NCBI GenBank assembly: GCA_016125495.1
Contig: WGLQ01000002.1
Location: forward strand, 276,969 to 340,968
From: Hyphomicrobiales bacterium
GTDB lineage: Bacteria; Pseudomonadota; Alphaproteobacteria; Rhizobiales; RI-29
DNA: 64,000 nt
Direction of reading: 5' to 3'
Shown here one piece after another: positions 1-64,000 of this stretch (positions within the stretch are counted from its first letter, which is position 1; the number at the start of each line of letters is the position of its first letter). The notes beneath the pieces are model-generated. The model ran no database searches. It was not told the origin of the DNA and saw only the letters and a list, made by a program, of their open reading frames with translations. Both the position numbers and the translations under genes were made by a program.

Positions 1-110
1 GGTGCGTAAACGAAGCGGCGCTGGGCGACATACATCGCGACGACGACCAGGACATAGACGACGACCAGCGCAAGGGCGGCCTTCCAGATCAGCGACATGG
101 AGGGTGTCAT
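1..110 (-). CDS. N-terminal fragment of a membrane-anchored protein, probably an alpha/beta hydrolase (partial at window edge)
   Basis: Only the first 36 codons lie in the window; the gene runs off the left edge. The start is ATG at 110, with GGAG seven bases upstream; a second in-frame ATG is at 98. The fragment has a short polar start, one strongly hydrophobic segment (about residues 7-28, many Val/Ala/Leu) and then QRRFVYA. A single N-terminal anchor followed by a Q-R-R-x-x-Y-type stretch is typical of small membrane-anchored alpha/beta hydrolases. That family guess is inference, because no catalytic residue is in the window. Confidence 0.55.
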   Translation of the reverse strand, partial: MTPSMSLIWKAALALVVVYVLVVVAMYVAQRRFVYA

Positions 111-260
111 TGCGATGCTCCGGCTGGCGATTTGGTCGCCCGTCCATAGAACGCAGCAGGCCCTGCACGTCAATCGCGGCCGCCGTTCAAGTGGGCGCAC
201 GGATGTGCGCAATCGGGTGATCGGCCCCGACGGTCGCCGACTTCGGGCGGGACACGGCGA

Positions 261-1517
261 TCAGAAGCGATCCGGCCGGAATGGCGCGAGGTCGAAATTC
301 ATCGGCGCGCCGGTCATGCTTTCGGACAGCAAGCGGGCGGTGGTGGCCGCCATCGTCAGTCCGAGGTGGCCGTGGCCAAACGCGTAGTGGACGTTCGGAA
401 CGCGCGAGGCACGCCCGATCACGGGGCGGGTGTCCGGTGTCGCAGGACGGCAGCCCGACCACTCCCGGCCGTCGCTGGCATCCAGATTCGGCAGCAACCG
501 TCGCGCCTTCTCGACGAGCGGCTTGGCGCGCCTGAAGTTCGGTGCGCCGTCGGGATGTGACAGTTCGTCGCTGCCGCCGACCCGCAGGCCGTCCTCGCAC
601 TGGGTGATGCCGAAACCATGGGCCGGTACGAGGAGGCCGTGGCGCAAGTTGACGCCCGAGCGCTCGAACAGTGTGTGGTAACCCCGCTCGGCGACGAGCG
701 GAATGCGGTCGCCGAGCATGGCGGCGAGGGTTGCCGACCAGGCGCCGGCCGCGATGACAACCTCGCCGGCGGGAACCGCGGGCTCGCCGTCGAGCGCGAC
801 GTTCGAAACGCGGGCTCCGTCCATCCCGAAGCCCGTGACACGGGCGCGGCGCACCGTGCCGCCTTGCTGGCGCAGTGCCTCGACCATGGCACGCGTCATG
901 GCGATCGGGCTCGAGACATGGCGCCAGCCGGTGTAGGCCCAGCCGCCAGGGATCGCCGGGGAGAGTTCCGGCTCGAGTTCGCGCATCTCGTTGCCGGTGA
1001 GTGGCTGGCAAGGCAGGCCGTAGCGGGCCTTCAGCGCGAGGTCGGGGCGGGCGGCTACGATCTCGGCCTCGGTCGTGCAGATGGCGAGGCAGTCGCGGTC
1101 GCCGAGCATGTGGCGCTTGCCGAGGCTCTGCAAAAGCGCCTCGGTATCGGAGGCGGCGCGCAACTGCAGGGTCGCGTTGGCGTCCGTGGTGGCCTCGACC
1201 TGGCGGCGGTTGGCGCTCAGCACGAAGCGCCAGAGCCAGGGGGCGAGGAAGGGCAGATCACGCCAGCGCAAAGTGACTGGCCCGAGCGGGTCCAACAGCC
1301 AGCCGGGGATGTTGCGCAATGTGGATGGGGTCGCCTGCGGCATGATCTGGGTGATGGCGATGCCGGCGAGGTTGCCGTAGGAGCAGCCCATACCGGGCTC
1401 GTCGCGGTCGATCAGCACGACGCGCCGGCCACGGCGGGCGAGTTCGAGCGCGGTCGAGGTGCCGACCACGCCGGCGCCGATGACGATGGTGTCGCCCGGG
1501 GTGGTCATTTCACGCAT
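261..1517 (-). CDS. FAD-dependent D-amino acid dehydrogenase (DadA family), probably D-hydroxyproline dehydrogenase
   Basis: A 418-residue FAD oxidoreductase of the DadA/DAO family, close to the usual length of about 415-430. The N-terminus carries the Rossmann dinucleotide motif VIGAGVVGTSTALELARRG (about residues 11-29) followed by an acidic residue at the end of strand 2 (LIDRD). The C-terminus keeps the family pattern WSGCRPATPDTRPVIGR and then GHGHLGLTM. The start ATG shares one base with the stop of the hydroxyproline epimerase upstream (TGATG), so the two are translationally coupled. That coupling suggests the substrate is the epimerase product, cis-4-hydroxy-D-proline, oxidised to 1-pyrroline-4-hydroxy-2-carboxylate. 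The general D-amino acid dehydrogenase assignment is strong; the specific substrate is inferred from context. Confidence 0.85.
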   Translation of the reverse strand: MREMTTPGDTIVIGAGVVGTSTALELARRGRRVVLIDRDEPGMGCSYGNLAGIAITQIMPQATPSTLRNIPGWLLDPLGPVTLRWRDLPFLAPWLWRFVLSANRRQVEATTDANATLQLRAASDTEALLQSLGKRHMLGDRDCLAICTTEAEIVAARPDLALKARYGLPCQPLTGNEMRELEPELSPAIPGGWAYTGWRHVSSPIAMTRAMVEALRQQGGTVRRARVTGFGMDGARVSNVALDGEPAVPAGEVVIAAGAWSATLAAMLGDRIPLVAERGYHTLFERSGVNLRHGLLVPAHGFGITQCEDGLRVGGSDELSHPDGAPNFRRAKPLVEKARRLLPNLDASDGREWSGCRPATPDTRPVIGRASRVPNVHYAFGHGHLGLTMAATTARLLSESMTGAPMNFDLAPFRPDRF

Positions 1518-2518
1518 CAGAGCACCTGAAAGCCGTGGGCATAGGGGTCGCGCTCATCGATGGTGATCGTATTGAGGCCGGTTTGCCGCGCCCAGCCCTC
1601 GATCGAGGGGACGATGGCCGGGCGGCCCGCGACCTCGGTCACGGCCTCGATGCGGCCATCGAAGATCGAGCCGATGATGCTCTCGTGGCGGAACGTGTCG
1701 CCCGGCGCAAGGCGGCCGAGGGCATGCCAGTGGACCATGCGGGCCGAGGTGCCGGTGCCGCAGGGTGAGCGGTCGATTGCTTTGTCGCCATAAAAGACGG
1801 CATTGCGTGCGGTGGCGCCGGGACGGGTCGGGGCGCCGGTCCAGAGAATGTGGCTGAGGCCCCGGATCGTCGGATTCTCGGGGTGCACGAAAGTCGCCGC
1901 GGCATTGAGGGCGGCCCTGAGGCGTGGACTCCAGGTCAGCAGCTCTTGCACCGAATGGTCGGCGATATCGCGGAAGGACGGTTGCGGCTCGACGATCGCA
2001 TAGAAGTTGCCGCCGTAGGCGACGTCGACGGTGACGGCGCCGAGACCCTCGACCTCGACCTCGAGGCCTCGACGATCGAGGTAGGCGGGCACGTTGGTGA
2101 GGCGGACCGCCTCCACGAAGCGGCCATCCTGGCGATAACGCGCAACGACACGGCCGGCGGGGGTGTCGAGGTTGAGCACGCCGGGGGTCTTTGGCACGAC
2201 GAGGCCGTTCTCCAGAGCCATCGTGACAGTGCCGATGGTGCCATGGCCGCACATCGGCAGGCAGCCCGATGTCTCGATGAAGAGCACGCCGATATCGCAA
2301 TCGTCGCGGGTCGGGGGATAGAGGATCGAGCCGGACATCATGTCGTGGCCGCGCGGCTCGAACATGAGGCCGGTGCGGATCCAGTCGAATTCGGAAAGGA
2401 AATGCTGGCGCCGGGCGCTCATGCTGTCGCCCTCGAGCCGCGGTCCGCCGCCGGCGACGAGCCGCACCGGATTGCCGCAGGTATGCCCGTCGATACAGAA
2501 GAATGTGTGGCTCGCCAT
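1517..2518 (-). CDS. 4-hydroxyproline 2-epimerase (proline racemase family)
   Basis: A 333-residue member of the proline racemase superfamily. Both catalytic cysteines are present: Cys90 in MCGHGTIG and Cys253 in [11 protein letters not shown]. This points to an epimerase/racemase rather than the trans-3-hydroxyproline dehydratase branch, where the first Cys is Ser or Thr. The expected reaction is interconversion of trans-4-hydroxy-L-proline and cis-4-hydroxy-D-proline in the cytoplasm. The frame stays open to 2755, but the homologous region begins at ATG 2518 ([12 protein letters not shown]), with GGAG about 11 bases upstream and the family's usual length. It is the first gene of a coupled pair with the FAD dehydrogenase and is divergent from the ABC transporter at 2750. 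Confidence 0.9.
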
Positions 2519-2749
2519 GGCTCGCTCGGCTCCGCTCGCGCTCCGGGTCAATCGGATATCGCCAGTGGCCCGGCTCGGCAATCGGATATGTGCCCGGAGC
2601 GTTCGGCGAGTCCGGGTGGTGCCGGTTGGCGATCCGGCGCGCGGGTTCCTGTCTGGCGGTTTGCTGGAGGTCGCAGTTGGTGCTTTACGACCGTCAGGAT
2701 CGCCAATAGCCTTCGGATCGGGTGGGGGCGCTATGAGACGGTGGAGGGC
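2519..2749. promoter_or_regulatory. Divergent promoter region between the hydroxyproline pair and the potABCD-type operon, with an 11-bp direct repeat
   Basis: These 231 bases separate two divergent operons and have no gene of their own. The 11-mer CAATCGGATAT occurs twice, at 2549-2559 and 2579-2589, exactly 30 bp apart (about three helical turns), which suggests an operator bound by a dimer or tetramer. No clear sigma-70 boxes were assigned. Shared regulation of both operons is inference. Confidence 0.4.
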
Positions 2750-3865
2750 ATGCAAAGGGAAGCACCAACGGATCGATTCGCGGTCGAAGGTCGTCGGCTA
2801 ACGAAGGTTTTCGGCACGGGTGCGGATCAGGTCCGCGCCCTGGACGACGCCTCGATCGCCATTCGGCCGAACGAGTTCTTCACGCTGCTCGGTCCGTCCG
2901 GTTGCGGCAAGACCACGCTGCTGCGGCTGATCGCCGGGTTCGAAAACGCGACCTCGGGCGAGATCCTGCTCGATGGCGAGGACATCAGCGGGCTGCCTCC
3001 CTACAAGCGGCCGGTCAACACGGTGTTCCAGAGCTACGCCCTTTTTCCGCACATGACCGTGGCGGAGAACATCGGGTTCGGGCTCGCCATGTTGAAGCGA
3101 CCGCGCGACGAAATCGTCGCGACCGTCGATGAAATGCTCCGCCTCGTGCACATGGAGGCGCTCAAGTCGCGGCGAAGCTCGCAGCTCTCGGGGGGGCAGC
3201 AGCAGCGCGTCGCGCTCGCCCGGGCGCTGGCGCCGCGGCCGAAGGTGCTGTTGCTCGACGAGCCGCTCTCGGCCCTCGATCTCAAGTTGCGCAAGGAGAT
3301 GCAGATCGAACTGAAGCGCTTGCAACACGAGACCGGGATCACATTCATTTTCGTGACGCACGATCAGGAAGAAGCGCTCACCATGTCGGACCGCATCGCG
3401 GTCATGAACCAGGGGCGCATCCTGCAGGTCGGCACGCCGCACGACATCTACGAGCGGCCGGCCGACCATTTCGTCGCCGACTTCATCGGCGACACGAATT
3501 TCCTCGAGGGAGAGATCGTCGAGACGGGCGATGGCTGGGCCCGGGTGCGTGCCGGGGGCGCCCATAGGGAGATTCGGGCGACAATGGCGAGCACGGGCGC
3601 GCCCGGGCGCGGCGATCGCGTCTCGATCGTCGTGCGGCCGGAGCATGCGCTGATCGTCAAGGCCGGGGCCTCGCCGACGCTCACGGGGAGGGTCGAGAAC
3701 GTCGTCTATTTCGGTACGGACACGCATGTGCACTTGCAGCTCGAGGGCGGCAAGGCGTTCACGGTCCGGCGCCAGAACCGGCGTGGAGAGGAGGACGGGA
3801 TCATGCAAGGCGAGGAGGTCGGCGTCCTGGTTCCCGACGATGCCGCTCAGGTGCTGAGGGATTGA
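2750..3865 (+). CDS. potA: ABC transporter ATP-binding protein, PotA (spermidine/putrescine) type
   Basis: A 371-residue ATPase of the polyamine/opine (POPT) importer family. It has Walker [10 protein letters not shown] (48-56), Q-loop FQSYALFP, signature LSGGQ (146-150), Walker B VLLLDE (166-171) and the switch His in THDQEEA. The C-terminal third (about 290-371) has the TOBE-type region found in PotA/MalK subunits (VRPEHALI...). The start is ATG 2750 with GGAGGG just upstream; the frame is open much further back but without homology. It is the first gene of a four-gene operon, with the first permease starting one base after its stop. Substrate class is inferred from family; hydroxyproline or a related compound is an alternative, given the divergent neighbours. 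Confidence 0.9.
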
Positions 3866-3866
3866 A

Positions 3867-4805
3867 ATGGCGGGAGCGGTCGACGGCACGGGAGTGGCGG
3901 TTGGTAGGCTAGCGGGTGCGGAGCGTGACCGGGTCCGCGGCAACTGGATGCTGGTCGCGCCGGCGCTGACCCTCCTGGTCATCGGGGCATCCGGCCCCCT
4001 CCTCATCGTCGCCCTCTATTCGTTCCTCAAACCGGGAGCCTATGGCAACGTCGTCTGGGAGTTTTCGGGTCAGGCATGGCTCAACATTTTCCTCCAACGT
4101 GATATCTTCGACGACACGCTGAAACTCGCCGACGCGCACCTCACCATATTCTGGCGCTCGATCAAGCTTTCGCTGGCGACGACCCTCATCACCTTCCTGA
4201 TCGGGTTCCCGACCGCCTGGTTCATCGCGACGCGGCCGAGGCAGACGCGGGCCGCCTGGCTCTTCCTCATAACCATCCCGTTCTGGACCAACCTCCTCAT
4301 CCGCACCTTCGCCCTGATGGAGGTGATCCGGAACGAGGGGATCATGAACTCCGTGCTCATGTGGCTCGGGGTGATCGGAGAACCGATCCGGCTCATCTAT
4401 ACGGACACGGCCGTGCTGATCGGCATGAGCTATGTCTACCTGCCGCTCATGGTGTTGCCGCTCTATGCCGCGATCGAGCGGTTCGACATGCGTCTCGTGG
4501 AAGCCGGATACGACCTCTATGCAGGCCGGCTGCAGGTGCTTCGGCGGATCATCCTGCCGATGGTCAAACCCGGCATCATCGCCGGCTCGATCCTGGTTTT
4601 CATTCCTTCACTCGGAGCCTACGTCACGCCGCGCGTGCTCGGTGGCGGCAAGAACATGATGATCGGCAACTTCATCGAGCTGCAATTCGGGGCGGGACGC
4701 AACTGGCCGCTCGGGGCCGCTCTCTCGATGCTGCTGCTGATCATCGTCATGGGGGCGCTGCTGATCTACGTGCGGGCGGCGATGCGCGATGGGGAGAGGA
4801 GCTGA
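3867..4805 (+). CDS. potB: ABC transporter permease, PotB type
   Basis: A 312-residue inner-membrane permease with about six membrane spans. The first follows a polar leader (MLVAPALTLLVIGASGPLLIVALYSF). The cytoplasmic EAA loop that contacts the ATPase is visible as EAGYDLYAGRLQVLRRIILP followed by MVKPG, near residues 213-236. A long insertion after the first span is normal in PotB proteins. It starts one base after the ATPase stop (TGA-A-ATG) and is followed with the same one-base spacing by the second permease, so the operon is tightly coupled. Confidence 0.9.
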   Translation: MAGAVDGTGVAVGRLAGAERDRVRGNWMLVAPALTLLVIGASGPLLIVALYSFLKPGAYGNVVWEFSGQAWLNIFLQRDIFDDTLKLADAHLTIFWRSIKLSLATTLITFLIGFPTAWFIATRPRQTRAAWLFLITIPFWTNLLIRTFALMEVIRNEGIMNSVLMWLGVIGEPIRLIYTDTAVLIGMSYVYLPLMVLPLYAAIERFDMRLVEAGYDLYAGRLQVLRRIILPMVKPGIIAGSILVFIPSLGAYVTPRVLGGGKNMMIGNFIELQFGAGRNWPLGAALSMLLLIIVMGALLIYVRAAMRDGERS

Positions 4806-4806
4806 A

Positions 4807-5613
4807 ATGGCGGCGCGCGCGCAGTTTTCCGTCACGCGGCTGCCCGGTTTCGCGGCGATTGCGCTGGCGACGTTCGTTGCGCTCTATCTGCCGATCATCA
4901 CGCTCGTGGTCTATTCGTTCAACGCCGAGAAGTCGGTCGCCGTCTGGGGCGGGTTCTCCCTGCAATGGTACCACGCGGCATGGGAAAACCGCGCGGTGCA
5001 GGACGCCACGATACGCTCGCTCATCATTGCCGTTGCCGCCTCGGCGATCGCCACGCTGGTCGCCACGATGGCCGCGCTCGGCACGACGCGCACGGGCAAA
5101 TTCCGCGGCCAGACCTTCATCTACGTCATGATCAACCAGCCGCTCATGGTGCCGGAGATCGTGACCGCGGTGGCGCTGCTCATCTTCTTTGCCAGCATCA
5201 AGGTGGCAACCGGTTACAGCGGGCTCGGTTATTTGATCCTGGCGCACTCGGCGTTCTGCGTGCCATTCGCCTATCTCCCCATCCGCGCCCGATTGGAGGG
5301 GATGGACCTCAGCCTCGAAGCCGCTGCCGCCGATCTCTATGCGACGCCCTGGAGCACCTTCCGGCGCATCACGCTGCCGCTGATGGCGCCCGGCATCATG
5401 GCGGGGGCCATGCTCGCCTTCGTCATCTCGCTCGACGATGTGATCATAACCGAATTCGTCAAATCGGCCGGCCAGGACACGTTGCCGACATACATGCTCG
5501 GCCAGATGCGCCGCGCCATCACACCGGAGGTGAACGCCATTTCGACGGCGCTTCTCGCCCTCACGGTCCTGCTTCTGACGGCCTTCTTCCTGCTCACCAG
5601 GAAGCGAGCCTAG
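4807..5613 (+). CDS. potC: ABC transporter permease, PotC type
   Basis: A 268-residue second permease of the polyamine-type importer. The start is ATG 4807, one base after the previous stop, with GAGGAG upstream; an in-frame ATG at 4789 lies inside the previous gene and is less likely. It has about six hydrophobic spans and the EAA loop EAAAADLYATPWSTFRRITL then PLMAPG. The end (LLTAFFLLTRKRA) is a final span with a positively charged tail. It pairs with the PotB-type subunit to form the heterodimeric channel. The substrate-binding protein follows after 35 bases. Confidence 0.9.
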   Translation: MAARAQFSVTRLPGFAAIALATFVALYLPIITLVVYSFNAEKSVAVWGGFSLQWYHAAWENRAVQDATIRSLIIAVAASAIATLVATMAALGTTRTGKFRGQTFIYVMINQPLMVPEIVTAVALLIFFASIKVATGYSGLGYLILAHSAFCVPFAYLPIRARLEGMDLSLEAAAADLYATPWSTFRRITLPLMAPGIMAGAMLAFVISLDDVIITEFVKSAGQDTLPTYMLGQMRRAITPEVNAISTALLALTVLLLTAFFLLTRKRA

Positions 5614-5648
5614 GAAAAACGCCCCAAGCAACAAGGAGACCAAAAGCA

Positions 5649-6674
5649 ATGAGGAAACTGGCGCTGACGATCGCAGCACTGCTGGCGGGGACCACCATGG
5701 TCCAGGCGGCCGGCGAGCTGCACATCTTCAACTGGGGTAACTACACCGCCCCCGATCTCATCAAGAAGTTCGAGGAGACCTACCAGGTCAAGGTCACGGT
5801 CACCGACTACGACTCGAACGACACGGCGCTGGCCAAGATCGAGGCCGGTGGTCACGGCTTCGATATCGTCGTGCCGTCCGCGAGCTACGTGCCGATCTTC
5901 GCCGGCAAGGGACTGCTCATGGAGCTCAATCCGGCCGAGTTCAAGAACCACGGCAATATCGCCCCCGAGTGGCGCGATGTCACGTGGGACCCGGGTCGCA
6001 AGTTCACCGTGCCGTGGCAGTGGGGTAGCACCGGCGTGGCGGTGAACAAGTCGGTCTATGCCGGTGATCCGAACACTTCGGACATCTTCCTCAACCCGCC
6101 GGACGAGCTCAAGGGCAAGATCAACGTCGTGCCGGAGATGATGGATGTCATCCCGCTCACCATCCTCTACGCCGGCGGGGAGCTTTGCACCGAGGACAAG
6201 GACGTCCTGCGCAAGGTCCGCGACCTCCTCATGGCCGCCAAGCCGCACTGGATGAGCATGGACTACGGCATGACGGAAAAGCTCGGCAACAGCGACGTCT
6301 CGGCGTCGGTGAACTGGAGCGGTTCGACGATGCGAGCGCGCCTCGTCAACCCCAATGTCGTCTACGGCTATCCCAATGAAGGCTACATGCTGTGGATGGA
6401 CTCGGCCGGGATCCTCTCCGACGCCAAGAACGTCGAGAATGCCAAGCTGTTCCTCGACTTCATCATGCTGCCTGAAAACGCCGCGATGATCTCGGCCTTC
6501 GCGCGGTATTCGAACGGCATTTCGGGGTCGGAAGCTTACATGCCCGAGGAGATGAAAACCGCGCCAGAGGTCGTCATTCCGGCCGAATTCAAGGCAGCCG
6601 GTCATTTCAACCCGACCTGCTCGCCGGCAGCGCAAGCGCTCTATACGGCGATCTGGACCGAGCTGCAGAAGTAG
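5649..6674 (+). CDS. potD: Periplasmic substrate-binding protein, PotD/PotF type
   Basis: A 341-residue solute-binding protein. It starts at ATG 5649 with AAGGAG 11 bases upstream and has a classic signal peptide (MRKLALTIAALLAGTTMVQA, cut near residue 20-21). The mature start (AGELHIFNWGNYTAPDLIKKFEE) and SNDTALAKIEAGG are typical of PotD/PotF proteins. It delivers ligand in the periplasm to the PotBC-type channel. The strong stem-loop at 6704 ends the operon. Whether it binds a polyamine, an amino-acid derivative or another small amine cannot be read here; the divergent hydroxyproline genes make a hydroxyproline-related ligand worth considering. Confidence 0.9.
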   Translation: MRKLALTIAALLAGTTMVQAAGELHIFNWGNYTAPDLIKKFEETYQVKVTVTDYDSNDTALAKIEAGGHGFDIVVPSASYVPIFAGKGLLMELNPAEFKNHGNIAPEWRDVTWDPGRKFTVPWQWGSTGVAVNKSVYAGDPNTSDIFLNPPDELKGKINVVPEMMDVIPLTILYAGGELCTEDKDVLRKVRDLLMAAKPHWMSMDYGMTEKLGNSDVSASVNWSGSTMRARLVNPNVVYGYPNEGYMLWMDSAGILSDAKNVENAKLFLDFIMLPENAAMISAFARYSNGISGSEAYMPEEMKTAPEVVIPAEFKAAGHFNPTCSPAAQALYTAIWTELQK

Positions 6675-6703
6675 TTCCGTTTCAGGAGCGGACGAGCGAA
6701 AGC

Positions 6704-6735
6704 GGGGCGCCGGGCGATGGCTCGGCGCCCCTTTT
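6704..6735 (+). terminator. Rho-independent terminator of the potABCD-type operon
   Basis: A perfect 9-bp GC stem (GGGGCGCCG at 6704-6712, CGGCGCCCC at 6723-6731) with a 10-base loop is followed directly by TTTT. It lies 30 bases after the substrate-binding protein stop. Confidence 0.85.
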
Positions 6736-6821
6736 GTCGTCGCATCGCAAGGCGATCACATTGGCTGCGAGCGGCTCTCGGGTGCCGCCTCACGAATCTG
6801 TGTTGTCAGCGCAACTGCCCC

Positions 6822-6850
6822 ATTCATTCACAGAGTCGAATGAATTTTTC
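6822..6850. promoter_or_regulatory. Perfect 8-bp inverted repeat followed by T5, upstream of the lipoprotein gene
   Basis: ATTCATTC (6822-6829) and GAATGAAT (6838-6845) form a perfect inverted repeat around an 8-base spacer that includes a GAGTC site, and TTTTT follows. The AT stem is weak for a terminator, and an operator for the gene at 6948 is equally possible. The surrounding 6736-6947 has no gene. Confidence 0.35.
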
Positions 6851-6947
6851 CACAGCCATCGAATGATCCGCTCGGCTAGTCTCGTAGTGAGGCCTGCGGC
6901 TCGGGGGCGCGGCGGCAAGGCTCGGCGATAAGGTTCCGAGGAGTCCC

Positions 6948-8057
6948 ATGCTCGGCAAGTTGCGCATTGCTCTCGCGATGGTCATGGCCGTTTGTGTAAT
7001 GGCCTCCTGCACCGTCTTCCACTCGCTCGATGTCGGCGAGGACGGCATCATCTATTATCTTCCGAAAACCCTGGTCGAGGTAACCATCACGCCGTGGGGG
7101 CGGGCCGGCAAGGACGCCGATGGCCCGATCTATGCCATCGACCATCTCGTCCTCGACGTCGCCAGCCCCGAAAACAAGCCGGACATCCGGTATCCCTACG
7201 TGCTCCAGTACGATGCCAGCCGGTTCTCGCACGACCGGCTGTGCGTTGCGGCAGACAAGGGTCTGTTGCAGTTCGTCGAGGTTGCAACCGACGACAAGAC
7301 CGACGACATCATCGTTTCGATCGCCAAGCTGTTCGGGCGGCTCGCGGGTCCGTCCGCGTTCACGGCCGATGTGCGTCAAGACGAGAGCACGATCGGACCG
7401 CTCGAGGCGATCAAGCTCGTGATGACCATCGATCCACTCGATCCGCGCGACGTCGAGGCGGTGAACCAGCGGATCGTGGCGGCCTATGGCCAGCACTGGG
7501 CGGAGGGGGCGGCACGATATCGCTTCAGCGTTCCCGATGCGGCGGCCATGCGGGGACAGGAGGGCTATCGGAATTGCCCGGTGGACGCCGTCTGCTACCG
7601 CACGGCGGTCTCCACGCGCTTCCTCCTGTCCGGACCGGGCGGCTACAGTTCGAGCGCGCACACCGACGTCGTCAACCAGGCGATCGTCGGCCACGTCGGC
7701 GTCACCAGGGCGTTCATGGTCGAGAAAGTGACGAAGCTCGGGTTCGACGGCGGCGTGCTTAAGTCGGTCGCGATTTCGAAACCGAGCGAGGTGCTGGCCG
7801 TCGCGCAATTGCCGCTCACCGTCTACGACGCGGTTCTGACTTCCGCGCTCGCGGCACCGGGCAAACTGCTCGCCAACATCGGCGGGCTTCCGGCGGAACA
7901 GCAAGTCGCGATGATCAAGCAGCTTGCGGAGAACACGGCCCAGATCCAAAACCTGGAGGCGAGCCTCGCTTCGATCCGCGAATCGGGGATCTCCGATGGC
8001 GCGGCCAGCGTCGGCGATGGGCTCTTTACGGTACGCTGCACCGGAAGCGGCACCTGA
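6948..8057 (+). CDS. Uncharacterised lipoprotein, 369 aa
   Basis: The start is ATG 6948 with GAGGAG upstream. The N-terminus is a lipoprotein signal (MLGKLRIALAMVMAVCVMASC); the lipobox VMASC puts the lipidated Cys near residue 21. The mature part is soluble and mixed alpha/beta with no membrane segment. The last about 60 residues (AEQQVAMIKQLAENTAQIQNL) are helical and could form a short coiled coil. I do not recognise the family. A secreted trypsin-like protease starts 67 bases downstream on the same strand, so the two may be co-transcribed and act together in the envelope; that is inference. Confidence 0.75.
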   Translation: MLGKLRIALAMVMAVCVMASCTVFHSLDVGEDGIIYYLPKTLVEVTITPWGRAGKDADGPIYAIDHLVLDVASPENKPDIRYPYVLQYDASRFSHDRLCVAADKGLLQFVEVATDDKTDDIIVSIAKLFGRLAGPSAFTADVRQDESTIGPLEAIKLVMTIDPLDPRDVEAVNQRIVAAYGQHWAEGAARYRFSVPDAAAMRGQEGYRNCPVDAVCYRTAVSTRFLLSGPGGYSSSAHTDVVNQAIVGHVGVTRAFMVEKVTKLGFDGGVLKSVAISKPSEVLAVAQLPLTVYDAVLTSALAAPGKLLANIGGLPAEQQVAMIKQLAENTAQIQNLEASLASIRESGISDGAASVGDGLFTVRCTGSGT

Positions 8058-8124
8058 GTCCGTGATGCTTTCTCGCTCCGCGCCCATCGGCGGAAATCGA
8101 TCGACATTCCTCAGGTGCGTCGTC

Positions 8125-10005
8125 ATGCGTCTTTGGTCCGGCATCTGGGCTGGCGCATGGGGTCTGTGGGCGGGCGCCCGCAGCGCGGGGCGGGGCGTGG
8201 CGTTCCGGTTCGGGCTGGCCATCATGCTTGCGCTCGTCGGTGGCGTGACGGTCGCGTCGCACGGTTCAAGGGCCGAGGAGGACGGCATCGAGCGTGAGGT
8301 GCGCCGCCTTGCGGTCGAGCGCGTGAAGCGCGCTCGTGACGACCTCGCCGAGGAGTGGCGGTCGGGGCGGATCGCGCTCGATCGGGCTCTCGTGCGCTTC
8401 ATGCGCGATCCGGCCGACAATGGGGACTTGCTCGAGGCTTTCGCTGCGGCGCGGACGCGTTCGGCATGGGAGGCGGCCAGCGGACTCGAAAAGGCGATCG
8501 GCGACATCGGCTGGACCGGTGTCGAGGAGGAAGGGGAAGAAAACCCGCGGCTCGCCGGGTTCGCGGTGGCGAGCGGGGAAACCCGGGGTGAGACTGGCGA
8601 CTACGTCTCGTGCGTCATCGAAAAGCTCGACACCTACCATCGCCAGCGTATCGCACTTCTCGATTCGCTCGTGCGCGAGGCCCGAGGTCTTTCGCCGGCC
8701 GCATTCGCGGAGAAGATCGCGAGGCTCTATGAGACGCAGATCGATCGCGGTTGTGATTTCGGCCCCAACAAATTCCTCCCCGGTGCGACGTTGGTCTCCC
8801 TCAGGTGGGATGCGCGATGCCTCGATGGCAGCGAGGCCGAGCCACTCGCGTCGGACGGAACCGCCCCGCCGCATCAGCCAGCCGTCGGTGCTCTTCTCTA
8901 CGACGACGGACGGCGCGGGCCGATCGCGATCTGCACGGGGACGCTGGTTGCCCCCAATGCGGTGCTGACCGCGGCGCACTGCTTCTGCAAGACCGGCGGG
9001 CTCAAGGACCGGCGCGGAACCTTCCACCGCACGGCGGCAGGCTGCGCGAGGGCGAGCCGCGTGCACGAGGGGCGACGGGTCGGTGCGCTCGATCCCGTCG
9101 GGCACAGCTTTTTTCTTCAGCATGTCGGTCGGCAGGAAATCGAGAGGGTCGTCATCCCTCCGGACTACCGCTGGCCCCGGGCGGACCTCGCGCTTCTCAT
9201 ACTACGCGAGCCGGTGGTCGACGTGGCGCCGCTCGAACTCAACACCGCGCGGCGCCTCACCGACGGTGACAGCGGGGTCGGAGTCGGATTCGGCGCCTAC
9301 AACCCTATCGGTGCCGACGGCGGTCCGACGAGCGCTTGGGAGGTCAATCTCGCAACCGGACTCAAGCTGCAGGGCCAGATCGAGGTCGGGCATTGCTCTC
9401 AGCAGGCCTTCTGGAACAAGCTGATCTGCTGGCGCTATGGCAGGGCCTCGGCCGGCCGGCTGCTCGGCTCGATCTGCCACGGGGATTCTGGCGGTCCGCT
9501 GATCGTTACGGACAACCGCGGGCAGCGGTTGTTGGCGGGGGTGGCGACCGCCGGTGGGCCGAGCTGCCGCCCGGGCGCTGCCGCCTACGAGGTCGACGTC
9601 TTCGGCAACCGGAACTGGCTCAAGCGCACACTGGCGCGCCATCCGCCGTCACGCGCCAGCGTGAGGAGCGGAAATCCGCGCCAGGTGATCTGTTACAACT
9701 GCCGCGACTGTGGCGCGCCGGGGAGTCGCGCGGTCGAAGGCGGGTATGGGGTGCGCGCGCCGCGTGATGCCGGTCGGCTCAGGGTTTCCGTCAACTGCAC
9801 ACCGACGGCAGGTGAACTCCGCCTGACGGTCGCGCCGCGCCATGCCGGGGCGGGCGACGACATGGCGGGGGCGGCCTGCGACGAAGCATCGCGTTCGAGC
9901 GTGCAATCCTGCGTCTTCCCGACCGCCGAGGGACGGGAATACAATGTCAGGATCGGTGGCGATCCCCGGCGGGATTGCCAGATCGTGGTCACCGCTCTCG
10001 ACTAG
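8125..10005 (+). CDS. Secreted trypsin-like (S1) serine protease with long N-terminal and Cys-rich C-terminal extensions
   Basis: About 626 residues from ATG 8125; ATG 8065 (20 residues longer) is a possible alternative. A signal-type hydrophobic stretch (FGLAIMLALVGGVTVASHGSRA) ends near residue 50. Residues about 50-240 are a helical charged region of unknown function. The S1 domain follows, with His285 in LTAAHC, Asp354 in RADLALLIL and Ser455 in CHGDSGGP, so the triad is complete. The last about 110 residues contain CYNCRDC and further Cys pairs, probably a disulfide-bonded domain. It lies just after the lipoprotein gene. The target is unknown. It is one of three trypsin-like proteases in this window but is not a close paralogue of the other two. 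Confidence 0.8.
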   Translation: MRLWSGIWAGAWGLWAGARSAGRGVAFRFGLAIMLALVGGVTVASHGSRAEEDGIEREVRRLAVERVKRARDDLAEEWRSGRIALDRALVRFMRDPADNGDLLEAFAAARTRSAWEAASGLEKAIGDIGWTGVEEEGEENPRLAGFAVASGETRGETGDYVSCVIEKLDTYHRQRIALLDSLVREARGLSPAAFAEKIARLYETQIDRGCDFGPNKFLPGATLVSLRWDARCLDGSEAEPLASDGTAPPHQPAVGALLYDDGRRGPIAICTGTLVAPNAVLTAAHCFCKTGGLKDRRGTFHRTAAGCARASRVHEGRRVGALDPVGHSFFLQHVGRQEIERVVIPPDYRWPRADLALLILREPVVDVAPLELNTARRLTDGDSGVGVGFGAYNPIGADGGPTSAWEVNLATGLKLQGQIEVGHCSQQAFWNKLICWRYGRASAGRLLGSICHGDSGGPLIVTDNRGQRLLAGVATAGGPSCRPGAAAYEVDVFGNRNWLKRTLARHPPSRASVRSGNPRQVICYNCRDCGAPGSRAVEGGYGVRAPRDAGRLRVSVNCTPTAGELRLTVAPRHAGAGDDMAGAACDEASRSSVQSCVFPTAEGREYNVRIGGDPRRDCQIVVTALD

Positions 10006-10078
10006 GGGCTGGTGGACGTTCGCCGGTGGCGGATCAGCCGCCTCCGGCCATCCGCCACCTGTTCCTTTACTCGTCGGT

Positions 10079-10987
10079 TCAGACCGAGGGAAGCTTCGGG
10101 CGGGTCTCGATGCCTCGGCGCACGATCGCCTCGACGCGGGCCCGCTCCTCGCCGACGAGCGGGAGGCGCGGCTCACGCACCCATTCCGCTCCCTCGCCGG
10201 TCATCTGGTTGGCCAGCTTGATCATCTGGACGAGCTTGACGTCGACGTCGAGGTGCAGGAGCGGCATGAACCAGCGGTAGATGGCGAGCGCTTCCTCGAG
10301 CCGGCCGGCCTTGGCGAGCTTGTAGAGGGCGACGGATTCCTTGGGGAAGGCGTTGACGAGACCCGCCACCCAGCCCGAGGCGCCGAAAGCGAGGTTCTCG
10401 AGCACGAGATCGTCGACGCCGCAGAAGATGACGTAGCGGTCGCCGAGGCGGTTGATCATGTCGGTGATGCGGCGGCTGTCGTGGCTCGATTCCTTGACCG
10501 AGACGATGGTGTCGAATTGCGCCAGTTCGGCGAACGTCTCGTCGGTGACGTCGAGCTTATAGGAGACCGGGTTGTTGTAGATCATGATGGGCAGGTCGGT
10601 GGCGCGCGCGATGGTGCCGAAATGGGCGAGCGCCTCGCGCTGGTCCTGCTGGTAGACCATGCTGGGCAGCACCATGAGGCCGTCCGCGCCGACCTCGGCG
10701 ACCTCGCGGGCATACGAGGCGGCATCGCGGGTGGTGTATTCGGCGACGCCCGAGAGCACTGGTACCTTGCCGCCCGCCGCATCGCGGGCGGCGGCCACCA
10801 CCTCGAGCTTTTCGGCGCGCGACAGCGAGCAGTTCTCGCCCAGCGTGCCGAGCATGATGAAGCCCTCGCAACCGGCGGCAAGGCACGAGCGCACGTGACG
10901 CTGCGTTGCCTCGAGGTCGATCGCCCCGTCCCTGGTCATCTCGGTCATCAGGGCCGGGAAGACACCCTTCCAGCTCACCTTCGTCAT
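10079..10987 (-). CDS. Dihydrodipicolinate synthase-family aldolase/deaminase, candidate 1-pyrroline-4-hydroxy-2-carboxylate deaminase
   Basis: A 302-residue class I aldolase of the DapA/NAL family. It has the catalytic Tyr137 (IYNNP) and Schiff-base Lys165 (VSVKESS); the pyruvate-binding region reads MLGTLGEN where DapA has GTTGE. The start is ATG 10987 with GAGGGTGG upstream. True DapA is usually housekeeping and nearer 292 residues. A hydroxyproline epimerase and D-hydroxyproline-type dehydrogenase lie 7.5 kb away, and the third step of that pathway is catalysed by a DapA-family deaminase giving 2-oxoglutarate semialdehyde. That assignment is plausible but inferred; N-acetylneuraminate lyase-like or KDG aldolase-like activity is not excluded. 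Confidence 0.75.
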   Translation of the reverse strand: MTKVSWKGVFPALMTEMTRDGAIDLEATQRHVRSCLAAGCEGFIMLGTLGENCSLSRAEKLEVVAAARDAAGGKVPVLSGVAEYTTRDAASYAREVAEVGADGLMVLPSMVYQQDQREALAHFGTIARATDLPIMIYNNPVSYKLDVTDETFAELAQFDTIVSVKESSHDSRRITDMINRLGDRYVIFCGVDDLVLENLAFGASGWVAGLVNAFPKESVALYKLAKAGRLEEALAIYRWFMPLLHLDVDVKLVQMIKLANQMTGEGAEWVREPRLPLVGEERARVEAIVRRGIETRPKLPSV

Positions 10988-11139
10988 CGCCAAACCACCC
11001 TCACCTTCGGCACACACGGCGCCGGTCTGCATCGTGACCGCAGCATTTGCCGCAGTTTCGATCGGGATTATGCGTCGGCGGCGCCCCTGCCACAACACCG
11101 AAGGAAAGCTTCGCGATGCGGCACACGGACGCGCACACC

Positions 11140-11170
11140 TTGACCTTCCAGTAACTGGAAACCCTATCTG
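11140..11170 (+). promoter_or_regulatory. MerR-family (CueR-like) promoter with palindromic operator for the copper ATPase
   Basis: A -35 box TTGACC (11140-11145) and a -10 box TATCTG (11165-11170) are separated by 19 bases, the overlong spacer typical of MerR-activated promoters. Inside the spacer is a perfect palindrome, TTCCAGT-A-ACTGGAA (11146-11160). This layout matches CueR/HmrR-controlled copA promoters, where metal-bound regulator twists the DNA to align the boxes. No MerR-type regulator gene is in the window. Confidence 0.75.
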
Positions 11171-11227
11171 CCTGACATCTCGTATCAGTCGTGTTCGAAC
11201 TGGTCCCAACGGAAAGGTGGGTTCGTC

Positions 11228-13648
11228 ATGCGGTCGATCGATGGGCAGACGGTCGCGGCACACACACACACGGGCGGAAAGGCCGGCGGGGCAGGGTGCT
11301 GTGGCGATCATGCGGGCAGTGCGAACCATGGTGCCGGAGCGGATGGGCTCGAGCCCGGCAAGGCGATCGATCCGGTCTGCGGCATGACGGTCACCATCGC
11401 GACGGCCAAGCACATCAGTCTGGCTGGCGGCGGCGTGCACTATTTCTGCAACCCGCGCTGCAAGGAGCGGTTCGAGGCGGATCCCTCAGCGTACGCGGAG
11501 GGGCCGCCGCCGCCCAAGGCCATGCCAAAGGGCACGCTCTATACTTGCCCGATGGACCCGGAGATCGTGCGCGACGAACCGGGACCGTGCCCGATCTGCG
11601 GGATGGCGCTGGAACCCATGGACCCCACGGCCGCGCCGAGCGGGCCGAGCCCGGAGCTGCTCGATTTCCGGCACCGGCTCATCGTGGGAGCTGTGCTGGC
11701 GGTGCCGCTCGTCGCCATTGCCATGGGGCCGCACGTCGGGGTGCCGGTGCGGTCCTGGCTCGGCGCCCAGGTGGCCGACTGGATCGAACTCGCGCTGGCG
11801 ACGCCGATCGTCCTTTGGTGCGGAAGGCCGTTTCTCCAGCGCTGCTGGGTCTCCTTCGAGAGTGCCCGCCTCAACATGTGGTCGCTGATCGGGATCGGTG
11901 TCGTGGCGGCCTATCTCTACAGTCTCGTCGCGACGGTGGCGCCGGAGGTTTTTCCGGCTTCGATGCGTGGGGCGGAGGGGACCATCGGGGTCTACTTCGA
12001 ATCCGCCGCGGTGATCGTGGTGCTGGTGCTGCTCGGCCAGGTGCTCGAGTTGAAAGCCCGCGAGCGGACCGGTGACGCCATCCGTGCGCTGCTCGATCTC
12101 TCACCGAAAATGGCGCGGCGGATCGCATCGGACGGCAGCGAGGGCGAGGTATCGCTCGGAGACGTGAGGGTTGGCGACCGGCTGCGCGTGCGGCCCGGCG
12201 AGGCGGTGCCCATCGACGGCGTCGTGCTCGAAGGGCATTCGTCGGTCGATGAATCGATGTTGACCGGCGAGGCGGTGCCGGTCGAGCGGACCCCGGGCGA
12301 CGAGGTCACCGGCGGCACGCTGAACGGGGCCGGCAGCTTCATCATGGAGGCACGGCGCATCGGCAGCGAGACGACGCTGGCGCGTATCGTCGCGATGGTC
12401 GGCGAGGCACAACGCAGCCGTGCGCCTATCCAGAAGCTGGCCGATGTCGTTGCGGGCTATTTCGTGCCGGCCGTGTTCGCGGTGGCCGTACTGGCGTTCG
12501 CGGCATGGGCAGTCTTCGGTCCGGAACCCTCGCTTGCCTATGCGTTCGTTGCGGCGGTCTCGGTGCTCATCATCGCCTGCCCCTGCGCGCTCGGGCTCGC
12601 AACGCCGATGTCGATCATGGTCGCTTCGGGGCGCGGCGCCAAGGAAGGCGTGCTGATCCGCAATGCCGAGATGCTGGAGCGGATGGCGGACATCGACACG
12701 CTGGTGGTCGACAAGACCGGGACGCTGACCCTCGGCCGGCCGAAGGTGACGGACGTGCTCGCCGAGCCGGGGGTGGCCGAGGACGAACTGCTCGCGCTCG
12801 CGGGCGGCCTCGAGATGGCGAGCGGCCATCCCCTGGCGGCAGCGATCATCGAAGCGGCGCACGAGCGCGGGCTCGAACTGGTCGGACCGCAGGATTTCGA
12901 GAGCCGGCACGGGCTCGGTGTCACCGGGCTGGTCGCCGGGCGGTCCGTTGCGCTCGGCAATCTGCGGCTGATGGGGGCTCTCGGCATCGATGTCGGCGAG
13001 CGCCTCGAGGCTGCCGAGCGATTGCGGGCCGAAGGGCGCACGGTGATGGCCGTTGCGATCGAGGGCAGGCTCGCAGGTCTCGTCGCGACCAGCGATCCGA
13101 TCAAGGATACAGCGGGTGAAGCGATCGAGGCGCTGCGGGCCGACGGCATCCGGATCGTGATGGTTACGGGTGATGCGATGCTGACAGCGGCGGCGGTGTC
13201 GCGGCGCCTGCGCATCGACGAGACCTGGGCCGAGCAGCTACCCGAGAACAAAGCGCAGATCGTGCGATCCCTGCGCAAAGCGGGAGCCAAGGTGGCGGTG
13301 GCCGGGGATGGCGTCAACGATGCCCCGGCGCTGGCGGAGGCCGATGTTGGAATCGCCATGGGAACGGGGGCGGACGTGGCGATCGAGAGCGCCGGGATCA
13401 CTCTATTAAGGGGCGATCTCAGGGGCATCGTGCGTGCGCGGCGGCTGGCGCGCGCAACCATGCGCAACATCCGCCAGAACCTCTTTTTCGCCTTTGGCTA
13501 CAATGTCCTCGGAGTGCCGGTCGCAGCCGGCGTGCTCTATCCCTTCCTCGGGATGCTGCTCTCTCCGATGCTGGCTGCGGCGGCCATGAGTCTCTCTTCC
13601 GTGTCGGTGATCTCGAATGCGCTCCGGCTGCGCAACGTGCGGCTATGA
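11228..13648 (+). CDS. copA: Copper/silver-exporting P1B-type ATPase with N-terminal YHS and heavy-metal-binding domains
   Basis: An 806-residue heavy-metal pump. The N-terminus has a His/Cys-rich stretch (HTHTGG, CCGDH), a YHS domain (about 45-92, DPVCGM and YFCNPRC) and an HMBD zinc-ribbon-like motif (about 100-131, YTCPMDPEI and CPICGM). There is no classical HMA GMTCxxC domain. The core has TGEA, the transmembrane CPC site (Cys451-Pro-Cys453) that marks Cu+/Ag+ pumps, the phosphorylated Asp495 in DKTGTLT, the HP motif (SGHPLA) and GDGVNDAP. The expected role is export of Cu+/Ag+ from cytoplasm to periplasm. It lies behind a MerR-type promoter. Its stop abuts the convergent mnmA stop. Confidence 0.92.
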
Positions 13649-14848
13649 CAACGGCGGTGGGGATGGAGCATCCGGGGCGGGGCGAGCGGGGGTCGCGTGC
13701 GCCGGTCGATCGCCGGCACCGGGGTCGCGCCTGATCCAGCCGCCGCCGAGCACACGGGCGCCGGGACCGTCGTCGGCATAGAGGACACAGGCCTGGCCCG
13801 GCGAGACGCCGTGCTCGCCCTCGACCAGCAGGATGGTGACGGCACCGTCCGCCGCGACCTCGAGGCGGGCCGGGCGCGGCGGGCAGGTCGAGCGCACCCG
13901 TGCCCAGACATCCTGCGAGGTGCCCGGGGCGACGGGCGCGTCGCCGAGCCAATTGAGATCGCGCAGCGCGATGCGACGAGTCAGCAGAGCCTCGCGCGGG
14001 CCGACGACGACGGTGGCACTGGCAGCATCGATGTCGACCACGAAGAGCGGCTCGCCGGTCGCGATGCCGAGCCCCTGGCGCTGGCCGATGGTGAAGCCAG
14101 TGATACCGGAATGGGCGCCGAGGTCGCGACCGTCGACGTGGACGATGCGGCCGGGCCGGGCGGCGTCCGGCCTCAGGCGGTCGACGATCGTGGTGTAGCG
14201 GCCGGTCGGCACGAAGCAGATGTCCTGGCTGTCGCGCTTGCCGGCGTTCGCGAGGCCGAAGTCGCCCGCCAGCCGCCGAACGTCGGCCTTGCGCATTTCG
14301 CCGAGGGGGAATCGCAGAAATCCGAGCTGCTCGCGCGTGGTCGCGAACAGGAAGTAGCTCTGGTCGCGGTCCGGGTCGCCGGCGCGGTAGAGGTCGAAGC
14401 CGTGCGTTCCGGGGCGGCTCGCGACATAGTGGCCGGTGGCGAGGACGTCGGCATCGAGGTCGCGGGCGGCGCCGAGGAGGTCTCGGAACTTCACGGTCTG
14501 GTTGCAGACGACGCAAGGCACCGGCGTTTCGCCGGCGGCATAGCTGTCGGCGAATTCGGCGATTACCGAATCGGAAAAGCGCTTCTCATAATCGAGCACA
14601 TAATGTGGGATGCCGAGCGTCGCGGCGACACGGCGAGCATCGTGGATGTCCTGGCCGGCGCAGCAGGCGCCCTTGCGCGTGGTCGCGGCGCCGTGGTCGT
14701 AGAGCTGCATCGTGAGGCCGATCACCTCGTAGCCCGAGCGTGCGAGCAGGGCGGCGGTCACGGAGGAATCGACGCCACCCGACATGGCAACGACGACGCG
14801 CGTCCCCGCCGGCGGCTTGTCGATGTGCAATTCGTTCGCAGTGTTCAT
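13643..14848 (-). CDS. mnmA: tRNA-specific 2-thiouridylase MnmA
   Basis: A 401-residue enzyme that thiolates U34 of Lys, Glu and Gln tRNAs. The ATP-pyrophosphatase P-loop is [18 protein letters not shown] (near residue 18). The two catalytic cysteines are in [14 protein letters not shown] and DSQDICFVP, and the family motif GHYV is present. The start is ATG 14848, with homology beginning after about 15 residues; an in-frame ATG at 14881 would add 11 residues. The C-terminal tail beyond the beta-barrel is Pro/Ala-rich and specific to this organism. Its stop codon (13643-13645) immediately adjoins the convergent copA stop (13646-13648). Confidence 0.93.
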
Positions 14849-15048
14849 CGTGAGCAGTCTCAAGAAATTGCTGTGTTTCATGTGCCGGGACCGGGGCAAC
14901 CGTGGGCGGCGTTGCAGCGCCGGGGCGCCCGCACCAGGCGACTATCTGGGCGTAATCGGGCGAATGTGCAACGCCCGCCATGCGCTTCGGTACGCGGGGC
15001 GAGGCAGTCGGAGGGGGCTTTTCGCGCGGCGAAACTCGCCGGCCGCGA

Positions 15049-15063
15049 TTAGCGGCACATTAA
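15049..15063 (+). promoter_or_regulatory. Candidate CtrA-binding box upstream of sciP
   Basis: TTAG-N7-TTAA matches the CtrA consensus TTAA-N7-TTAA at seven of eight positions and lies 52 bases before the sciP ATG. In Caulobacter, sciP is itself activated by CtrA, so a CtrA site is expected here. The rest of 14849-15114 holds no gene. Confidence 0.6.
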
Positions 15064-15114
15064 TTGCTATTTGCTAGGCTCTTCTGAAGCTGGTCAGGTA
15101 ATGTATCGAGTAAA

Positions 15115-15399
15115 ATGACCGAGAAACAGTACAGGGCGCGTGTCCGCTATGTCATCGGGCCGGACGGAAGTCCGCTCACGATCGCAGATCTTCCCCCACC
15201 CGACACCAAGCGGTGGGTCATCAGGCGCAAGGCCGAAGTGGTCGCCGCGGTGCGCGGCGGGCTGCTCAGTCTCGACGAGGCGTGCGAGCGCTATACGCTC
15301 ACCGTCGACGAGTTGCTGAGCTGGCAGCGCTCCATCGACCGGCACGGGCTCGCCGGGCTTCGGGCGACCCAGATCCAGCGCTACCGCGACAAGCACTGA
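15115..15399 (+). CDS. sciP: CtrA inhibitor protein SciP (DUF1153)
   Basis: A 94-residue protein with the SciP/DUF1153 sequence: VRYVIGPDGSPLTIADLPPP at residues 10-29, then RRKAEVVAAVRGGLLSLDEA, a helix-turn-helix (CERYTLTVDELLSWQ) and a basic end. In Caulobacter, SciP binds DNA and CtrA to stop CtrA from recruiting RNA polymerase late in the cell cycle. The length is normal (about 90). A CtrA-like box precedes it, and ctrA is 2 kb away, separated by two genes on the other strand. Confidence 0.93.
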   Translation: MTEKQYRARVRYVIGPDGSPLTIADLPPPDTKRWVIRRKAEVVAAVRGGLLSLDEACERYTLTVDELLSWQRSIDRHGLAGLRATQIQRYRDKH

Positions 15400-15504
15400 C
15401 CGGTTCCTGGCACTGACCGATCAGCGTGCGGAACGCCGACGCCCCCGTTGTGTGGGGCGCGGCGCGCCGACGTGTGGCCGGCCGCGCACCCTTTCGCGTG
15501 CGGT

Positions 15505-16158
15505 TCAGGGCTTGCGCACCAGGATCGGCGCCGGTTGCGCCGTCGTGCTGCCCGGAATGGTCAACTCGCTCGAGGTCAGCGGTTCGCACTCCGTCCGGTT
15601 CCGGCTCCAGGCGTGGGCACCGGCCCGGATCTGGCGCGAACGCACCCGGTCGAACGATTTGTTTTCGCTCAGAACGCGTGTTTCCCCGCCAACGGTGGAA
15701 AGCTCGATCACGAAGGCGATGAGGCCGTGGCGGTTCTCGGATGAACGCTGGTGGATACGGATGGTGGCGCGGCCACTGTCCGGCGGCGTTTCGCCGAAGA
15801 GCATGTGCGTGCCGGCAAGGTCGCGGCCGTAGCCGAGGTGGCAACGGTTGAGGCCGCCCGCAATGCGCGCATAGATCTCGGTTGCGCCGCCGGGCACACT
15901 CCAGCTCGCGGGCGCTTCTCCGAGGGCCTCGTCGACCGAGCTGGCCAGCACGGCCTCGGGATCGCCCCCCGGGTTGGCCGGGTCCGAAACGGCTGGTGCC
16001 GCAGGTGCCACCGGCTGCCCCGACGTCGCCGAACTCAGTGCCTCACCGATCGAGGAAAAGCCCGGCGTGCCGGCGCAACCCGCGACATGCAAGGTCAAGA
16101 GCAGCGCCAGGGCGGGCGAAACCGCGCCGCGCACGGCCATCGATGTGCGTGCTCGCAT
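15505..16158 (-). CDS. Uncharacterised lipoprotein, about 217 aa
   Basis: An exported protein with a lipoprotein signal: hydrophobic AVSPALALLLTLHVAGC ends in the lipobox HVAGC. The start is uncertain: ATG 16158 (used here), ATG 16140, or GTG 16200. After the lipid-anchored Cys comes a low-complexity Ala/Pro/Ser linker of about 60 residues. A folded C-terminal part follows, with YARIAGGLNRCHLGYGRDL and GRATIRIHQR. The family is not recognised. It sits between sciP and fliJ, transcribed in the same direction as fliJ, about 218 bases downstream of it. Confidence 0.65.
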   Translation of the reverse strand: MRARTSMAVRGAVSPALALLLTLHVAGCAGTPGFSSIGEALSSATSGQPVAPAAPAVSDPANPGGDPEAVLASSVDEALGEAPASWSVPGGATEIYARIAGGLNRCHLGYGRDLAGTHMLFGETPPDSGRATIRIHQRSSENRHGLIAFVIELSTVGGETRVLSENKSFDRVRSRQIRAGAHAWSRNRTECEPLTSSELTIPGSTTAQPAPILVRKP

Positions 16159-16376
16159 CCGTGATGCCACCGACCCGCGCTTGCGGGCGCCTCGAACCAC
16201 GATCCGACCGGCATGGCGCCGGCTGGCGGCATTATCGGTCGATCGGGTCCGGCATGCAAACGGTGTGGCGCAGACGGCTGTTGATGCGCGCGCGTGGGCG
16301 CGTGCCCTGGTCGCGGGGCCGATCGATCGACGGCTCCGACGGACCGGGTGGCGGAGGCGGGCGGTTGAAGTCGGGC

Positions 16377-16793
16377 TCAGAGTGCGCGCGAGACGGGGCG
16401 CGGTGCCGATCGCGGGTGCGAGCGGCCGAGGCCACGGCCGCGACGCGGGGTCGGCAGGCTTTCGACCGCCCGATCACCCATCGCTTCGACTTTGCGCAGC
16501 TCCTCGAGCGCGGCATCGACCTCGGCTCGGGCGTCCGCGAGGCGATCGTTGAGATCGGCGACGGTGTCGACGAGGTTCGAGCGGCGGTTCTGAGCGGCCT
16601 TGGCGAAGGGCGGATAGGAGTAGTGATTGACGTCGCGCACGCCGGTGCGAGTCTCCTCGGCTTCGATCTGCTGGTCGAGATCCTCGGCCATCCGAGTGAG
16701 TTCGCCGATCATCGTCTCGAGATCGGTGACCCGGCGACGCTTTTCGTTCACCTCGAATTGCCGCTGACGCAGCTGGCTTTCACGCAACTTCAT
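16377..16793 (-). CDS. fliJ: Flagellar export protein FliJ
   Basis: A 138-residue, almost entirely helical protein with heptad-like charged repeats, as expected for the coiled-coil chaperone/stalk of the flagellar type III export ATPase. It starts at ATG 16793 (MKLRESQLRQRQFEVNEKRR) with AAGGGG about 10 bases upstream. Internal HYSYPPFAKAAQNRRSNL resembles alphaproteobacterial FliJ proteins, where fliJ is often next to ctrA. Its usual partner fliI is not in the window, and no other flagellar gene is either. The gene is divergent from ctrA across a 559-base regulatory region. Confidence 0.8.
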   Translation of the reverse strand: MKLRESQLRQRQFEVNEKRRRVTDLETMIGELTRMAEDLDQQIEAEETRTGVRDVNHYSYPPFAKAAQNRRSNLVDTVADLNDRLADARAEVDAALEELRKVEAMGDRAVESLPTPRRGRGLGRSHPRSAPRPVSRAL

Positions 16794-17352
16794 GGTTCGA
16801 TACCCCTTACCTGTTCGAAAGATCGGCACGTTATCGTTATCAACTTCCGTGCCAGTTCTCGGGCCAGCACGTCGCGCCTGATCGACCGGTCTCGGCTCCC
16901 CCGAGCCGCTTGCCCCGAGGGGCAACACACCGATCGAAGAGCATCTTACACGCCCTTATTTAAGTAGCTGTAAACGTTGACGAAGACAAACACTGTTGCG
17001 CACATCGTGCTGACGCCGGGTGACGAATCCTGTTAGGAATCGAGGATCGCCGATTCGAACGACTTGCCGGGTTCCGAATCGCTCTCGCCGGGGTGGGCGG
17101 GCTGCGGTTCGCCGGATCGCGGAGCTGGCTCGGTGCACCGGGCCGTCTCGGCCTGTCGTTGCTCGTCTCGGCGATATGCTGGTGTGACTTGTGTTCAAAT
17201 CGTAGCGAACCGGGTCCGCAGGGCAGCGGCGTTAAAGGATTTGGTAACCAGCTGCGGTTAGCTTTCAGCAATGGACGTTAATCGCAGCAGGCCGAAACAG
17301 CAGCACAACCGTGGGCAGCGGTTGTGGCCGGGTCAGAGGAAAGAGGATCGAC
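16794..17352. promoter_or_regulatory. fliJ-ctrA divergent regulatory region
   Basis: This 559-base gap has no gene. It contains a 7/8 match to the CtrA box (TTAA-N7-TAAA, 16960-16974), a cluster of four GANTC methylation sites (17025-17080), and an inverted repeat TAACC-N6-GGTTA (17245-17260). Further TTAA half-sites are at 17231-17236 and 17279-17282. Together this looks like a complex cell-cycle promoter for ctrA, and perhaps also fliJ. Exact start sites were not assigned. Confidence 0.6.
17025..17080. promoter_or_regulatory. Cluster of four GANTC (CcrM-type) methylation sites upstream of ctrA
   Basis: GAATC at 17025-17029, 17037-17041 and 17076-17080, and GATTC at 17052-17056, fall within 56 bases. 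At this GC content roughly one site per 350-400 bases is expected by chance. CcrM methylates GANTC in Alphaproteobacteria, and ctrA P1 in Caulobacter is methylation-controlled. Confidence 0.6.
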
Positions 17353-18051
17353 ATGAGAGTGTTGCTGATCGAGGACGACAGCGCGACGGCTCGTAGCATC
17401 GAGCTGATGCTCAATTCCGAAGGGTTCAACGTCTACCAGACGCATCTGGGCGAAGAGGGTGTCGATCTCGGCAAGCTCTACGACTACGACATCATCCTAC
17501 TCGATCTCAATCTTCCGGACGTCAGCGGCTACGACGTCCTCAAGACACTGCGTGTCTCGAAGGTGCACACGCCGATCCTCATTCTCTCCGGCCTCGCGGG
17601 CATCGAGGACAAAGTGAAGGGTCTCGGCGTCGGTGCCGACGACTACATGACGAAGCCCTTCCACAAGGACGAGCTCGTTGCCCGCATCCACGCCATCGTG
17701 CGGCGCTCGAAGGGCCATGCCCAGTCGGTGATCCGGACCGGTGAGTACGAGGTCAATCTCGATGCCAAGACCGTCGAGGTCGGCGGCCAGCGCGTGCATC
17801 TGACGGGCAAGGAATACCAGATGCTCGAGCTGCTCTCGCTGCGCAAGGGCACGACGCTCACCAAGGAAATGTTCCTCAACCATCTCTACGGCGGCCTCGA
17901 CGAGCCGGAACTCAAGATCATCGACGTCTTCATCTGCAAGCTGCGCAAGAAGCTGGCGGCGGCGACCGGTGGCGAGCACTACATCGAGACCGTGTGGGGG
18001 CGCGGCTACGTGCTCCGCGATCCGACGAGCAACGGTCAGGTCGCGGCCTGA
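17353..18051 (+). CDS. ctrA: Cell-cycle master response regulator CtrA
   Basis: A 232-residue OmpR-type response regulator; CtrA proteins are normally 231-233 residues. The receiver domain begins [20 protein letters not shown] with phospho-acceptor Asp51 ([15 protein letters not shown]) and Lys in [10 protein letters not shown]. The C-terminal winged helix includes [17 protein letters not shown] and [12 protein letters not shown]. It starts at ATG 17353 behind AAAGAGG. CtrA controls cell division, flagellar and DNA-methylation genes and, in some species, blocks replication initiation. SciP, its antagonist, and fliJ, often a target or neighbour, are adjacent. A stem-loop terminator follows. 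Confidence 0.97.
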
Positions 18052-18093
18052 CGGCAGGCCGCAGGGCCACGACGTAAGCGCGATACCGAGACG

Positions 18094-18126
18094 AGGAGGC
18101 GGCCGCCGGCCGGCCTCCTTATTTCG
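18094..18126 (+). terminator. Rho-independent terminator after ctrA
   Basis: AGGAGGC (18094-18100) pairs with GCCTCCT (18113-18119), with extra GGCC pairing inside the loop, and TTATTT follows. It lies 43 bases after the ctrA stop. Confidence 0.75.
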
Positions 18127-18393
18127 TTCGAGCGCCAGACATCGAGTGTGGTGCCTGCACCTTTCGGCGGAGGCCGCGAGCAGCCGCGCGCCCACGCCAT
18201 CTCGCATCTTGTTCACAGGCCGCATTCGTCCAAGGCGCAGGCTGCCGCTCGAATTGCATATGCAGGAAAGGTTGCGGCGCAATTTGGAACACCGCTTAAC
18301 CCGATCTTCAGAGAAGGTGCGCTAAACAAGGCTCACGAGTGTCCCGACCTGGTTGCGCGTTCGGCTGTTCCGTCAAGCGAGGATCGTGTGGCC
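18127..18393. other. Intergenic region before the TbpB-like lipoprotein
   Basis: No gene is supported here; with the terminator, the gap runs from 18052 to 18393. A 10-bp perfect palindrome, TGCATATGCA, lies at 18255-18264, about 130 bases before the lipoprotein start, and could be part of its promoter or operator. No recognisable Fur, Irr or RirA box was seen. Confidence 0.35.
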
Positions 18394-19563
18394 ATGAAGT
18401 TGCGCAGTGTCGCGCCGGTGCTCGGCGCCGTGGTTCTTTCCGTCACGTTGGGTGGCTGTTTCGGATCGGGTCCGAGCGGCGAGCTGCAGGACCTCGGCAT
18501 CGGTCCGATCCTGGGCAAGTCCGGTGGTAGCTCCGGTGGCGGTGGTTCGGGTGGCGGTGGTGCCGGTGCCGGCGGAGGTGCCGGCGCAGGCGGCGGCGGC
18601 GGAGCTGGTGGTGGCGGTGGCGGCGGGACGACGCCCACGCCCAACACGTTCACGTTCTACGACAACGAAACCATGCGCATCACGCGCGTCGCGTTCGACG
18701 ATTCGACGACGGCCGATGTGATCCTGCCGACGCTGACCGAGCGTCTCGGAGGCGGGTCGACGAGCCAGTTCGAGCTGGAATACGTCTCCGCGAGCCCGAT
18801 CGATCCCAACGCGCTGCCCGAGCGGCCGACCGCGATTACCATCCCTCAGGGGCGGTTGCCCGAGACCACCGGTCTCCAGCAGGTCTCGACCAACGGCACC
18901 ACGACGCTCTATGCGAATGGCCCCGAACGGGTGCTCCTGACAAACGCGTCGACCCCGGGGGGTGTCGGTGCGGCGAACCAGCTCCAGTTCGCCCGCTATG
19001 GTCTCTTCGAACTCATCAACAACGCTGGGCACCACTATTCCGGTGGCTTCTACACCGCGGGCCAGCGCTCGTTCACATCGGACGTGGCGGCGGCCGTCGG
19101 CTCTTCCGCCACCTACAATGGCGCATTCATCGGGCAGGTCCAGAAGCCGGGCCAGCCTTATGCGCCGCAGGCCATCGCGGGTGCCGTCAACGTCGTTGCC
19201 GACTTCGACAACCATCGCGCCACGACCCGCATCCACAGCCTCGAGTACGAATCGGCGGCCGGTCCCGTGGTGCCCGCCAATTTCGATCTCCATGGCGTCG
19301 CCACCAACCTCAATTTCATTCCCGGGACGCCGCAGAACCTGCAACGGGGCTATTTCGGCGGTTTCAATGTCGTCGCCCCCGGCACGACCAACAGCCTCTC
19401 GCCGAACGGTATCGGCGGTCTCACCGCCATCGAAGCGGAGTTCCAAGGCCCGAAGGGCGAGGAACTGACGGGCACCGTTTCGGGCGAACTGATCGCTGTC
19501 AACCCGATCATCGACGACGCCACGAGGGTCGAACTCTGGGGTGCCTTCGGCGCCAAGCGTTGA
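18394..19563 (+). CDS. Surface lipoprotein with transferrin-binding-protein-like (TbpB) beta-barrel domain, probable Slam substrate
   Basis: 389 residues from ATG 18394. The lipoprotein signal is MKLRSVAPVLGAVVLSVTLGGC, with the lipid-bearing Cys at 22. A glycine-rich tether (about residues 47-80, mainly Gly/Ala/Ser) follows. The rest is beta-rich. Its C-terminal half has the features of TbpB-type 8-stranded barrels: YSGGFYTAGQRS, ATYNGAFIGQVQ, VVADFDNHRATTRI, YFGGFNVV, and the family-like EAEFQGPKGEELTGTVSGEL near the end. Such lipoproteins are flipped to the cell surface by Slam, and the next gene is Slam-like. The ligand is unknown; iron-protein binding should not be assumed. Confidence 0.75.
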   Translation: MKLRSVAPVLGAVVLSVTLGGCFGSGPSGELQDLGIGPILGKSGGSSGGGGSGGGGAGAGGGAGAGGGGGAGGGGGGGTTPTPNTFTFYDNETMRITRVAFDDSTTADVILPTLTERLGGGSTSQFELEYVSASPIDPNALPERPTAITIPQGRLPETTGLQQVSTNGTTTLYANGPERVLLTNASTPGGVGAANQLQFARYGLFELINNAGHHYSGGFYTAGQRSFTSDVAAAVGSSATYNGAFIGQVQKPGQPYAPQAIAGAVNVVADFDNHRATTRIHSLEYESAAGPVVPANFDLHGVATNLNFIPGTPQNLQRGYFGGFNVVAPGTTNSLSPNGIGGLTAIEAEFQGPKGEELTGTVSGELIAVNPIIDDATRVELWGAFGAKR

Positions 19564-19591
19564 ATCCGGTTGGCGAGGGGACGGAGCGGAC

Positions 19592-21007
19592 ATGGCGCGG
19601 CAGGAGCGGCGATCGGCACGGCTCGTGAGGCACGCGTTGCGGCGCGTGCCGACGTCCGTTCGCGGGGGCTCGGTCCTGGCGGCGATCGCCTTCCTCCTCA
19701 TCGGCCTCCTTTCGCCGATCGCGGCCGTCGCGGGAGATGGTGCGGCGACCACCGGCCGGCACGTGCTGGAACAAGCGGCGGAGGTCTACCGCAACGGTGC
19801 CATGGACGAGGCCGCGCGCCTCCTCGATCCGCTCGTTGCCGATCCCGGAGCGCTCGATCCCGACGCCGCGCTCACGGCACGTCATCTGCGGGGCCTCGTT
19901 GCGCGACGGCGGGGAGAACTCGAACTCGCCGCCGCGATGTTTCGCGGCATTCTCGCCGAGCGCCCGGACCTGACGCGTGTGCGCCTCGATCTCGCGCACA
20001 CGCTTTTCCTTCTCGAGGAGGACGAGGGCGCGCGGCATCATTTCGAACTGGTGCGCTCGGCGAGCGGCGATCCGGTCGTCTCGCAGGTCATCAACGGTTT
20101 CGTTCGGGAGATGGACAAGCGCCGGCGGTGGAGTGCCTCGGCGTTCGTTTCGCTCGCGCCGTCCAGCAACATCAACCAGGGCACCAGCAGCGACGTCATC
20201 ACGGTCGCCGGCCTGCCGTTCGTCATCGACGATTCCTCGCGGGCCAAGAGCGGCATCGGGCTGGCGGCGGGGGGAGCGATCGGGCTGCGGCACACGCTAG
20301 CGCCCGACATCGACCTCGAGGTCGACCTGCGGGGTCTGGCGAGGCGCTACCGGGAGGACGATTTCAACTACGCAAAGGCGGCCGCCTCGATCGGGCCGCG
20401 CATCCACTTCGAGCGGGGCAATGCTGCTCTGATACTCTTTGCCGAACGGCACTGGTCCGCCGACGAGGCGCTGAGCTTTGCTGCGGGCGTGCGCGCCGAG
20501 GCCCGCGTGAAACTGGCACCGACGTTGACCTCGACGACCGTGGCGAACTGTTTTGCGACGCGTCACGACGGGGACTGGCAGGGCATCGATCTGACGGACC
20601 GCGATGGGCATGCCTGCTCACTCGATCTGGTGTTGGACCAGGCGCTTTCGAGCGACAGCTTCGCGCGCCTGACGATCGGCGGAGAGGAATCCTGGTCGGA
20701 GGCCCCCTACCGCGAATACGGCGAGCGGATGATCGGCATCGGCGGCTACAAGGAACTGCCCTTCGGCATCACGCTCTTTGCCGAGGCGCGGGCGCGGCAC
20801 CGGCAATACGATCTGGCCAACAGCCTCACCGGCACGGTGCGCGAAGACAGGGTGCTGGAAGGCGATATCCAGGTCACCAAGCGTGACCTCGAAATCTTCG
20901 GCGCCGCGCCGCAGCTCAGGCTGAGCGTGGCGCGGCGGCACAGCAACATCGACATCTACGACTACACCTCGCACGGGGTCGAGGTGACGTTCACGCGCGG
21001 CTTCTGA
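19592..21007 (+). CDS. Surface lipoprotein assembly modifier (Slam)-like outer-membrane protein, type XI secretion
   Basis: 471 residues from ATG 19592, with GGAGCGG upstream, 28 bases after the TbpB-like lipoprotein stop. A signal anchor (VLAAIAFLLIGLLSPIAAVAG, about 30-50) leads into a TPR-like periplasmic domain (about 55-165: AAEVYRNGAMDEAARLLDPL, GLVARRRGELELAAAMFRGI, LDLAHTLFLLEEDEGARHHF). The C-terminal about 300 residues are alternating amphipathic strands forming an outer-membrane barrel (DUF560 type), ending in aromatic Phe (VEVTFTRGF). TPR plus DUF560 barrel is the Slam architecture. Pairing with a TbpB-like lipoprotein strongly supports it as the dedicated exporter. Confidence 0.8.
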   Translation: MARQERRSARLVRHALRRVPTSVRGGSVLAAIAFLLIGLLSPIAAVAGDGAATTGRHVLEQAAEVYRNGAMDEAARLLDPLVADPGALDPDAALTARHLRGLVARRRGELELAAAMFRGILAERPDLTRVRLDLAHTLFLLEEDEGARHHFELVRSASGDPVVSQVINGFVREMDKRRRWSASAFVSLAPSSNINQGTSSDVITVAGLPFVIDDSSRAKSGIGLAAGGAIGLRHTLAPDIDLEVDLRGLARRYREDDFNYAKAAASIGPRIHFERGNAALILFAERHWSADEALSFAAGVRAEARVKLAPTLTSTTVANCFATRHDGDWQGIDLTDRDGHACSLDLVLDQALSSDSFARLTIGGEESWSEAPYREYGERMIGIGGYKELPFGITLFAEARARHRQYDLANSLTGTVREDRVLEGDIQVTKRDLEIFGAAPQLRLSVARRHSNIDIYDYTSHGVEVTFTRGF

Positions 21008-21029
21008 GCGCCCCCGGCGCGCTCTACCG

Positions 21030-21608
21030 TCAGCGGCCGATCAGGCGCCAGGCGAGCGGCAGCAGCGCGGCGGCGAGCGCCGCCTTGACCAGGTCGCCCG
21101 GAATGAACGGCAGCATGCCGACGGTGACCGCCTTCTCGAGGCCGAGCCCGAGGCCGAATGCCAGCCACGCCAAGCCGAATGCGTAGATCACCGCCGTGCC
21201 GATCAGCATGGCGAGGAACACGCGCACGGCCGGCCGACCCCAGCCCTGCCCGGCAAGCCAGCCCGCCGTGACCGCGGCGGCGAGGAAGCCGACCAGATAG
21301 CCGCCGGTGGGGCCCGCCATATAGGCGAGCCCGGCGCCTCCGGTGAAGACCGGCAGGCCCAAGGCGCCCTCGGCGAGATAGGCGAGAACGGTGAGGCCGC
21401 CGAGCCGCCAGCCGAAGGCGAGCCCGACCAGCAGCACGGCGAACGGCTGCATGGTCATCGGCACGGGGTACATCGGCACCTTGATATGAGCGCAAACGGC
21501 GATGAGCGCCGAGCCCGCGAGCACGAGCAGGACGTCGCGCAGCAGCGCGCCCGAGGCGGCGGGGCGCGGCCAGGCTGCATCGGCAATGAGATTGGTGTTG
21601 GTCGACAT
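21030..21608 (-). CDS. bioY: Biotin transporter S component BioY
   Basis: A 192-residue integral membrane protein with about six spans and the BioY sequence: HIKVPMYPVPMTMQPFAVLL, then LAYLAEGALGLPVF and GPTGGYLVGF. It starts at ATG 21608 behind GAGAGG. BioY is the substrate-binding subunit of the energy-coupling-factor biotin importer. No BioM or BioN gene is adjacent, so this is a solitary BioY, which is known in some bacteria. Its stop is 22 bases from the convergent Slam-like gene. Confidence 0.92.
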   Translation of the reverse strand: MSTNTNLIADAAWPRPAASGALLRDVLLVLAGSALIAVCAHIKVPMYPVPMTMQPFAVLLVGLAFGWRLGGLTVLAYLAEGALGLPVFTGGAGLAYMAGPTGGYLVGFLAAAVTAGWLAGQGWGRPAVRVFLAMLIGTAVIYAFGLAWLAFGLGLGLEKAVTVGMLPFIPGDLVKAALAAALLPLAWRLIGR

Positions 21609-22010
21609 GCCTCTCGTCTCCTCGGTGCGTCGCGTCAGTCCCGGTTCCCGACAGCGGACGTTCGTTCTTGGCAGGCAACGCGCGATCGTCGGCGCGGGCG
21701 TGCCGGATCCGCCAGCTCTCTGCAACGGCTATAGCGGGCCGCCCGCGTGCGGGCTAGGCCCTCATGGCCACCCATGCACCTGTTCCATCGGCCGATGTCG
21801 ACCGAGGTTCATCGATCATTGACGTTGACGTTAACGTAAATTATCTGTCCCGGCGGACCGGCGATGCCTGGCACCCCGGCTCACGGCCTGCACGAGGCGT
21901 GCACGCGCTCGTGTGCGCCGCGGAGGTGACCGGGGGCCGGCGATCTGCGATCCTATGGCCGAGGCGTGGACGTGGCTGGCCCGCCGACCGTCGATGCGGA
22001 GGGATACGAG
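21609..22010. promoter_or_regulatory. bioY-fadA divergent intergenic region
   Basis: 402 bases without a convincing gene. The notable element is the palindrome-containing promoter at 21819-21847, described separately. The part nearest bioY (21609-21800) shows no clear operator. Confidence 0.4.
21819..21847 (+). promoter_or_regulatory. Promoter with a 16-bp near-palindromic operator upstream of the beta-oxidation genes
   Basis: The -35 box TTGACG (21819-21824) and -10 box TATCTG (21842-21847) are 17 bases apart. The spacer contains TTGACGTTAACGTAAA (21825-21840), a palindrome with one mismatch. From memory this resembles operators of the MerR-family regulator LiuR, which controls branched-chain and fatty acid catabolism in Proteobacteria; that match was not verified. 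It lies 163 bases before the thiolase ATG. Confidence 0.55.
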
Positions 22011-23219
22011 ATGACGGACGCATTCATTTTCGATGCGGTGCGCACGCCGCGCGGCAAGGGCCGCAAAGACGGCAGTCTTCACGAAGTGACGGCCGTTTCG
22101 CTCGCCTCGCAGGTGCTCGGCGCGATCCGGGACCGCAACGGGCTCGAGACCAAGCTCGTCGACGACGTCATCCTCGGCTGCGTGGCGCCGATCGGCGAGC
22201 AGGGCATGGACATCGCGCGGGCGGCGGTGTTCGGGGCGGGCTATGGCAACGAGACGGCCGGAGTGCAGATCAACCGCTTCTGCGCCTCGGGGCTCGAAGC
22301 GGTGAACATGGCCGCCGGACAGGTCGCGGGCGGCGCATCCGACCTCGTCATCGCCGGTGGCGTCGAGAGCATGTCACGCGTGCCGATGACATCGGACGGC
22401 GGCGCCTGGCCGGTCGACCCTCGCATCGCGATCCCCTCCTATTTCATGCCGCAGGGCGTTTCGGCCGATCTCATTGCGACCAAGTACGGGTTTTCGCGAG
22501 CCGACTGCGACGCCTATGCCGTCGAAAGCCAGAAGCGCGCGGGCGCGAGCTGGGCCGAGGGGCGGTTCGCGCGCTCCGTTGTGCCCGTGGTCGACGTCAA
22601 CGGTCTCACCATTCTCGAGCGCGACGAGACCGTCCGGCCGACGACCGACATGCAGGCGCTCGCGGCCCTCAAGCCGTCGTTCGTGCAGATGGGCGTGGAC
22701 TATGGTTTCGATGCGGTGGCGATCCAGGCCCATCCCGAACTCGAGGCGATCGAGCACGTGCACCATGCCGGCAATTCCTCCGGCATCGTGGATGGGGCGG
22801 CGGGCGTGCTCATCGGATCGCGCGCGGGTGGAGATGCCGCCGGCCTCAGGGCGCGGGCGCGCATCCGTGCGTTCACGGCGATCGGCTCCGAGCCGGCGCT
22901 GATGCTGACCGGACCCGTCGACGTCACGGAAAAGGTGCTGCGGCGGGCCGGCATGACGAAGGCGGATATCGATCTCTTCGAACTCAACGAGGCATTCGCC
23001 TCCGTCGTCCTTCGATACATGCAGGCCTTCGAAATCCCGCACGACAAGATCAACGTCAACGGGGGCGCCATCGCGATGGGCCATCCGCTCGGGGCGACCG
23101 GTGCGATGATCCTCGGCACGGTGCTCGACGAACTCGAGCGGCGCGATCTTTCGACGGCGCTGGTCACGCTCTGCATCGGGGCGGGCATGGGCTGCGCGAC
23201 CGTCATCGAGCGGGTGTGA
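22011..23219 (+). CDS. fadA: Acetyl-CoA acyltransferase (thiolase), FadA type
   Basis: A 402-residue thiolase. The nucleophilic Cys91 is in [13 protein letters not shown]. The His of [19 protein letters not shown] and the C-terminal Cys of [10 protein letters not shown] complete the active site, and LFELNEAFA is also present. It starts at ATG 22011 with GGAGGG nine bases upstream. It catalyses the last step of beta-oxidation, cleaving 3-ketoacyl-CoA with CoA. FadB-type hydratase/dehydrogenase follows after one small gene, so the pair likely forms the degradative complex. Confidence 0.93.
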
Positions 23220-23223
23220 CCCT

Positions 23224-23574
23224 ATGCAAAGGATCGACATCGGTGGGCTCGGGCGAAGCGGCAGCGCCGGCCATCGCGAGCCGTTCCGGGCGGTGACCGC
23301 CGGGCGGTTCTTCGAGCGGTCGGGCGATGGCGCGGAGCCCGCCCGGTTCGACTTCGATCCGACGCGCCTTGGGCCAGGCGATGCGGCGGCCTTCAAGGCG
23401 GGGGCCACTGACGGTCATCGAGCCGTCGACCGCTCCGCCCGGCCCGCCCTCCTGCGCGAGATCGGCAGCCAAGGCACCGACGAGCGCACCCATCATCCCG
23501 ACAACGATCCCGCCATGGCGCGGACGGCCGGCAAGAGCCGCTTCACGCGCAAGGACGGCACGCCCTACGCATAA
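23224..23574 (+). CDS. Small hypothetical protein between fadA and fadB, 116 aa
   Basis: This frame fills the fadA-fadB gap neatly, starting four bases after the fadA stop and ending 11 bases before fadB. It has high G/C at third codon positions like its neighbours. The product is polar, with no signal or membrane span, is rich in Arg/Gly/Asp, and ends in basic KSRFTRKDGTPYA. It is not recognised. Competing frames exist on both strands (minus 23203-23496), so a non-coding spacer is possible. Confidence 0.5.
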   Translation: MQRIDIGGLGRSGSAGHREPFRAVTAGRFFERSGDGAEPARFDFDPTRLGPGDAAAFKAGATDGHRAVDRSARPALLREIGSQGTDERTHHPDNDPAMARTAGKSRFTRKDGTPYA

Positions 23575-23585
23575 GGAAGGTTCCC

Positions 23586-25835
23586 ATGACCTACGATAGT
23601 TTCCGCTTCGACGTCGACGGCGAGGGCATCGCGCACGTCGTCTGGGACATGCCGGGGCGCTCGATGAACGTGCTCTCGGCTAAGTCGATCGCGGAATACA
23701 TCTCCGCGATCGAGCGGATCGTGACGGACGGGGCGGTCAAGGGCGCGGTAATCGGATCGGGCAAGCGCGACTTCATCGCGGGAGCGGACCTCCCCATGGT
23801 CGAGGCGATGGCCGAGACCGCACAGAGCGGCGACCGCAAGGCGGCGGCCGAGAAAATATTCCACGAGATGCTCGCCTTCCAGATGGCGCTGCGGCGGCTC
23901 GAGGCGTGCGGCAAGCCGGTCGCGGCGGCGCTCCCGGGGACGGCGCTCGGCGGCGGACTCGAGGTGGCGCTGGCAACTCACCACCGCGTCGTGGCGGACA
24001 ATCCCAAGGCGCAGCTCGGCCTGCCGGAGAGCAAGGTCGGGCTCATGCCCGGGGCCGGTGGGACGCAGCGCCTCGTTCGCCTGCTCGGGGCGATGGCGGC
24101 CGCGCCCCTGCTGCTCGAGGGCCGCGCGCTCGATCCCGCCAAGGCGCTCTCGCTCGGCATCGTCAACGAAGTGGTGCCTGCGGGACGTGAAAGGGAGGCG
24201 GCGCTCGCCTTCGTGCGAGCCAATCTGGCGGAAGGCGAGAAGGTCTCGGCAGCGCGCGCGGCGGGCACTGCAATGGAGGCGAGTTACGATCCCGTCTGGG
24301 ACAAGAAGGGGTATAAAATCCTGGGCGGGTGGCCGTTCTCGCCGCAGGGCTTTCCCGTCTGCATGGGCGCCGGTGCCATGGTGCGCAAGGAGAGCTATGG
24401 CATCTACGACGCGCAGAAGGCCATCCTCTCGGCGGTCTACGAAGGCTTGCAGGTGCCGTTCGAGACCGCGCTGCGCATCGAGGTGCGCTACTTCACCAGT
24501 CTCGTCTGCGGCGCGCAGGCGCGTAATATGATCCGCTCGCTGTTCGTCAACAAGCAGGCGCTGGAGAAGGGGGCACGGCGCCCGGCGGGCGTTGCGGACC
24601 AGTCTGTCAAGCGTCTCGGCGTGCTCGGCGGCGGTGGCTTCATGGGAGCCGGTATCGCCAATGTCGCGGCGGCGGCCGGTATCGAGGTCGTCGTGCTCGA
24701 CCGCGACGAGGAGAGCGCGGCCAAGGCGAAAGCCCATGCCGAACGGCTGGCCAGCGAGCGGGTCGCCAAGGGGCGCATGAGCGAGGCGGCGGCGGGAGAA
24801 CTTCTCTCCCGGATCACGACGACGGCGGATTATTTGCGGCTCGCGGGCTGCGAACTCGTCGTCGAGGCGGTGTTCGAATCCCCGGACGTCAAGAAGGCGG
24901 TGACGGAGGCAGCCGAAGCGCATCTCGGCGCCGATGCGGTCTTTGCCTCGAATACCTCCACCATCCCGATTTCGCTGCTCGCTCGCAATTCGGCGCGGCC
25001 GACCAATTTCATCGGCATTCATTTCTTCTCACCGGTCGAGAAGATGCCGCTGGTCGAGATCATCCTCGGCAAGGGGACGGGCGAGGTGGCGCTCGCCAAG
25101 GCGCTCGATTTCGTGCGCCAGTTGCGCAAGACGCCGATCGTCGTCAACGACGCGCGCTTCTTTTATGCCAACCGCTGCGTGCTGAAGTACGTCGAGGAAG
25201 CGCATCACATGCTGGCTGAGGGCGTCGCGCCGGCGCTCATCGAGAATGCGGCACGCATGATCGGCATGCCGGTCGGCCCGCTCTCCCTCAACGACGAGAC
25301 GGCGCTCGACCTCGGCCTCAAGATCCGTCAGGCGACGCGGGCCGGCCTCGGGGATGGCTACCAGGTGCATCCGGCGGAAGAGCGTCTCGACCGGATGGTG
25401 ACGGAGATGGGGCGCCTCGGGCGCAAGAACCGCAAGGGTTTCTACGATTATCCCGAGGCTGGCCGCAAACGGCTCTGGCCGGGGCTCGCCGACCTCTTTG
25501 CGGTGGCAAACGTGCAGCCGGACGTCGAGGCGCTGAAACGGCGATTCTTGACGATCCAGGCGGTGGAAGCGATCCGCGCGCTCGAAGAGGGCGTGGTAAC
25601 GGACGTGCGCGAGGCGGATATCGGGGCGATCTTCGGGTGGGGGTTCGCGCCCTGGTCGGGCGGCCCGATCTCCTATGTCGATACGCGCGGGCCAGCCGTG
25701 GTGGTGGCCGATTGCCGCGCACTCGCCGCGGATCTCGGCGCGCGGTTCGCGCCGCCCCGCCTGCTCGAGGAGGTGGCCGGCCAAGGGACCACGTTCTATC
25801 GCCGGCAGGCGGCGAGGCAGGCCGCGGCGGCCTGA
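23586..25835 (+). CDS. fadB: Bifunctional enoyl-CoA hydratase/3-hydroxyacyl-CoA dehydrogenase, FadB/FadJ type
   Basis: A 749-residue multifunctional beta-oxidation enzyme. The N-terminal crotonase domain (about 1-200) has SGKRDFIAGADLPM, the oxyanion-hole GTALGGGLEVALA, and the catalytic Glu in LPESKVGLMPGAGGTQR. The NAD-binding domain starts at about residue 340 (LGVLGGGGFMGAGIANVAAA). It carries the Ser/Asn motif FASNTSTIPI and the catalytic His in GIHFFSPVEKMPLVEI. A C-terminal 3HCDH domain follows. Start is ATG 23586 with GGAAGG upstream. It works with FadA, converting enoyl-CoA to 3-ketoacyl-CoA in the cytoplasm. Confidence 0.95.
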   Translation: MTYDSFRFDVDGEGIAHVVWDMPGRSMNVLSAKSIAEYISAIERIVTDGAVKGAVIGSGKRDFIAGADLPMVEAMAETAQSGDRKAAAEKIFHEMLAFQMALRRLEACGKPVAAALPGTALGGGLEVALATHHRVVADNPKAQLGLPESKVGLMPGAGGTQRLVRLLGAMAAAPLLLEGRALDPAKALSLGIVNEVVPAGREREAALAFVRANLAEGEKVSAARAAGTAMEASYDPVWDKKGYKILGGWPFSPQGFPVCMGAGAMVRKESYGIYDAQKAILSAVYEGLQVPFETALRIEVRYFTSLVCGAQARNMIRSLFVNKQALEKGARRPAGVADQSVKRLGVLGGGGFMGAGIANVAAAAGIEVVVLDRDEESAAKAKAHAERLASERVAKGRMSEAAAGELLSRITTTADYLRLAGCELVVEAVFESPDVKKAVTEAAEAHLGADAVFASNTSTIPISLLARNSARPTNFIGIHFFSPVEKMPLVEIILGKGTGEVALAKALDFVRQLRKTPIVVNDARFFYANRCVLKYVEEAHHMLAEGVAPALIENAARMIGMPVGPLSLNDETALDLGLKIRQATRAGLGDGYQVHPAEERLDRMVTEMGRLGRKNRKGFYDYPEAGRKRLWPGLADLFAVANVQPDVEALKRRFLTIQAVEAIRALEEGVVTDVREADIGAIFGWGFAPWSGGPISYVDTRGPAVVVADCRALAADLGARFAPPRLLEEVAGQGTTFYRRQAARQAAAA

Positions 25836-25962
25836 GTCGGCACGCGGTCGGTTGTGCTCCCGGTGACGGGGTCTTGACCCGGCGTCACAAGACGGACACC
25901 TTCCCGGGGCCCACCTCATGTGCCCCGGATCGGGGCGTCGCGGTTTTCCCTGGGGATCGACC

Positions 25963-26541
25963 ATGCTCGACGGCCTCTACCGGCGGATCCGGGAGGGCAT
26001 CCATACCTGGAAGGGCAAGACCCTGCTGGGGGTGGCGGCGTTCCTGGAATGTACCATCATTCCGGTAACCATCGAGTTGGTGGCGACACCCCTCATGGTG
26101 GTGAGCGGACGCCCCTACCTCATCGCCCATATCATTTCGATCGGCACGCTCGTTGGAGCGCTCGCGAGTTACGCGCTCGGCGCCTTCATGTTCGAGCCGG
26201 TGATCCAGCCACTCCTCGAGTGGGCCGGCTGGATGGACGACTTCCGGAGATTCGAGGGTGATCTCCTAGAGAACGGGTTCTGGGCGGTCTTCCTGGTCGG
26301 TCTGACACCGATTCCGTTCCAGATCGGCACGGTCGGCGCGGGCGTGCTGGGCTACTCGTTGCCCATGTTCATTCTGGCGGTGTTGATCTCGCGCGGTATC
26401 CGCTACTATGCGATCGCGATCCTGGCCGACATCCTCGGCCACAAGGCTCACGACCTCATCGAGCGCTACGGCTCGATGATCCTGTTCGTGGGCACCGGAG
26501 TGCTCGTCGGCGGCGCGGTTCTCTATTCGCTGCTGGCGTGA
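25963..26541 (+). CDS. YqaA-like inner-membrane protein (VTT/DedA superfamily)
   Basis: 192 residues from ATG 25963, with GGGGA nine bases upstream. It has about four to five hydrophobic segments. KGKTLLGVAAFLECTIIPVT with ELVATPLMV, and TPIPFQIGTVGAGVLGYSLP with ISRGIRYY, match the VTT (SNARE-associated) signature with its re-entrant helix and conserved Glu/Pro/Arg. DedA/VTT proteins are lipid scramblases or flippases in several organisms; the exact role of the YqaA branch is unknown. It stands alone between fadB and the TPR gene. Confidence 0.8.
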   Translation: MLDGLYRRIREGIHTWKGKTLLGVAAFLECTIIPVTIELVATPLMVVSGRPYLIAHIISIGTLVGALASYALGAFMFEPVIQPLLEWAGWMDDFRRFEGDLLENGFWAVFLVGLTPIPFQIGTVGAGVLGYSLPMFILAVLISRGIRYYAIAILADILGHKAHDLIERYGSMILFVGTGVLVGGAVLYSLLA

Positions 26542-26669
26542 TGGCACCGGCGGGACGGAGACGCCGGGTTTTGGCGCAAACTTGATTACCGCTGACGGGC
26601 GGCGTTGCACTAGTCTGGACGAATGACGAGGGAGGTCACGGGAGCGTGTCGGCGGAGAGGCGGTGCTTG

Positions 26670-28769
26670 ATGACGTTTCGTTCACGATGCCGGACAGTCG
26701 CGGGCCGGTGGCCAACCGGGGCGATCACACTCGCGGTCCTTTTCCTCAGTGGTCCGATGGGCTTGCACGATCTGGCGTCGGCCGAGGAGACTGTTGCCGC
26801 GCCCAAGGCCGCCGCCGAGGCGCCGAGCTATCAGAACCGGTCGCTCTTCGGAAGCTACCTCGCCGGTCGGTTTGCGCGCTCGCAGCGCGAGATGGATTCG
26901 GCCGCGCGGTTCTTCCGCGAGGCCCTCGAGCGCGATCCCGACGACAAGGACATGGTGCAGAACGCCTTCCTCAGCGAGGCGGCGATCGGCAGCTGGGACG
27001 AAGCGGCGCGGCGTGCCGAGCAAGTCGTCAAGGACGATCCGACCAACCGGCTGGCGCAGATCTTCCTTGGAACGCGTGCCTTCAAGGAACGCCGGTTCGA
27101 GGCCGCCGAGGAGCATCTCTCTCGTGCCGCGGTCGGCCCGATCGGTGAATTGACCTCGACGCTGGCGCGGGCCTGGATCCGCTTCGCCGATGGCAAGGTC
27201 GACGAGGCGCTGACGCTGGTCGACGGACTGCGGCAGGACTGGGCACGCTTCTATCGTGACAACCATAAGGCTCTCATCCTCGATGCCGCGGGGCGCCACG
27301 ACGAGGCGCAAACGGTGTGGGCCAGTCTCTTCAAGGACGAGCCGCGCACGTTGCGGGTCGCGCTCGGGCACGCCCGCCACGCCATGGCGATCGGGGAAGG
27401 TGATGCGGCGCGGGCCAAGCGCGTGCTGCTCCGCCACATGCGGGCCACCGGGCGCCGCGATCCCCTGGCGAGCGAACTCTACCGCGAGATCGCGGCGGGC
27501 GGACGACCGGGGCTGCTCGTTGCCGATGCCGAGCATGGCATGGCCGAACTCCTTTTCGGTCTCGGCGAAGCGCTGACGACGGAAGGCGGTATCGACGTCG
27601 GGACGATCTACCTCCAGCTCGCCACCTACGTGCGGGGGGATTTCGAGGCGGCGTTCTATGCGCTCGGCAATGTCCACGAGGCGACCAAGCATTACGATAA
27701 GGCCATCGGGGCCTATCGTGGACTCGACAAGACGAGCCCGCTCGGTTTCGAGGCGGGGCTGCGGATCGCCTACAATCTCAATTGGCTCGAAAAGGAAGAG
27801 GAATCGCGCGCGCAGCTCTCGGGAATGCTGGATGGCGTGATGGCCCAGATCGCAGCGCACGGCGGCAACGGCGTGCGTGAGCGGGTCGCGGTCAAGCTCT
27901 CGGAGCGCGGCCGTTTCGCCCAGGAGTCGCTCGCAGCGCTCGGCTATTACGACGGCACGAGCGACGGGCGGATCGCGGGCGCGTCACTCGAAGCGCTCAA
28001 GGCCTTCCAGAAGGACAGCGGTCTCGAGGTCGACGGCATCGTCGGGCCGCGCACGATCCTCTCGCTGCAGGCCGCGCTCGACCACGAACTCGCGACCGAA
28101 CTCGACGACCGTGAGAGCCGGGTCCTGCTCGCCATCGGAAACCTCTTGCGCGGGCACGAGAAATACGGGGAGGCCATCGGCTATTACGCGCGCGCGATCG
28201 AAAAGATCGACGAGCCGCTGCCGGAGCACTGGAACTATTATTATTCGCGCGGCGTCTGCTACGAGCGTGTGAAGCAGTGGCCGAAGGCCGAGGCGGACCT
28301 GCGTCAGGCACTGGCGCTCAATCCCGACCAGCCGCTCATCCTCAACTATCTCGGCTATTCGTGGGTCGACCAGAACCTCAACCTGGAAGAGGCGATGGAA
28401 TTGATCCGCAAAGCCGTTCGTCTCAAGCCCGATGACGGCTATTTCGTCGACAGCCTCGGCTGGGCCTACTACCGCCTCGGCAAGTTCGATTCGGCTGTTC
28501 GTTATCTTGAGCGCGCCGTCGAGCTTCGGCCGGAGGATCCGGTGATCAACGATCACCTCGGGGATGCCTTGTGGCGGGTCGGGCGCACGCTGGAAGCGCG
28601 CTTCCAATGGGGCCAGGCGCTCGATCTCAAGCCGGAGCCGGAAGAAGTCGACAAGATCAAGGCCAAGATCGTCGCGGGCTTGCCGGAAGTGGGCAAGGAC
28701 CAGGTCGTCGGGTCGGAGGCCGGGGCCAACTCCACCGAGGGCGCCGCGGCGGGCGGGTCGACGCAGTAG
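26670..28769 (+). CDS. Exported TPR-repeat protein with an inserted peptidoglycan-binding domain
   Basis: 699 residues from ATG 26670, with GGAGAGG nine bases upstream; GTG 26646 is a plausible longer start. A signal-like stretch (TGAITLAVLFLSGPMGLHDLASA, about 16-38) precedes the mature protein. TPR units cover about 60-150 and are strongest at 480-670 (for example EAMELIRKAVRLKPDDGYFV, AVRYLERAVELRPEDPVIND). Between the two TPR regions, about residues 412-470, lies a PG_binding_1-like motif (LAALGYYDGTSDG, ALKAFQKDSGLEVDGIVGPR). Alphaproteobacterial TPR proteins next to ispE are common, but this insertion is unusual. It probably scaffolds envelope complexes near peptidoglycan. Confidence 0.8.
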   Translation: MTFRSRCRTVAGRWPTGAITLAVLFLSGPMGLHDLASAEETVAAPKAAAEAPSYQNRSLFGSYLAGRFARSQREMDSAARFFREALERDPDDKDMVQNAFLSEAAIGSWDEAARRAEQVVKDDPTNRLAQIFLGTRAFKERRFEAAEEHLSRAAVGPIGELTSTLARAWIRFADGKVDEALTLVDGLRQDWARFYRDNHKALILDAAGRHDEAQTVWASLFKDEPRTLRVALGHARHAMAIGEGDAARAKRVLLRHMRATGRRDPLASELYREIAAGGRPGLLVADAEHGMAELLFGLGEALTTEGGIDVGTIYLQLATYVRGDFEAAFYALGNVHEATKHYDKAIGAYRGLDKTSPLGFEAGLRIAYNLNWLEKEEESRAQLSGMLDGVMAQIAAHGGNGVRERVAVKLSERGRFAQESLAALGYYDGTSDGRIAGASLEALKAFQKDSGLEVDGIVGPRTILSLQAALDHELATELDDRESRVLLAIGNLLRGHEKYGEAIGYYARAIEKIDEPLPEHWNYYYSRGVCYERVKQWPKAEADLRQALALNPDQPLILNYLGYSWVDQNLNLEEAMELIRKAVRLKPDDGYFVDSLGWAYYRLGKFDSAVRYLERAVELRPEDPVINDHLGDALWRVGRTLEARFQWGQALDLKPEPEEVDKIKAKIVAGLPEVGKDQVVGSEAGANSTEGAAAGGSTQ

Positions 28770-28843
28770 CGCTCGCTGTCGGAGGGAGGGCGGTCAGCGT
28801 GGGCGGCGGCGAGTCGCACGAGCGTGACCCGCGAGGGACGGGT

Positions 28844-29830
28844 ATGACCGGTAATGCCCTTACGCTCGAGGAACGGGCGCCGGCGAAGGTCAATCTCTTC
28901 CTCGAGGTTCACGGGCGTCGGCCGGGCGACGGCTACCACCTGCTCGAAAGCCTCGTGGTCTTCGCACGCGATGCCTGCGACATCGTCCGCCTCACCGTCC
29001 AAGGGGCTGGGATTGCCGGGCGGGACACCAATTCGGGTGACCCGAATTCGTCGACCTTGCGGCCGACACACCTCGAGGGGCCGATGGCTGGCGCGCTCGA
29101 AGGTCCCAACATCGTCGATGCGGCTGTCGCCCTGGTTCGTCACGAGGCGGGACGGGTCGGACAACCGCTCTCGGGGATCGCCGTTACACTCGACAAGCGG
29201 TTGCCGGTCGCGGCTGGCATTGGGGGTGGGTCGGCGGATGCGGCGGCGACGCTGAGGCTGATTTCGCGCGCCTTTCCCGAACTCGAGCCACGACTCGATT
29301 GGCCGGCGCTGGCGCTACAACTCGGGGCCGACGTGCCCGTTTGCCTTGCTGGCAGGGCGGCCGTCATGACGGGGATCGGGGAGCGGCTCACGCCACTGCG
29401 GCTGGCCGGCGGGCTCCACGGCGTGCTCGTCAATCCGCGTGTTGGCGTCGCGACCCGTTCGGTGTTCGCCCGGCTCGCTGCACGGATGCTCGAACCGGAT
29501 GAGGTGGCGCGGGCGAGCGAGCCGGGCACACTCGGGGATCTCGCGCGCCTCGGTCCGGGGGCTGGCGCTGCGATCCCACCCGCCGCACTCGTCGATTGGC
29601 TGATCACCCGGCGCAACCATCTCGAGGCGCCAGCGCTGCAACTGGTGCCGGCCATGGCCGTGGTCCGCGACGCGCTCGATGGGCTCGCCGGGCGGCGCCT
29701 CGTGCGCATGTCGGGTTCGGGTGCCACATGGTTCGCCTTGTTCGAGGATGCGCAGGCCGCCGCGTCGGGCGCCCGGGAGCTGGCAGCGGCGCACCCCGAT
29801 TGGTGGGTGGCGGCGAGCCGACTCTCGTGA
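28844..29830 (+). CDS. ispE: 4-diphosphocytidyl-2-C-methyl-D-erythritol kinase
   Basis: A 328-residue GHMP kinase of the non-mevalonate isoprenoid pathway; it phosphorylates the 2-hydroxyl of CDP-methylerythritol. Motif 1 is ERAPAKVNLFLEVHGRRPGDGYH, the ATP-binding glycine loop is LPVAAGIGGGSADAAA, and motif 3 is VRMSGSGATWFALF. It starts at ATG 28844 with GAGGGA upstream. An insertion of about 20 residues after position 60 makes it longer than typical IspE (about 285-300). It is downstream of the TPR gene and convergent with the PstB-like gene. Confidence 0.93.
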   Translation: MTGNALTLEERAPAKVNLFLEVHGRRPGDGYHLLESLVVFARDACDIVRLTVQGAGIAGRDTNSGDPNSSTLRPTHLEGPMAGALEGPNIVDAAVALVRHEAGRVGQPLSGIAVTLDKRLPVAAGIGGGSADAAATLRLISRAFPELEPRLDWPALALQLGADVPVCLAGRAAVMTGIGERLTPLRLAGGLHGVLVNPRVGVATRSVFARLAARMLEPDEVARASEPGTLGDLARLGPGAGAAIPPAALVDWLITRRNHLEAPALQLVPAMAVVRDALDGLAGRRLVRMSGSGATWFALFEDAQAAASGARELAAAHPDWWVAASRLS

Positions 29831-29864
29831 CCGTGGCGGCAGGCGCCGGTGCCGTACGGGACGA

Positions 29865-30698
29865 TCAGCCGAAGCGACCGGTGATGTAGGCTTCCGTTAT
29901 GGCGTGGCGCGGATGGATGAAGATCTCGGAGGCGTCGCCGTACTCGACGAGGCGGCCGAGGTGAAAGACCGCGACGCGCTGGGCGGTGCGCGCCGCCTGC
30001 TGCATGTTGTGCGTGATGATGACGATGGTGTAGCTGGCGCGCAGTTCGTCGATGAGGTTTTCGAGACGAGCGGTCGAGCCCGGATCGAGCGCGGAAGCGG
30101 GTTCGTCCATGAGCAGGACATCGGGTTGGAGGGCGATCGCGCGGGCAATGCAAAGTCGCTGCTGCTGACCACCCGAGAGGTCGGTGCCGGGTTCGCCGAG
30201 GCGGTCCTTCAATTCGTCCCAGAGACCGACGCGCGTCAGGCAGCGTTCGACGAGTTCGTCGGTGGCGGCGCGGCCGTCGACGAGGCCGTGCAGGCGGGCG
30301 CCATAGGCGACGTTGGTGTAGACCGACCAGGGGAACGGGTTCGGCTTCTGGGCCACCCAGCCGAAGCGGCGGCGCAGCATCGGCGGGTCGATCTCCGGGT
30401 CGTTTATGTCGAGGCCGTCGACCAGGATCGTACCTTCCATGCGCACGCCGGGCGTGATGTCGTGGGTGCGGTTGAGGCACTTGAGAAGCGTCGATTTGCC
30501 ACAACCGGAAGGGCCGATGAAGGCGGTGACCTCGCGCCGGTAGATCTGCAAGTCGACGTTGTCGAGGGCCTTCTTGGCGCCGTACCAGAAGCTGACGCCG
30601 CGAACGTCGATCATGACGTCGTGCGCCCTGTCGTGCCAGGGCTCGGGCCCGAGGTGGACCTTGAAGTCGACCAGGCTTTCAGGTTCGGCGTGCTGCAT
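29865..30698 (-). CDS. pstB: Phosphate-type ABC transporter ATP-binding protein (PstB-like), without pst partners
   Basis: A 277-residue ATPase with the PstB sequence: VSFWYGAKKALDNVDL, Walker [52 protein letters not shown], Walker B LLMDEPASALDP and ITHNMQQAARTAQRVAVFH. The start is ATG 30698 with GAGGAGG upstream; a longer start at 30770 is possible. A 35-residue N-terminal extension precedes the nucleotide-binding domain. pstS, pstC, pstA and phoU, normally in one operon, are absent here. Neighbours on the same strand are a sulfatase/phosphonate monoester hydrolase and an unknown protein. Confidence 0.9.
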   Translation of the reverse strand: MQHAEPESLVDFKVHLGPEPWHDRAHDVMIDVRGVSFWYGAKKALDNVDLQIYRREVTAFIGPSGCGKSTLLKCLNRTHDITPGVRMEGTILVDGLDINDPEIDPPMLRRRFGWVAQKPNPFPWSVYTNVAYGARLHGLVDGRAATDELVERCLTRVGLWDELKDRLGEPGTDLSGGQQQRLCIARAIALQPDVLLMDEPASALDPGSTARLENLIDELRASYTIVIITHNMQQAARTAQRVAVFHLGRLVEYGDASEIFIHPRHAITEAYITGRFG

Positions 30699-30818
30699 CG
30701 GGGGGGCCTCCTCGGTTGCGGCGCGCGGACGATGGCGCGATTGCGGCGGGGCGGCCTTGATCTCGCGCAAATCCGGTAGCGCTCGAAACTGCGCGATGGC
30801 GGCGGGTGCGGTGTGGCC

Positions 30819-32357
30819 TCAGTAGCGCGGGCCGTCGTTGCGCACGGGGCCGTCGGGGGTCAGCAGGGTGTCGACCAGAACACGCTCGGCGTGCGTCATG
30901 CGGCGCGAAAGGAGGCGGGCGCAGTAGTCGGCGGCCCGTCCGTCCGCCAGGGCCGCCCGGCTCGGCTCGAGTTCGTCCGGTCCCGCCGCGAGATCGAAGA
31001 AGAGCGGCGGCAAGCCGTTGAAATGGACATATTTCCCCTTCTCGTCGCGCAACACGTTCAGCACGCAGTGCGCGGAGGTCAATCCGAGGTGGCGCTCGGC
31101 GGCGCGGGTGACCGGTTCGCGGAAGTCGTATTCCCAGAAGACGGCATCGCGCCAGGGCGGCGTGTCGCCGGAAAGGAAGGGGAGCAGCGAGCGGCCGTCC
31201 CAGGAGACGGGCGGCGTGCCGCCGAGCCAGTCGATGATGGTCGGTGCGACGTCGACGCTCTCGGTGAAGGCACGGACACGGCGACCGGCGTGTGCGGACC
31301 GAAGCGGATCGCGGACCAGGAGGGGAATGCGGTAGGAGGCGTCGAAATAACCACCCTTTCCCCACATCCAATGGTCGCCCAGCATCTCGCCGTGGTCGGA
31401 GGTCAGCACGATCAGCGTCTCGTCGTAGAGCCCCGTCTCTTTCAACGCATCGATCATGCGCCCGAAGTTCGCGTCACACTCCTGAATGAGACCGAAATAG
31501 ACCGCGCGCATCAGGCGGATGTCGTCGGGCGTCAGGCGGTCAGGATTGAAATTCTTCTGAAAGAAGCTGGGTGAGGCCTGAACCACCTCGAGCCAGTAGG
31601 CGAGGAAGGGGTGGCTGGCGACCGCTGCGGCACGGTCCGGCTCGCGCACGGGAAGGGCGATGTCGGCGGGGTCGACGGCGGTGTTGTAGGGGGCGGGGGC
31701 GATCAGTGGCGGGTGCGGGCGAAGAAAGCTCGCGTGCACCAGCCAGTCGTAACCGCCGGCGACGAGGAGGAAATCGCAGATCCGTCCGGCAAGGAACGCG
31801 GTGTCGCTGTCCTCGGCGCGATAGAATGCCGGGCGCCTCGAGACCGGCTCGCCCGCCGCGAGCGCGCCGAGACCGTAGAGGAGGTCCGGGTGATTGGCCG
31901 GGATGGCGTGGCCGCGCCGCGCGAGGTGGGCCGCCCATTCGTTCATCGGAACGGCGGCGCCGGACATGCGGCAGCCGATCTCGAAGCCGTCCAGCACACT
32001 TTCATAGACGCGCAGCGCCGGGTCGCCGGGCGGGCGCGTGCGCGGATCGAGGGAGGTGTCGGTGTAGCCGAAGAGATAGGGGGTGAGGCCCCGGTCCCGG
32101 ACCTGCAAAGCGAGGTTGGTGTGGCGTGCGTCGAGCGGCGTTCCGTTGCGCACCGAGCGGTGGTTGAAGGGATAGAGACCGGTCAACAGCGTGGCGCGCG
32201 AGGGCCCGCAGGGGGCCGAGGCCGTGAAGTGGTTTTCGAAGGCGACCGCCTCGGCCGCGAAGGCGTCGATGTTTGGGGTCAGGGCATGGCGATGGCCCGC
32301 AAGGCTCAGGGCATCGGCCCGCCACTGATCGAAGGTAATGAGCAGGACCTTGCGCAC
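30819..32357 (-). CDS. Sulfatase-superfamily enzyme, probably phosphonate monoester hydrolase/arylsulfatase
   Basis: A 512-residue alkaline-phosphatase-superfamily hydrolase starting at GTG 32357 behind GGAGAGGGAG. Metal ligand Asp10 is in LITFDQWRAD. The formylglycine site is Cys50 in APCGPSRATLLTG, which fits the CxPSR rule. LTSDHGEMLGDH supplies the second Asp/His metal pair. The length and N-terminal motifs resemble Rhizobium/Burkholderia phosphonate monoester hydrolases, which cleave phosphonate and phosphate monoesters and also sulfate esters. No signal peptide is visible, so it is probably cytoplasmic. No convincing maturase is in the window (the FGE-like domain near 45.4 kb lacks the catalytic cysteines). 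Confidence 0.85.
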   Translation of the reverse strand: MRKVLLITFDQWRADALSLAGHRHALTPNIDAFAAEAVAFENHFTASAPCGPSRATLLTGLYPFNHRSVRNGTPLDARHTNLALQVRDRGLTPYLFGYTDTSLDPRTRPPGDPALRVYESVLDGFEIGCRMSGAAVPMNEWAAHLARRGHAIPANHPDLLYGLGALAAGEPVSRRPAFYRAEDSDTAFLAGRICDFLLVAGGYDWLVHASFLRPHPPLIAPAPYNTAVDPADIALPVREPDRAAAVASHPFLAYWLEVVQASPSFFQKNFNPDRLTPDDIRLMRAVYFGLIQECDANFGRMIDALKETGLYDETLIVLTSDHGEMLGDHWMWGKGGYFDASYRIPLLVRDPLRSAHAGRRVRAFTESVDVAPTIIDWLGGTPPVSWDGRSLLPFLSGDTPPWRDAVFWEYDFREPVTRAAERHLGLTSAHCVLNVLRDEKGKYVHFNGLPPLFFDLAAGPDELEPSRAALADGRAADYCARLLSRRMTHAERVLVDTLLTPDGPVRNDGPRY

Positions 32358-32426
32358 GGAACTCCCTCTCCAAGTTCGATCCAGGTTGCCGGGCCGCAGT
32401 GGCTACGGCCTTGCCTTGGACCGATC

Positions 32427-33380
32427 CTACCAGACCATGGCGTCGGGTGGTGGGGCCAGGAGGGTGAAGGAGAGCGGATTGAGATCGAGCAAGCGTTCGG
32501 CTTCGGGCATCCAGGCCTCGGGGCGGCGGTCTCGCCAATTGGCGATGCGCCAGAGGCAGCCGTCAGCGCCGATGTAGAGGGTGCCGTCGGGCCGTGGGGC
32601 GATCCAGTCGACCCACTCGGCGCCCGTCGCGCGCAGCCAGCCGATGACCTCGTCACGCACGCCTCGATCCACCATCCAGGGGTGCCAGGCCGAGAACGTC
32701 GGCCAGGTGCCGGCGGCGCGCTCGGCCTCGTTCGAGCGGATGCGCACGCGGTTGGTGAGCGGCACGTTGAGCTTGGGAGTGAGGCCGCAGGTGCCCTCGT
32801 TGAGCACGATTTCGCCGGCGGCCGAAAAGACGCCACCGCCGGTCCAATGCCCGAAGCTCGGCCAGATGGCGAGGGCGGTGAAATACGGTGGGGTCGAGAT
32901 GGCGGTCCAGACGCCCCAGTTCTGGCGGACGGGCGCGCCGAACATGCGGCCGGGGGAGGGCGCGCGCATGTAGCGGGGCACGCGGCGGCGCTTTTCGCCC
33001 TTCTTCGGGGAGCGGTTTCGAGGAGCCGCGGCCAGCGGGTCGTGGGCGCCCGCAACCCCTGGGGTGGCCGACAACGTCAGTCCGCGCCCCTCCGGTCGGT
33101 GCGGGGCATGATACTGGTGCGCCCAATAGATGAGCTTTTCGCCATCCGGCGAGAGGTCCCAGAGGCGGACGAACCCCTTCATCCATTGGCCGTGCTCGAA
33201 GGTGCCGCGCGCGAGGTTCCAGCGGATGAGGTGGAAGTGGCGCTTGGGGCCGCGCCGCAGGATCACGGCGACGGGGGCCTTGCTCGCAAAAAGCGCCCAG
33301 AGGCGGGTGCGGTAGGGGCCGGTGACGGGCCCCGGCGGGGGCTCGACGGGCCGATCGGGGGGCTGGCCGGCTTCGGACAT
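32427..33380 (-). CDS. Conserved hypothetical protein, 317 aa
   Basis: The start is ATG 33380, after which the sequence becomes ordered; the frame remains open to 33452. It is a soluble, Trp/Pro-rich protein with repeated short beta-type stretches such as FHLIRWNLARGTFEHGQWMK, LSPDGEKLIYWAHQY and PDGTLYIGADGCLWRI. This pattern suggests a propeller-like or repeat beta fold, but no family is recognised. There is no signal peptide or membrane span. It is 69 bases upstream of the sulfatase on the same strand and may be cotranscribed with it. Confidence 0.7.
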   Translation of the reverse strand: MSEAGQPPDRPVEPPPGPVTGPYRTRLWALFASKAPVAVILRRGPKRHFHLIRWNLARGTFEHGQWMKGFVRLWDLSPDGEKLIYWAHQYHAPHRPEGRGLTLSATPGVAGAHDPLAAAPRNRSPKKGEKRRRVPRYMRAPSPGRMFGAPVRQNWGVWTAISTPPYFTALAIWPSFGHWTGGGVFSAAGEIVLNEGTCGLTPKLNVPLTNRVRIRSNEAERAAGTWPTFSAWHPWMVDRGVRDEVIGWLRATGAEWVDWIAPRPDGTLYIGADGCLWRIANWRDRRPEAWMPEAERLLDLNPLSFTLLAPPPDAMVW

Positions 33381-33466
33381 TGGCGCTCGCGTCCGTGGTG
33401 GTGGGCGCAGGGGCTTCCTCCTGGTTCCTTTCGCTAATTCCACGCCGATCAATCAGGATCAAAGGG

Positions 33467-34156
33467 TTACTCGCTTGCGAGACCTTCGTCGATCTTGAAC
33501 CATTTAGACACCTTACCATTCAAACGAGCTGCGTTCCGTCTAAGCAGATCGGATTTATCCCCTTTACAATTAATGTACACAACCATTTCAGCGGTCGTAT
33601 TCTCGCGATCCCGCTCGTGAAGTTGAATGATTGCAAACTCGTGACGTCCAATGAAGAAAGTTGCTACGCGACCGATGCCTGCGTCACTGATTATGTCCGG
33701 CGCGTGAATGGCAATCTTCTCCAACAACTCAGACTCATCGATCGCAACATTCGATCGCCTGCTTTCTGGAGTCGTCGACAGATCAGAAAAATAAATAAAT
33801 TCACATTCCAACCTAACACAGTCAAAGGATACTATTGCGACGCCATCAACTCCATTGTCCTGGTTAGTTGAAAGCGTTTTCACATACTCATCAAGTTTTG
33901 GGTGACTGCTCTTATTTGTCATAGGATGATTCTCATAAAGTGCGGGGCGCGAACTCACCTCAGCCGGTATTGAAACCGACGGACTAAGATTTTTAACCGC
34001 AATTTGTTCCAGAACCAGAGCAACTTCGTACGGGACAGGATGCCTATTCTCCAACCATCGCGTAACCGTTCGAACGTTCCTCTTCAGGTACGTTGCGACA
34101 TCTTCAGGCGTCCATCCATGCTGGTCCATCAGCTCTTGCAGCTGGTCACCGTCCAT
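33467..34156 (-). CDS. HTH DNA-binding protein of a low-GC island, 229 aa
   Basis: The start is ATG 34156 with GGAGAG ten bases upstream. Residues 1-50 (LQELMDQHGWTPEDVATYLK then NVRTVTRWLENRHPVPYEVA) form an XRE/Cro-type helix-turn-helix. The C-terminal about 180 residues (VAIVSFDCVRLECEFIYFSD, GRVATFFIGRHEFAIIQLHE) are an unrecognised alpha/beta domain, possibly a sensor. The coding sequence is clearly lower in GC than all neighbours, with many A/T third positions, which suggests recent acquisition. Its promoter abuts a palindrome repeated three times in the upstream region, so autoregulation is likely. Confidence 0.75.
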   Translation of the reverse strand: MDGDQLQELMDQHGWTPEDVATYLKRNVRTVTRWLENRHPVPYEVALVLEQIAVKNLSPSVSIPAEVSSRPALYENHPMTNKSSHPKLDEYVKTLSTNQDNGVDGVAIVSFDCVRLECEFIYFSDLSTTPESRRSNVAIDESELLEKIAIHAPDIISDAGIGRVATFFIGRHEFAIIQLHERDRENTTAEMVVYINCKGDKSDLLRRNAARLNGKVSKWFKIDEGLASE

Positions 34157-34208
34157 CGAGGCTCTCCTACTGTGATCGCGATCGCGCACAGACGCAAGCT
34201 GAGACTTA

Positions 34209-34237
34209 ACACTACCAAGCTCGGAGTGTGACGTCAA
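34209..34237 (-). promoter_or_regulatory. Sigma-70-like promoter of the HTH gene
   Basis: Read on the minus strand, TTGACG (34237-34232) and TAGTGT (34214-34209) are separated by 17 bases, 53 bases before the HTH ATG. The first GACA-N3-TGTC operator (34239-34249) sits directly against the -35 box, where a bound repressor would block polymerase. Confidence 0.5.
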
Positions 34238-34238
34238 G

Positions 34239-34362
34239 GACACGATGTCCGCTCTATCGACACGATGTCACATCAGTCGACCGCTGTTACGCCCGTTCCT
34301 GTTGCCTCGCGCCAGTTCCGATGCTACGTCATTACGTATGGTCGGAAAGATGACACCGTGTC
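34239..34362. repeat. Three copies of a GACA-N3-TGTC palindrome, probable operators
   Basis: GACACGATGTC occurs at 34239-34249 and again at 34259-34269 (20 bp apart, same face of the helix). A variant, GACACCGTGTC, a perfect palindrome, is at 34352-34362 and overlaps the start of the gene at 34350. The layout suits cooperative binding by the neighbouring HTH protein and control of both divergent genes. Confidence 0.55.
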
Positions 34363-35135
34363 CTGACGCTGTTCGGGTGACTTCGTGGAGAGGAGCCTGC
34401 CTAGCGATTGGCGGACTGTTTTCGATGATTGCGACAGCGGGTGCGGCCCCTCTGGTCACGCCGGAGGTTCGTCACGATGCCTTTCGCCAGCTGCCAACTC
34501 AGGGCGCGGACAGCGGCGGGCCCGTTCAGAGCGGGCCCGAATTTTTCGGCCGGCCAGAGACCGAACTTGAGCGCTACATCCGATCGACGGTCGGCGCTCC
34601 GAAGGGCCCTGTGGCCGCGCAGCAATCCTATTCACTCAGCACGCGGATCGGTGAGCCCGTAGCGTCCATCTTCGCGAAGATCAAGACCGATGGGCGGAAC
34701 CGAGGCTACCCGCTGGCAAGACTGGTCGCTCAATCGGATGACGGTTTCACCCTGGCGTTTCCCGAGGAGTTCATTGATCGCGATGCGCGCCCACTCGATG
34801 CCCCCCGATTCGTCGTGAGGCCCGATTCCTTCGGCTTTCTCAGCTGGGCGCGCTGCAGGCTCGGGCTAGGCGAAGAGCGGCAATCGCGAGTGGTATCGCT
34901 CGAATACAAAGCCGCTCCCTCGCCCGGTGCCGGTCCGGGTGGAGGAAAACCGACTGCCCCGGATTTAGGGCAAGACGGGCGGGAGCGCCTGGCCCCCCGA
35001 CTGGCGAAGAGGCCGATCGGTCCGGGCGATGAATTGATCGGGCGCGTACACGAGTTTTTCACCGACTCGTGCACGGGCCTAATTCGATCGGTGCCAGTGT
35101 CGGAGCATCCGTTTGACGAGCACTGGCCGGAATAG
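34350..35135 (+). CDS. Hypothetical exported protein, 261 aa
   Basis: The start is placed at ATG 34350 (GGAAAG just upstream, spacing tight); ATG 34338 is an alternative. A signal-like segment (GACLAIGGLFSMIATAGAAP, about 15-34) precedes a polar protein containing SYSLSTRIGEPVASIFAKIK and FRVHEFF-like endings. No domain is recognised. GC and codon use are intermediate between the low-GC HTH gene and the rest of the window. A GACACCGTGTC palindrome overlaps its start codon, which suggests regulation by the divergent HTH protein. Confidence 0.6.
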   Translation: MTPCPDAVRVTSWRGACLAIGGLFSMIATAGAAPLVTPEVRHDAFRQLPTQGADSGGPVQSGPEFFGRPETELERYIRSTVGAPKGPVAAQQSYSLSTRIGEPVASIFAKIKTDGRNRGYPLARLVAQSDDGFTLAFPEEFIDRDARPLDAPRFVVRPDSFGFLSWARCRLGLGEERQSRVVSLEYKAAPSPGAGPGGGKPTAPDLGQDGRERLAPRLAKRPIGPGDELIGRVHEFFTDSCTGLIRSVPVSEHPFDEHWPE

Positions 35136-35253
35136 ATCGGCCCCAGCCCACCCCCTTGGCACACGACGGCGGGGCGGGCTAAGACTGGTCGCGGGGCAAC
35201 GTGCCCCGGCCGCTGCCCTCCCCCTCCCGAGCCCCGCCAAGAGGCCCCGTCAC

Positions 35254-36525
35254 ATGAAACTGCGCGATCTCGAGGTCTTCGTCGTCGGCACGCCGCCCCC
35301 CGGCTGGGGTGGGCGCTATTTCATCTTCGTCAAGGTCACGGCCGACAACGGCATCGTCGGCTACGGCGAGGTCTATGCGGCGGCCGTCGGCCCGCGCGCC
35401 ATGGAAGCCGTCATCCGCGACGTCTTCGAGCGCCACAGGATGGGCGAGAACCCCGAGAACATCGAGATGATGTTCCGGCGCGCCTATTCCTCCGGCTTCA
35501 CGCAGCGCCCCGATCCGACGGTGATCGGGGCCTTCTCCGGCCTCGAGATGGCCTGCTGGGACATCCTCGGCAAGGCGCACGACCGGCCGGTCTATGCCCT
35601 CCTCGGCGGGCTGATGAACGAGCGCATCCGCTCCTACACCTACCTTTATCCTCTGCCCCATCACGACATCAACGAGTTCTGGCTCTCGCCCGAGATGTCG
35701 GCCGAGAGCGCGCTCGAGATGGTCGCGCTCGGCTTCACGGCGATCAAATTCGATCCGGCCGGGCCCTATACGCTGCGCGGTGGCCACCAGCCGGCGATGA
35801 CGGACATCGAGAATTCCGTGCGTTTTTGCCGGGAGTTGCGCAAGGCGGTCGGCAACAGGGCCGACCTCCTTTTCGGCACACACGGCCAGTTCACGACGGA
35901 CGGCGCCATCCGCCTCGGCAGGCGGCTCGAGGAATTCGATCCCCTCTGGTACGAGGAGCCGATCCCGCCGGACAACATCGCCGAATTCCGCAAGGTCGCG
36001 GACGCGGTGCGCATTCCGATCGCGACCGGCGAGCGCATGACGACGAAGACGGAGTTCGGGGCCCTCCTCAAGTGCGGGGGAGCGAGCATCCTGCAGCCGG
36101 CGCTCGGGCGCTCGGGCGGCATTCTCGAGACCAAGAAGATCGCGGCGATCGCCGAGGTTTTCAATGCGCAGGTGGCGCCGCACCTCTATGCCGGACCGGT
36201 CGAGTGGGCGGCCAACATCCAGCTCGCGGCGAACATCCCCAACCTCCTCATCGTCGAGACCATCCAGACAGGAGGGGAATTCCACCTCAGGCTGATCAAG
36301 AATTCGATCCGCTGGGAGGAGGGCTACATCATCGCGCCGACGGCGCCCGGGCTCGGCATCGAGTTCGACGAGGAACTCGCGCGCGCCCATCCCTACACCG
36401 GCACGCGGCTCCATCTCGAGATGACGGAAGTGCCCTGCAACTATTCCAAGGGTAACGCCTTCCTCGGAGGCGCGCCGCCGGAACCGATCGATGGCGGAAA
36501 GAAGAAAAAGAGCGGCAAGAAATGA
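35254..36525 (+). CDS. Mandelate racemase/enolase-superfamily dehydratase (sugar-acid type)
   Basis: 423 residues from ATG 35254, with GAGG upstream. The N-terminal capping domain (GIVGYGEVYAAAVGPRAMEA) is followed by a modified TIM barrel. Putative metal ligands are an acidic residue around NRADLLFGTHGQFT, Glu in WYEEPIPPDN and Glu in IATGERMTTKTEFG. The His of VAPHLYAGPVEWAANIQLA and the His in FGTHGQF fit the acid-sugar dehydratase (galactonate/gluconate dehydratase-like) branch. The last residues are Lys-rich (KKKKSGKK). The exact substrate is not predictable. The stop overlaps the next start by four bases. Confidence 0.85.
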   Translation: MKLRDLEVFVVGTPPPGWGGRYFIFVKVTADNGIVGYGEVYAAAVGPRAMEAVIRDVFERHRMGENPENIEMMFRRAYSSGFTQRPDPTVIGAFSGLEMACWDILGKAHDRPVYALLGGLMNERIRSYTYLYPLPHHDINEFWLSPEMSAESALEMVALGFTAIKFDPAGPYTLRGGHQPAMTDIENSVRFCRELRKAVGNRADLLFGTHGQFTTDGAIRLGRRLEEFDPLWYEEPIPPDNIAEFRKVADAVRIPIATGERMTTKTEFGALLKCGGASILQPALGRSGGILETKKIAAIAEVFNAQVAPHLYAGPVEWAANIQLAANIPNLLIVETIQTGGEFHLRLIKNSIRWEEGYIIAPTAPGLGIEFDEELARAHPYTGTRLHLEMTEVPCNYSKGNAFLGGAPPEPIDGGKKKKSGKK

Positions 36526-37922
36526 CCGGGGGCAACCGGACGACGATCGAACGCATCGCGGCCTTCACCAGCACGCTCTCCTGCGACAAGGAGAATGGCG
36601 TTGCCGCCGCTGTCGGGGCGGCGCTCGTCGACACCGTCGGGTGCATGCTCGTCGGTGCGGCGAGCGACGTTGCGGTCCGAACGCGGCAGGCCGTCTCGGC
36701 CTTCGGCAAGGGCGATGCGCGGCTCTTCGGCACGGCTCGCTCGGCGCCACCACCCTGGGCGGCGCTCGCGAATGCGGTCGCGGCCCATGCCTATGACTTC
36801 GACGACTGGGAGGAGCCGGGCAACACGCATTGCAGCGCGGTGCTGTTCCCGGCCATCCTTGCCGCGGCGAGCGGGCGCGGCCTTTCCGGAGCCGAACTCG
36901 CGGACGCCTATGCCGCGGGGTTCGAGGTCATCGCCAGGCTCGGGGAGATGGTGAATTTCGATCACTACGATCGGGGATTTCATTCCACAGCGACGCTCGG
37001 ATCGATCGGGGCAGCCGGTGCGGTCGCGCGCCTCATGGGGCTCGATGCGACGCGGACCGCGTATGCCCTGTCGCTCGCGGTCAGCCGGGCCGGCGGGCTC
37101 ACCTGCCAGTTCGGGGCCGGGTCCAAGCCCTTGCAGGCGGGCGCGGCGGCCGAGACCGGCGTGGTGGCGGCCTCTCTTGCAGCCAGCGGCATCACGGCGC
37201 AACCCGGCAGTCTGGACGGTCCGGGCGGCTTCATGGCGCTTTATGGTCCGCAACGGCCAGGGGGCGTCGATCGCGAACGTGTCGAGGGCGCGCTCGGGCG
37301 CCTCGGGCAGCCGCTCGCGATTCTCGAGCATGGCATCGTCGTCAAGCCCTATCCCTGCTGCAGCTATATCCACCGGCTGATCGACTGCGCCCTCGCCGTG
37401 CGGGCGATGCCGGGCTTTGCCGTGGCCGAGATCGAAAGGGTCGACTGTTCGCTGCTCGCACCGCACGCGGCGATCGCACACTTCGGCGTGCCGACGCGGA
37501 TGTCGGAGGCGCAATTCTCCGTTCCGTACTCGGTTGCGGTGGCGCTTCGAAGCGGCGGAGTCGAAATCGCGGACTTCACCGGGGAGACCTGGCGAGAGCC
37601 GGAGGTCGATGCGCTCATGGCGCGCACGACGGTCCTTCCACGGACGCCGAAGCGGCCGGAGCTCAATTACGATCCCGAGGACCCGGATACGATCACGGTA
37701 CGTCTGCGCGGCGGTCGCGCATTGCGGGCCGAAGCGGTTTTCCAGCTCGGGGCTCCGCGCAACCCGCTTCCGCGCGATGGGTTGATCAGGAAATTCCGCG
37801 CCAACGCCGGGCTCGCGGTGACCGGGGAGGATGCGCGCGAGGCGGCACTCGGTAACCTCCTCGCACTCGAGCCCGACTGCGACGTCTTCGGGACGTTGGC
37901 GGCATTTCAGCCCGAAGCCTGA
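36522..37922 (+). CDS. MmgE/PrpD family protein
   Basis: A 466-residue all-helical protein of the MmgE/PrpD family, which includes 2-methylcitrate dehydratase, cis-aconitate decarboxylase and many enzymes of unknown substrate. Family features are ANAVAAHAYDFDDWEEPGNT, HSTATLGSIGAAGAVARLMG, GSKPLQAGAAAETGVVAASL and KPYPCCSYIHRLIDC. It starts at ATG 36522, overlapping the upstream dehydratase stop (ATGA), so the two are coupled. This suggests a shared pathway for a hydroxy-acid, not propionate metabolism; no prpB/prpC are present. Confidence 0.88.
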   Translation: MTGGNRTTIERIAAFTSTLSCDKENGVAAAVGAALVDTVGCMLVGAASDVAVRTRQAVSAFGKGDARLFGTARSAPPPWAALANAVAAHAYDFDDWEEPGNTHCSAVLFPAILAAASGRGLSGAELADAYAAGFEVIARLGEMVNFDHYDRGFHSTATLGSIGAAGAVARLMGLDATRTAYALSLAVSRAGGLTCQFGAGSKPLQAGAAAETGVVAASLAASGITAQPGSLDGPGGFMALYGPQRPGGVDRERVEGALGRLGQPLAILEHGIVVKPYPCCSYIHRLIDCALAVRAMPGFAVAEIERVDCSLLAPHAAIAHFGVPTRMSEAQFSVPYSVAVALRSGGVEIADFTGETWREPEVDALMARTTVLPRTPKRPELNYDPEDPDTITVRLRGGRALRAEAVFQLGAPRNPLPRDGLIRKFRANAGLAVTGEDAREAALGNLLALEPDCDVFGTLAAFQPEA

Positions 37923-37973
37923 TCCGTACGCCCTTCAAGCTCAGTGCGACACGAGCAGATGCGAGCACTGCCG

Positions 37974-39011
37974 ATGACCGAGCCCGCGAGCCAGCTCATC
38001 GATCCCGAGGGGATCGCCCGCTATCTCGAAGCCCATCTGCCGGGCTTTTCGGGACCCGTTTGGGTGGAGAAATTCGCGAGCGGACAGTCCAACCCCACCT
38101 TCCGGCTCGAGACGCCCGGGGGACGGTATGTGCTGCGCCGCAAACCGCCGGGTCAACTGCTCAAGTCGGCGCATGCGGTCGATCGGGAATTCCGTGTCAT
38201 GCGGGCGCTCGCGGGATCGCGGGTGCCCGTGCCGCGGGTCCACCTCCTCTGCGAGGACGAGACGGTGATCGGCTCGATGTTCCTCGTAATGGAACTGGTC
38301 GAGGGCCGTCACTTCGGCGACCCGCGCGTGCCGGAGGTGGACAATCGCGAGCGCTCGGCGATCTACGACGATATGAACAGGGTGCTTGCGGCGCTGCACG
38401 ACATCGATGTCGAGGCGGTCGGGCTCGCGGATTTCGGTCGGGCGGGAAATTATTTCGCTCGTCAGGTCGCCCGCTGGTCGCAGCAATACCGCGCCTCGGC
38501 CACCCGCGAGATCGTGGACATGGATCGGCTGATCGCCTGGCTCGAGGCTGCGACGCCCGAGGACGACGGGCGGATCGGCCTCGTGCACGGCGACTACCGG
38601 ATCGACAACATGATTTTTCGTGCCGAGGCGCCGCGCATCGCCGCGGTCATCGACTGGGAGCTTTCCACGATCGGCCATCCGTTCGCCGATCTCGCGTTCC
38701 AGTGCATGCAGTGGCGGATGCCGGTCGGACCGGAGGGGCGGGGGCTCGAGGGTGTGGATCGCGCGAGCCTCGGCATTCCGAGCGAATCCGACTATGTCGC
38801 GCGCTATTGCGAACGGCGCGGGATCGACGGCATAGCGAACTGGGAATTCTATCTCGCCTTCAGCTTTTTTCGCCTCGCGGCGATCATGGAAGGGGTGCTG
38901 CGGCGGGCACTCGAGGGCAATGCGTCGAACCCGGAGCAGGCCCGACGGCTCGGCTCGGCGGTGCCGCTGATGGCGCAGAAGGCGATGGCGATCGTCGAGC
39001 ACGGCGCCTGA
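37974..39011 (+). CDS. Aminoglycoside-phosphotransferase-fold kinase (ACAD10/11-like phosphotransferase family)
   Basis: 345 residues from ATG 37974; ATG 37959 and GTG 37944 are in-frame alternatives. The APH/choline-kinase fold is shown by the nucleotide loop (SGQSNPTFRLETPGGRYVLRR), the catalytic loop LVHGDYRIDNMIF (His-Gly-Asp...Asn) and the metal site AAVIDWELSTIGHPFADLAF. Close relatives are often encoded with acyl-CoA dehydrogenases (ACAD10/11-type) and phosphorylate hydroxyacyl-CoAs, which differs from antibiotic resistance. It is the third gene of the dehydratase/PrpD operon, 51 bases after PrpD. Confidence 0.85.
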   Translation: MTEPASQLIDPEGIARYLEAHLPGFSGPVWVEKFASGQSNPTFRLETPGGRYVLRRKPPGQLLKSAHAVDREFRVMRALAGSRVPVPRVHLLCEDETVIGSMFLVMELVEGRHFGDPRVPEVDNRERSAIYDDMNRVLAALHDIDVEAVGLADFGRAGNYFARQVARWSQQYRASATREIVDMDRLIAWLEAATPEDDGRIGLVHGDYRIDNMIFRAEAPRIAAVIDWELSTIGHPFADLAFQCMQWRMPVGPEGRGLEGVDRASLGIPSESDYVARYCERRGIDGIANWEFYLAFSFFRLAAIMEGVLRRALEGNASNPEQARRLGSAVPLMAQKAMAIVEHGA

Positions 39012-39047
39012 GCGGGGCCGGACCGCACCTCACCCTGCAAACAATTC

Positions 39048-39078
39048 GAGGCCCGCGATGGTGCGCGGGTCTCGTTTC
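39048..39078 (+). terminator. Rho-independent terminator after the phosphotransferase gene
   Basis: GAGGCCCGCG (39048-39057) pairs with CGCGGGTCTC (39064-39073) with one G-T wobble and a six-base loop, followed by GTTTCCTT. It separates the plus-strand operon from the convergent TadG-like gene. Confidence 0.65.
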
Positions 39079-39120
39079 CTTCTTCGCCTTCGCGGGTCGT
39101 GGGTCCCGCCGGGCGATGGA

Positions 39121-40359
39121 TCAGTTCAGGACGATCGAACCGTCGTTGGTCATCGGCAAGGTCACGTCCATGTTGGCCTGGTCCATGTCGATCTGGAAGA
39201 CGCCATTGCCACGGATCATGAAGCTGTCGGCGATGATCGGCATGAGCGGGGAGTTGATGCCGAACGAGCCACCACCGGTGATGAAGACAGTCTGGCCAGG
39301 CAGGTAGATCGTGCCGACCATCGTGATGTCACCGCCGCCGTTGATCACGCTCGTCTCGTCATCGGACGATTCGATGTCGTTGGGGTCCTGGATGAAGAGG
39401 AAGCCCTCGTAGTTGCCTTCGGTCTGGGCACGCAGATCGGCAATCGCACCGCCGTCGATGTCGACGAGCGCGTCGTCACCGACGAGGTAGATCGTCACGC
39501 CGAGCCCGGTCACCTCGGCGCCTGAGCCGACGCTGAAGGGGCCGTCCTTCATGATGTAGACGCCCGGCTGCAGGGTCGCCTCGGCGTGGGTGCGGATGTC
39601 GAGGCCGCCGCAGTAGATGCCGGGCGAGAGGGTGCGCGGGCCCTGCTGCATGCGGACCGATTCGTTGTTGTAGTCGCAGCCCTCGCTTTCCGGATAGGCC
39701 ATGCCGGCATAGGGGTCGGCAACGTGCCCGCAGGTCTTGGGGCGCGGCGTGAAGTTGGTGCCGGACCAGCCACCGACGGTGCAGAACATGGTCGAGGAGG
39801 CGCTCGTCGTGCCGCCCGCATAGAGGGCGTCGGGAGCTGTCGAGTTGGTCTGCACCGAGCAGTTGACTGCGGTCAAGGTGCCGGTGCCCGAGATTTCGAT
39901 CGCCTTGCTCTTGGTCTCGTTGAGCGCGAGGAGGCAGATGGGCTTGGGCTGGACGGCGTTCGCGGTCGAGTTCACCGAAACCTCGACGCCCTCGAGGCCG
40001 ACGACGCCGAGGAAGGTCGTGTCGATGCTGGCATTTGCTGAGGCGATGATGCGGTTGCCGTCGTTGCTGATCTGCGGCGTCGCCGACGCGGCGAAACCGT
40101 TGAGGAAGTTCGCCGTGAAGATCTGGTTGGCGAGAACCAGCCGCTCCTCGATCGAGACGTTGGTCGCCTTGGCGGCACCCACCACAGCGGCATCGAGCGC
40201 CTGCTGGAGATGGGTGCGCACCGAGAGTGCACGCCCGTAGTCCACCGAGGAGCCGAGCGCGACAATGATCGGCGTCAGCGCCGCGGCGAAGATGATCGCG
40301 ACGTTGCCCCGACGGTCGGAAGCAAAGTGCGACAGGTGCTGCTTCAAAGAGGTCGTCAT
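39121..40359 (-). CDS. TadE/TadG-like pilus-associated protein
   Basis: 412 residues from ATG 40359 behind GGGGAC. The N-terminus is the TadE/G motif: DRRGNVAIIFAAALTPIIVA then LGSSVDYGRALSVRTHLQQA, a single N-terminal membrane span followed by an amphipathic helix. The large C-terminal part is extracytoplasmic and rich in Thr/Ser/Asn/Gly. It has several Cys and beta-strand stretches (GGGDITMVGTIYLPGQTVFI, repeated Gly/Asp patterns), as in TadG-type proteins. These contribute to Flp/Tad pilus assembly at the cell surface. No other tad/cpa gene is in the window, so it is an orphan. Confidence 0.8.
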   Translation of the reverse strand: MTTSLKQHLSHFASDRRGNVAIIFAAALTPIIVALGSSVDYGRALSVRTHLQQALDAAVVGAAKATNVSIEERLVLANQIFTANFLNGFAASATPQISNDGNRIIASANASIDTTFLGVVGLEGVEVSVNSTANAVQPKPICLLALNETKSKAIEISGTGTLTAVNCSVQTNSTAPDALYAGGTTSASSTMFCTVGGWSGTNFTPRPKTCGHVADPYAGMAYPESEGCDYNNESVRMQQGPRTLSPGIYCGGLDIRTHAEATLQPGVYIMKDGPFSVGSGAEVTGLGVTIYLVGDDALVDIDGGAIADLRAQTEGNYEGFLFIQDPNDIESSDDETSVINGGGDITMVGTIYLPGQTVFITGGGSFGINSPLMPIIADSFMIRGNGVFQIDMDQANMDVTLPMTNDGSIVLN

Positions 40360-40849
40360 CTGTTCAGTCCCCACACCGGCGCCCGCCACCACAATCGAAA
40401 AATTCCGGGCGCCTTGGTGAATGGAATAGTTGACAGGACTGTCACACTCCTTAAGCGGATTGGTCCAATTTTCCCGAATTGCGGTGGGGTGGTGTCAAGG
40501 ATGCGCGCATGCTGAATGAGATTTTAATGTGCCGAGAGTTCATTTTATTCAAACCCGCCGCCGTGTGAGGGCGGGGTCCGGTTGCGGTCGGCGCTCCCGC
40601 CGTCTGGCGACTCCAAGTCGCCTGAAACCACGTAAAATCGGGTGATTTCAGCGGGGGGGGCGGCTGACGATCCGCTGCTTCGGGGGGGGGTAGGAGGCCC
40701 GGAATGGCGCCTTATCGCACACTCGAATATCGATAAATTCGAGCGCATTTTTAATCGATCACGTTCGATCGAGAAATCGAATTGAAAAATCGGCCGGCAC
40801 ACGGATCATAATCGCCGTTCACCTTTGGACCGTCCTGGTGTTTACCAAT
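40360..40849. other. Intergenic region with G-tracts and an imperfect stem-loop
   Basis: 490 bases without a convincing gene lie between the TadG-like gene and the MBL-fold gene. It contains a G8 run (40653-40660), a G9 run (40682-40690) and an imperfect hairpin (CTGAAACCA 40622-40630 with TGATTTCAG 40643-40651). An AT-rich patch of about 80 bases (40720-40800) carries several TCGA/ATCGAT motifs and may be a promoter region. An 85-codon minus frame over it (40545-40802) has unconvincing composition. Confidence 0.4.
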
Positions 40850-41692
40850 TCAGTTGTCGTTCACCGTTGAAAGTGCCTGCCGTCCGACGATGATGGTGAG
40901 GTGCGGGCTCACGGAGAGCGTCGCGGTTGCTCCAGGGGCGATGACGGGCGGTGTCTCGAGCAGGCGGTCGAGGCAGGCCAGCAGGCACTCGAGGTCGGGC
41001 CGCGCGAGCCGTGGGGCGGTCGGCGCGGCATCGGCGGCATGGGCCCCGAGGATGGTGGTCGCGTGGCCGAGCAGCGGGAGGAGGGTGTCTGCGGTCGCGC
41101 GGTAGTCGGCGATGCTCGCACCGGGCGTCTGGGCATAGAGGGGACCCGGGTAGAGGAAGTCGGCGGCGAGGAGGATGTCGGCGTCGGCCAGCCAGAGGGA
41201 CACGCTGTCGGGTGAATGGCCGGGTGTGTGGAGGAGGCGCGCCGCGCGGCCGCCGAGGTCGATGGCGGTGCCGATGGGCAGCCATTCCGTAACGTGGAAC
41301 GTCGGAGCCTCGCGGTCTTCATGGCTGCCGAGGAAAAGCTCTTCGGGCGGGGTGACGGCATTACCCGATGCACAAGCGCGCAGAACCGGCAGGTCCGGTA
41401 AGGCCACGCACGAAAAGCGGGTGACGTTGCCGAGGTGGTCGTAGTGCATGTGCGAGGGGAGCGCGACGAGGGGGCGGCCGGCGGCGAGGCGGGCGGCAAG
41501 GTCGGTGATGTCGCCGAAGTAGGAGCCGGTGTCGAAGAGCAGCGCGCGTTCGGCGCCGACGATGAGGTAGCTCCAGTTGCGCTGCTCGTAGAGCGGCTCG
41601 CCGATGCCGTAGAGGCCCGGTGCGATCTCCTCGACGGCATACCAGCGGCCGTCGAGGGTTTCGGGCGCCGGGGCTGCCTGGTGCGGGGGCAT
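40850..41692 (-). CDS. Metallo-beta-lactamase-fold hydrolase
   Basis: 280 residues from ATG 41692. The zinc motif SHMHYDHLGN (HxHxDH), the later His in LLHTPGHSPDS, Asp in LLAADFLYPG and His in ILGAHAAD supply the usual two-zinc site. There is no signal peptide, so it is probably cytoplasmic, a hydrolase of the glyoxalase II/lactonase-like kind; the substrate is unknown. The gene starts 13 bases after the WD40-protease stop and may belong to the same transcript. Confidence 0.85.
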   Translation of the reverse strand: MPPHQAAPAPETLDGRWYAVEEIAPGLYGIGEPLYEQRNWSYLIVGAERALLFDTGSYFGDITDLAARLAAGRPLVALPSHMHYDHLGNVTRFSCVALPDLPVLRACASGNAVTPPEELFLGSHEDREAPTFHVTEWLPIGTAIDLGGRAARLLHTPGHSPDSVSLWLADADILLAADFLYPGPLYAQTPGASIADYRATADTLLPLLGHATTILGAHAADAAPTAPRLARPDLECLLACLDRLLETPPVIAPGATATLSVSPHLTIIVGRQALSTVNDN

Positions 41693-41705
41693 CGCGCCGA
41701 CCGTC

Positions 41706-44700
41706 CTATTGGGCGCCGGCGGTGCGTAGAATGCCGAGGCCCGCGGGCCGGTGCAGCCGCTCGATGTCGCTCTGGTCGAGCGGGCGAGTGTCGAGCCGTC
41801 CCTCGAGCGACATGGTCAGGTATTGGCTGATCGCTTCCTTGGGTGCCGCAAAGCCGCCGTCCGGCGAGCGGGACAGCCAGTCGCCGCTCGGCAGAATCTG
41901 GAAGCGCGCGAGTTCCTCGCCGGCATCGTTGGAGAGGGCCACCGCGTTGTTGTGTGCGCGTGCCTTGAGCCGGCCGTCGGCGCTGCGGGCTTCGTCACCG
42001 AGGGGCACCGGATACTGGCCCGCCGCAGAGGACAAGCGCGATCCGTCCCTGACCCTCCAATAGACGTCCTCGCCGCCGCTGGTGCGCGCGCGCAGGCTCG
42101 CTCCGTCCGACGAAAACGCGACGTCCATGACCCAGGCGCCGTTGCCCTCGATGGTGCGCACCAGCTTGCCGTTCGCGGCATTCCAGAGCCGGATGGTTTC
42201 GTCGTCGCTGCCGGTCGCAACGAGGCTTCCGTCCGGCGAGAAGGCGGCGGTGCGCACGTAATCGGTATGGCCCGTGAGGCGGTGGAGAAGGCGGCCGTTG
42301 CCGGCGTCCCAGACGAGTGCGGACTTGTCGTCGCTGGCGGTGACGATGCGGTTGCCGGCCGCCGAGAACGTCACGGAGCGGATCCAATCGCTGTGGCCGG
42401 ACATGGTGCGCAAGAGCAACCAGCCGGTCCCCCGATCCCAGACGCGCAACTTGCCGTCATCATGTCCGCCGGCAAGGATGCGGCCGTTCGGAGAATAGGT
42501 GAGGGCGCGCGGGGTGGAATTGTAGCTCGTGAAGGTGTGGGTCACACGGCCGCTGTCGACGTCCCAGAGCCGCACGCGGTTGTCACCGAAGGCGGTGGCG
42601 AGGGTGCGCCCGTCGGGGGCGAAGGCCATGGCGCCGATGCTGGCGTTGAGGCCCTCCATCGCGCGCACGGATTTGCCGGAGGCGGTCTCCCAGAGGCGAA
42701 CCGCGTTGTCACCCCCGGCACTCGCGATCCTGGCGCCATCGGCCGAGAACGAGAGCCCGTAGACGTAGCCCTGGTGCCCTTCGAAGGTGCGCACGAGCTT
42801 GCCGTTGCCGGGGTTCCAGAGTTGCACGTGGTTGTTGTCGGCGCCGCTCGCCAGCGATTTGCCGTCGGGTGAGAAGGCGAGCACACGAACCCAGTTGTCG
42901 ATGCTCTCGATGGTGCGCTGGAGCCGGCCGCTCGAGGCTTCCCAGATCCTGATCTTCTTGTCGTCGCTGCCTGTCGCGACGGTGCGCCCGTTGGGTGAAA
43001 TGGCGACGGCGCGTACGTAGTCGGCATGGCCTTCGAGCGTGCGCTGGAGGGCGCCGGCGTCGGACCAGATTCGCGCGGTCTTGTCGTCGCTGGCGGTTAC
43101 GACCGTGCGGCCGTCGCGCGTGATGGCGACGGCGCGGACCCAGTCGGTGTGGCCGGTGAAGGTGGTGATCATCTTGCGGGCCGCGAAATCCCAGAGGAGG
43201 GCGGAATGGTCGGCACTGCCGCTGGCGAGGCGCCTGCCATCCGGGGTGAACGCGAGCGACAGGACGAGGCTCGAGTGGCCCTCGAGGCGGCCGACCAGGC
43301 TGCCGCTCGCGGCATCGAAGACGCGGATGTGGCCGTCGCCGCCGCCAGCGACGATGAAGCGGCCATCGGGCGAGTAGACGACCGAGTTGAACGAAGTTTC
43401 GTGTTCGCCGAGTTCGCCGAGCAGGCGGCCGCTCGCGGCCTCCCAGACCTTGACCGTGTTGTCGTCGGAGGCGCTGGCGAGGCGCTTGCCGTCCGGCGAA
43501 TGGGCGACGCCGTTGACGGCGGCTGCGTGGCCGGCCTGGAGGACGATGCGCGGCCCCGTGGTGGCGCGGGTCGGCGCGGTGATCGTCGTGCGGCCCGGCT
43601 GGGTGGTGGGCGTCGAGGTCGAGGAACTCGGGGGCGCCGTGGTTTCGGTGCTCGTGTTCGCCGAATTGCCCGAACCGGACGAGCCGCTGCTCTCACCAGA
43701 CGGGGGTGTGCGCGAGGCGAGCTGCGGGCGGAGCGCGGTGAGCCGCTCCTCGGCGAGGGCGGCCTGTACGGTGCCGGCGTACTGCTTGATGAAGGCCTCG
43801 AGGACGACCGGGTTCTGGCTCTCCTTGATCGTCTCCCAGTAGCGCGCCGCCTCGCTCAGCGGGGCGACGGCCGGGCCCGGCTGGCCGAGCAGGGTTTGGC
43901 CCTGGGTCTGCTGCTGCTGCGGGCGCTCGTCGGGCACGAGCCCGCGCAGGCGCTGCGAGGCGGAAATCAGCCGCTCCATGCGCTTGCCGGCATTGAGGTT
44001 GCGCAAGGCGACGGCCGAGTAGTGCAGGCCGACGACGTTGCGCGTCGCGATGTCGAAGATCGGTGCGCCCGAGGAGCCGCCCATGGTGTCGCAATGGTGC
44101 AGCACGTCGTCGCCGTCGACGGCGGGGTCCGAGGTGTTGCAGCGCCCGAGCGTGATGTGCTGCTCGAAGCCGCCGGGATGGTGGATGATGAAGAGGCTCT
44201 GGCGGTTGTTGAGCTTGTCGGCGGCGAGTTTGACGGTGCCCCATTCGCGGCCGGGGCCGCCCTCGACCTGGAGGATCGCATAATCGAGGTTGGCGTCGGC
44301 CTCGAGCGGCGGCAGGCGGACGGGGTATTGCGCCACGCCATCGCGCGAGCGGGCCCTGAGGTAGCCCATCCAGAGCATGGCGACCTTGGCGTCGCGGATG
44401 CAGTGGTGGTTGGTGATGATGAGGTCCTCGGCGATGAGGCTCGCCGTGCAATAGCCGATGGCGCCGCTGGTGGTCTGGAAGGCGAAGCGGCCGACCGGGC
44501 GCGCGAGGCGGCGGAAGATGTCGCGGTCGGAAAGGTCGCGCACCGGCTGCATGTCGTTGGAGGCATTGACCGCTTCGAGGATGCGGTTGCCGGTGGACTG
44601 GTTGGCCGGGGGGTCGAGCGAGTAGATCGAGCCGGACTCGTAGTTGACGGTCTGGGCATCGGACGGGGTCGCCGAAAGCAGCAGGCCGCAAGCCAGGAGG

Positions 44701-44765
44701 GCGGCGAGGGCAGCGGGCAGGCTGGCGCGGCTGCGTGCGGTGGTGCGAGGGCGGCGCGTCGACAT
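41706..44765 (-). CDS. Exported trypsin-like serine protease fused to a 12-repeat WD40 propeller
   Basis: 1019 residues from ATG 44765 behind GGGAG. A signal peptide (about 1-38, SLPAALAALLACGLLLSATP then SDAQ) is followed by GSIYSLDPPANQST. The protease domain (about 85-260) has His121 (ITNHHC), Asp161 (NLDYAIL) and Ser232 (GGSSGAP). A helical module (KRMERLISASQRLRGL, LSEAARYWETIKESQNPVVL) leads to a Ser/Thr/Pro linker (about 352-405). Twelve WD40 repeats follow at about 411-915, the last degenerate (for example GHTDYVRTAAFSPDGSLVAT). A short C-terminal segment ends the protein. The propeller probably selects substrates or partners. A paralogous protease is upstream. Confidence 0.88.
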   Translation of the reverse strand: MSTRRPRTTARSRASLPAALAALLACGLLLSATPSDAQTVNYESGSIYSLDPPANQSTGNRILEAVNASNDMQPVRDLSDRDIFRRLARPVGRFAFQTTSGAIGYCTASLIAEDLIITNHHCIRDAKVAMLWMGYLRARSRDGVAQYPVRLPPLEADANLDYAILQVEGGPGREWGTVKLAADKLNNRQSLFIIHHPGGFEQHITLGRCNTSDPAVDGDDVLHHCDTMGGSSGAPIFDIATRNVVGLHYSAVALRNLNAGKRMERLISASQRLRGLVPDERPQQQQTQGQTLLGQPGPAVAPLSEAARYWETIKESQNPVVLEAFIKQYAGTVQAALAEERLTALRPQLASRTPPSGESSGSSGSGNSANTSTETTAPPSSSTSTPTTQPGRTTITAPTRATTGPRIVLQAGHAAAVNGVAHSPDGKRLASASDDNTVKVWEAASGRLLGELGEHETSFNSVVYSPDGRFIVAGGGDGHIRVFDAASGSLVGRLEGHSSLVLSLAFTPDGRRLASGSADHSALLWDFAARKMITTFTGHTDWVRAVAITRDGRTVVTASDDKTARIWSDAGALQRTLEGHADYVRAVAISPNGRTVATGSDDKKIRIWEASSGRLQRTIESIDNWVRVLAFSPDGKSLASGADNNHVQLWNPGNGKLVRTFEGHQGYVYGLSFSADGARIASAGGDNAVRLWETASGKSVRAMEGLNASIGAMAFAPDGRTLATAFGDNRVRLWDVDSGRVTHTFTSYNSTPRALTYSPNGRILAGGHDDGKLRVWDRGTGWLLLRTMSGHSDWIRSVTFSAAGNRIVTASDDKSALVWDAGNGRLLHRLTGHTDYVRTAAFSPDGSLVATGSDDETIRLWNAANGKLVRTIEGNGAWVMDVAFSSDGASLRARTSGGEDVYWRVRDGSRLSSAAGQYPVPLGDEARSADGRLKARAHNNAVALSNDAGEELARFQILPSGDWLSRSPDGGFAAPKEAISQYLTMSLEGRLDTRPLDQSDIERLHRPAGLGILRTAGAQ

Positions 44766-45355
44766 GGTCGGGGCTCCCATGGTGCGTTGGCTTCTCGGAC
44801 ACTGAATGGAAGGATCATGGCACGATCTGCCGTCAGATTGAAGCATCGGCGGGCAGAAAGCGCAGATGAGGCGAAGATTTCGCCCGATCGCGCCCTCGCC
44901 GGGGTTGCGACCAGGGGGCGGCGCTTGTCGGGTGGTTCGTCGGGTCTCGCAAGTGCTCGACCCGACCTACCCCCTCGAGGAGGGGGCCGGAATCACGGCT
45001 CCCGGGCGCGGTGCAGCGTGGAGCAAAGCGGAACGGTGCGCCGCAGACCCGGGACCGCTCTCGTTCTGCTCCCTACGTGGCGACCCCGGATCAGCAGCGC
45101 GTCATTGGATGCCGCGCAGCATCCGGGGATCGTGAGGGGGGCGCGCCTGATCCGGGGACCTGCACACCACGGCTCCCGGGCGCGGTGCAGGGCGCAGCCG
45201 TGCGCCGCAGACCCGGGACCGCCGCGTTCTGCTCCCTTCCCCGCGACCCCGGACCAGCAGCGCGTCATTGCATGCCGCGCAGCATCCGGGGATCGTGAGG
45301 GGGGGCACCGCATCCGGGGATCGTGGGGGTGGCGCGCCGCCGGTCCTAGGCAGAA
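44766..45355. other. Long intergenic region carrying tandem repeats
   Basis: 590 bases separate the two paralogous protease genes, with no gene supported. The part near 44766-44990 has no recognised element. From 44994 onward it consists of the direct repeats described separately. Confidence 0.45.
44994..45339. repeat. Two-and-a-bit tandem copies of a 140-150-bp GC-rich intergenic repeat
   Basis: Copy 1 (44994-45141) and copy 2 (45168-45305) both begin CACGGCTCCCGGGCGCGGTG, share CGCCGCAGACCCGGGACCG, TTCTGCTCCCT and CAGCGCGTCATTG, and end CAGCATCCGGGGATCGTGAG followed by G's. A third, truncated copy (about 45309-45339) keeps only the end. The period is 174 bp. It is non-coding, internally palindromic in places, and of a kind common between genes in Rhizobiales genomes. 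Confidence 0.75.
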
Positions 45356-47320
45356 CTACCGCGACAACGACCGAGCCACCCGGAAGCCGAGGCTGACGTA
45401 TGGGTTGCCCGAATTGGTTCCGAACCTACTGGCGGAGCGCAGGTCAAATGGATCGTCGACCCAGGCACCGCCGCGAAGAACGCGGGACGCGCAGCCAGAG
45501 TCTGTGACAGCCGATCCGTTGGTCGGAGCGCGGGCGTAGCTCTCAACGTAGCAGTCATCGACCCATTCCCAGACATTGCCGTGCATGTCGTGCAGCCCGA
45601 ACGCATTCGGGGCAAACGAGCCGACCTCAACCGTCCTGTCTCGATAGGGGCCCTTGGGGCCGGACCCGTAGGTGTAGTTGCCGTCGTAGTTCGCCTGATC
45701 GGTCGTGATCGTCGCACTGAAAGAGAAGGGCGTCGTCGTGCCGGCCCGCGCCGCATACTCCCACTCGGCTTCGCTGAGCAGCCGATAGGCCGCGGCGCCC
45801 GAAAGGCCCAGCTTGCGGTTCAGCCAGGGTAAATACTGCCGCGTGATGTCGTCCCACCGGACGTTGATAACAGGCTGCCGACCGCGGCCCCAGCCCCGGT
45901 CTTGCGGCCGATCCGTGCAGCCGCCGCCCGCGACACATGCGTCCCACTCCGCGAACGTCACCTCGAACTTACCCACCGCGAACGGCTGGCGGATCGTCAC
46001 ACGCCGTTGCGGGCCTTCGTCTTCGTCGCGCCCTTCTTCGCTAGCTGGTGAGCCCATCATGAAACTACCGGCCGGTACCACGACCATCCGAGGTCCGCAG
46101 AGACTGCCGTGGCAGTCCTGGAACTCCCTCCGCGCCTCGTCGGCCGGATCGAGACAGACCCGCCCTTTGCCGACCACCTCGGTCATCACACCGGCGCAGC
46201 CCGCCGACGGGCTCGGCGCGGGGGCAAGCGCAGGCGTCTCGGGGAACGTCCCGACGGCAACCTTCTCCTCCCCGCAATTCAGCTCCCCCTGGCGGGCCGT
46301 CGCGTAGCGCGCGAAGGGACTCTGCCCATGCGCCTCCAGATAGCTCGCGAGCACTGCGCAACTCGTCGACCCCTGCACCGCCTGCCATTCCAACGCCGCT
46401 GGCGAGAGCGGCGCCTGTGGCGCGGCGCTGCTTTCGGTGCCGCCCCTCTCCTCCTCCCCCACCATCAGCCCGCGCAGCCGCTCGGAGCGCTCGGCGATCG
46501 CGGCCATGCGCTTGGCAGCCTTGAGTTCCGAGAGGCCGGCATAGTGCAGTCCGATCACCGTGCGCCGCCCGAAGTCGAACACCGGGGCGCCGGATGAGCC
46601 GACCTCGGTCGCGCATTCGTGGAGGAAATCCTCGCCCGCGAGCGCCGGGGCGCTGGTCTTGCAGGCGCCCAGAGAGATGTGCTGATCCTGGCCGCCCGGA
46701 TGGTGCACGATGAAGAGCGACGTATTGTCGCCCGGGTCGGCGGCGGCGAGCCGCACCCGGCCCCAGTCCTTGCCCGGCGCCCCGCGCACCCGGTGGATGG
46801 CGTAGTCGAGTTCGGCGCTCGCCTCGACCGGATCGAGTTCGAGGCCATACTGCTTCACCCCGGTCGCGTCCTTGAAGCGCAGATAACCCATCCAGAGCAG
46901 CGCGTCGGCGACCTTGCCGAGCGGATTGCCGGCGATGCAGTGGTAATTCGTCAGCACGAGGTCGTCGGCTACGAGGCTCGCGGTGCAATAACCGACCTTC
47001 GGGCGGCCGGGGCCGAAATCGCCCGAAAAGGCGATGCGCCCGACCGGGCGCGCGAGGGTGCGCAGGACGTCGGCCGGGCCGAGCTGGCGCACGTACTGCA
47101 TGGCGCCCCGCTGGCGCTGGCTGGCGACGCGGCTCAGCAGTTGCTCGCCGAGCGTCGACTGCTGGGCCGGCGGGTCGAGGTCGTAAATGGAGCCGGCGTC
47201 GAAGGTGGCGACCTGGGCGGTGGCGGGGGGCGCAAGGGCCAGCAGGGCGATGGCCAACACGGCGAAACGCGCGGCGAGGCGGGTCGCAGCCCTCGGGGTG
47301 GTCTTTCCGGCGCTCGTCAT
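45356..47320 (-). CDS. Exported trypsin-like serine protease fused to an FGE/SUMF1-like domain lacking catalytic cysteines
   Basis: 654 residues from ATG 47320 behind GGGGGAG. The signal peptide (about 1-36) is followed by GSIYDLDPPAQQST, shared with the WD40-protease neighbour. The protease has His127 (LTNYHC), Asp172 (ELDYAIH) and Ser243 (EVGSSGAP). A module about 265-350 (KRMAAIAERSERLRGL, LSPAALEWQAVQGSTSCAVL) also matches the paralogue. The C-terminal FGE-sulfatase fold (about 411-650) shows RMVVVPAGSFMMGSP, YRLLSEAEWEYAARAG, HDMHGNVWEWVDDC and LGFRVA. Where true FGE has RGGSFxCHxSYC, this has RGGAWVDDPFDL, so both active-site Cys are missing. It is therefore probably a binding domain and no oxidase. 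Confidence 0.87.
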   Translation of the reverse strand: MTSAGKTTPRAATRLAARFAVLAIALLALAPPATAQVATFDAGSIYDLDPPAQQSTLGEQLLSRVASQRQRGAMQYVRQLGPADVLRTLARPVGRIAFSGDFGPGRPKVGYCTASLVADDLVLTNYHCIAGNPLGKVADALLWMGYLRFKDATGVKQYGLELDPVEASAELDYAIHRVRGAPGKDWGRVRLAAADPGDNTSLFIVHHPGGQDQHISLGACKTSAPALAGEDFLHECATEVGSSGAPVFDFGRRTVIGLHYAGLSELKAAKRMAAIAERSERLRGLMVGEEERGGTESSAAPQAPLSPAALEWQAVQGSTSCAVLASYLEAHGQSPFARYATARQGELNCGEEKVAVGTFPETPALAPAPSPSAGCAGVMTEVVGKGRVCLDPADEARREFQDCHGSLCGPRMVVVPAGSFMMGSPASEEGRDEDEGPQRRVTIRQPFAVGKFEVTFAEWDACVAGGGCTDRPQDRGWGRGRQPVINVRWDDITRQYLPWLNRKLGLSGAAAYRLLSEAEWEYAARAGTTTPFSFSATITTDQANYDGNYTYGSGPKGPYRDRTVEVGSFAPNAFGLHDMHGNVWEWVDDCYVESYARAPTNGSAVTDSGCASRVLRGGAWVDDPFDLRSASRFGTNSGNPYVSLGFRVARSLSR

Positions 47321-47377
47321 CTGCGACTCCCCCGTGCGTTCTTTTCCTCTTGGCCGCTCCACGCCCGCCGGTCGCTC

Positions 47378-47950
47378 CTACCGGTGTGCGATGTTGAAGC
47401 CGATGGTGATGGCGCCGACGGGCTTGCCGGCGATGAAGAGCGTGCGGCTCAGCTGCTGGGACCAGGTCTGTGTCGAATCGTCGAAATCGGTGCGGTCCTC
47501 GAAGACGGCCTGGGAGGCGGCGGCGTAGGTCTTCTGCCACTTGTCCTCGTCGCCCTGCCAATAGTCCGTCGTCTTGGGGTGGACCGCGATGTTGCAGCCC
47601 TTGACGTCCATCAGGATGATCTCCGTGACGCGGCCCTTGCTCGCCTCGATGATGGTCGCGAGGTGGCGCGCGAGGGGCGAGGCGAGCATCGGGTCGATGA
47701 GCGCGGCATCGCCAGCCCGCCAGCGCTTGTCGATGGCGACGATGGCGGCTTCATCGAGGTTCGCGCAGGGCGCGTCCGCCGGCTTGAAGGCGGCGCGGAA
47801 GGCGGCGTCGGCCTCGAGTTCGGTCACGATGCGGTCGAAGTGCGGCACGTAGCCCTTCTGGGCGGTATCGGCGGGATCGGCGAGGGCCGGCACCCCCGGC
47901 CCGAGCAAAGCCGCAGCAACCGTCGCCACCCGAAACAGATTTCCCCCCAT
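47378..47950 (-). CDS. Uncharacterised exported protein (possible Cache-like sensor domain), 190 aa
   Basis: The start is ATG 47950 with GGAGGAAATGAC before it. A signal peptide (about 1-24, VATVAAALLGPGVPALA) precedes a single periplasmic domain. It is a mixed alpha/beta fold with an N-terminal helix, a central strand IILMDVKGCNIAVHPKTTDY and a final strand pair RTLFIAGKPVGAITIGFNI. That resembles an isolated dCache/sCache-like ligand-binding domain, although no motif proves it. It lies 57 bases upstream of the FGE-protease on the same strand. Confidence 0.65.
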   Translation of the reverse strand: MGGNLFRVATVAAALLGPGVPALADPADTAQKGYVPHFDRIVTELEADAAFRAAFKPADAPCANLDEAAIVAIDKRWRAGDAALIDPMLASPLARHLATIIEASKGRVTEIILMDVKGCNIAVHPKTTDYWQGDEDKWQKTYAAASQAVFEDRTDFDDSTQTWSQQLSRTLFIAGKPVGAITIGFNIAHR

Positions 47951-48031
47951 GTCATTTCCTCCCGACCGTTGACACCGAACCTGCGCGCCACCCCGTTCCC
48001 CTGGCGCGTCAACCCATGCAGCCGGAACCTT

Positions 48032-48805
48032 CTACTTGCAGAGCGAGCGCATGTGCGAGACCACGACATCCGCGCTCGCGCCGAGCGGAGCGAATCCGAC
48101 GCGCCGGTTCTCAGGCGCGAGCCCGTCGGCGGCATTCTTCAGGATGCGCTCGCCGACGCCGATGGCGATGAGGCGGGTGGGGGGAACGCCCTGCGAGACG
48201 AGCGCGGAGGCGAGCGCCTCGGCCCGGGCGCGTGAGAGGCGGCAATTGTAGGCGTCGGCGCCCTTGGCGTCCGTGTGACCGAGGACGAGAAAGGCGAGAT
48301 CGCGTGTCGCATCGTCCTTCAGAGCGGTCGCGAGCTGGGCGACCTTACCCTCCTCGCCGGGCGCGAAGGCGGTCGAATCGTAGGCAAAATAGACGTTGGC
48401 TTCGACCATGGCGAGTTGTGGGGCCTGGCTCGCGACCGGCGTCTGGGGTGCCGCGAAGCTCACCGGCTCGCCGCGCTTCACCACGGGTTCGCCAGCGGAA
48501 TAATCCACGATCACCGTTTCGAGCTGGTGCTGGAGGGCCGACTCGAGACCGCCATCGGTCTTGTTCTCCCTGGCGAGGTGGCAGCTGACGCGGTCGGAGG
48601 GATCGGCGAGGCATTTGGCAAGGTGGTTCTCGGTCGTTTCGCCGAGAGGCTTGGCATTCGGGTCGCCCCAGAGCCCGCCCTGCCCAAGGAAAACCTCCGG
48701 GGTCTGGGCCGAGGCCGCGACGGGCGAAAGCAGCAGGAACCCGGCCGCGACGAGGGCAGCGAACGAGGGCAGGGTCATATTTGGCTGGGGACGCGTGGCG
48801 GGCAT
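48032..48805 (-). CDS. OmpA-family exported protein
   Basis: 257 residues from ATG 48805 with GAGG upstream. After a signal peptide (about 1-34) comes an unknown region (about 35-120). The C-terminal about 130 residues form an OmpA/MotB peptidoglycan-binding-like domain: ANVYFAYDSTAFAPGEEGKV, FLVLGHTDAKGADAYNCRLS, RARAEALASALVSQGVPPTR and PENRRVGF. The Asp in GHTD and the Arg in the helical RARAEAL motif, which contact diaminopimelate, are kept. It may anchor the neighbouring secreted proteins to the cell wall. It shares SAGEPVV/VVDY-type motifs with the DUF4384 protein upstream. Confidence 0.8.
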   Translation of the reverse strand: MPATRPQPNMTLPSFAALVAAGFLLLSPVAASAQTPEVFLGQGGLWGDPNAKPLGETTENHLAKCLADPSDRVSCHLARENKTDGGLESALQHQLETVIVDYSAGEPVVKRGEPVSFAAPQTPVASQAPQLAMVEANVYFAYDSTAFAPGEEGKVAQLATALKDDATRDLAFLVLGHTDAKGADAYNCRLSRARAEALASALVSQGVPPTRLIAIGVGERILKNAADGLAPENRRVGFAPLGASADVVVSHMRSLCK

Positions 48806-48859
48806 GGCGTTGTCCTCGGCTCTGGTTTCGGGGAGTGGAAACATTCCGCGACCGAGCGG

Positions 48860-50464
48860 TCAGGGAGCGATCTTGATCCTCAAGCTGCGGCGGATGATCT
48901 CGCCCTCGCCGGCGGGGGTCGGTGCGTCGTAGTCGACGACGACCGTCTCCAATGTCTTTTCCTCGTAGTTTTCGGGACTGGTCGAGCCGTCGGAGCAGGC
49001 GACTTCGGCCGTTACATGGCGTTCGGTGGCGACGGCACCGGGCGAGGCGTTGCAGAGGGCGATGAAGGTCTCGGTGCCGGCATCGCCCGCGCGCATCGAG
49101 CCGCGCGGTGGAAAGCGGAAGGTCTCGCCGGCCTTCAGCAATCGGTCCTCGACCTTGGGGTGCGGCAGGAGGACGCAGCTGCGGCCCCTGTCGTCGACGT
49201 TGATGAGCGTCAGACGGCAGTCGACCGGGGGCACCAGCGTCAGCGCCATCGGATCACCCGGCCGAAAGCTCGCCTGGCTGGCGAAGAAGCCGAAGTCGGC
49301 GCGCTCGACGGGTTTGGGCGCGAGCGGCGTCGCCGCCGGCAATTCGGTGACGGCGGGCGCCGTGGTCACCGCGGGCGTCTCGCCGGTGGCGGGGACGCTT
49401 GGCGTTTCAGCGACGGTGTCGGTGGTCGTGGCGGGGGCCGACGTGACGGTTGGGGAGGTGGCCGGCGGCTCGCAACCGGCGCGGCGCGAAACCGGGATGA
49501 CGGCCTGATAGCGAATGAGGTCGAGGATGCCGCCGTTCTCGTACAGTGTCACGGTGACCTCGAGGACGCTGTCGCCGAGGGGGGAGGCCTCGGCGAGCAC
49601 CTCGAGTTCGCGGCCTTCGAGAACACCCTCGGGCGAATCGCCGCTCGCCTGGCGGATCTGCGGCCATTCGGTGCTCTCGCCCAGTGCGAGCCCCTGACGG
49701 CGCATGTCGAAGACGAGGGCGGTGACGTCCCGGCCCATGCCGCGCTTCAAGGCACACTCTCCGGGCAGGTCCGCGCGTCCGACGATGGTGAGTTTGCCGG
49801 CCGCCGCGATCTCCTTGCCCATGCGCTGGACGGCGTCGATCAGGGCACCGCCGAGGACGACGAAGTCGCCCTCGCCCGAAGCGCGGGTGCGCGGCTCGAA
49901 GGTCGTGGCGTCGAGCGAGAGGACCGCCGTTTCGGTGCAGCCATAGCCGCCCGAGGCATCGCGGCCGAGCATGTTGATCTGGAGCTGGAGGAGGTCGGGC
50001 GTCGGGCGGGCGGTGTCGAAGACGACGACGATCGGCGCATCGTAGCGCTTGGCGAGCGTATCGCGCAGTTCGATCGCCGCGTTCGGGCCGCCGCGCACGA
50101 GTGATGGCAGCACGCCGGCCGGCTCGATCGGGTTGGCGCGAAATCCCTTGATGGTGCCGATTTCGGCGGCGGCGGCGGAATTGAGGGCGCGGCGATCGGG
50201 CGGATCGAGATGGATGTTGAGCGGCGGCACGCCGATGAACAGCACCTCGCGCTCGCCGGCCGAGGAATGGCCGGTGCAGGCGTTGAGGCGGAGCGCGAGA
50301 CCGGTCATCTCGCCGCGCAGGGCGATGCGGAACGGGTAGGCGTCGCTTTCGGCAGCGATCGCCGTGCCGGCTCCGACGAACGGAATGGAGAATACGAGCG
50401 CCGCGAGCGCGGTCCGGGCGCTGCTGGCGATCCGGCTCGGGCGAGGAAATCTTGGAGATGGCAT
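48860..50464 (-). CDS. Exported protein with C-terminal DUF4384 domain, 534 aa
   Basis: The start is ATG 50464. A signal peptide (about 1-37, ALAALVFSIPFVGAGTAIAA) is followed by an alpha/beta domain (about 40-330) resembling a CsgG/curli-like or peptide-binding fold, with conserved VVVFDTARPTPDLLQLQINM. A Thr/Ala/Pro-rich linker (about 331-385) comes next. The end (about 388-500: ASFRPGDPMALTLVPPVDCR, INVDDRGRSCVLLPHP) is DUF4384. Such domains are often attached to exported caspase-like or protease proteins. It is the first gene of the minus-strand secreted cluster and probably heads the operon. Confidence 0.75.
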   Translation of the reverse strand: MPSPRFPRPSRIASSARTALAALVFSIPFVGAGTAIAAESDAYPFRIALRGEMTGLALRLNACTGHSSAGEREVLFIGVPPLNIHLDPPDRRALNSAAAAEIGTIKGFRANPIEPAGVLPSLVRGGPNAAIELRDTLAKRYDAPIVVVFDTARPTPDLLQLQINMLGRDASGGYGCTETAVLSLDATTFEPRTRASGEGDFVVLGGALIDAVQRMGKEIAAAGKLTIVGRADLPGECALKRGMGRDVTALVFDMRRQGLALGESTEWPQIRQASGDSPEGVLEGRELEVLAEASPLGDSVLEVTVTLYENGGILDLIRYQAVIPVSRRAGCEPPATSPTVTSAPATTTDTVAETPSVPATGETPAVTTAPAVTELPAATPLAPKPVERADFGFFASQASFRPGDPMALTLVPPVDCRLTLINVDDRGRSCVLLPHPKVEDRLLKAGETFRFPPRGSMRAGDAGTETFIALCNASPGAVATERHVTAEVACSDGSTSPENYEEKTLETVVVDYDAPTPAGEGEIIRRSLRIKIAP

Positions 50465-50599
50465 CGCATGCCCCCAGTCAAAAATCCTGAATGTTCGTTC
50501 AGACTACTGGAAGCACGAGGTGGAAACGAGTCCTCGTGGCGCGCGGCAAAGAATGACAGAGGGTGGGCGAAGTCGGCAACGGTTGCGTGACGGCAGGCC

Positions 50600-51628
50600 T
50601 CAATGGGCCCGCGCGACACAGAATTCGACGACCTCGGCAAGCGCCCGGCGCGCCTCGCTCTCGGGAAAGATGGCGAGCGCATCACGCGCGATGGCGCCAT
50701 AGTGGCGGGCGCGCTCGATGGTGTCCTCGATCGCGCGGTGGCGGCTCATCAGCTCGATGGCGTGATCGAGATCGCCGTCCTCGATGGTCCCTTCCTGCAG
50801 CGTGCGCCGCCAGAAGGTGCGCTCGTCGGCGTTGCCCCGCCGGTAGGAGAGCACGACGGGCAGCGTGATCTTGCCTTCGCGGAAGTCGTCGCCCACCGAT
50901 TTGCCGAGGCGCGCCTGTTCTCCCGAATAGTCGAGGGCGTCGTCGACCAGCTGGAAGGCGAGGCCGAGGTTCTTGCCGTAGGAGCGCAATGCGGCGGCTT
51001 CGTCGGCCGGGCGTTCGGCGATCGAGGCACCGACCTCGGAGGCGGCGGAAAAGAGGGCGGCCGTCTTGGCATTGATGACGGCGAGGTACTCGTCCTCGGT
51101 CGTCGCCGTGTTCTTGGCGGCGGCGAGCTGCATCACCTCGCCCTCGGCGATCACGGCGGCGGCGTGCGAGAGGATGCGCAGACACTCGAGCGAGCCGACC
51201 TCGACCATCATCTGGAACGACTGGCCAAGCAGATAGTCCCCGACGAGGACGCTCGCCTGATTGCCCCAGAGGAGGCGGGCCGTCTTGCGGCCGCGGCGCA
51301 GATCGCTCTCGTCCACGACGTCGTCGTGCAGCAGGGTGGCGGTGTGCATGAACTCGACCGACGCCGCGAGCAGCACGTGGCCGTCGCCGTGATAACCGCA
51401 GAGGCGGGCGGCCGCGAGCGTCAGCATCGGGCGCAGCCGCTTGCCGCCCGAGTCGATCAGGTGACGGGCGAGTTCGGGAATGAGGTCGACGTTGGAGTGG
51501 GCCTTGTCGATGATGATCGCGTTGACGCGCCCCATGTCCTCCTGGACGAGGGCCAGCAACGGGCGCAAGCTGGCGATCGGGTCGCGCGCGTCATCGATTG
51601 AAACGACAACACCCAATGTGCACCTCAC
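50600..51628 (-). CDS. ispB: Trans-polyprenyl diphosphate synthase (octaprenyl/decaprenyl type)
   Basis: About 342 residues from GTG 51628; TTG 51616, with AGGTG upstream, is a possible alternative start. Both aspartate-rich motifs are present: FARM in TATLLHDDVVDESDLRRG and SARM in AFQLVDDALDYSG. GGKRLRPMLTLAAARL binds isopentenyl diphosphate. The product is the ubiquinone side chain. Alphaproteobacteria usually make decaprenyl or octaprenyl chains; length cannot be read from sequence. It is divergent from the DUF2007 gene. Confidence 0.9.
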   Translation of the reverse strand: MRCTLGVVVSIDDARDPIASLRPLLALVQEDMGRVNAIIIDKAHSNVDLIPELARHLIDSGGKRLRPMLTLAAARLCGYHGDGHVLLAASVEFMHTATLLHDDVVDESDLRRGRKTARLLWGNQASVLVGDYLLGQSFQMMVEVGSLECLRILSHAAAVIAEGEVMQLAAAKNTATTEDEYLAVINAKTAALFSAASEVGASIAERPADEAAALRSYGKNLGLAFQLVDDALDYSGEQARLGKSVGDDFREGKITLPVVLSYRRGNADERTFWRRTLQEGTIEDGDLDHAIELMSRHRAIEDTIERARHYGAIARDALAIFPESEARRALAEVVEFCVARAH

Positions 51629-51938
51629 TGTCCTGTCGCGTCGCCAATCGGCGTCCGCCGAGCGCCCCGCCGGAGCCAGGCAGCGCCAGGGCCGAGCCAA
51701 GGACATCATAACCTTCGCATGTCCTTTTCGGGCAACCAAATATGCCGACAGCCGATCGGGATCAACCCGAGGACGGACGTTGCGGGACAGATCGTGCACG
51801 GGGCGATGGTCCGGCGGCCGTGCTCCGGGCGTCGGACGCGCCTGTGACGACCGTTTTGCAGCCGCCGACGAGATTGCGGTGGCGAGCGCGATGGGGCAAT
51901 CGAGAGGCAGCGACTGCGGCGCCAGCGGAGTTGCGGCG
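51629..51938. other. Divergent intergenic region between polyprenyl synthase and DUF2007 genes
   Basis: 310 GC-rich bases; no gene, clear promoter or operator could be recognised. GGAG (51926-51929) is the ribosome-binding site of the gene at 51939. Confidence 0.4.
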
Positions 51939-52190
51939 ATGCGTGAACTGATCAGGGCCAATGATCCCGTTTTGATCTCTTTCGTCGGAGTTCTGCTCAC
52001 CGAGGCAGGCATTGCGCATGTGGTGGTGGATCAGAACATGAGCGTGCTCGAGGGCTCGGTCGGAATCCTCGCCGCCCGCGTTCTGGTCGGGCACGGGGAA
52101 TTCGCAGAGGCCCGAAGGGTTTTGGTCGAAGCGGGCATCGGACACGAAATTTCGCGCTGGGGTGGACCAGCGGAGGACGGCGGGGCGTGA
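51939..52190 (+). CDS. DUF2007-family protein, 83 aa
   Basis: A small soluble protein starting at ATG 51939, behind GGAG. MRELIRANDPVLISFVGVLL and VDQNMSVLEGSVGILAARVL are the DUF2007 ('putative signal transducing protein', PII-like fold) pattern. The role is unknown. The stop overlaps the next start (GTGA), so it is coupled to the methyltransferase. Placement next to ispB and a TrmN6-like gene is common in Rhizobiales. Confidence 0.82.
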   Translation: MRELIRANDPVLISFVGVLLTEAGIAHVVVDQNMSVLEGSVGILAARVLVGHGEFAEARRVLVEAGIGHEISRWGGPAEDGGA

Positions 52191-52996
52191 AGGTGGAACG
52201 ACAGGGCGTGCGGTCCGGGGCCGAGGGCGATGGCGCCGCGCACGGCGAGACGGTCGATGCCTTCCTTGGCGGCCAACTCATGATCCGCCAGCCCGAGGAG
52301 GGCTATCGCGCCGGTCTCGATGCCGTGCTGCTCGCGGCAAGTGTCGGCGACTCTCGGGGCGCGGGCGGCCGCCTCGTCGACCTCGGGTCGGGTGTCGGGG
52401 TGGTGGCGCTCGCAGCAGCCCGGCGGCTCGAGGGGCTCGAGGCCATCGGTATTGAACTGGCGCCGCGCCTCGTTGCGATGGCGCGCGCGAATGCCGAGGC
52501 GAACCAACTCGCCAGCCGGGTCGGCTTCGTTACGGGCGACGTGCTCGAGGCGGGCATCGCCGGGCGGGGGCTGCTCGAGGGGTCACGGTTCTCCGTCGTC
52601 ACCATCAATCCACCGTTCCACGAATCCGCCAGCATGCGCCTTCCGAAGGCGCCGCTGCGCTCGCTGGCCCATGCCATGCCGATGGCCGATCTCGCCGGAT
52701 GGATCGAAGCGGCGGCGCGGCTCACGGAGAGGGGGGGCGAATTGATCGTCGTTCATCGGGCTGCCGCGCTCGGGGCCCTCCTTTCCGCGCTCGAGGGCAG
52801 GTTCGGTGGTATCGAGGTCCTGGCGCTGCACCCTCGCCGGGGGGCGCCCGCCAAGCGAGTCCTGGTTCGCGCGCGCCGCGCGAGCCGGGCGCCCCTCCAA
52901 TTGCTCGACGGGGTGGCGTTGCATGTGGACGAAGGCGGCTTTGCCCCCCACATCGACGATGTGCTGCGCCATGGCGTCGCAATGGAGTGGGCGTGA
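52187..52996 (+). CDS. SAM-dependent N6-adenine tRNA methyltransferase, TrmN6-like
   Basis: 269 residues from GTG 52187, which overlaps the DUF2007 stop by four bases. Motif I LVDLGSGVGVVALAAARRL binds SAM, GIELAPRLVAMARANAEAN is the next strand/helix, and the catalytic NPPF (VVTINPPFHES) is typical of adenine N6-methyltransferases. E. coli TrmN6 methylates A37 of tRNA-Val. The tail is longer than in TrmN6 (about 245). The S49 peptidase follows after 32 bases. Confidence 0.85.
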   Translation: MKVERQGVRSGAEGDGAAHGETVDAFLGGQLMIRQPEEGYRAGLDAVLLAASVGDSRGAGGRLVDLGSGVGVVALAAARRLEGLEAIGIELAPRLVAMARANAEANQLASRVGFVTGDVLEAGIAGRGLLEGSRFSVVTINPPFHESASMRLPKAPLRSLAHAMPMADLAGWIEAAARLTERGGELIVVHRAAALGALLSALEGRFGGIEVLALHPRRGAPAKRVLVRARRASRAPLQLLDGVALHVDEGGFAPHIDDVLRHGVAMEWA

Positions 52997-53028
52997 GTGC
53001 CGGGGCGCGGCACAGGACGGAGCGGACC

Positions 53029-53889
53029 ATGCTGTCGAGCCTCTTTGACCGAGGACCAGTCGTGCCGGTGCTGCGCATCACCGGCCCCATCGGGCTGGCG
53101 ACGCCATTGCGCCCGGGGGTTTCGCTCGCCACCATGGCGGGGCTGATCGAGCGACTCTTCAAGGCGGCGCGGCGCAGCGATGCCGTCGCCATCGTCATCA
53201 ACTCGCCGGGCGGCTCGCCGGTGCAATCGCGGCTGATCTTTAAGCGGATCCGCGATCTGGCGGGCGAGCACGGCAAGAAGGTCTACGTCTTTGCCGAGGA
53301 CGTGATGGCCTCGGGCGGCTACATGCTGGCGCTCGCGGGCGACGAGATCTGGGCGGACGCCAGTTCCATCGTCGGTTCGGTCGGGGTGATTTCGGCCGGT
53401 TTCGGATTCCACAGGGCGATCGAGCGGCTCGGCATCGAACGGCGTGTCTTCACGGCGGGTGAGCACAAGCGACTGCTCGATCCGTTCGAGCCGGCGCGCG
53501 AAGACGACGTCAAGCGACTGCGGGCGCTGCAAGACGAGATACACACGATCTTCAAGGACATGGTTCGCGAGCGGCGGGGCGAAAGGCTGGTCGCGCCCGA
53601 TGCCGACGTCTTCGAGGGGCAAGTCTTTCTCGCACGCGAGGCGGTGCGGCTCGGGCTCATCGACGGGGTCGGCGATCTGCGCACGCGGATGCGGGCAATC
53701 TACGGCGACAAGGTACGCCTCAAGGTGGTGACGCGGCGCAGTGGTCTGGTACAGCGCCTCGTCGGCGCCACCATGTTCGGCGAAACGACGGGCGAGGATG
53801 CGATCGGGCGGCTCGGCGGGACGGGGCTGACGGATCAGGTCGTTGCGAGCCTCGAGGAACGGGAGCTGTGGTCGCGTTACGGACTTTGA
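53029..53889 (+). CDS. S49-family serine peptidase (SppA/SohB-like), short form
   Basis: 286 residues from ATG 53029. The catalytic Ser is in VMASGGYMLALAGDEI and the general-base Lys in FTAGEHKRLLDPF. AIVINSPGGSPVQSRLI and SIVGSVGVISAGFGF are family motifs. No transmembrane or signal segment is predicted, unlike membrane-bound SppA/SohB, so it is probably cytoplasmic or peripheral. SppA enzymes degrade cleaved signal peptides. A GTG at 52993 is an alternative longer start. Confidence 0.87.
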   Translation: MLSSLFDRGPVVPVLRITGPIGLATPLRPGVSLATMAGLIERLFKAARRSDAVAIVINSPGGSPVQSRLIFKRIRDLAGEHGKKVYVFAEDVMASGGYMLALAGDEIWADASSIVGSVGVISAGFGFHRAIERLGIERRVFTAGEHKRLLDPFEPAREDDVKRLRALQDEIHTIFKDMVRERRGERLVAPDADVFEGQVFLAREAVRLGLIDGVGDLRTRMRAIYGDKVRLKVVTRRSGLVQRLVGATMFGETTGEDAIGRLGGTGLTDQVVASLEERELWSRYGL

Positions 53890-53965
53890 AGGGACGACCC
53901 AGCGGCCGGAGCATGGCATACTGGGCTCGCGGACCGCTGGCGCCGTGGCAGAAGATGAGGTGGCA

Positions 53966-54172
53966 ATGCCGCAGCTGATCGCGATCGCGCTGGCGGGGGC
54001 CGGGCTCTGGGCCGGCTATCGCTGGCTGCGCAAGGAAAGCAAGCGAATCTCCGAGGATCTGCGCAAGGCCGAAGAGCAAATCGCGCGGCGCAGGTCGGAG
54101 TCGATGGCGCCCTCGGGTGAACTCGTGGCCGATCCCGAAACGGGGGTCTACCGCGTGCGCAAGCCGGACTGA
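53966..54172 (+). CDS. Small hypothetical membrane protein, 68 aa
   Basis: The start is ATG 53966 behind GATGAGG. One N-terminal hydrophobic helix (LIAIALAGAGLWAGYRWLR, about 4-22) is followed by a charged helix (RKESKRISEDLRKAEEQIAR) and a short polar tail. The pattern is common among short envelope-anchored proteins in Rhizobiales; the function is unknown. It is 76 bases after the S49 peptidase gene and may be cotranscribed. Confidence 0.75.
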   Translation: MPQLIAIALAGAGLWAGYRWLRKESKRISEDLRKAEEQIARRRSESMAPSGELVADPETGVYRVRKPD

Positions 54173-54311
54173 CGGGCGAGAGGAGCGCGCCGGCGACCGC
54201 CCGAGCCGGAGCCCGCCGACACGGTGGCGCAGCGCTTGCGCACGGGCGAGAGACGTTGTCTAAAGACGGCAAGCACCGGCCGACGGATCTCGCACCACGG
54301 ACCTCGCAAAA

Positions 54312-55280
54312 ATGGCGAAAAGCAAGAAATCGACGGGCCTGGCCGGGGAGCTGGGGCTGGCGCCGGATCGCTCGTTCCAGGATCTCATCCTGACGCTGCA
54401 GCATTACTGGAGCCGGCAGGGATGCGTGATCCTGCAGCCCTACGACATGGAAGTGGGGGCGGGCACCTTCCACCCTGCAACGACCCTGCGCTCGCTCGGT
54501 CCCAAGCCCTGGCGGGCGGCCTACGTGCAGCCCTCGCGGCGCCCCAAGGACGGGCGCTACGGTGAGAACCCCAATCGGCTGCAACACTACTACCAGTATC
54601 AGGTCATCATGAAGCCTTCGCCGGCGGACCTGCAGGAGCGCTATCTCGGAAGCCTCGCGGCGATCGGCATCGATCCCACGTTGCACGACATCCGCTTCGT
54701 CGAGGACGACTGGGAGAGCCCGACGCTCGGGGCCTGGGGCCTCGGCTGGGAGGTGTGGTGTGACGGCATGGAGGTGTCGCAGTTCACCTATTTCCAGCAG
54801 GTCGGAGGTTTCGACTGCAATCCCGTTTCGGGTGAGCTGACCTACGGGCTCGAGCGCCTCGCGATGTACGTCCAGGGCATCGAGAACGTCTACGACCTCA
54901 ATTTCAACGGTGGCGAGGGTGCGGCGCGGATCAGCTATGGCGACGTCTTCCTTCAGGCCGAGCAGGAATACTCGCGCCACAACTTCGAGCTGGCGGACAC
55001 CGAGATGCTGCACCGCCATTTCCGCGACGCCGAGCACGAGTGCCGGTCGCTGCTGGAAAAGGGCGCGCTCGCGGGTGAAGGCCGTGTGCACCACTGCGCT
55101 CTGCCGGCCTACGACCAGTGCATCAAGGCGAGCCATGTCTTCAACCTGCTCGATGCGCGCGGCGTGATCTCCGTCACGGAGCGCCAGAGCTACATCCTCA
55201 GGGTGCGGGAGCTGGCCAAGGCGTGCGCGGCGGCCTGGCTTTCGACGAGCGGCGGTGGCGCCGGCGAGGAGGCGAATTGA
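54312..55280 (+). CDS. glyQ: Glycyl-tRNA synthetase alpha subunit
   Basis: A 322-residue catalytic subunit of the bacterial heterotetrameric enzyme. [40 protein letters not shown] and [20 protein letters not shown] are near-universal GlyQ motifs; [19 protein letters not shown] is also present. The start is ATG 54312. The stop shares a base with the next gene's ATG (TGATG), so small genes are coupled between glyQ and glyS. Confidence 0.97.
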
Positions 55281-55504
55281 TGGAGATCACGAAGGAGACG
55301 GTAACGGGGCTGGTGACGCTCGGGGTTCCGGCGCTCGTGCTCGCCTGGCTGCTGCTGCGGCGCATTCCGGCGGTCTCGCTGTTCGCCTCGGCGCTCATTC
55401 TGGTCGGGCTCGGCTATCTCGCCGCGAGCGGGGCAGCCGGTGAGGTCGGAGGAGCGGTGCTCGCGCGCGTGCTCGGGGCACTCGGCCACGAGGTCCCATC
55501 CTGA
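55280..55504 (+). CDS. Small membrane protein between glyQ and glyS, 74 aa
   Basis: ATG 55280 overlaps the glyQ stop by one base and its own stop overlaps the next ATG by one base. The product has two hydrophobic helices (VTLGVPALVLAWLLL, AVSLFASALILVGLGYLAAS) and a short Gly/Ala-rich tail. The family is unknown. Tight coupling on both sides suggests real expression and a possible link with translation or membrane stress. Confidence 0.75.
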   Translation: MEITKETVTGLVTLGVPALVLAWLLLRRIPAVSLFASALILVGLGYLAASGAAGEVGGAVLARVLGALGHEVPS

Positions 55505-56274
55505 TGGCCACGAGCAACGGCAAGAGCGCCAACATCTTCGCCGAGCCACCCGGCGTTTCGCTCAGTTTTCCCGGCCCCTGGCCGGATCGGACAGCGCTCG
55601 TCACCGCGATCGCCGAGGCCAGTGGCGGATCGGTGCTGGCGGCGGGGGCCGCGATCCACGATACGGTGGGAGACTGGAGCGCACTCTTTGAAGTGTTCGA
55701 TCCCGATCCGTGGCTCGCCAAGGCCATGGCGAAGGGCTCGGGCGGGGCATTCGACGAGCAGGAGATGGCGAGCCTTTCCGCCCACCGGCTGGTTGCCGGG
55801 ATCACGATCAGCGATTTCGGCAACGATCTGGCTGGCCGTATCCGACGGTTCTCGCACATCATCGAGGTCGCCGGCGGACTCGGCGTCATGGTCGACAAGT
55901 CGGGTGCCGCGCACCCCTTTTCGCGGTGGAACTCGCTGCTCGAGCATGGGGGCCTCGCCAATCTCTATTTCGCCCTCATGGTGCACGTCGAGGATCGCAG
56001 CCTCCTGACCTCGTTCGGAATGAAACAGTTCGGCCTTGCCGATGCCGCCATCGGCGATCCGCAGGAGGTCGACGGTGACCTCGCGGACCTGATCTTCCGG
56101 TTCAACGCCTACCGGATCGCCGAGACGCCGACGCTCTCCGACGGGCAGACCTTCTCGGTCGAGGAGGGGGCGCCGCGCTATCGCCTCAGGCTGCAGGAGG
56201 ATGGGCGATACCCGCAGGACCATTTCTATTACAATCCCCATGGCGTCTGGCGGCTCGATCCGCTCGAGAGCTGA
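55504..56274 (+). CDS. DUF4261-like protein between glyQ and glyS, 256 aa
   Basis: A soluble protein with no signal. It has a conserved aromatic/acidic C-terminal part, including LLTSFGMKQFGLADAAI, which resembles the DUF4261 pattern; I am moderately sure of that. The middle contains LSAHRLVAGITISDFGNDLA and VMVDKSGAAHPFSRWNSLL. The gene is coupled to the small membrane protein upstream and 66 bases before glyS. The function is unknown. Confidence 0.7.
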   Translation: MATSNGKSANIFAEPPGVSLSFPGPWPDRTALVTAIAEASGGSVLAAGAAIHDTVGDWSALFEVFDPDPWLAKAMAKGSGGAFDEQEMASLSAHRLVAGITISDFGNDLAGRIRRFSHIIEVAGGLGVMVDKSGAAHPFSRWNSLLEHGGLANLYFALMVHVEDRSLLTSFGMKQFGLADAAIGDPQEVDGDLADLIFRFNAYRIAETPTLSDGQTFSVEEGAPRYRLRLQEDGRYPQDHFYYNPHGVWRLDPLES

Positions 56275-56340
56275 CCCGACCCGGGTCCTGCCAGCCCCTC
56301 CGCAGTCCGGCCGCGGCCGAAAAATCCAGGTAGTGCCCCG

Positions 56341-58557
56341 ATGTCCGAACTCCTGATCGAGCTGTTCTCCGAGGAAATCCCCGCACGCATGCAGGCGCGC
56401 GCGGCCGAGGACTTGCGTTCGCTCGTGGTCAAGGGCCTCGCCGAAGCGGGGATCGCGGCCGGCGAGGGGGAGGCCCATGCGACGCCGCGCCGCCTCGCGC
56501 TGGTGCTCTCGGGGCTTGCCCGCAAGGCGGAGGACGTCGTCGAGGAGCGGAAAGGGCCGCGGGTCGGTGCGCCGGACAAGGCGCTCGAGGGGTTCCTTCG
56601 TGCCGCCGGGCTCGGCTCGATCGGTGAGGCCGAAGTCGTCAACGATCCAAAGAAGGGCGACTTCTATGTCGCGCGGATCGAAAAGACGGGACGCGCGACG
56701 CGGGACATCCTCGCCGAACTGGTGCCGGACGTGATCGCGCGCTTTCCCTGGCCGAAGTCGATGCGCTGGGGGAGTGGAAAGCTCGCCTGGGTGCGGCCAT
56801 TGCAGGGCATCGTCTGCATCTTCGATGGCAAGGTCGTGCCATTCGAGGTGGCAGGGATCGAAAGCGGGGCGACGACGCGGGGGCACCGGTTTCTCGCCCC
56901 GGAGGCCTTCGGTGTCGCGGACTTCAAGGACTACAGGAGGGGGCTGAAGGCCGCCAAGGTGCTGCTCGATGCGCGCGAGCGCGCCGAGGAGATTGCCGCT
57001 CAGGCGCGCAAACTGGCGCAGGAGGCGGGCTTGAGGCTCGTCGAGGAGCCGAGGCTTCTGGAGGAAAACGCTGGCCTCGTCGAATGGCCGGTCGTTCTGA
57101 TGGGCCGCTTCCGTGAGGAGTTCCTCGAGGTGCCGCCGGAGGTGCTCATGACCTCCATGAAGGCGCACCAGAAGTGCTTTTCGCTCTGGGATCCGAAAAC
57201 CGGAAAGCTCGCCAGCCGCTTCATCCTCGTCTCGAACATGAAGGCCACGGACAAGGGAGCAGCGATCATCGCCGGCAACGAGCGGGTCATCGAGGCGCGG
57301 CTCTCGGATGCCCGCTTCTTCTGGCGCCAGGATCTCGCACGCCGCCTCGAGCCCATGCACTTCGAGCTCAAATCGGTCACCTACCACGAGCGGCTCGGCA
57401 CGCAGTGGGAGCGGATGGAACGGGTGCGCGAGCTTGCGCGCGCCATCGCGCCCGCCGTCGATGCCGAGGCCGACAAGGCGGGACGCGCCGCCGAACTCGC
57501 CAAGGCGGACCTCGTTTCCGGCATGGTCGGCGAGTTCCCTGAATTGCAGGGCCTCATGGGCCGCTACTACGCCGAAGCAGAGAAAATTGATGGCGACATC
57601 GCGCACGCCATCGAGGAGCATTACATGCCGCGCGGGGCGGCCGATGAGGTGCCGACGCGGACGGTCTCGGTCGCCGTTGCGCTGGCGGACAAGCTCGATC
57701 TCTTGACCGGGTTCTGGGCCATCGGGGACAAGCCGACCGGCTCGGGTGATCCCTACCAGCTGCGCCGCGCGGCGCTCGGCGTCATCCGCATCTGCATCGA
57801 GAACGACTTGCGGCTCGGCTTGACCGAGCGACTGGTCGTCGCCATGCGCGCCAACGTGCTCGCGATGCTGCACACGCTCGAAGAGGGCATGCGGCAGGCT
57901 GCGATGGGGCATTGGAGCGAGGATCTCGGAGCCTGGGTCGACGAGCGGCCGTCGTTCGAGGAGAAGTGGGACAAGCTCATCGGGCGCCTCACCGGAAATC
58001 CGAGCCCGACAGCGCGCGAGCGTGAGGACGTCGCCGATCTTCTTTCCTTCTTCATCGAGCGGCTCAAGGTCTACCTGCGCGACCAGGGGGCGAGGCACGA
58101 CCTCATCGACGCCATCCTGGCGGTCGGGGCGCAGGACGACATCGCCCTCATCGTCAAGCGGCTCGGTGCGCTCGGTGGCTTCCTCGAGACCGAGGACGGG
58201 GCCAACCTGCTCGCCGGCGTCAAGCGGGCGGCGAACATCCTGCGCATCGAGGAAAAGAAGGATGGCGCGGCCCACGACGGTCCCGTCGAGGCGCGGCTGC
58301 TCGTCGAGCATGCCGAGCGCGAACTGGACGAGGCGATCGCAAAGGTCGAACTCGATGTCCGCAAGGCGAACGACGTCGAGAACTTCACCGGCGCGATGCG
58401 GGCGCTTGCCGAGTTGCGGGCACCGGTCGATGCGTTCTTCGAGCGGGTCAAGGTCAACGCCGACGATGCGGCCATCCGGGCGAACCGGTTGCGATTGCTC
58501 AACCGCATCCGCGCGGCCACGCACGGCGTTGCCGAATTCTCGCGCATCGAGGGCTGA
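56341..58557 (+). CDS. glyS: Glycyl-tRNA synthetase beta subunit
   Basis: 738 residues, longer than the E. coli protein (about 690). It starts at ATG 56341 with [20 protein letters not shown], the family N-terminus. Family motifs include [19 protein letters not shown]-like sequence ([20 protein letters not shown]), [11 protein letters not shown] and [20 protein letters not shown]. The C-terminal DALR-like region binds tRNA. It completes the enzyme with GlyQ. No terminator was clear after the stop. Confidence 0.96.
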
Positions 58558-58587
58558 GGCGCAGGCTCGGGCCGGCAGCTCGGCTAT

Positions 58588-58920
58588 TCAGCGGCGGCGG
58601 AACAGCCAGGCGAGAACCAGCCAGCAGACGATGGTGCCGGCAACCAGGATGGCGAGGCGGTTCATCGGCGAACGCTCGAGGATGCCGGACTGGAAGATGT
58701 ATCGGGCGCCGGTGGTGGCACAGAAGTAGCCGCCGGTCACCGCCAGGATCACCCGCACCAACTGGCCAAAGAAGCTCGAGCCGGAGCGCGGGCGCTCGGC
58801 GCGTCCGGTTGCCGCGCTCGCCGTCGTCGGGGCGTTGCCCGAGCCACGGACACGCTCGAGGATGAGAGCGGTCAGGACGCCCCCGACCACCGTCAGGATC
58901 AGCTCGTTCAGGATCGGCAT
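58588..58920 (-). CDS. Small hypothetical membrane protein, 110 aa
   Basis: The start is ATG 58920. It has an N-terminal hydrophobic segment (about 4-22, ELILTVVGGVLTALIL), a polar Ser/Arg/Gly linker (26-48), and two more spans (QLVRVILAVTGGYFCATTG and MNRLAILVAGTIVCWLVLAW) ending in FRRR. The topology is probably three helices. The family is not recognised. It is convergent with glyS and divergently placed from nothing on this side; the 74-aa gene lies just upstream on the same strand. Confidence 0.75.
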   Translation of the reverse strand: MPILNELILTVVGGVLTALILERVRGSGNAPTTASAATGRAERPRSGSSFFGQLVRVILAVTGGYFCATTGARYIFQSGILERSPMNRLAILVAGTIVCWLVLAWLFRRR

Positions 58921-58938
58921 GGCCGAAGCTCCATTGAA

Positions 58939-59163
58939 CTACTCGTCACGAACCAGGCGCAGGATGCGCGCTCCGATCTGGGCGCGCTGTGGTTGGATTT
59001 CGACGGCAGGGCACTCCAGGATGATGTGATGCACCGCCCGGTGGATATCGTCGATGCTGCGGTCCACCATCAGCTCGCGCAGCTCGTGTTCGTTCTCGGC
59101 AACGACGTAATCGCCATGGGCATCGACGGCGATCCAGATGCTCAGTTCGATCGTGCCCGCCAT
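58939..59163 (-). CDS. Small hypothetical protein, 74 aa
   Basis: The start is ATG 59163 with GAGAGG eight bases upstream. The product is acidic and soluble: a beta-strand pair (IELSIWIAVDAHGDYVVAEN), then a helix (ELRELMVDRSIDDIHRAVHH), then a strand and short tail. It resembles small antitoxin-like or HicB-like shapes only in outline, and no specific family is supported. It is upstream of the 110-aa membrane-protein gene by 18 bases, probably in one transcript. Confidence 0.65.
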   Translation of the reverse strand: MAGTIELSIWIAVDAHGDYVVAENEHELRELMVDRSIDDIHRAVHHIILECPAVEIQPQRAQIGARILRLVRDE

Positions 59164-59415
59164 GCCAGCCTCTCTTTGCCGTGACCCCGTGCCACTCTCG
59201 GTGACGCCCATCCGCGGCGGCGTCAAGGCGGCACTGGCGTGCTGCCGTCGCGGCCGCCGCCGTTCGCGCCAAGGGCGTTGACAGGGCTTGCGGATTCCAG
59301 CATGCAACCGGCACGCTTCGCCGCATGGTCGGAGCCGGTCCTGTTCTCGATCCTTATCGATTGTCGACAACGCTCTGCGGCGGCCCGGTCGCCGCACAGT
59401 CCGGAGGCACCGGCC

Positions 59416-59904
59416 ATGGCGCAATCCAGCGCGCTGCTCTTCGTCTACGGCACGCTCACCACGGCCGTCGCCCACCCCCTCGGGGAGTTCTTGCGCGAAA
59501 ACGGTGTGCCGGCCGGGCGTGGCAGTTTCGCCGGGCGGCTCTATGTGATCGACGATCCGGACGATCGCGGTGTCAGCAGCTATCCGGGCGCCGTGCTCTC
59601 GTCGGTGCCGGGCGAGCGCGTCCATGGCGAACTCTACGAGATCGCCCAGCCGGCTGTCGTGCTCGAGAGGCTCGACGCCTACGAAGCCTGTTCGCCGGCG
59701 TTTCCCGAGCCCCACGAATTCGTGCGGCGGATGATCGGCGTCGATGTCGGGCTGGGCCGCCAAGTCGAGGCATGGACGTATCTCTATAATTTCGAATGGA
59801 ATCTCGCGACCGCGATCCATCTGCCCGGCGGGCGGTATGGTGGTGAGGTTTGGGAGCCGATGGCGCTGCGCGCAGGCAGCGACCTTCGCACCGGATCGCG
59901 TTAG
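59416..59904 (+). CDS. Gamma-glutamylcyclotransferase-like protein (AIG2/GGCT family)
   Basis: 162 residues from ATG 59416 behind GGAGG. The family start LLFVYGTL is followed by a short barrel with GRLYVIDDPDDRGVSSYPGA, VHGELYEI and LERLDAYEACSP. The catalytic-type Glu corresponds to the residue in LDAYEAC. GGCT-fold proteins cleave gamma-glutamyl amines or reshape peptides. TTGACA at 59278-59283 may be the -35 box of its promoter. Confidence 0.85.
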   Translation: MAQSSALLFVYGTLTTAVAHPLGEFLRENGVPAGRGSFAGRLYVIDDPDDRGVSSYPGAVLSSVPGERVHGELYEIAQPAVVLERLDAYEACSPAFPEPHEFVRRMIGVDVGLGRQVEAWTYLYNFEWNLATAIHLPGGRYGGEVWEPMALRAGSDLRTGSR

Positions 59905-59950
59905 GCGGGCTGCCCATGCGGCGGCGGACAGGCGGTCCGGTGAGGTCGGC

Positions 59951-60937
59951 ATGAGCGATCGCGACGATCTCGATGCCATCATCGCTGGCGGTAAGCGGGC
60001 ACTCGCAGCTGCCCTGACGCGTATCGAGACCGCGTTTACGAGTGAGGCCGTCACGCGTCTGCTCGATGCCGCGGAGCGACGGGCGAAGGGGCGCACGATC
60101 GGCCTGACGGGTCCGCCCGGTGTCGGCAAGTCCACGCTCACCGATGCGCTGGTGCGCCGATACAGGGCGGACCGTCTCACCGTCGGTGTCCTGGCGGTCG
60201 ATCCCTCGTCACAGCGCAGCGGCGGCGCGCTGCTCGGCGACCGCACGAGGATCACAACGGCGGCGGGCGATGACGGGGCGTTCGTTCGCTCGCTGGCCGC
60301 ACGCGGTGCGCTCGGCGGTTTGTCGGATGTGACCTTCCCGAGCCTCGTGCTGATGCGGGCGATTTTCGATCGGGTGATCGTCGAAAGTGTCGGGGTCGGG
60401 CAGTCGGAGGCCGACATCCGTGGTGTCACGGACACCGTCGTGCTCTGTGTGCAGCCCGGATCGGGCGACAGCCTGCAATTCATGAAGGCCGGGATCATGG
60501 AGATCCCCGACATCGCGGTGGTGACGAAGGCCGATCAAGGACCTCTGGCCGAGCGGGCGCTCGGAGAACTCGCGGGCGCGCTCTCGCTCGGTTCGGGGGA
60601 GGAACGGCGGGTGCCGGCACTCGCCATTTCAGCGACCACCGGGGCGGGGCTCGACGATCTGGTCGCGGCACTCGAGGCGCACTGGAGCGCGATTTCTGCC
60701 CGGGATGGCGCGGGGGCGATCCGCCGGGCCCAGTCGGTCGCCTGGCTCGAGCGCCGGATCGAGCGCGAGTTCGGTGCCCGTGGGCTGGCTGGCGCGCGCG
60801 GTTTTCTCGAGCCGTTGGCTGACGAGGGGCCGTTCACGACCGCCCGCCGTGTCGGTGCATTGCTCACCGCCGCTCTCGAAGCCGGACTGGAGCGGGCGGC
60901 GCAGGAGGCCGGGCGCGGCGGCGGTGCGGCTCGTTAA
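59951..60937 (+). CDS. meaB: Methylmalonyl-CoA mutase-associated GTPase MeaB
   Basis: A 328-residue G3E-family GTPase that protects and loads cobalamin for methylmalonyl-CoA mutase. The P-loop is LTGPPGVGKSTLTDALV; VGVLAVDPSSQRSGGALLGD is the switch-type region, and IVESVGVGQSEADI and VVTKADQGPL (TKAD in place of NKAD) follow. The C-terminal helix region is normal. It starts at ATG 59951 with GTGAGG upstream. The mutase genes are not in the window. Confidence 0.92.
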   Translation: MSDRDDLDAIIAGGKRALAAALTRIETAFTSEAVTRLLDAAERRAKGRTIGLTGPPGVGKSTLTDALVRRYRADRLTVGVLAVDPSSQRSGGALLGDRTRITTAAGDDGAFVRSLAARGALGGLSDVTFPSLVLMRAIFDRVIVESVGVGQSEADIRGVTDTVVLCVQPGSGDSLQFMKAGIMEIPDIAVVTKADQGPLAERALGELAGALSLGSGEERRVPALAISATTGAGLDDLVAALEAHWSAISARDGAGAIRRAQSVAWLERRIEREFGARGLAGARGFLEPLADEGPFTTARRVGALLTAALEAGLERAAQEAGRGGGAAR

Positions 60938-61075
60938 CCATCCGGCAAGTTCGCCGGGGTTTCATGGACCATGTCGAGATGGAACCGTGGGGTGCGGGCG
61001 CCTTCGGCGCGGCGGCCACGGACGACATCAGCGGGTGGTTCGGCGATGGTTGGCGTTGTTCGCTCGAGGGCCGGA

Positions 61076-61882
61076 ATGGCTCTTTTTTCGTCTTCGCTCC
61101 TGGTGGTGGCGGGGCTTGCTGGCTACGTCGCCGGCCGCGAGGATCTGGCGGCGAGGCTGAAGGTGACGGTCGAGGCGCGCCTTAGCGGGCCTGGCAGCGA
61201 CCACCCGCGACGTGCGGCCTCGCCCCACGGCGTCATCGGGCCCATTCCGCCGGCCGGGGAGGCCCTTTTCTCGCGGGCGGGCAAAGGCCCGCGTGCCGAC
61301 CAGCTTCCGGCGATCGAAGGCTTCGAGCGGGTGATGTTCGCGGCGGGCGCGGTGCCGGAGGCACGTTCGGACGTGCGGTCGGTCCGTGCGGCTCCCGAGC
61401 GTTTCGACATCATCGAAACGCGGCAAACGGCGCAACTGAGTGCCGAATCCGTCGGCTGCCTCGCCCGGCTCATCTACCACGAGGCAGGCACCGAACCGGT
61501 CCGGGCCCAGATCGCCGTCGCGCAGACGGTCATGAATCGCGTGCGCAGCGATTACTTTCCGGCCGATGTGTGCGGCGTGGTCTTCCAGGGAGCGGAAAAG
61601 GGCGAGGCCGGCTGCCAGTTTCTTTCCTCCTGCCACCCGACCACGGTCAGGGCGATCGACGAGCGTCTGGTGGCGCTGGCGCGCGACGTCGCCGAGAGCG
61701 TCCTGTCGGGTCGAGCGCGCATCGATGGCCTCGATGACGCAACGCACTTCCATTCGGTCGAGGGGACCGCGTCATGGGCCCTCGGCATGACGCGGCTTGC
61801 GCAGGTGGGAAGTCTCGTCTTCTATCGCGCGGATTTCGTTCCCCACGAGGAGGCGAGACAGGACCAGGGCATCGGTCAATAG
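61076..61882 (+). CDS. Cell-wall hydrolase, SleB-like (Hydrolase_2)
   Basis: About 268 residues if it starts at ATG 61076 (GAGGGCC upstream); 61046 and 60971 are in-frame alternatives. A short N-terminal membrane anchor (MALFSSSLLVVAGLAGYVAG) is followed by a low-complexity region and then the hydrolase fold: LARLIYHEAGTEPVRAQIAV, AQTVMNRVRSDYFPADVCGV, CQFLSSCHP and DATHFHSVEG. The catalytic Glu is in YHEAG (Glu136). SleB-type enzymes are lytic transglycosylases acting on peptidoglycan; in non-spore formers they work in wall remodelling. Confidence 0.85.
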   Translation: MALFSSSLLVVAGLAGYVAGREDLAARLKVTVEARLSGPGSDHPRRAASPHGVIGPIPPAGEALFSRAGKGPRADQLPAIEGFERVMFAAGAVPEARSDVRSVRAAPERFDIIETRQTAQLSAESVGCLARLIYHEAGTEPVRAQIAVAQTVMNRVRSDYFPADVCGVVFQGAEKGEAGCQFLSSCHPTTVRAIDERLVALARDVAESVLSGRARIDGLDDATHFHSVEGTASWALGMTRLAQVGSLVFYRADFVPHEEARQDQGIGQ

Positions 61883-61911
61883 TCCGGTCGTGGCTGTTCG
61901 TTTCCGACGGT

Positions 61912-62136
61912 TCAATCGTCGGAAAGGTCCGAAAGGCCGCGCCCGATCGCGCGACCGGGGTCGGGCATCGGCAGGCGCGGCATCATGAGCAGCAGGATGA
62001 GGGCTGGCGGGAAGAAAAAGCAGAACGTGGCCCAGGTGTCGGCGCTGCGGTTGCGGCGCATCGCGAAGATGAATCCGAGTATCGCGCATCCGATCATGCT
62101 GCCGCCGACCAAGGTAATCACTGCGGCTACACTCAT
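61912..62136 (-). CDS. Small hypothetical membrane protein, 74 aa
   Basis: The start is placed at ATG 62136 behind GGGAGTGG; ATG 62151 (five residues longer) is less well placed. Two hydrophobic spans (VAAVITLVGGSMIGCAILGF and ADTWATFCFFFPPALILLLM) are followed by a Pro/Asp-rich tail. No family is recognised. It is convergent with the SleB-like gene and 76 bases from the nadC stop. Confidence 0.6.
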   Translation of the reverse strand: MSVAAVITLVGGSMIGCAILGFIFAMRRNRSADTWATFCFFFPPALILLLMMPRLPMPDPGRAIGRGLSDLSDD

Positions 62137-62212
62137 TTCGGCCACTCCCATCCTGCGGGCCAGGCAATCCGTGCCCTAGCCCCAATGGGTCATGCACACT
62201 GCTCAACTAGGT

Positions 62213-63064
62213 TCACGAGACGGTGAAATCAAGGCCGAGGTCGAGCGCGGGCGCCGAATGGGTCAAGGCCCCGACCGAAACGAGGTCCACGCCGGTCGCC
62301 GCGATCGCAGCGATGCTGGCGAGGTTCACGCCGCCGGAGGCTTCGGTTATGAGGCGTCCGGCGACCCGCTCGACGGCTTGGCGAAGCGTCGCTGGGTCCA
62401 TGTTGTCGAGCAGGACCGCGTCGACGTCGTGGCCGAGAACCCGCTCGAGTTGCGCAAGGTCGTCGACCTCGACCTCGATCTTGACGAGATGGCCGACATG
62501 ACGACGGGCGCGGGTGATCGCCTCGTCTATTCCGCCTGCGAAGGCGATGTGGTTGTCCTTTATGAGGATCGCATCGTCGAGGCCGAAACGGTGGTTCATG
62601 CCGCCACCGGCGCGAACCGCGTATTTCTCGAGGGCGCGCAGGCCGGGCGTGGTCTTGCGGGTGTCGATGATATGGGCCCGCGTTCCGGCGACCGCATCGA
62701 CGTATTTGCGGGTGAGAGTGGCGATGCCGGACAGCCTGATCAGGTAGTTGAGAGCAGTGCGCTCGGCGGTGAGGATGGCGCGGGCATTGCCCGTCACGCG
62801 GGCGATGGTGGCTCCGGCCTCCACCGCGCTCGCGTCGGGGCGTTCGACGGTGATGGCTGCCCCGGGATCGAGCGCGCGAAAGGCGGCTATCGCGAGTTGA
62901 AGACCGGCGATCACGCCGGGCTTGCGTGCGACGATGGCGGCCGAGAGCCTCGCTTCTGGCGGCACGATCGCATCGGTCGTCAGGTCACCGGCGCGGCCGA
63001 GATCTTCGGCGAGCGAACGGGCGACCGCTTCGTCGACGATGTGGCGCGGAAGGGTCGGAGTCAT
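62213..63064 (-). CDS. nadC: Nicotinate-nucleotide pyrophosphorylase (quinolinate phosphoribosyltransferase)
   Basis: A 283-residue NadC. It converts quinolinate and PRPP to nicotinate mononucleotide in de novo NAD synthesis. Active-site motifs are [50 protein letters not shown] and VLLDNMDP. It starts at ATG 63064, 66 bases after the nadB stop on the same strand, giving the usual nadB-nadC order. Confidence 0.95.
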
Positions 63065-63130
63065 TGGAGGTCCTCGCAGTGTGGTGCCACGGCAGGTGCG
63101 TCGACGGGCAAACGGCCAGGGGCCGACCCG

Positions 63131-64000
63131 TCATGGCAGGCATTCTGCGCCCGACATCGCGAACGCATTGCGGATCAGCTGGTTGGTGAGACGACTGTGC
63201 CGCGGTGCCATCGCCGCGGCCGGGTGGTCGGCACGGTAGTGGGCGCCGGTGCTCTCTTTGCGCTCGAGGGCGGCGAGTGCGATCACGCCGGCGAGCCGCG
63301 CCATCGGCTGGTGAAGGCCAGGACGCGTGTCGTTCGCAATCGCGAGCAATGCGCAGAGAGCGGATTGCAATCCCTCGCCGGTGCGCACGACACCGACATC
63401 GCGGGTCATGATCCGGCGAACCTCCCGCACCAGCGGGGCATCGGCGGGCTCGTGTCTCTGGGGGGCGGCGGGCGTCGTGATCACCGGGGGGGCGAGCGGG
63501 CGCGCCCGGCCGTGATGGGCGGCGATGTCCTCGGCCACGCGGGCTCCGAGCACGACCGCTTCGAGAAGCGAGTTGGAGGCGAGCCGGTTGGCACCATGGA
63601 GACCCGTCGAGGCGACCTCGCCGACAGCCCAGAGGCCCGGCACCGAGGTGCGGCCGAAGAGGTCGGTCTCGATGCCACCCATGTGGAAGTGCTCGGCGGG
63701 GGCGACCGGAATGAGGTCGATCGCGGGATCGATGCCGGCGCGGGCGCAGTGCGCATGGATGGTCGGAAAGGCGCTGGCAAAGCGCGCGCCGATCGCCTGG
63801 CGACAGTCGAGGAATGCACCGCGACCGGCCGTGATCTCCGCAAAGACGGCGCGTGCGACGACGTCGCGGGGGGCGAGGTCGGCGTCCGGATGGTGGGCGG
63901 CCATGAAACGGCGGCCGGATCGATCGACGAGCACCGCGCCCTCGCCACGAAGGGCTTCGGAGGCGAGCGGTGCGGGATCGAGGCCGACGTCGATGGCCGT
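63131..64000 (-). CDS. nadB: L-aspartate oxidase, C-terminal part (truncated by window edge)
   Basis: At least 289 residues lie in the window; the gene continues past 64000. The FAD-oxidase signature is intact: HFHMGGIETDLFGRTSVPGL, then WAVGEVASTGLHGANRLASN, then SLLEAVV. It catalyses aspartate to iminoaspartate, the first step of bacterial NAD synthesis. The helical C-terminal domain (MTRDVGVVRTGEGLQSA) is present. Its partner nadC lies downstream; nadA is not visible. Confidence 0.93.
   Translation of the reverse strand, partial: TAIDVGLDPAPLASEALRGEGAVLVDRSGRRFMAAHHPDADLAPRDVVARAVFAEITAGRGAFLDCRQAIGARFASAFPTIHAHCARAGIDPAIDLIPVAPAEHFHMGGIETDLFGRTSVPGLWAVGEVASTGLHGANRLASNSLLEAVVLGARVAEDIAAHHGRARPLAPPVITTPAAPQRHEPADAPLVREVRRIMTRDVGVVRTGEGLQSALCALLAIANDTRPGLHQPMARLAGVIALAALERKESTGAHYRADHPAAAMAPRHSRLTNQLIRNAFAMSGAECLP

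Follow-up and report, generated by a model that had tools for sequence, protein, structure and literature searches.

The window, meaning the whole 64,000-nucleotide stretch of DNA analysed here, carries six genes on its minus strand that run from position 50464 down to position 40850 and encode, in this order, DUF4384, OmpA-family, Cache-fold, trypsin-FGE, trypsin-WD40 and MBL-fold proteins (Table 1). All six were found where the original prediction had placed them, separated by gaps of 15, 81, 15 or 57, 575 and 13 bases, the last being the short spacing that had been reported between the WD40 protease and MBL genes. Pfam analysis agreed with the family assignments for the DUF4384 and OmpA proteins, the latter retaining the OmpA signature, and placed P0001 in the MBL fold (2e-17). 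A signal-peptide heuristic marked the five proteins expected to be exported and left the MBL protein unmarked; this permissive test also marks 372 of 1079 other genes of related loci. A single transcript for all the genes is doubtful, because a 575-base gap containing a dispersed repeat separates the two protease genes. The source genome comprises 36 contigs and is 99.35% complete, and the 60 relatives searched all come from outside the source organism's own family.

Table 1. Features of the gene cluster (positions in the window unless a locus is named)
Feature	Positions	Strand	Evidence
P0006, DUF4384 protein (534 aa), proposed hub	48860..50464	-	Pfam DUF4384 2.6e-7; full-length relative in genome G225
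LpoB/TolB-N-like domain of P0006, about residues 43-190	49895..50338	-	Predicted model and structure comparison
ETVVVDY segment, P0006 tail, from residue 506	48929..48949	-	Pattern scan
P0005, OmpA-domain protein with N-terminal extension, proposed peptidoglycan anchor	48032..48844 (start 48844 or 48805)	-	Pfam OmpA 9e-15; alignment; class and order scans
ETVIVDY segment, N-terminal extension of P0005	48500..48520	-	Pattern scan
P0004, Cache-fold exported protein (predicted), outside conserved set	47378..47950	-	Predicted model; neighbourhood counts
P0003, exported trypsin-like protease (predicted) with FGE-like tail	45356..47320 (possible start 47362)	-	Pfam, profile search, alignment
Dispersed intergenic repeat copies separating the two protease genes, outside the system	44994..45338	-	Repeat search
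P0002, exported trypsin-like protease (predicted) with WD40 tail	41706..44780 (start 44780 or 44765)	-	Pfam, alignment
P0001, MBL-fold protein, non-exported by heuristic, outside conserved set	40850..41692	-	Pfam, heuristic, neighbourhood counts
'VMGEDA' family members	L157 12712-13683; L169 11981-12922; L174 275-1234; L107 8650-9714

The repeat is GC-rich, with a unit of about 163 bases and 31 matches in its own genome; several groups of copies directly follow FGE-type genes and sit at contig ends, and others follow unrelated genes. Its position beside FGE-type genes had suggested a diversity-generating retroelement. This candidate was rejected: copies also lie beside genes matching no FGE seed, and a search of the source genome at its 99.35% completeness gave no match to reverse transcriptase (RVT_1). 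Rfam gave no match within positions 40000-51000.

The two proteases resemble glutamyl endopeptidases

P0003 matched the Pfam families FGE-sulfatase (1.5e-51) and Trypsin_2 (1e-12), and P0002 matched WD40 in 12 stretches, consistent with the predicted FGE-like domain in one protease and 12 WD40 repeats in the other. Trypsin_2 is not among the 25 families listed of the 68 matching P0002, and is matched in all 58 aligned proteases, P0002 included. The protease parts of the two proteins are 44% identical over 351 columns, as expected of the paralogues they had been taken to be. The alignment consists of the two window proteins and 56 relatives, drawn from the 76 with a length of at least 420 aa by removing near-duplicates by hand. 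A His-Asp-Ser catalytic triad, the cysteines at 112, 128, 220 and 236, and His259 are invariant in 58 of 58 members; the serines named earlier as catalytic, Ser243 of P0003 and Ser232 of P0002 (numbering from MSTRR), both align as the predicted nucleophiles.

His259 is aligned with the histidine of 1p3c and 4jcn, the residue that reads P1 glutamate in glutamyl endopeptidases, and these enzymes are the nearest solved sequences among the profile-comparison matches listed. By alignment, then, the window proteases resemble glutamyl endopeptidases in their catalytic residues and S1 histidine, and are predicted to cleave probably after Glu. They differ in being distant from these enzymes (best profile E 1.8e-9) and in having the four invariant cysteines and long tails.

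The tails are diverse. Among the 58 proteases, beta-helix (15), SH3_3 (13), Sel1 (10), FGE (4) and WD40 (3) tails were counted from the 25 families listed of 79 matched. The FGE-like tail of P0003 is closest in profile comparison to PvdO (1e-46), among the FGE-like C-type lectin folds, and differs from it in being fused behind a protease and in scoring under the curated cut-off (203 versus 500 bits). Formylglycine-generating enzymes have two active-site cysteines after an RGG(S/A)W segment; there is no Cys after RGGAW in P0003, so the FGE-like part is more likely a binding module than a sulfatase activator. Arrays of four consecutive family proteases with differing tails (beta-helix, Sel1 plus peptidoglycan-binding, and others) occur in the Rhodobacterales loci L108 (7899-16266), L122 (3776-13090), L124 and L127.

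Exchange of modules among paralogous proteases

A search of the source genome with P0003 gave 12 matches, P0003 itself among them. The genome also holds a second trypsin-FGE protease at the end of contig C28; a protein at the end of contig C29 with trypsin-like, PDZ and weak peptidoglycan-binding matches; and a shorter protease on C25. Genes for trypsin-DUF4384, caspase-FGE and caspase-Sel1-PG_binding-FGE proteins cluster on C15. A protein on C12 combines FGE with the N-terminal domain of the DUF4384 protein, and an OmpA gene lies alongside on the opposite strand.

The original prediction that the two window proteases had swapped C-terminal modules was borne out by the C28 paralogue and by a tree of protease domains. 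Summed over alignment blocks, residues 1-150 of the C28 protein share 112 identities in 149 positions with the WD40-type protease and 78 in 148 with the FGE-type, while residues 201-450 share 198 in 250 with the FGE-type. Judged by these identities, the C28 paralogue is a chimera of both window proteases, with its switch point in the linker. A tree uniting the protease domains of C28 and the FGE-type window protease was rejected (AU p 0.0046), as was one uniting both window proteases (p 0.014); these values are weakened because both groups were chosen after the protease-domain tree had been seen. On the tree, which holds 106 of 109 proteases (three with fewer than 150 residues of domain were omitted), the tail label, 'none' and 'other' included, needs at least 24 changes. 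The C28 contig (L078, 2445-12077) also carries bchE, bchZ, bchY, bchX and bchC near the chimeric protease, and from these bacteriochlorophyll genes the source organism is probably an anoxygenic phototroph.

The DUF4384 and OmpA partners

The predicted model of P0006 is of middling quality (mean pLDDT 66), its N-terminal part lying mostly above 80. Structure comparison aligned 125 of 135 residues of this part with LpoB (4q6l) at Z 9.4 and rmsd 3.4, by a tool whose best Z is 7 to 8 even for models without clear relatives; Foldseek gave a probability of 0.99 and E 4e-3. FlgT, TolB and PelC resemble the same part at Z of about 6, LpoB scoring highest. The model thus resembles the LpoB/TolB-N/FlgT fold over most of the length of the domain. 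The predicted likeness to LpoB, the TolB N-terminal domain, FlgT and PelC is one of fold only: this N-terminal part lacks a sequence family match, and P0006 carries an added DUF4384 part.

Comparison of the predicted proteins shows that this N-terminal module is exchangeable. In two Rhodobacterales members (L129, 12013-14544, and L153, 12016-14340) it is replaced by a part with two CxxCH motifs, which gave weak cytochrome matches below cut-off and is perhaps a di-haem redox input. In a Filomicrobium MAG (L098), a caspase stands in its place, forming a caspase-DUF4384 fusion. The DUF4384 subfamily was found in 6 of 385 genomes of a class sample, a sample too thin for a test of co-occurrence.

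Alignment of the OmpA partner (six rows) contains 35 invariant columns, including four cysteines and the OmpA signature. The GHTD and YN-LS-RA segments that mark a peptidoglycan-binding domain are both present, and the protein is a candidate wall anchor. Among the 385 class genomes, an OmpA-profile match starting before position 56 was found in the window genome only. A search of 264 Rhodobacterales genomes at E <= 1e-40 gave the OmpA partner family in 4, the L129 genome included. Plasmid searches gave 43 records with a match to the OmpA protein, none over 80% of its length.

A conserved protease, DUF4384 and OmpA neighbourhood

Searching a one-genome-per-species collection with a protease profile gave 360 confirmed relatives, of which 80 were kept, representing 77 distinct loci (L109, with no called protease, was retained). 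By profile scan, protease, DUF4384 subfamily and OmpA partner genes are all present at 19 of the 77 protease-seeded loci. It had been proposed that conserved neighbourhoods be sought, and that absence of co-occurrence outside close relatives would count against the cluster; the three genes do co-occur outside close relatives. By record label, the 19 triad loci are 16 Rhodobacterales, one Hyphomicrobiales, one unplaced and one 'Enemella' (L120). With 16 of 19 from one order, the independent events number fewer than 19; the actinobacterial 'Enemella' label is probably wrong, since the protease of that locus groups with those of Rhodobacterales.

Linkage of the partners is tight. In 18 of 19 triad loci no more than 15 bases separate the DUF4384 and OmpA genes, or the two overlap (254 bases in L149). 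The closest protease gene lies 24 to 122 bases away, except in L129 and L158, where the corresponding distances are overlaps of gene calls. Gene order is protease, DUF4384, OmpA in most Rhodobacterales loci and caspase-DUF4384, OmpA, protease in the Filomicrobium MAG, while L099 and L160 have the protease on the other strand. In Anianabacter salinae (L153), trypsin-WD40, trypsin-SH3, DUF4384 and OmpA genes stand in a row; the two proteases are mutually nearest in the tree, so this differently tailed pair arose apart from that of the window.

A reverse test seeded with OmpA found DUF4384 and protease genes beside OmpA in four of four newly read loci (three Rhodobacterales places and G689); in G825 one gene intervenes between protease and DUF4384. 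At E <= 1e-50, 13 of 16 genomes, hand-chosen and 12 of them for holding a triad, have one OmpA hit each; 12 hits are at triad loci by coordinates and the thirteenth is that of G689. An exception is G225:C63, where a DUF4384-OmpA pair has neither trypsin nor caspase in the stretches read; a more distant pair on G225:C7 is followed by a caspase. Gene neighbourhoods thus show that DUF4384 and OmpA with an N-terminal extension are a conserved neighbour pair beside one or more S1-type proteases with predicted export. The other 58 of 77 loci are without the triad in the stretch examined, so the protease family also works without it. Plasmids gave 13 distant protease-domain matches, two covering at least 80%. 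In a SAR324 MAG (L104, 899-5151), a family protease is followed by a lipoprotein-like gene and then a DUF4384 protein, and the protease-DUF4384 link may therefore reach beyond Alphaproteobacteria.

The cluster was originally described with two proteases, a Cache-like protein and a following MBL gene beside the DUF4384 and OmpA genes. Its protease/DUF4384/OmpA core is conserved, and membership of the Cache and MBL genes was not supported. Two proteases per locus are not a requirement, since more than one is present at 19 of 77 loci. P0004 has no Pfam match, and its predicted model does match Cache/PAS sensor folds as proposed (Foldseek probability 1.00, best E 1e-6); among genes called at the 77 loci, no P0004 homologue was found, and the Cache protein was rejected as the system's sensor. 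The P0004 family is present in 73 of 297 genomes of the order. The sole P0001 homologue at the 77 loci is weak (L167, 1e-4).

A segment common to both partners

A pattern scan, the window counted, found an E-T-L-V-L-D-L-like segment in 19 of 20 DUF4384 tails and 17 of 19 OmpA extensions, compared with 9 of the 1189 other proteins encoded there. The pattern was written after inspecting the sequences, and the 1189 others include the L132 OmpA partner, which fell outside the E-value cut and whose extension bears the segment. The two copies within a locus can share details: both window segments end in DY, and both L160 segments have F at the third place (ETFVFSL and ETFVLDL). In the P0006 model the segment lies within a low-confidence stretch (residues 475-525). 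Homology of the whole DUF4384 tail with the OmpA extension was considered and rejected (hhalign probability 0.5%), and the claim is limited to the short segment. The segment could serve as a docking strand or, since the protease should cut after Glu, as a cut site.

Relation to described systems

Fusions of trypsin, caspase and DUF4384 are already in print. A published fusion likewise brings together a trypsin-like protease, a caspase-like part and DUF4384 in Alphaproteobacteria; there they form one protein, whereas the window has separate genes, an OmpA partner, exchangeable tails and no caspase. The source genome has a trypsin-DUF4384 fusion of its own on C15. Prokaryotic caspases carry WD40, Sel1, FGE and peptidoglycan-binding domains (PMC3501461), a tail repertoire like that of the window family; the protease there is C14 rather than S1, and the partners are absent from the portion of that work consulted. 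No orthocaspase (C14) domain was listed for the six window proteins (for P0002, among 25 matches listed), while such domains, caspase-FGE proteins included, are present elsewhere in the genome. DUF4384 and WD40 are also found on cyanobacterial orthocaspases (PMC7475262), and trypsin-like peptidases in a CARD-NLR-like system (PMC13236601). The VMAP/iSTAND peptidase conflict systems (PMC7159879) have trypsin or caspase effectors, some iSTAND systems having OmpA and Sel1 parts; the window cluster differs in its predicted export and in that no NTPase appears in the Pfam lists of the six proteins (P0002 among 25 listed). The cluster also departs from Tol-Pal: the LpoB/TolB-like domain and the WD40 propeller sit in different proteins, and P0002 scores 26 bits against the TolB profile (cut-off 343).

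A description of the cassette itself was not found in the portions consulted of PMC6426788, PMC3501461, PMC7159879, PMC7475262 and PMC13236601, or in literature searches, whose coverage leaves out most subscription journals. Recurrence of the three-part set in distant bacteria suggests a system lacking prior description.

Proposed function and alternatives

We give an even chance to the reading that the locus encodes an exported envelope protease, wall-tethered and partner-controlled, with exchangeable recognition tails. The OmpA protein would hold the assembly on peptidoglycan, and the DUF4384 protein, with an LpoB/TolB-like domain in its window version, would act as the hub. The shared segment would be a docking strand or cut site joining hub and anchor to each other or to the protease. 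An FGE, WD40, SH3, Sel1 or beta-helix tail would select a target or ligand, and binding would steer the protease to cut, probably after Glu, either an envelope protein or the partners. A more specific version, which we think unlikely, is an envelope proteolytic switch in which a Glu-specific protease cuts or docks on the segment common to hub and anchor, and sensing by the tail releases or re-arms the assembly; compared with zymogen cascades, such a switch would be a periplasmic counterpart made of swappable parts.

It is also conceivable, if rather unlikely, that the exported proteases serve nutrient scavenging, digesting protein for amino-acid uptake while OmpA and DUF4384 do no more than retain them at the surface. 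In L129, genes for an ABC transporter of the amino-acid type (binding protein, permease and ATPase) do lie just upstream of the triad, with genes of the same sizes, judged by size only, in several other Rhodobacterales loci. By size and position, however, no such transporter genes are present in the window, L098 or L099; moreover, the tails are of kinds typical of binding modules, and linkage is as tight for the partners as for the protease. Envelope quality control by DegP/DegS-type proteases with unusual tails appears quite unlikely: the exported S1 protease with PDZ on C29 would fit it, but the nearest solved relatives are glutamyl endopeptidases with no Deg protease among the matches listed, no PDZ is among the families listed for the window proteases, and their tails are diverse.

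An envelope-exported conflict or cell-death system would fit the diversification of the protease tails, and conflict systems are known to contain trypsin, caspase, WD40 and FGE parts (PMC7159879). Against this stand the six window proteins, with no NTPase or nuclease in Pfam (P0002 among the 25 matches listed), PADLOC matches that are weak or to the WD40 part, and plasmids that yielded no full-length OmpA partner and only the 13 distant protease matches; we regard such a system as very unlikely. That these are unrelated exported genes, neighbours by chance, is more improbable again. Most triad loci do come from one order, yet the partners are rare (among 264 Rhodobacterales genomes, 4 have the OmpA partner; among the 385 class genomes, 6 have the DUF4384 subfamily and 1 an early OmpA match) and adjacency persists through changed gene order and strand.

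If the wall-tethered, partner-controlled protease is correct, an OmpA family with a distinctive extension would be the defined partner of DUF4384, and exported proteases its setting. Modular proteases anchored to the wall would then exist in Gram-negative envelopes, comparable to the trypsin and caspase systems of the cytoplasm. The S1 histidine and shared segment lead to direct predictions: cleavage after Glu, and docking or cutting at one segment.

Other gene families near the proteases and partners

A second exported family, the 'VMGEDA' proteins, lies near the same protease in 9 of 77 loci, with an OmpA gene within six genes in four of the nine and a caspase gene in six (L112, L157, L163, L169, L173 and L174). 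Three members scanned gave no Pfam family, and profile comparison for an LpoB-like domain was blank, the lone PDB match listed having E 0.74. Four genes of about 185-244, 392-419, 167-179 and 495-534 aa stand in the same order in the source genome (L220, 2770-8966, on C4) and in G225 (L222, 151-3937, on G225:C63), near OmpA and LpoB-like-domain or DUF4384 genes; none reached the Pfam or NCBIfam cut-off. At L220 (9089-11215), an exported protein with an animal-haem-peroxidase match (6e-20) is encoded upstream of the LpoB-like-domain gene.
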